This document shows positions 1 to 6,609 of a DNA stretch of 6,609 nt, piece by piece. Source of the DNA: Candidatus Mcinerneyibacteriota bacterium (GTDB lineage: Bacteria; Macinerneyibacteriota; Macinerneyibacteria; Macinerneyibacteriales; DSCS01); NCBI GenBank assembly GCA_016937175.1, contig JAFGWL010000060.1, positions 1 to 6,609 of the forward strand, in the 5' to 3' direction. A program made the translations under genes and the position numbers. The notes beneath the pieces were generated by a model, which made no database searches, was not told the DNA's origin, and saw nothing but the letters and a program-made list of their open reading frames with translations. The stretch's first letter is position 1, and each line of letters opens with the position of its first letter.

Positions 1-246
1 ACAGTCCACGTGGGCGTAATGCCTGGTTTCAGACTGATACTCCACATGAGCGGTCGCGATGGTGATCCCACGCTCCCTCTCTTCGGGCGCTTTGTCTATG
101 GCATCGAAATCCATCGCTGCGGCGAGACTTTTTTTGGCAAGCACCTTGGTCATGGCACTTGTAAGGGTTGTCTTACCGTGGTCAACGTGACCGATGGTAC
201 CAACATTCACGTGCGGTTTGTTCCTTACAAATTTTTCTTTGGCCAT
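1..246 (-). CDS. tuf: Elongation factor Tu, N-terminal 82 residues (partial, runs off window start)
   Basis: EF-Tu is the GTPase that carries aminoacyl-tRNA to the ribosomal A site in the cytoplasm. Only the first 82 codons are present. The translation begins [20 protein letters not shown] and shows the G1 P-loop GHVDHGKT (residues 19-26), the switch I segment ERGITIAT (58-65, with the Mg-binding Thr62), and the start of the G3 box at D81-C82. The ATG at 246 has a strong AGGAGGT ribosome site at 254-260 with a 7-nt spacer. It lies 28 nt downstream of tRNA-Thr(GGT), the arrangement of the E. coli tufB locus, so it is probably cotranscribed with the four tRNAs. The identification is certain; whether a second tuf copy exists elsewhere cannot be seen here. 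Confidence 0.98.
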
Positions 247-274
247 CTTTCCTACCTCCTGTTTTCTAATTATA

Positions 275-348
<74 letters not shown>

Positions 349-368
349 CTGTCCTCACAATCCACCAT

Positions 369-379
369 AAAAAAAAAAG
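369..379 (-). terminator. U10 tract directly after tRNA-Gly, possible weak terminator or attenuator
   Basis: On the minus strand the tRNA-Gly acceptor stem (GCGGGAA/TTCCCGC) is followed, after its discriminator T and one C, by ten consecutive T residues (369-378). A GC-rich stem followed by a U tract resembles an intrinsic terminator, placed between tRNA-Gly and the tRNA-Thr(GGT)-tuf part of the operon. It may reduce readthrough into tuf, or it may only be a spacer removed during tRNA 3' processing. The sequence alone does not decide. Confidence 0.3.
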
Positions 380-453
380 AGCGGGAAACGGGACTCGAAC
401 CCGCAACCCTCAGCTTGGAAGGCTGATGCTCTAGCCAATTGAGCTATTCCCGC
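380..453 (-). tRNA. glyT: tRNA-Gly (anticodon TCC)
   Basis: The minus strand gives a complete cloverleaf: acceptor GCGGGAA/TTCCCGC, anticodon stem TCAGC/GCTGA with loop CTTCCAA (anticodon TCC at 417-419), and a T arm containing GGTTCGAGTCC. The discriminator is T (380) and CCA is not encoded. It is third of four tRNAs, matching glyT of the E. coli tufB operon. A run of ten T residues follows the 3' end in transcript sense. Confidence 0.97.
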
Positions 454-471
454 TGCTCGCTCAAAAAGAGA

Positions 472-554
472 TGGAGGGAGAAGGATTTGAACCTTCGTAG
501 CCGGCTGGCAACAGATTTACAGTCTGCCCCCTTTAACCACTCGGGCATCCCTCC
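472..554 (-). tRNA. tyrU: tRNA-Tyr (anticodon GTA)
   Basis: This is a class II tRNA of 83 nt with a long variable arm on the minus strand. The acceptor is GGAGGGA/TCCCTCC, the anticodon stem is CAGA/TCTG around CTGTAAA (anticodon GTA at 518-520), and the T arm holds GGTTCAAATCC. The discriminator is A (472) and CCA is not encoded. It starts only 2 nt after tRNA-Thr(TGT), so both must be released from one precursor; it corresponds to tyrU in the E. coli tufB operon. Confidence 0.97.
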
Positions 555-556
555 AA

Positions 557-629
557 AGCTAGCAGAGGGACTTGAACCCACAACCTGCTGATTACAAATC
601 AGCTGCTCTACCAATTGAGCTATGCCAGC
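557..629 (-). tRNA. thrU: tRNA-Thr (anticodon TGT)
   Basis: The minus strand forms a cloverleaf with acceptor GCTGGCA/TGCTAGC (one G-T wobble), anticodon stem GCTGA/TCAGC and loop TTTGTAA (anticodon TGT at 594-596), and a T arm with GGTTCAAGTCC. The discriminator is T (557) and CCA is not encoded. It is the first gene of the tRNA-tuf operon, matching thrU of E. coli, and begins about 12 nt after the predicted start of the proximal promoter. Confidence 0.97.
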
Positions 630-647
630 GTTTGGTCAACGCAAGAA

Positions 648-676
648 TTTATACAGGAAAATAAAAAGACTGTCAA
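648..676 (-). promoter_or_regulatory. Proximal promoter (P2) of the tRNA-tuf operon
   Basis: In minus-strand sense a perfect -35 TTGACA (671-676) is separated by exactly 17 bp from -10 TATAAA (648-653). Transcription would start near 641, about 12 nt before tRNA-Thr(TGT). The region just upstream (about 677-708) is rich in A/T runs and looks like an UP element. A GC-rich discriminator (TTGCG) follows the -10, as in stable-RNA promoters under growth-rate or stringent control; that regulation is inferred. Confidence 0.8.
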
Positions 677-738
677 GTCATTTTCCTAAAATTTTCATCT
701 CTTTTTCGACCAAACACCATATTACGGGATGTGTGAGA

Positions 739-767
739 ATGATAAAGGCATTCACCCCTCTTGTCAA
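739..767 (-). promoter_or_regulatory. Distal promoter (P1) of the tRNA-tuf operon
   Basis: A second sigma-70-type promoter in minus-strand sense has -35 TTGACA (762-767), a 17-bp spacer and -10 TATCAT (739-744). It would start near 732 and read through P2 into the tRNA genes. With P2 it makes a tandem pair, as is common for stable RNA operons. The 630-837 interval contains no convincing gene, and I see no clear intrinsic terminator for the gene ending at 838, so readthrough from upstream is also possible. Confidence 0.6.
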
Positions 768-837
768 GGGATTTAACCCCTTTAATAGTTTGAGATTAGG
801 CTTCTTAAAAGCATGTCTCTGAGGCGCGGGGAGCTCT

Positions 838-1701
838 TTATCGTCCGGGTTCTCTCACCTTGGACAGGAGAGCCGCGCTCAGCCCCCAGGAGGCCAGCAT
901 AAAGAAAGGAATGACAGCCAGTGCCGGCCCTGCCGGGTATCCGTTCATCTCCATGGCGATGACCTTTCCCGTTAGAGCCGTCATGAGGATGGAGAGAAAG
1001 ATAAGGTAGACAGGGGCCAGAAGATAACCACGGGGGTCTTTTCGGACAAAAAGAAGGCCGGAATAAAAAGAGAGGGGGAGGAGAAGCCCCAGGTCCAGGC
1101 CCTGGACAGGCAGTGTCGTGTAGTGCTCCAGGGACCGGGGATAGACCGACCCGTCCAAAAGAGGCGGCAATACCACGCTAAGCCACAGAAGGGCGATGAC
1201 AGTTGCGTTAAAGATCAGGAAAAATGCGGCAGGTTTTACGGGACTGTCCGTCTGAAAGGATCCTTTCAGACTTTCTGTGTCAAAAGAGGCCAGTGTAAAG
1301 GCCAGGGCGAAAAAAGAGGCTCCGGCAAGAGCGGCATAAGCCAGAAAGAGCTCATTGTACATCCCCATGACCAGATAGAAAAGATAAGTCACCAAAAAAT
1401 AAGAAAGAGAGCCGGCCAGAAGATAGTGTCCGCGGAGCGAGCCCCGTCTTGCCAGATAACAGGAGAAGGCTAGAAGAGGCAGAGCGATAAAAAGGGTCAC
1501 ATAATCCTGGGCGACCCCCTGGAGGGCCACTTCCCGGGACATATGGCGGTAAGGCCCCTCTCCGTAAAGGAGGACAGTCTCTCCCCGGACCGATTCTATC
1601 GACCGGGGGCCTTCCCCTTTTCTGTCCAGGACCCCGCACAGGGCAGAAACGAGGGAAAGGAGAAGAATAATTGTTACGAGAGCCGGGATCGTCTTTTTCA
1701 T
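838..1701 (-). CDS. Uncharacterised multi-pass membrane protein, third gene of lip operon
   Basis: I cannot name this 287-residue protein. It begins MKKTIPALV, and hydrophobic stretches suggest about eight membrane segments: roughly residues 4-25, 67-84, 92-111, 117-139, 158-181, 201-219, 225-246 and 257-280. A polar loop of about 40 residues (26-66) follows the first segment, and polar/charged links such as ARRGSLRGH (84-92) join later helices. No catalytic motif, Walker box or transporter signature is visible. I chose the ATG at 1701 because AGGAGG at 1708-1713 sits 6 nt upstream; the adjacent ATG at 1704 would leave only 3 nt, and longer in-frame starts lie inside lipA. It begins 10 nt after the lipA stop, so it is very likely cotranscribed with lipBA, which does not prove a role in lipoate metabolism. 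Confidence 0.85.
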   Translation of the reverse strand: MKKTIPALVTIILLLSLVSALCGVLDRKGEGPRSIESVRGETVLLYGEGPYRHMSREVALQGVAQDYVTLFIALPLLAFSCYLARRGSLRGHYLLAGSLSYFLVTYLFYLVMGMYNELFLAYAALAGASFFALAFTLASFDTESLKGSFQTDSPVKPAAFFLIFNATVIALLWLSVVLPPLLDGSVYPRSLEHYTTLPVQGLDLGLLLPLSFYSGLLFVRKDPRGYLLAPVYLIFLSILMTALTGKVIAMEMNGYPAGPALAVIPFFMLASWGLSAALLSKVREPGR

Positions 1702-1707
1702 CATGCC

Positions 1708-1713
1708 CCTCCT
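1708..1713 (-). promoter_or_regulatory. Ribosome binding site that decides the start at 1701
   Basis: AGGAGG in minus-strand sense overlaps the last two bases of the lipA TAG stop codon (1712-1714). It favours the second of two consecutive ATG codons (1699-1701) by spacing and suggests translational coupling between lipA and the membrane protein gene. Confidence 0.7.
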
Positions 1714-2575
1714 AAACCGAGCATCCTCTGAACATCTCCCCGGCCTTATAAGAACTTCTGACCAGGGGGCCGCTGGCGGCATCTAAAAAGCCCATCTCCA
1801 GGGCTTTGGCACGGTACTCTTCGAATTTCTCCGGAAGAATATAGTCAGCTACGGGATAATGCTCTTTTGTGGGAGCCAGATACTGGCCTATTGTCAGCAG
1901 ATCGCATCCGGCCTTACGCAGGTCGGCAAAGACTCCGTAAAGCTCCGCGTCTGTCTCTCCCAGCCCGACCATGAGCCCCGATTTTGTTTTTATGGACGGG
2001 TTGATTGTCTTAGCCCTTGCCAGCAGCTCCAGAGAGCGTTCATAGACAGCTCCGGGGCGCACGGCTTCATACAGGCGGGAGACAGTCTCTACGTTGTGGT
2101 TGAGGACATCGGGCCGGGCGTCGAGAACTGTGTTCAAAGAATCGGAATCTCCCTGAAAGTCAGGGATCAGAACCTCGATCCCCACTCCCGGGTCGATCTC
2201 CCGGACTTTTCTGATGACAGAGGCAAAATGAGCAGCCCCTCCGTCGGGAAGGTCATCTCTTGTCACAGAAGTGATCACCACATACTTCAATCCAAGAGCC
2301 TTGACAGCTTCGGCTACATGCCGGGGCTCTTCCTTATCTAAAGGCTGCGGCTTCCCTTTGTTGACATTACAGAAGCGGCATCGCCGGGTGCAGGTATCTC
2401 CCATGATAAGAAAAGTCGCTGTTCCCCGGTTAAAACACTCCACCCGATTCGGGCAACGGGCTTCGCGGCAGACCGTATTCAAGTGGAGGTTTTTCATCAA
2501 GCGCCGTACCTTTTGCTCTTCTTCTGTGGGAATCTGTTTTGATTTCAGCCATTCAGGCTTTCTCCTGTCAACCAT
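1712..2575 (-). CDS. lipA: Lipoyl synthase (radical SAM)
   Basis: LipA inserts two sulfur atoms into octanoyl groups already attached to lipoyl-domain lysines of E2 subunits or glycine cleavage H protein, using two 4Fe-4S clusters and S-adenosylmethionine. The 287-residue product has every family mark: auxiliary-cluster cysteines in CX4CX5C spacing (C36, C41, C47), the radical SAM motif CX3CX2C (C62, C66, C69 in CTRRCRFC), the SAM-binding region TRGGDV-like segment [13 protein letters not shown], and the C-terminal RSSY motif (R273-Y276), whose serine ligates the auxiliary cluster. Length is normal for short LipA forms. The ATG at 2575 lies inside the end of lipB (8-bp overlap) with AAGGAG at 2581-2586 and a 5-nt spacer. 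The last residues (FRGCSV) add one extra cysteine of no known role. Confidence 0.97.
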
Positions 2576-3236
2576 CTTCTCTCCTTCTTTCTGTCACGGT
2601 CGACCCAAAGACACGGCTCAAAGTGTCGACGACTCCTTCAGTGACGGCATCAAAATCCTGTTTATCCCCTCTCTCTTTTTCAAGAGAGGTCACTTCCTTA
2701 TCTGTGATCCCGCAGGGGATGATATAGGAGAAGTGGCTCAGGTCTGTATTGATATTGAAAGCAAATCCGTGCATAGAGACAAAGTGGGAGACATAGACAC
2801 CGATGGCCGTGATCTTCCTGTTTTCGATCCAGACACCGATCTGGCCCTCGCCGGCTTCTGCCCTGATACCGCAGGACTCATCCAGATACCTGGTAAAGAC
2901 CTCTTCCAGGGTCTGGATATAGGCCTTGACGCCCAGCCCCAGCTCCTTGAGATGGAAGATGGGATACCCTACCAGCTGCCCCGGGCCGTGATAGGTCACA
3001 TCCCCTCCCCGGGTGGTCTGGATGACTTCGATCCCCCTGTCGGCGAGAAATTCCCTGGAAGCGACTACATTGGCTCCGGTACTGAACCGGCCCACAGTGA
3101 TCACCGGAGGATGCTCCACCAGGATAAGTGTATCGGGGACTTCTCCTTCCATGCGGAGCTGATGATATTTTTTCTGGACAGACAGAGCTTCCTGATAGCC
3201 GCATCGTCCCAACCGGACTACATGTAAAGGTCTCAT
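2568..3236 (-). CDS. lipB: Octanoyl-[acyl carrier protein]-protein N-octanoyltransferase
   Basis: LipB moves octanoate from acyl carrier protein onto lipoyl-domain lysines in the cytoplasm, making the substrate for LipA. The 222-residue protein carries the LipB signature [18 protein letters not shown] (76-93). It also has the catalytic lysine within NRKITAIGV (K141) and the acyl-thioester cysteine within IIPCGI (C175), so the Cys/Lys dyad is intact. The ATG at 3236 has a GGGAGG site at 3240-3245, only 3 nt upstream, so initiation may be modest. It is the first gene of lipB-lipA-(membrane protein) and has its own promoter just upstream. Having both LipB and LipA means lipoate is made de novo; no LplA-type scavenging ligase is in the window. 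Confidence 0.97.
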
Positions 3237-3255
3237 AGGCCTCCCTTTCGCATTT

Positions 3256-3283
3256 ATGATAAGAGAAAGTCCTCCCTTGTCAA
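3256..3283 (-). promoter_or_regulatory. Promoter of the lipB-lipA operon
   Basis: In minus-strand sense the 56-bp gap upstream of lipB contains -35 TTGACA (3278-3283), a 16-bp spacer and -10 TATCAT (3256-3261). The predicted start is near 3249, leaving a leader of only about 13 nt that contains the ribosome site. The two hexamers are the same as those of tRNA-tuf P1. Confidence 0.65.
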
Positions 3284-3292
3284 CTCCGGAAT

Positions 3293-3667
3293 CTACCGTC
3301 TGTGAGCCAGGATCGTCACAAAGAGGCGCCCCACTTCAAGAAAACCGCAGACAGCCATGGCCGGAAGTGACCCCTGTCCCGAAAGAGGGGGGATGATTGG
3401 AGCCAGGAAACCAAAGGAAAAGACCGCCAGAAGAAACCGGACAGGAAATTGAATATAATAGAGAAAATAAAAGCGTCTCATCTGTCTGATAAAGACCACC
3501 CCGGAAAAGAAAAGCGAAAGATAGAAAACCAGGGTCACAAGTGTGAGAAGGTCCCACCGGTAATGCCCTGTCATAGCTTCGGCCGGGAAGCGATAACCCC
3601 GGAAAAGAGTTAAAAAATCAAGTACTCCAAAAAATATCAGCATGAGTGAGGCAGTCTTTTTTTTCAT
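3293..3667 (-). CDS. Small uncharacterised membrane protein (four predicted helices)
   Basis: This 124-residue protein is not recognised. It starts MKKKTASLM and has four hydrophobic stretches at about residues 6-22, 40-61, 66-92 and 101-120, with basic residues on the loops (RQMRRF at 61-66 and the C-terminal HRR). By the positive-inside rule both ends would face the cytoplasm. No enzymatic or binding motif is visible. The ATG (3665-3667) overlaps the TGA of the upstream acetyltransferase gene in an ATGA arrangement. It has an AAGGAGG site at 3672-3678, so translation of the two genes is probably coupled. The lip promoter begins directly after its stop codon. Confidence 0.85.
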   Translation of the reverse strand: MKKKTASLMLIFFGVLDFLTLFRGYRFPAEAMTGHYRWDLLTLVTLVFYLSLFFSGVVFIRQMRRFYFLYYIQFPVRFLLAVFSFGFLAPIIPPLSGQGSLPAMAVCGFLEVGRLFVTILAHRR

Positions 3668-4449
3668 TTCTCCTCCTTAAGTATCGTCCCCATGGCCCAT
3701 GACCCGGCTGTCTCAAATCCCAGCCTACTGTAGATACGTCCGGCCTGCGGATTGTCGTAAAAGAGCGATGGCTCCTTCCCCTCTGTCAGCAGAGAGCGGC
3801 ACAGGGCCTGCAGGCAGGCAGCGGCATATCCTTTCTTACGATGGCCCGGCCGGGTGGCCACTGCGACGATCATGGCCCCGCCGCTGTATTCCGCCACAGA
3901 AGAGGCTGAAGAGACAATCCCCCCCTCTTTCCTTACATAGGCGATACGTCCCGTCCCCGAAAGCAGGGCATCACAATAGGACTCTTTCCCTGATTCATCC
4001 AGTTCAAACTCTTCGATCTCCAGCTGGAGTTCAAAGAGCTCATCGCAATCTTCACAAGAAGCCAGAGTCACTTCCTCCTCCGGCAAGCCTTCCACCTCCT
4101 TCAGTACTTTGAGATGGGAAAAGACCTGTTCCCTGCAGGAGCGAGGGTCAAGGATACCGCGGAATCTGTCAATGGAACTTTTCTCTCCGGCCAGGAATCT
4201 TCCCTTTTGCAGGAAAGGTGTGAGCTCTTCAATGTCTGAAGATCCGGAAAGAGAGAGTGTCTGCGAATCGTAGAAGCGAAGAACCACACTGCTCAAACAC
4301 CCTCCGGCATATTGCCCCCAGAAGGAGTGTCGCGGACTCTCCATTCCGAAATTTTCCATGTCAGCCATGAAAAAAAGATTGAGAGCTCCCCCCTTTTTCA
4401 AAAATTCAGCCATCTCCTCACGTTCCGGCTCCCCGATTTTTCTGATCAT
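3664..4449 (-). CDS. GNAT family N-acetyltransferase
   Basis: The C-terminal half (about 125-261) matches the GCN5-related acetyltransferase fold, which transfers an acetyl group from acetyl-CoA to an amine. Motif A is visible as MIVAVATRPGHRKKGYAAA (193-211), with the pyrophosphate-binding RKKGYA (204-209) fitting the Q/RxxGxG/A pattern. Motif B follows as LFYDNPQAGRIYSRLGFE (229-246), typical of GNAT enzymes. The N-terminal part (1-120) is not recognised and may be a degenerate second GNAT-like domain or a substrate domain. The length (261 aa) suits two-domain family members. The ATG at 4449 has a GGGAGG site at 4454-4459. It is the first gene of a two-gene unit, overlapping the small membrane protein by 4 bp. 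The substrate cannot be inferred. Confidence 0.85.
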   Translation of the reverse strand: MIRKIGEPEREEMAEFLKKGGALNLFFMADMENFGMESPRHSFWGQYAGGCLSSVVLRFYDSQTLSLSGSSDIEELTPFLQKGRFLAGEKSSIDRFRGILDPRSCREQVFSHLKVLKEVEGLPEEEVTLASCEDCDELFELQLEIEEFELDESGKESYCDALLSGTGRIAYVRKEGGIVSSASSVAEYSGGAMIVAVATRPGHRKKGYAAACLQALCRSLLTEGKEPSLFYDNPQAGRIYSRLGFETAGSWAMGTILKEEK

Positions 4450-4476
4450 TTCCCCTCCCTGGTCTCATCATACTCA

Positions 4477-4506
4477 ATTTTACCCGGGGAAGAAAGAATT
4501 TTTCAC
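4477..4506 (-). promoter_or_regulatory. Candidate weak promoter of the acetyltransferase gene
   Basis: In minus-strand sense GTGAAA (4501-4506) lies 18 bp from TAAAAT (4477-4482). Both hexamers are partial matches to the sigma-70 consensus. A start near 4470 would give a leader of about 20 nt. It is the best candidate in the divergent intergenic region for this strand, but it is much weaker than the plus-strand promoter. Confidence 0.35.
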
Positions 4507-4516
4507 CTCTTCTTTC
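4492..4516. repeat. 7-bp inverted repeat in the divergent promoter region, possible operator
   Basis: GAAAGAA (4492-4498) and TTCTTTC (4510-4516) form a perfect inverted repeat around an 11-nt centre. It covers the -35 of the candidate minus-strand promoter and lies 14 bp upstream of the plus-strand -35, so it could bind a regulator of either or both genes. The arms are low complexity, so chance is a real alternative. Confidence 0.25.
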
Positions 4517-4530
4517 GGAGTCCGTCTCAT

Positions 4531-4559
4531 TTGACGCTTCCCTGCTTTTCTGTTATAAT
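4531..4559 (+). promoter_or_regulatory. Strong promoter of the amino acid ABC transporter operon
   Basis: The -35 TTGACG (4531-4536), a 17-bp spacer and a perfect -10 TATAAT (4554-4559) give a near-consensus sigma-70 promoter. The start is predicted near 4566, leaving a leader of about 130 nt before the binding protein ATG at 4697. Confidence 0.8.
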
Positions 4560-4565
4560 AACAAA

Positions 4566-4696
4566 ACCTAAAAATTCATAGCCTTCAAAACCTTTCTGAG
4601 GATAAGGGAATAATAACCGGGCAAAAGAGCCCTGCATCGTATGAAAATACGTAATGAAGATAGTTTTTAAACTGCAAATCAAAGAAAGGAGATATC
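4566..4696 (+). other. 5' leader of the ABC transporter operon with small hairpins
   Basis: This leader of about 130 nt contains three short perfect hairpins: GGGC-AAAAGA-GCCC (4619-4632), CGTAT-GAAA-ATACG (4638-4651, a GNRA-type loop) and AGTT-TTTA-AACT (4662-4673). The ribosome site AAAGGAG (4685-4691, 5-nt spacer) follows. I compared it by eye with glycine, lysine, glutamine (glnA), SAM and c-di-GMP riboswitch consensus features and T-box anti-terminators and found no match. It may be an unremarkable leader or an unrecognised control element. Confidence 0.4.
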
Positions 4697-5536
4697 ATGA
4701 CGCAAAAAGGATTGTGGATCGCTCTTCTGATCATCGTTTTCATCATCGCGGCCTTTTTCATTACCTCTGAAAGGAGTGAAAGAGGATTCACCGTGGCCGT
4801 GGTCACAGGGACGACTTTTGAAAAAGAAGCACGGCGCTTTCCCGGAGTCTCGGAAGTCAAGCTTTATGAAGACGACAATCAGACTCTCACGGAACTGGCC
4901 AACGGACGGGTGGATGCGGTGATCACCGACCGTCTGGTCGCCCTGACAGGGATCAAAAAGGGCGGCTATGATAATCTGAAGCTCGCCGGCGGCCTTCTCT
5001 ATTATGAGACCATCGGCGTGGCTCTGGGAAAAGAGGATGATGCCTTACGCCAGGCCATCAATAAAGCTCTGAACGAGATCATCGCCGACGGGACCTACGA
5101 GAAGATCAGCAAAAAATACTTCAATGCAGACATCCTCGAAGGGGTCGAACGGAAGATCACCTTCCCCGATGAACCGCAAGCTACCGATGGCTCATGGGCA
5201 AAAGCAAAAAAAAGGGGAGTTTTGAGCTTTGCCATGAGCGGCGGATATCCTCCCTTTAACTATTACAATGAGAATAACGAACTCACTGGATTCGATGTTG
5301 AGATCGCCGAAGCCGTCTGCGAAAGGCTGGGAGTCCGTTATAAGCCTGTGACCACAGCCTGGGACGGGATCATCGAAGGCCTTCGCGCCGGGCGCTACGA
5401 CGGGGTCTGGGGAAGCATGGCCATCACAGAAGAGCGTCTTGAGATCGTCGATTTTACCGATCCTTATTATGTCTCGGGAGCCCAGCTGGTCGTCCGGGAA
5501 GACTCCCCCATCACCGGTGCAGAGAGTCTGCGCTGA
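4697..5536 (+). CDS. Amino acid ABC transporter substrate-binding protein with circularly permuted SBP_bac_3 domain
   Basis: This 279-residue protein should capture a polar amino acid outside the inner membrane and deliver it to the permease encoded next. Residues 5-22 are a hydrophobic anchor with no lipobox cysteine and no clear AxA cleavage site. Residues 30-147 match the C-terminal half of HisJ/GlnH-like proteins: TVAVVTGTTFEKEA (32-45), NGRVDAVITD (69-78), then the usual terminal helix GTYEKISKKYF (132-142). After a linker (148-164), residues 165-279 match the N-terminal half: KRGVLSFAMSGGYPPF (172-187), GFDVEIAEAV (198-207), WDGIIEGLRAGRYD (222-235), ITEERLEIVDFTDPYY (243-258), ending after the first hinge strand at AESLR. 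The order is therefore swapped relative to the family. Likely ligand contacts remain: T39/T40, D78, Y184, W222, R247. The start is supported by AAAGGAG at 4685-4691, and the permease follows 23 nt after the stop. Confidence 0.92.
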   Translation: MTQKGLWIALLIIVFIIAAFFITSERSERGFTVAVVTGTTFEKEARRFPGVSEVKLYEDDNQTLTELANGRVDAVITDRLVALTGIKKGGYDNLKLAGGLLYYETIGVALGKEDDALRQAINKALNEIIADGTYEKISKKYFNADILEGVERKITFPDEPQATDGSWAKAKKRGVLSFAMSGGYPPFNYYNENNELTGFDVEIAEAVCERLGVRYKPVTTAWDGIIEGLRAGRYDGVWGSMAITEERLEIVDFTDPYYVSGAQLVVREDSPITGAESLR

Positions 5537-5559
5537 ACTTCGACCAAGGAGGCTGACCC

Positions 5560-6210
5560 ATGGATTTGTCCAAGATCCTTACCTTTGTCCCCTATTTTCT
5601 TCCTGCAGCGTGGATGACTCTGAAGATCACCACCATGGGCATCCTCATAGGCCTGATGATAGGCTTTCCCATGGCTTTCGGACGCCTTTCATCCCGCCGC
5701 TGGATCTCACTGCCGGCAAAGGGCTATATCGCCCTGATCCGGGGAACCCCCCTTCTTCTGCAGCTCTTCGTCGTCTACTATGGCATGGTCCGGCTCGTGG
5801 CCCTGGACCCTCTTCCGTCTGCGGCCCTGGCGCTGGGCGTCCATAACGGAGCTTATATCGCCGAGATCATCCGGGGGGCTATCCAGTCTATCAGCAGGGG
5901 GCAAATGGAGGCAGCCCGCTCCCTCGGTATGACTCATATGCAGGCCATGCGCCGGGTCATCATACCTCAGGCCCTCCTCCGTGCACTTCCCCCTCTGGGA
6001 AACCAGTTTATCATCGCCCTGAAGGACTCTTCCCTGGCTAGTACCGTGACAGTCAGGGAGCTGGTCCTCACATCGCGCCAGCTGGCCTCTTCCAATTTTA
6101 TGATGATGGAGATGCTGGCCATTGCAGCAGTCTTCTACCTGATCCTCACAGGGCTCCTGACTCTCCTTGTGAATCATCTGGAAGTCAAGATGTCTGTGAG
6201 CCGGGCTTAG
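5560..6210 (+). CDS. Polar amino acid ABC transporter permease (HisM/GlnP-like)
   Basis: This 216-residue inner-membrane protein forms the transport channel, probably as a homodimer because only one permease gene is present before the ATPase gene. It shows the polar amino acid family mark RGTPLLLQLFVVYYG (61-75), the segment GAYIAEIIRGAIQSI (97-111), and the EAA loop EAARSLGMTHMQAMRRVIIP (117-136) that contacts the ATPase. Hydrophobic segments fit about five helices. Length is normal for the family. The ATG at 5560 has AAGGAGG at 5546-5552 with a 7-nt spacer. The substrate is not decided by the sequence; glutamine, arginine, histidine or cystine-type ligands are all possible. Confidence 0.95.
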   Translation: MDLSKILTFVPYFLPAAWMTLKITTMGILIGLMIGFPMAFGRLSSRRWISLPAKGYIALIRGTPLLLQLFVVYYGMVRLVALDPLPSAALALGVHNGAYIAEIIRGAIQSISRGQMEAARSLGMTHMQAMRRVIIPQALLRALPPLGNQFIIALKDSSLASTVTVRELVLTSRQLASSNFMMMEMLAIAAVFYLILTGLLTLLVNHLEVKMSVSRA

Positions 6211-6222
6211 AAAGGAGATCTC

Positions 6223-6609
6223 ATGAGTATGATCAAAATACGAAACCTCTACAAGAGCTTTGGAGATCTGGAAGTCCTCAAGGGCCTGGACCTGGATGTG
6301 GAAGAGGGGGAAGTGGTGGTCATCATCGGAGCCAGCGGATCCGGGAAATCGACTTTACTCCGTTGTATCAACTTTCTGGAAGAGAGCGACAGCGGAGAGA
6401 TATGGGTCGAGGATAAGCTGGTCCATCATACGGGCAGCGACATCAACGCCGTCCGTCAGGAAGTGGGAATGGTCTTTCAGCACTTTAACCTCTTTCCCCA
6501 CATGACCGTTTTGGAAAATGTCATTGAAGGGCCGGTCCAGGTGAAAAAAGTCTCTCGTAAAAAAGCCGTTACCCGGGCCCATGAACTTCTGGATAAAGTG
6601 GGATTGTCT
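6223..6609 (+). CDS. Polar amino acid ABC transporter ATP-binding protein, N-terminal 129 residues (partial)
   Basis: This is the cytoplasmic ATPase that powers the permease, cut by the window end. It begins MSMIKIRNLYKSFGDLEVLK, carries Walker A GASGSGKST (36-44; Ala in place of the common Pro) and the Q-loop GMVFQHFNLFPHMTVLENV (82-100, Gln86). The HFNLFPHMTVLEN stretch is typical of GlnQ/HisP-type amino acid ATPases. The signature motif, Walker B and H-loop lie beyond the window. The ATG at 6223 has AAAGGAG at 6211-6217 with a 5-nt spacer, the same arrangement as the binding protein gene, and starts 12 nt after the permease stop. All three genes form one operon. Confidence 0.96.
   Translation, partial: MSMIKIRNLYKSFGDLEVLKGLDLDVEEGEVVVIIGASGSGKSTLLRCINFLEESDSGEIWVEDKLVHHTGSDINAVRQEVGMVFQHFNLFPHMTVLENVIEGPVQVKKVSRKKAVTRAHELLDKVGLS

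Follow-up and report, generated by a model that had tools for sequence, protein, structure and literature searches.

The question raised by this locus is whether a gene that reads as the binding protein of an amino acid ABC transporter carries the two halves of its product in the reverse of the usual order, and, if it does, how such a protein arose and whether it could still serve its importer. SBP_bac_3 proteins, the family concerned, are among the commonest receptors of bacteria; they are a scaffold of choice for sensors, and engineers have permuted them. The window, that is, the whole stretch of 6,609 nucleotides analysed here, contains an open reading frame at 4697-5536 (coding letters 4697-5533), which specifies 279 amino acids and a stop. 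A sequence-only reading of this DNA had proposed that the gene is a natural circular permutation.

Order of the Two Halves

When the protein was searched against Pfam, PF00497 (SBP_bac_3) matched it in two stretches, with a total of 148.8 bits against a cut-off of 26.4. Profile positions 62-131 match the N-terminal half and positions 2-97 the C-terminal half; thus, two partial, non-collinear matches in reversed model order, as had been predicted, were found, and no single collinear one. NCBIfam models for LAO, cystine, glutamine, arginine and histidine binding proteins likewise fall on the protein in two stretches each. A further match, to PF12698 (22.6 bits, below its cut-off of 31.6), was put down to chance and to the hydrophobic N terminus. 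The parts of the gene are the following:

4697..5536, + strand: circularly permuted SBP_bac_3 protein (profile matches and rotation test)
4697..4783, + strand: amino acids 1-29, hydrophobic signal or anchor segment without a lipobox cysteine (from sequence; helix 3-24 in the model)
4784..5134, + strand: amino acids 30-146, the usual C-terminal half, with the lobe 2 core, the second hinge strand and the closing helices of lobe 1; TGTT (37-40) and Asp78
5135..5191, + strand: amino acids 147-165, linker between the former C and N termini (from aligning the three permuted proteins)
5192..5533, + strand: amino acids 166-279, the usual N-terminal half, with lobe 1, the first hinge strand (258-267) and a short return to lobe 2; Tyr184, Trp222 and Arg247

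The halves had been placed at residues 30-142 and 172-279, which is correct to within a few residues, and the linker, expected to have about 17-25 residues, has about 19. The new ends do lie just after the first hinge strand, as had been suggested. The idea that each lobe is contiguous holds for lobe 1 but fails for lobe 2, since residues 268-279, which include a short C-terminal helix, belong to the latter.

The order was also examined by rotating the protein in silico. Against 3vv5 (TTC0807), the best relative of known structure, the native protein aligns in reversed order (residues 166-274 with 28-136 of 3vv5, and 29-146 with 140-257), whereas the rotated version gives a single stretch (E 2.3e-54). 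In the same way, an ordinary homologue, L007, gives two swapped segments on the native protein (residues 29-146, 93 bits; residues 159-278, 151 bits) and one segment of 260 bits on the rotated one. Permuted homologues show the opposite behaviour, with one segment on the native protein and two on the rotated, and the shuffled window protein, used as a control, matches none of the same homologues. It is thus confirmed that the window protein belongs to the SBP_bac_3 family with its halves swapped, being a permuted derivative and not an ordinary member. Circular permutation is concluded from the reversed domain matches and the rotation test, together with the homologues sharing the order, the tree of single origin and the confident fold described below. 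The protein resembles ordinary SBP_bac_3 members (type II, or cluster F) in the homology of both halves and in its operon order, and differs from them in having the halves reversed, the old termini linked and the new termini placed after the first hinge strand.

Occurrence of the Permuted Form

A homologue scan of 84,980 species genomes led to 60 related loci, and among these every locus with both halves in one ORF is ordinary, except two. Thus, the search for homologues in the permuted order yielded two more genomes, matching end to end. The first gene (L005), from a genome titled Bacillota SpSt-1200 at NCBI, is permuted over its full length and 77% identical to the window protein (amino acids 1-278); it and L004, whose species belongs to the window's own genus, are one gene. 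The second (L006), from Spirochaetes MM_PW (Spirochaetota), is also permuted over its full length, with 62-63% identity.

The genomes in question are all drafts, the window itself being an entire contig of 6.6 kb, so that pieces of an ordinary gene might have been misordered during assembly or binning. However, the three separate genomes, at 62-77% identity, show the same order, the same cut and a linker of the same length. Moreover, an aminopeptidase neighbouring the spirochaetal gene is 72% identical to that of G087, a genome of the same order, and 45% to that of the window's genome, which indicates that this contig is truly spirochaetal. Taking into account that the order is common to independent genomes, an artefact was rejected and is considered extremely improbable.

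The permuted form is rare, with three species known, as the sample counts indicate. It occurs in 1 of 194 genomes from the order of L006 (G087 is included in this sample, and there is no permuted match in it outside G060) and in 1 of 392 from its phylum, the already known genome in both cases. In the small phylum of the window itself it is present in two of the three genomes sampled, and a wider sample of 386 relatives contains it in 2, both already known; two other genomes among these 386 gave half-length matches of the ordinary type only. This patchy presence in two phyla suggests horizontal transfer. No match was found when viral contigs and phages were searched for relatives, and the plasmid hits, among the matches listed, are two-piece matches below 60% identity. 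The nearest ordinary genes are L007, L008 and L029. Both halves are homologous to those of such ordinary cousins over their entire length, at about 60% identity (N half) and about 50% (C half).

Single Origin and Linker

In a combined tree of 58 proteins, the halves of which had first been set in a common order, the three permuted proteins constitute one clade (support 100/94) nested among ordinary relatives, its neighbours being ordinary Spirochaetota proteins and L007, from a Syntrophomonadaceae bacterium. The permutation therefore arose once, and fairly recently, given the identity of about 60% that ordinary relatives retain in the N half. When the halves were run apart, support was 92/92 for the N half and 67/0 for the C half, and both trees place the trio alike, beside Spirochaetota and L007, so that a single ancestral gene is the probable source of both halves. 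The trio is also united in the permease tree (99/98); the ATPase tree is unresolved and does not unite it, the window's ATPase being cut by the contig end.

The linker region of the window reads DILEGVERKITFPDEPQATDGSWAKAKKRG, that of L005 DIMLDVTRPVTFPNEAPASDDSLEKVLKEG and that of L006 DILAGLDRPTTVPGEAAATDNSLTEAKNRG, with conserved length and partly conserved sequence. At its start it matches the C terminus of ordinary members (..DIS/T.. followed by the stop), and its end resembles, in L006 and L005, the N terminus of mature L007 (GDNSLERVKNVG). In a shuffle test this likeness is significant for L006 (0/200) and L005 (1/200), and not for the window. Furthermore, in L006 a signal peptide of spirochaete type (VFAAGQKEAEG, similar to TFAQGQKEDVD of the ordinary L013) stands directly before lobe 2. 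Together, these features would be the pattern expected from a head-to-tail duplication, or fusion, after which the outer halves were lost. A tandem duplication of this kind, already put forward in the sequence-only reading, finds support in the linker piece of the two relatives, and is plausible though unproven: we only infer it, because no trace of the missing lobe 1 was found upstream of the gene, either in the window or in L005. In the region upstream of L006, a match of 21 residues was dismissed as chance (20.4 bits, against 19.6 for the best shuffle, and with in-frame stops).

It could be argued instead that the halves of two different binding-protein genes were joined by domain shuffling, with no permutation of a single gene. 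The weak union of the trio in the C-half tree and the roughly 15 linker residues for which no source is apparent would agree with this, but both half trees lead to the same ordinary group, the clade is firm in the combined tree, and of the linker ends one (DI) recalls the C terminus of ordinary members and the other, in L005 and L006, the beginning of mature L007. Such a joining is thus held to be quite unlikely, and permutation of a single gene is preferred.

Predicted Structure and Path of the Chain

An AlphaFold2 model of the window protein (pLDDT 94.8, pTM 0.85) was obtained from an alignment of the three permuted proteins with unpaired split halves of ordinary proteins; due to this lack of pairing, the geometry between the lobes rests on what the network itself knows of this fold. 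Against the PDB, Foldseek gave for this model either half-length matches of high identity, as with ArgBP 4prs (92 columns, 1.6 Å, 40% identity), or long ones of low identity, as with ArgBP 6ggv (176 residues, 3.1 Å), the latter being expected because the lobes are pseudo-symmetric. End to end, the best VIA-align Z was 13.1, with 12% identity, versus 31.7 in the control, in which the ordinary homologue L007 was folded and compared likewise (3vv5, 230 residues, 1.5 Å, 33% identity).

According to this model, the chain would start with the segment that in ordinary relatives comes after the first hinge crossing, lobe 2 being built first, and the second hinge strand would then take it across to lobe 1. 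The 19-residue linker at the old C/N junction and the rest of lobe 1 would follow, and the first hinge strand would bring the chain back to lobe 2. The permuted chain would thereby have both its ends in lobe 2 and lobe 1 in between, following the type II path with the roles of the lobes exchanged, and the N-terminal tether or signal would now connect to lobe 2 and not to lobe 1.

Operon Context

The surroundings of the gene contain the following elements:

4531..4559, + strand: sigma-70-like promoter TTGACG-17-TATAAT upstream of the permuted gene (11 of 12 consensus positions; consensus match only)
4685..4691, + strand: ribosome binding site AAAGGAG (from sequence)
5560..6210, + strand: amino acid ABC transporter permease, BPD_transp_1 (PF00528, 85.6 bits)
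6223..6609, + strand: ATPase of an ABC transporter, truncated at the contig end (PF00005, 84.4 bits)

The promoter, ribosome site and downstream transporter genes had been described as intact, and the near-consensus promoter, the AAAGGAG and the profile matches of permease and ATPase bear this out. The gene order, binding protein-permease-ATPase, is that of ordinary relatives.

The N terminus is hydrophobic in the three permuted proteins and has the look of an ordinary signal peptide in L006 only. Unlike L006 and the ordinary relatives, the window (4697-4783) and L005 (357-440) have neither a lipobox nor a clear cleavage site in this segment, and the window protein may be held by an uncleaved N-terminal helix. 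No Rfam family matched the leaders of the window and of L006, the folding energies of which are unremarkable; several long hairpins are seen in the leader of the L006 operon (5690-5990, folding energy z -0.95).

Ligand Residues, Selection and Function

Arg247, TGTT 37-40 and Asp78 align with main-chain-binding residues of 3vv5 and AncQR. From established knowledge of LAO and GlnH, we take these residues to be those that hold the amino acid main chain, and Tyr184 and Trp222 to occupy the positions of the aromatic residues in contact with the side chain. The amino acid would be trapped between the closing lobes, with Arg247 and TGTT on its carboxylate, Asp78 on its amino group, and Tyr184 and Trp222 against its side chain, and would then pass to the adjacent permease/ATPase.

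Comparison of the window with L005 gives dN of 0.084 and 0.108 for the two halves, with synonymous differences of 61-75%, near saturation, and a weaker constraint in the linker and anchor than in the halves. Judging from these values, the permuted coding sequence is under purifying selection, strong in both halves. Apart from the permuted gene, the window's genome contains a single full-length ordinary SBP_bac_3 gene, a distant one (23-35% identity by half), and two partial matches to the family, inside ORFs of 834 and 940 amino acids. No close ordinary copy of the permuted gene was found in this genome, and the permuted protein is therefore probably the sole receptor of its importer.

Taking these data together, we hold with high confidence that the gene encodes the solute-binding protein of an ABC importer for polar amino acids and is a natural circular permutant, and the protein probably works as the binding protein of that importer. 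It might also have left transport, as a sensor, a scavenger or the product of a decaying gene, or be active only as a domain-swapped dimer. Swapped elements have been described for engineered permuted ribose-binding protein constructs (PMC10601554). Nevertheless, a loss of the transport role is at odds with the purifying selection, the intact ligand residues, the operon order kept as in ordinary relatives and the lack of a close ordinary paralogue as replacement. These possibilities are regarded as unlikely, if slightly less so than the joining of two genes, and a working receptor is preferred.

Comparison with Known Permuted Binding Proteins

Tp0684 (MglB-2, TpMglB-2) of Treponema pallidum, solved in 2016, is a natural circular permutation of a sugar-binding protein of type I (cluster B), which binds glucose and changes conformation; its authors proposed the class 'type Ic', found in spirochaetes and others, and asked whether tethering had favoured the permutation (PMC4990184). 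Both cases are natural permutations of a clamshell ABC binding protein. However, Tp0684 is cut inside the N lobe, with its first three strands moved to the C terminus, a fourth hinge crossing added and weak sequence similarity in the moved part (PMC4990184), whereas the window protein has the type II fold, is cut elsewhere and has close ordinary cousins that survive. Nor is it of 'type Ic', its binding-protein family matches being to SBP_bac_3 and related type II models only.

Within the family, the LAO-binding protein has been permuted artificially for FRET sensors, the inter-domain connection being cut and the old ends joined by a 12-residue (GGS)4; the permuted sensor still bound lysine, with about 36-fold lower affinity (PMC5087393, after Okada et al. 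2009). The present case differs from that man-made protein in being natural and conserved, and in its linker of about 19 residues as against 12 (PMC5087393). The sequence-only reading knew of no natural case in the family, and none in SBP_bac_3 was found in the open-access papers searched; within these papers its statement stands for the family, although the wider superfamily has Tp0684/MglB-2 (PMC4990184).

We incline somewhat to the view that this is the first natural circular permutation among type II amino acid binding proteins, with one origin, spread between phyla along with its operon, exchanged roles of the pseudo-symmetric lobes, a tether now on lobe 2 and an unpermuted permease that still accepts the protein. 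Nature has here rewired a very common fold, predicted still to take the usual clamshell form, as engineers had done by hand, and the idea that the pseudo-two-fold symmetry of the clamshell permits an exchange of lobe roles gains support from sequence. The permutant and the ordinary proteins closest to it (about 60% identical over the N half, with a similar neighbouring permease) form a matched pair, with which it can be asked whether the choice of tethered lobe matters, and whether folding, ligand affinity, docking or lobe closure depends on chain order.

Some minor observations concern the neighbouring DNA. Downstream of the permuted operon of L005 (3272-4599) there are two tandem genes resembling outer-membrane beta-barrel proteins, which, in a genome labelled Bacillota, hint at a two-membrane cell. 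On the minus strand of the window, positions 1-633 contain the start of tuf and four tRNA genes (Thr-GGT, Gly-TCC, Tyr-GTA and Thr-TGT), an ordinary tRNA-tuf cluster, and positions 1712-3236 contain adjacent genes that read, from sequence, as lipoyl synthase and lipoyl(octanoyl) transferase.
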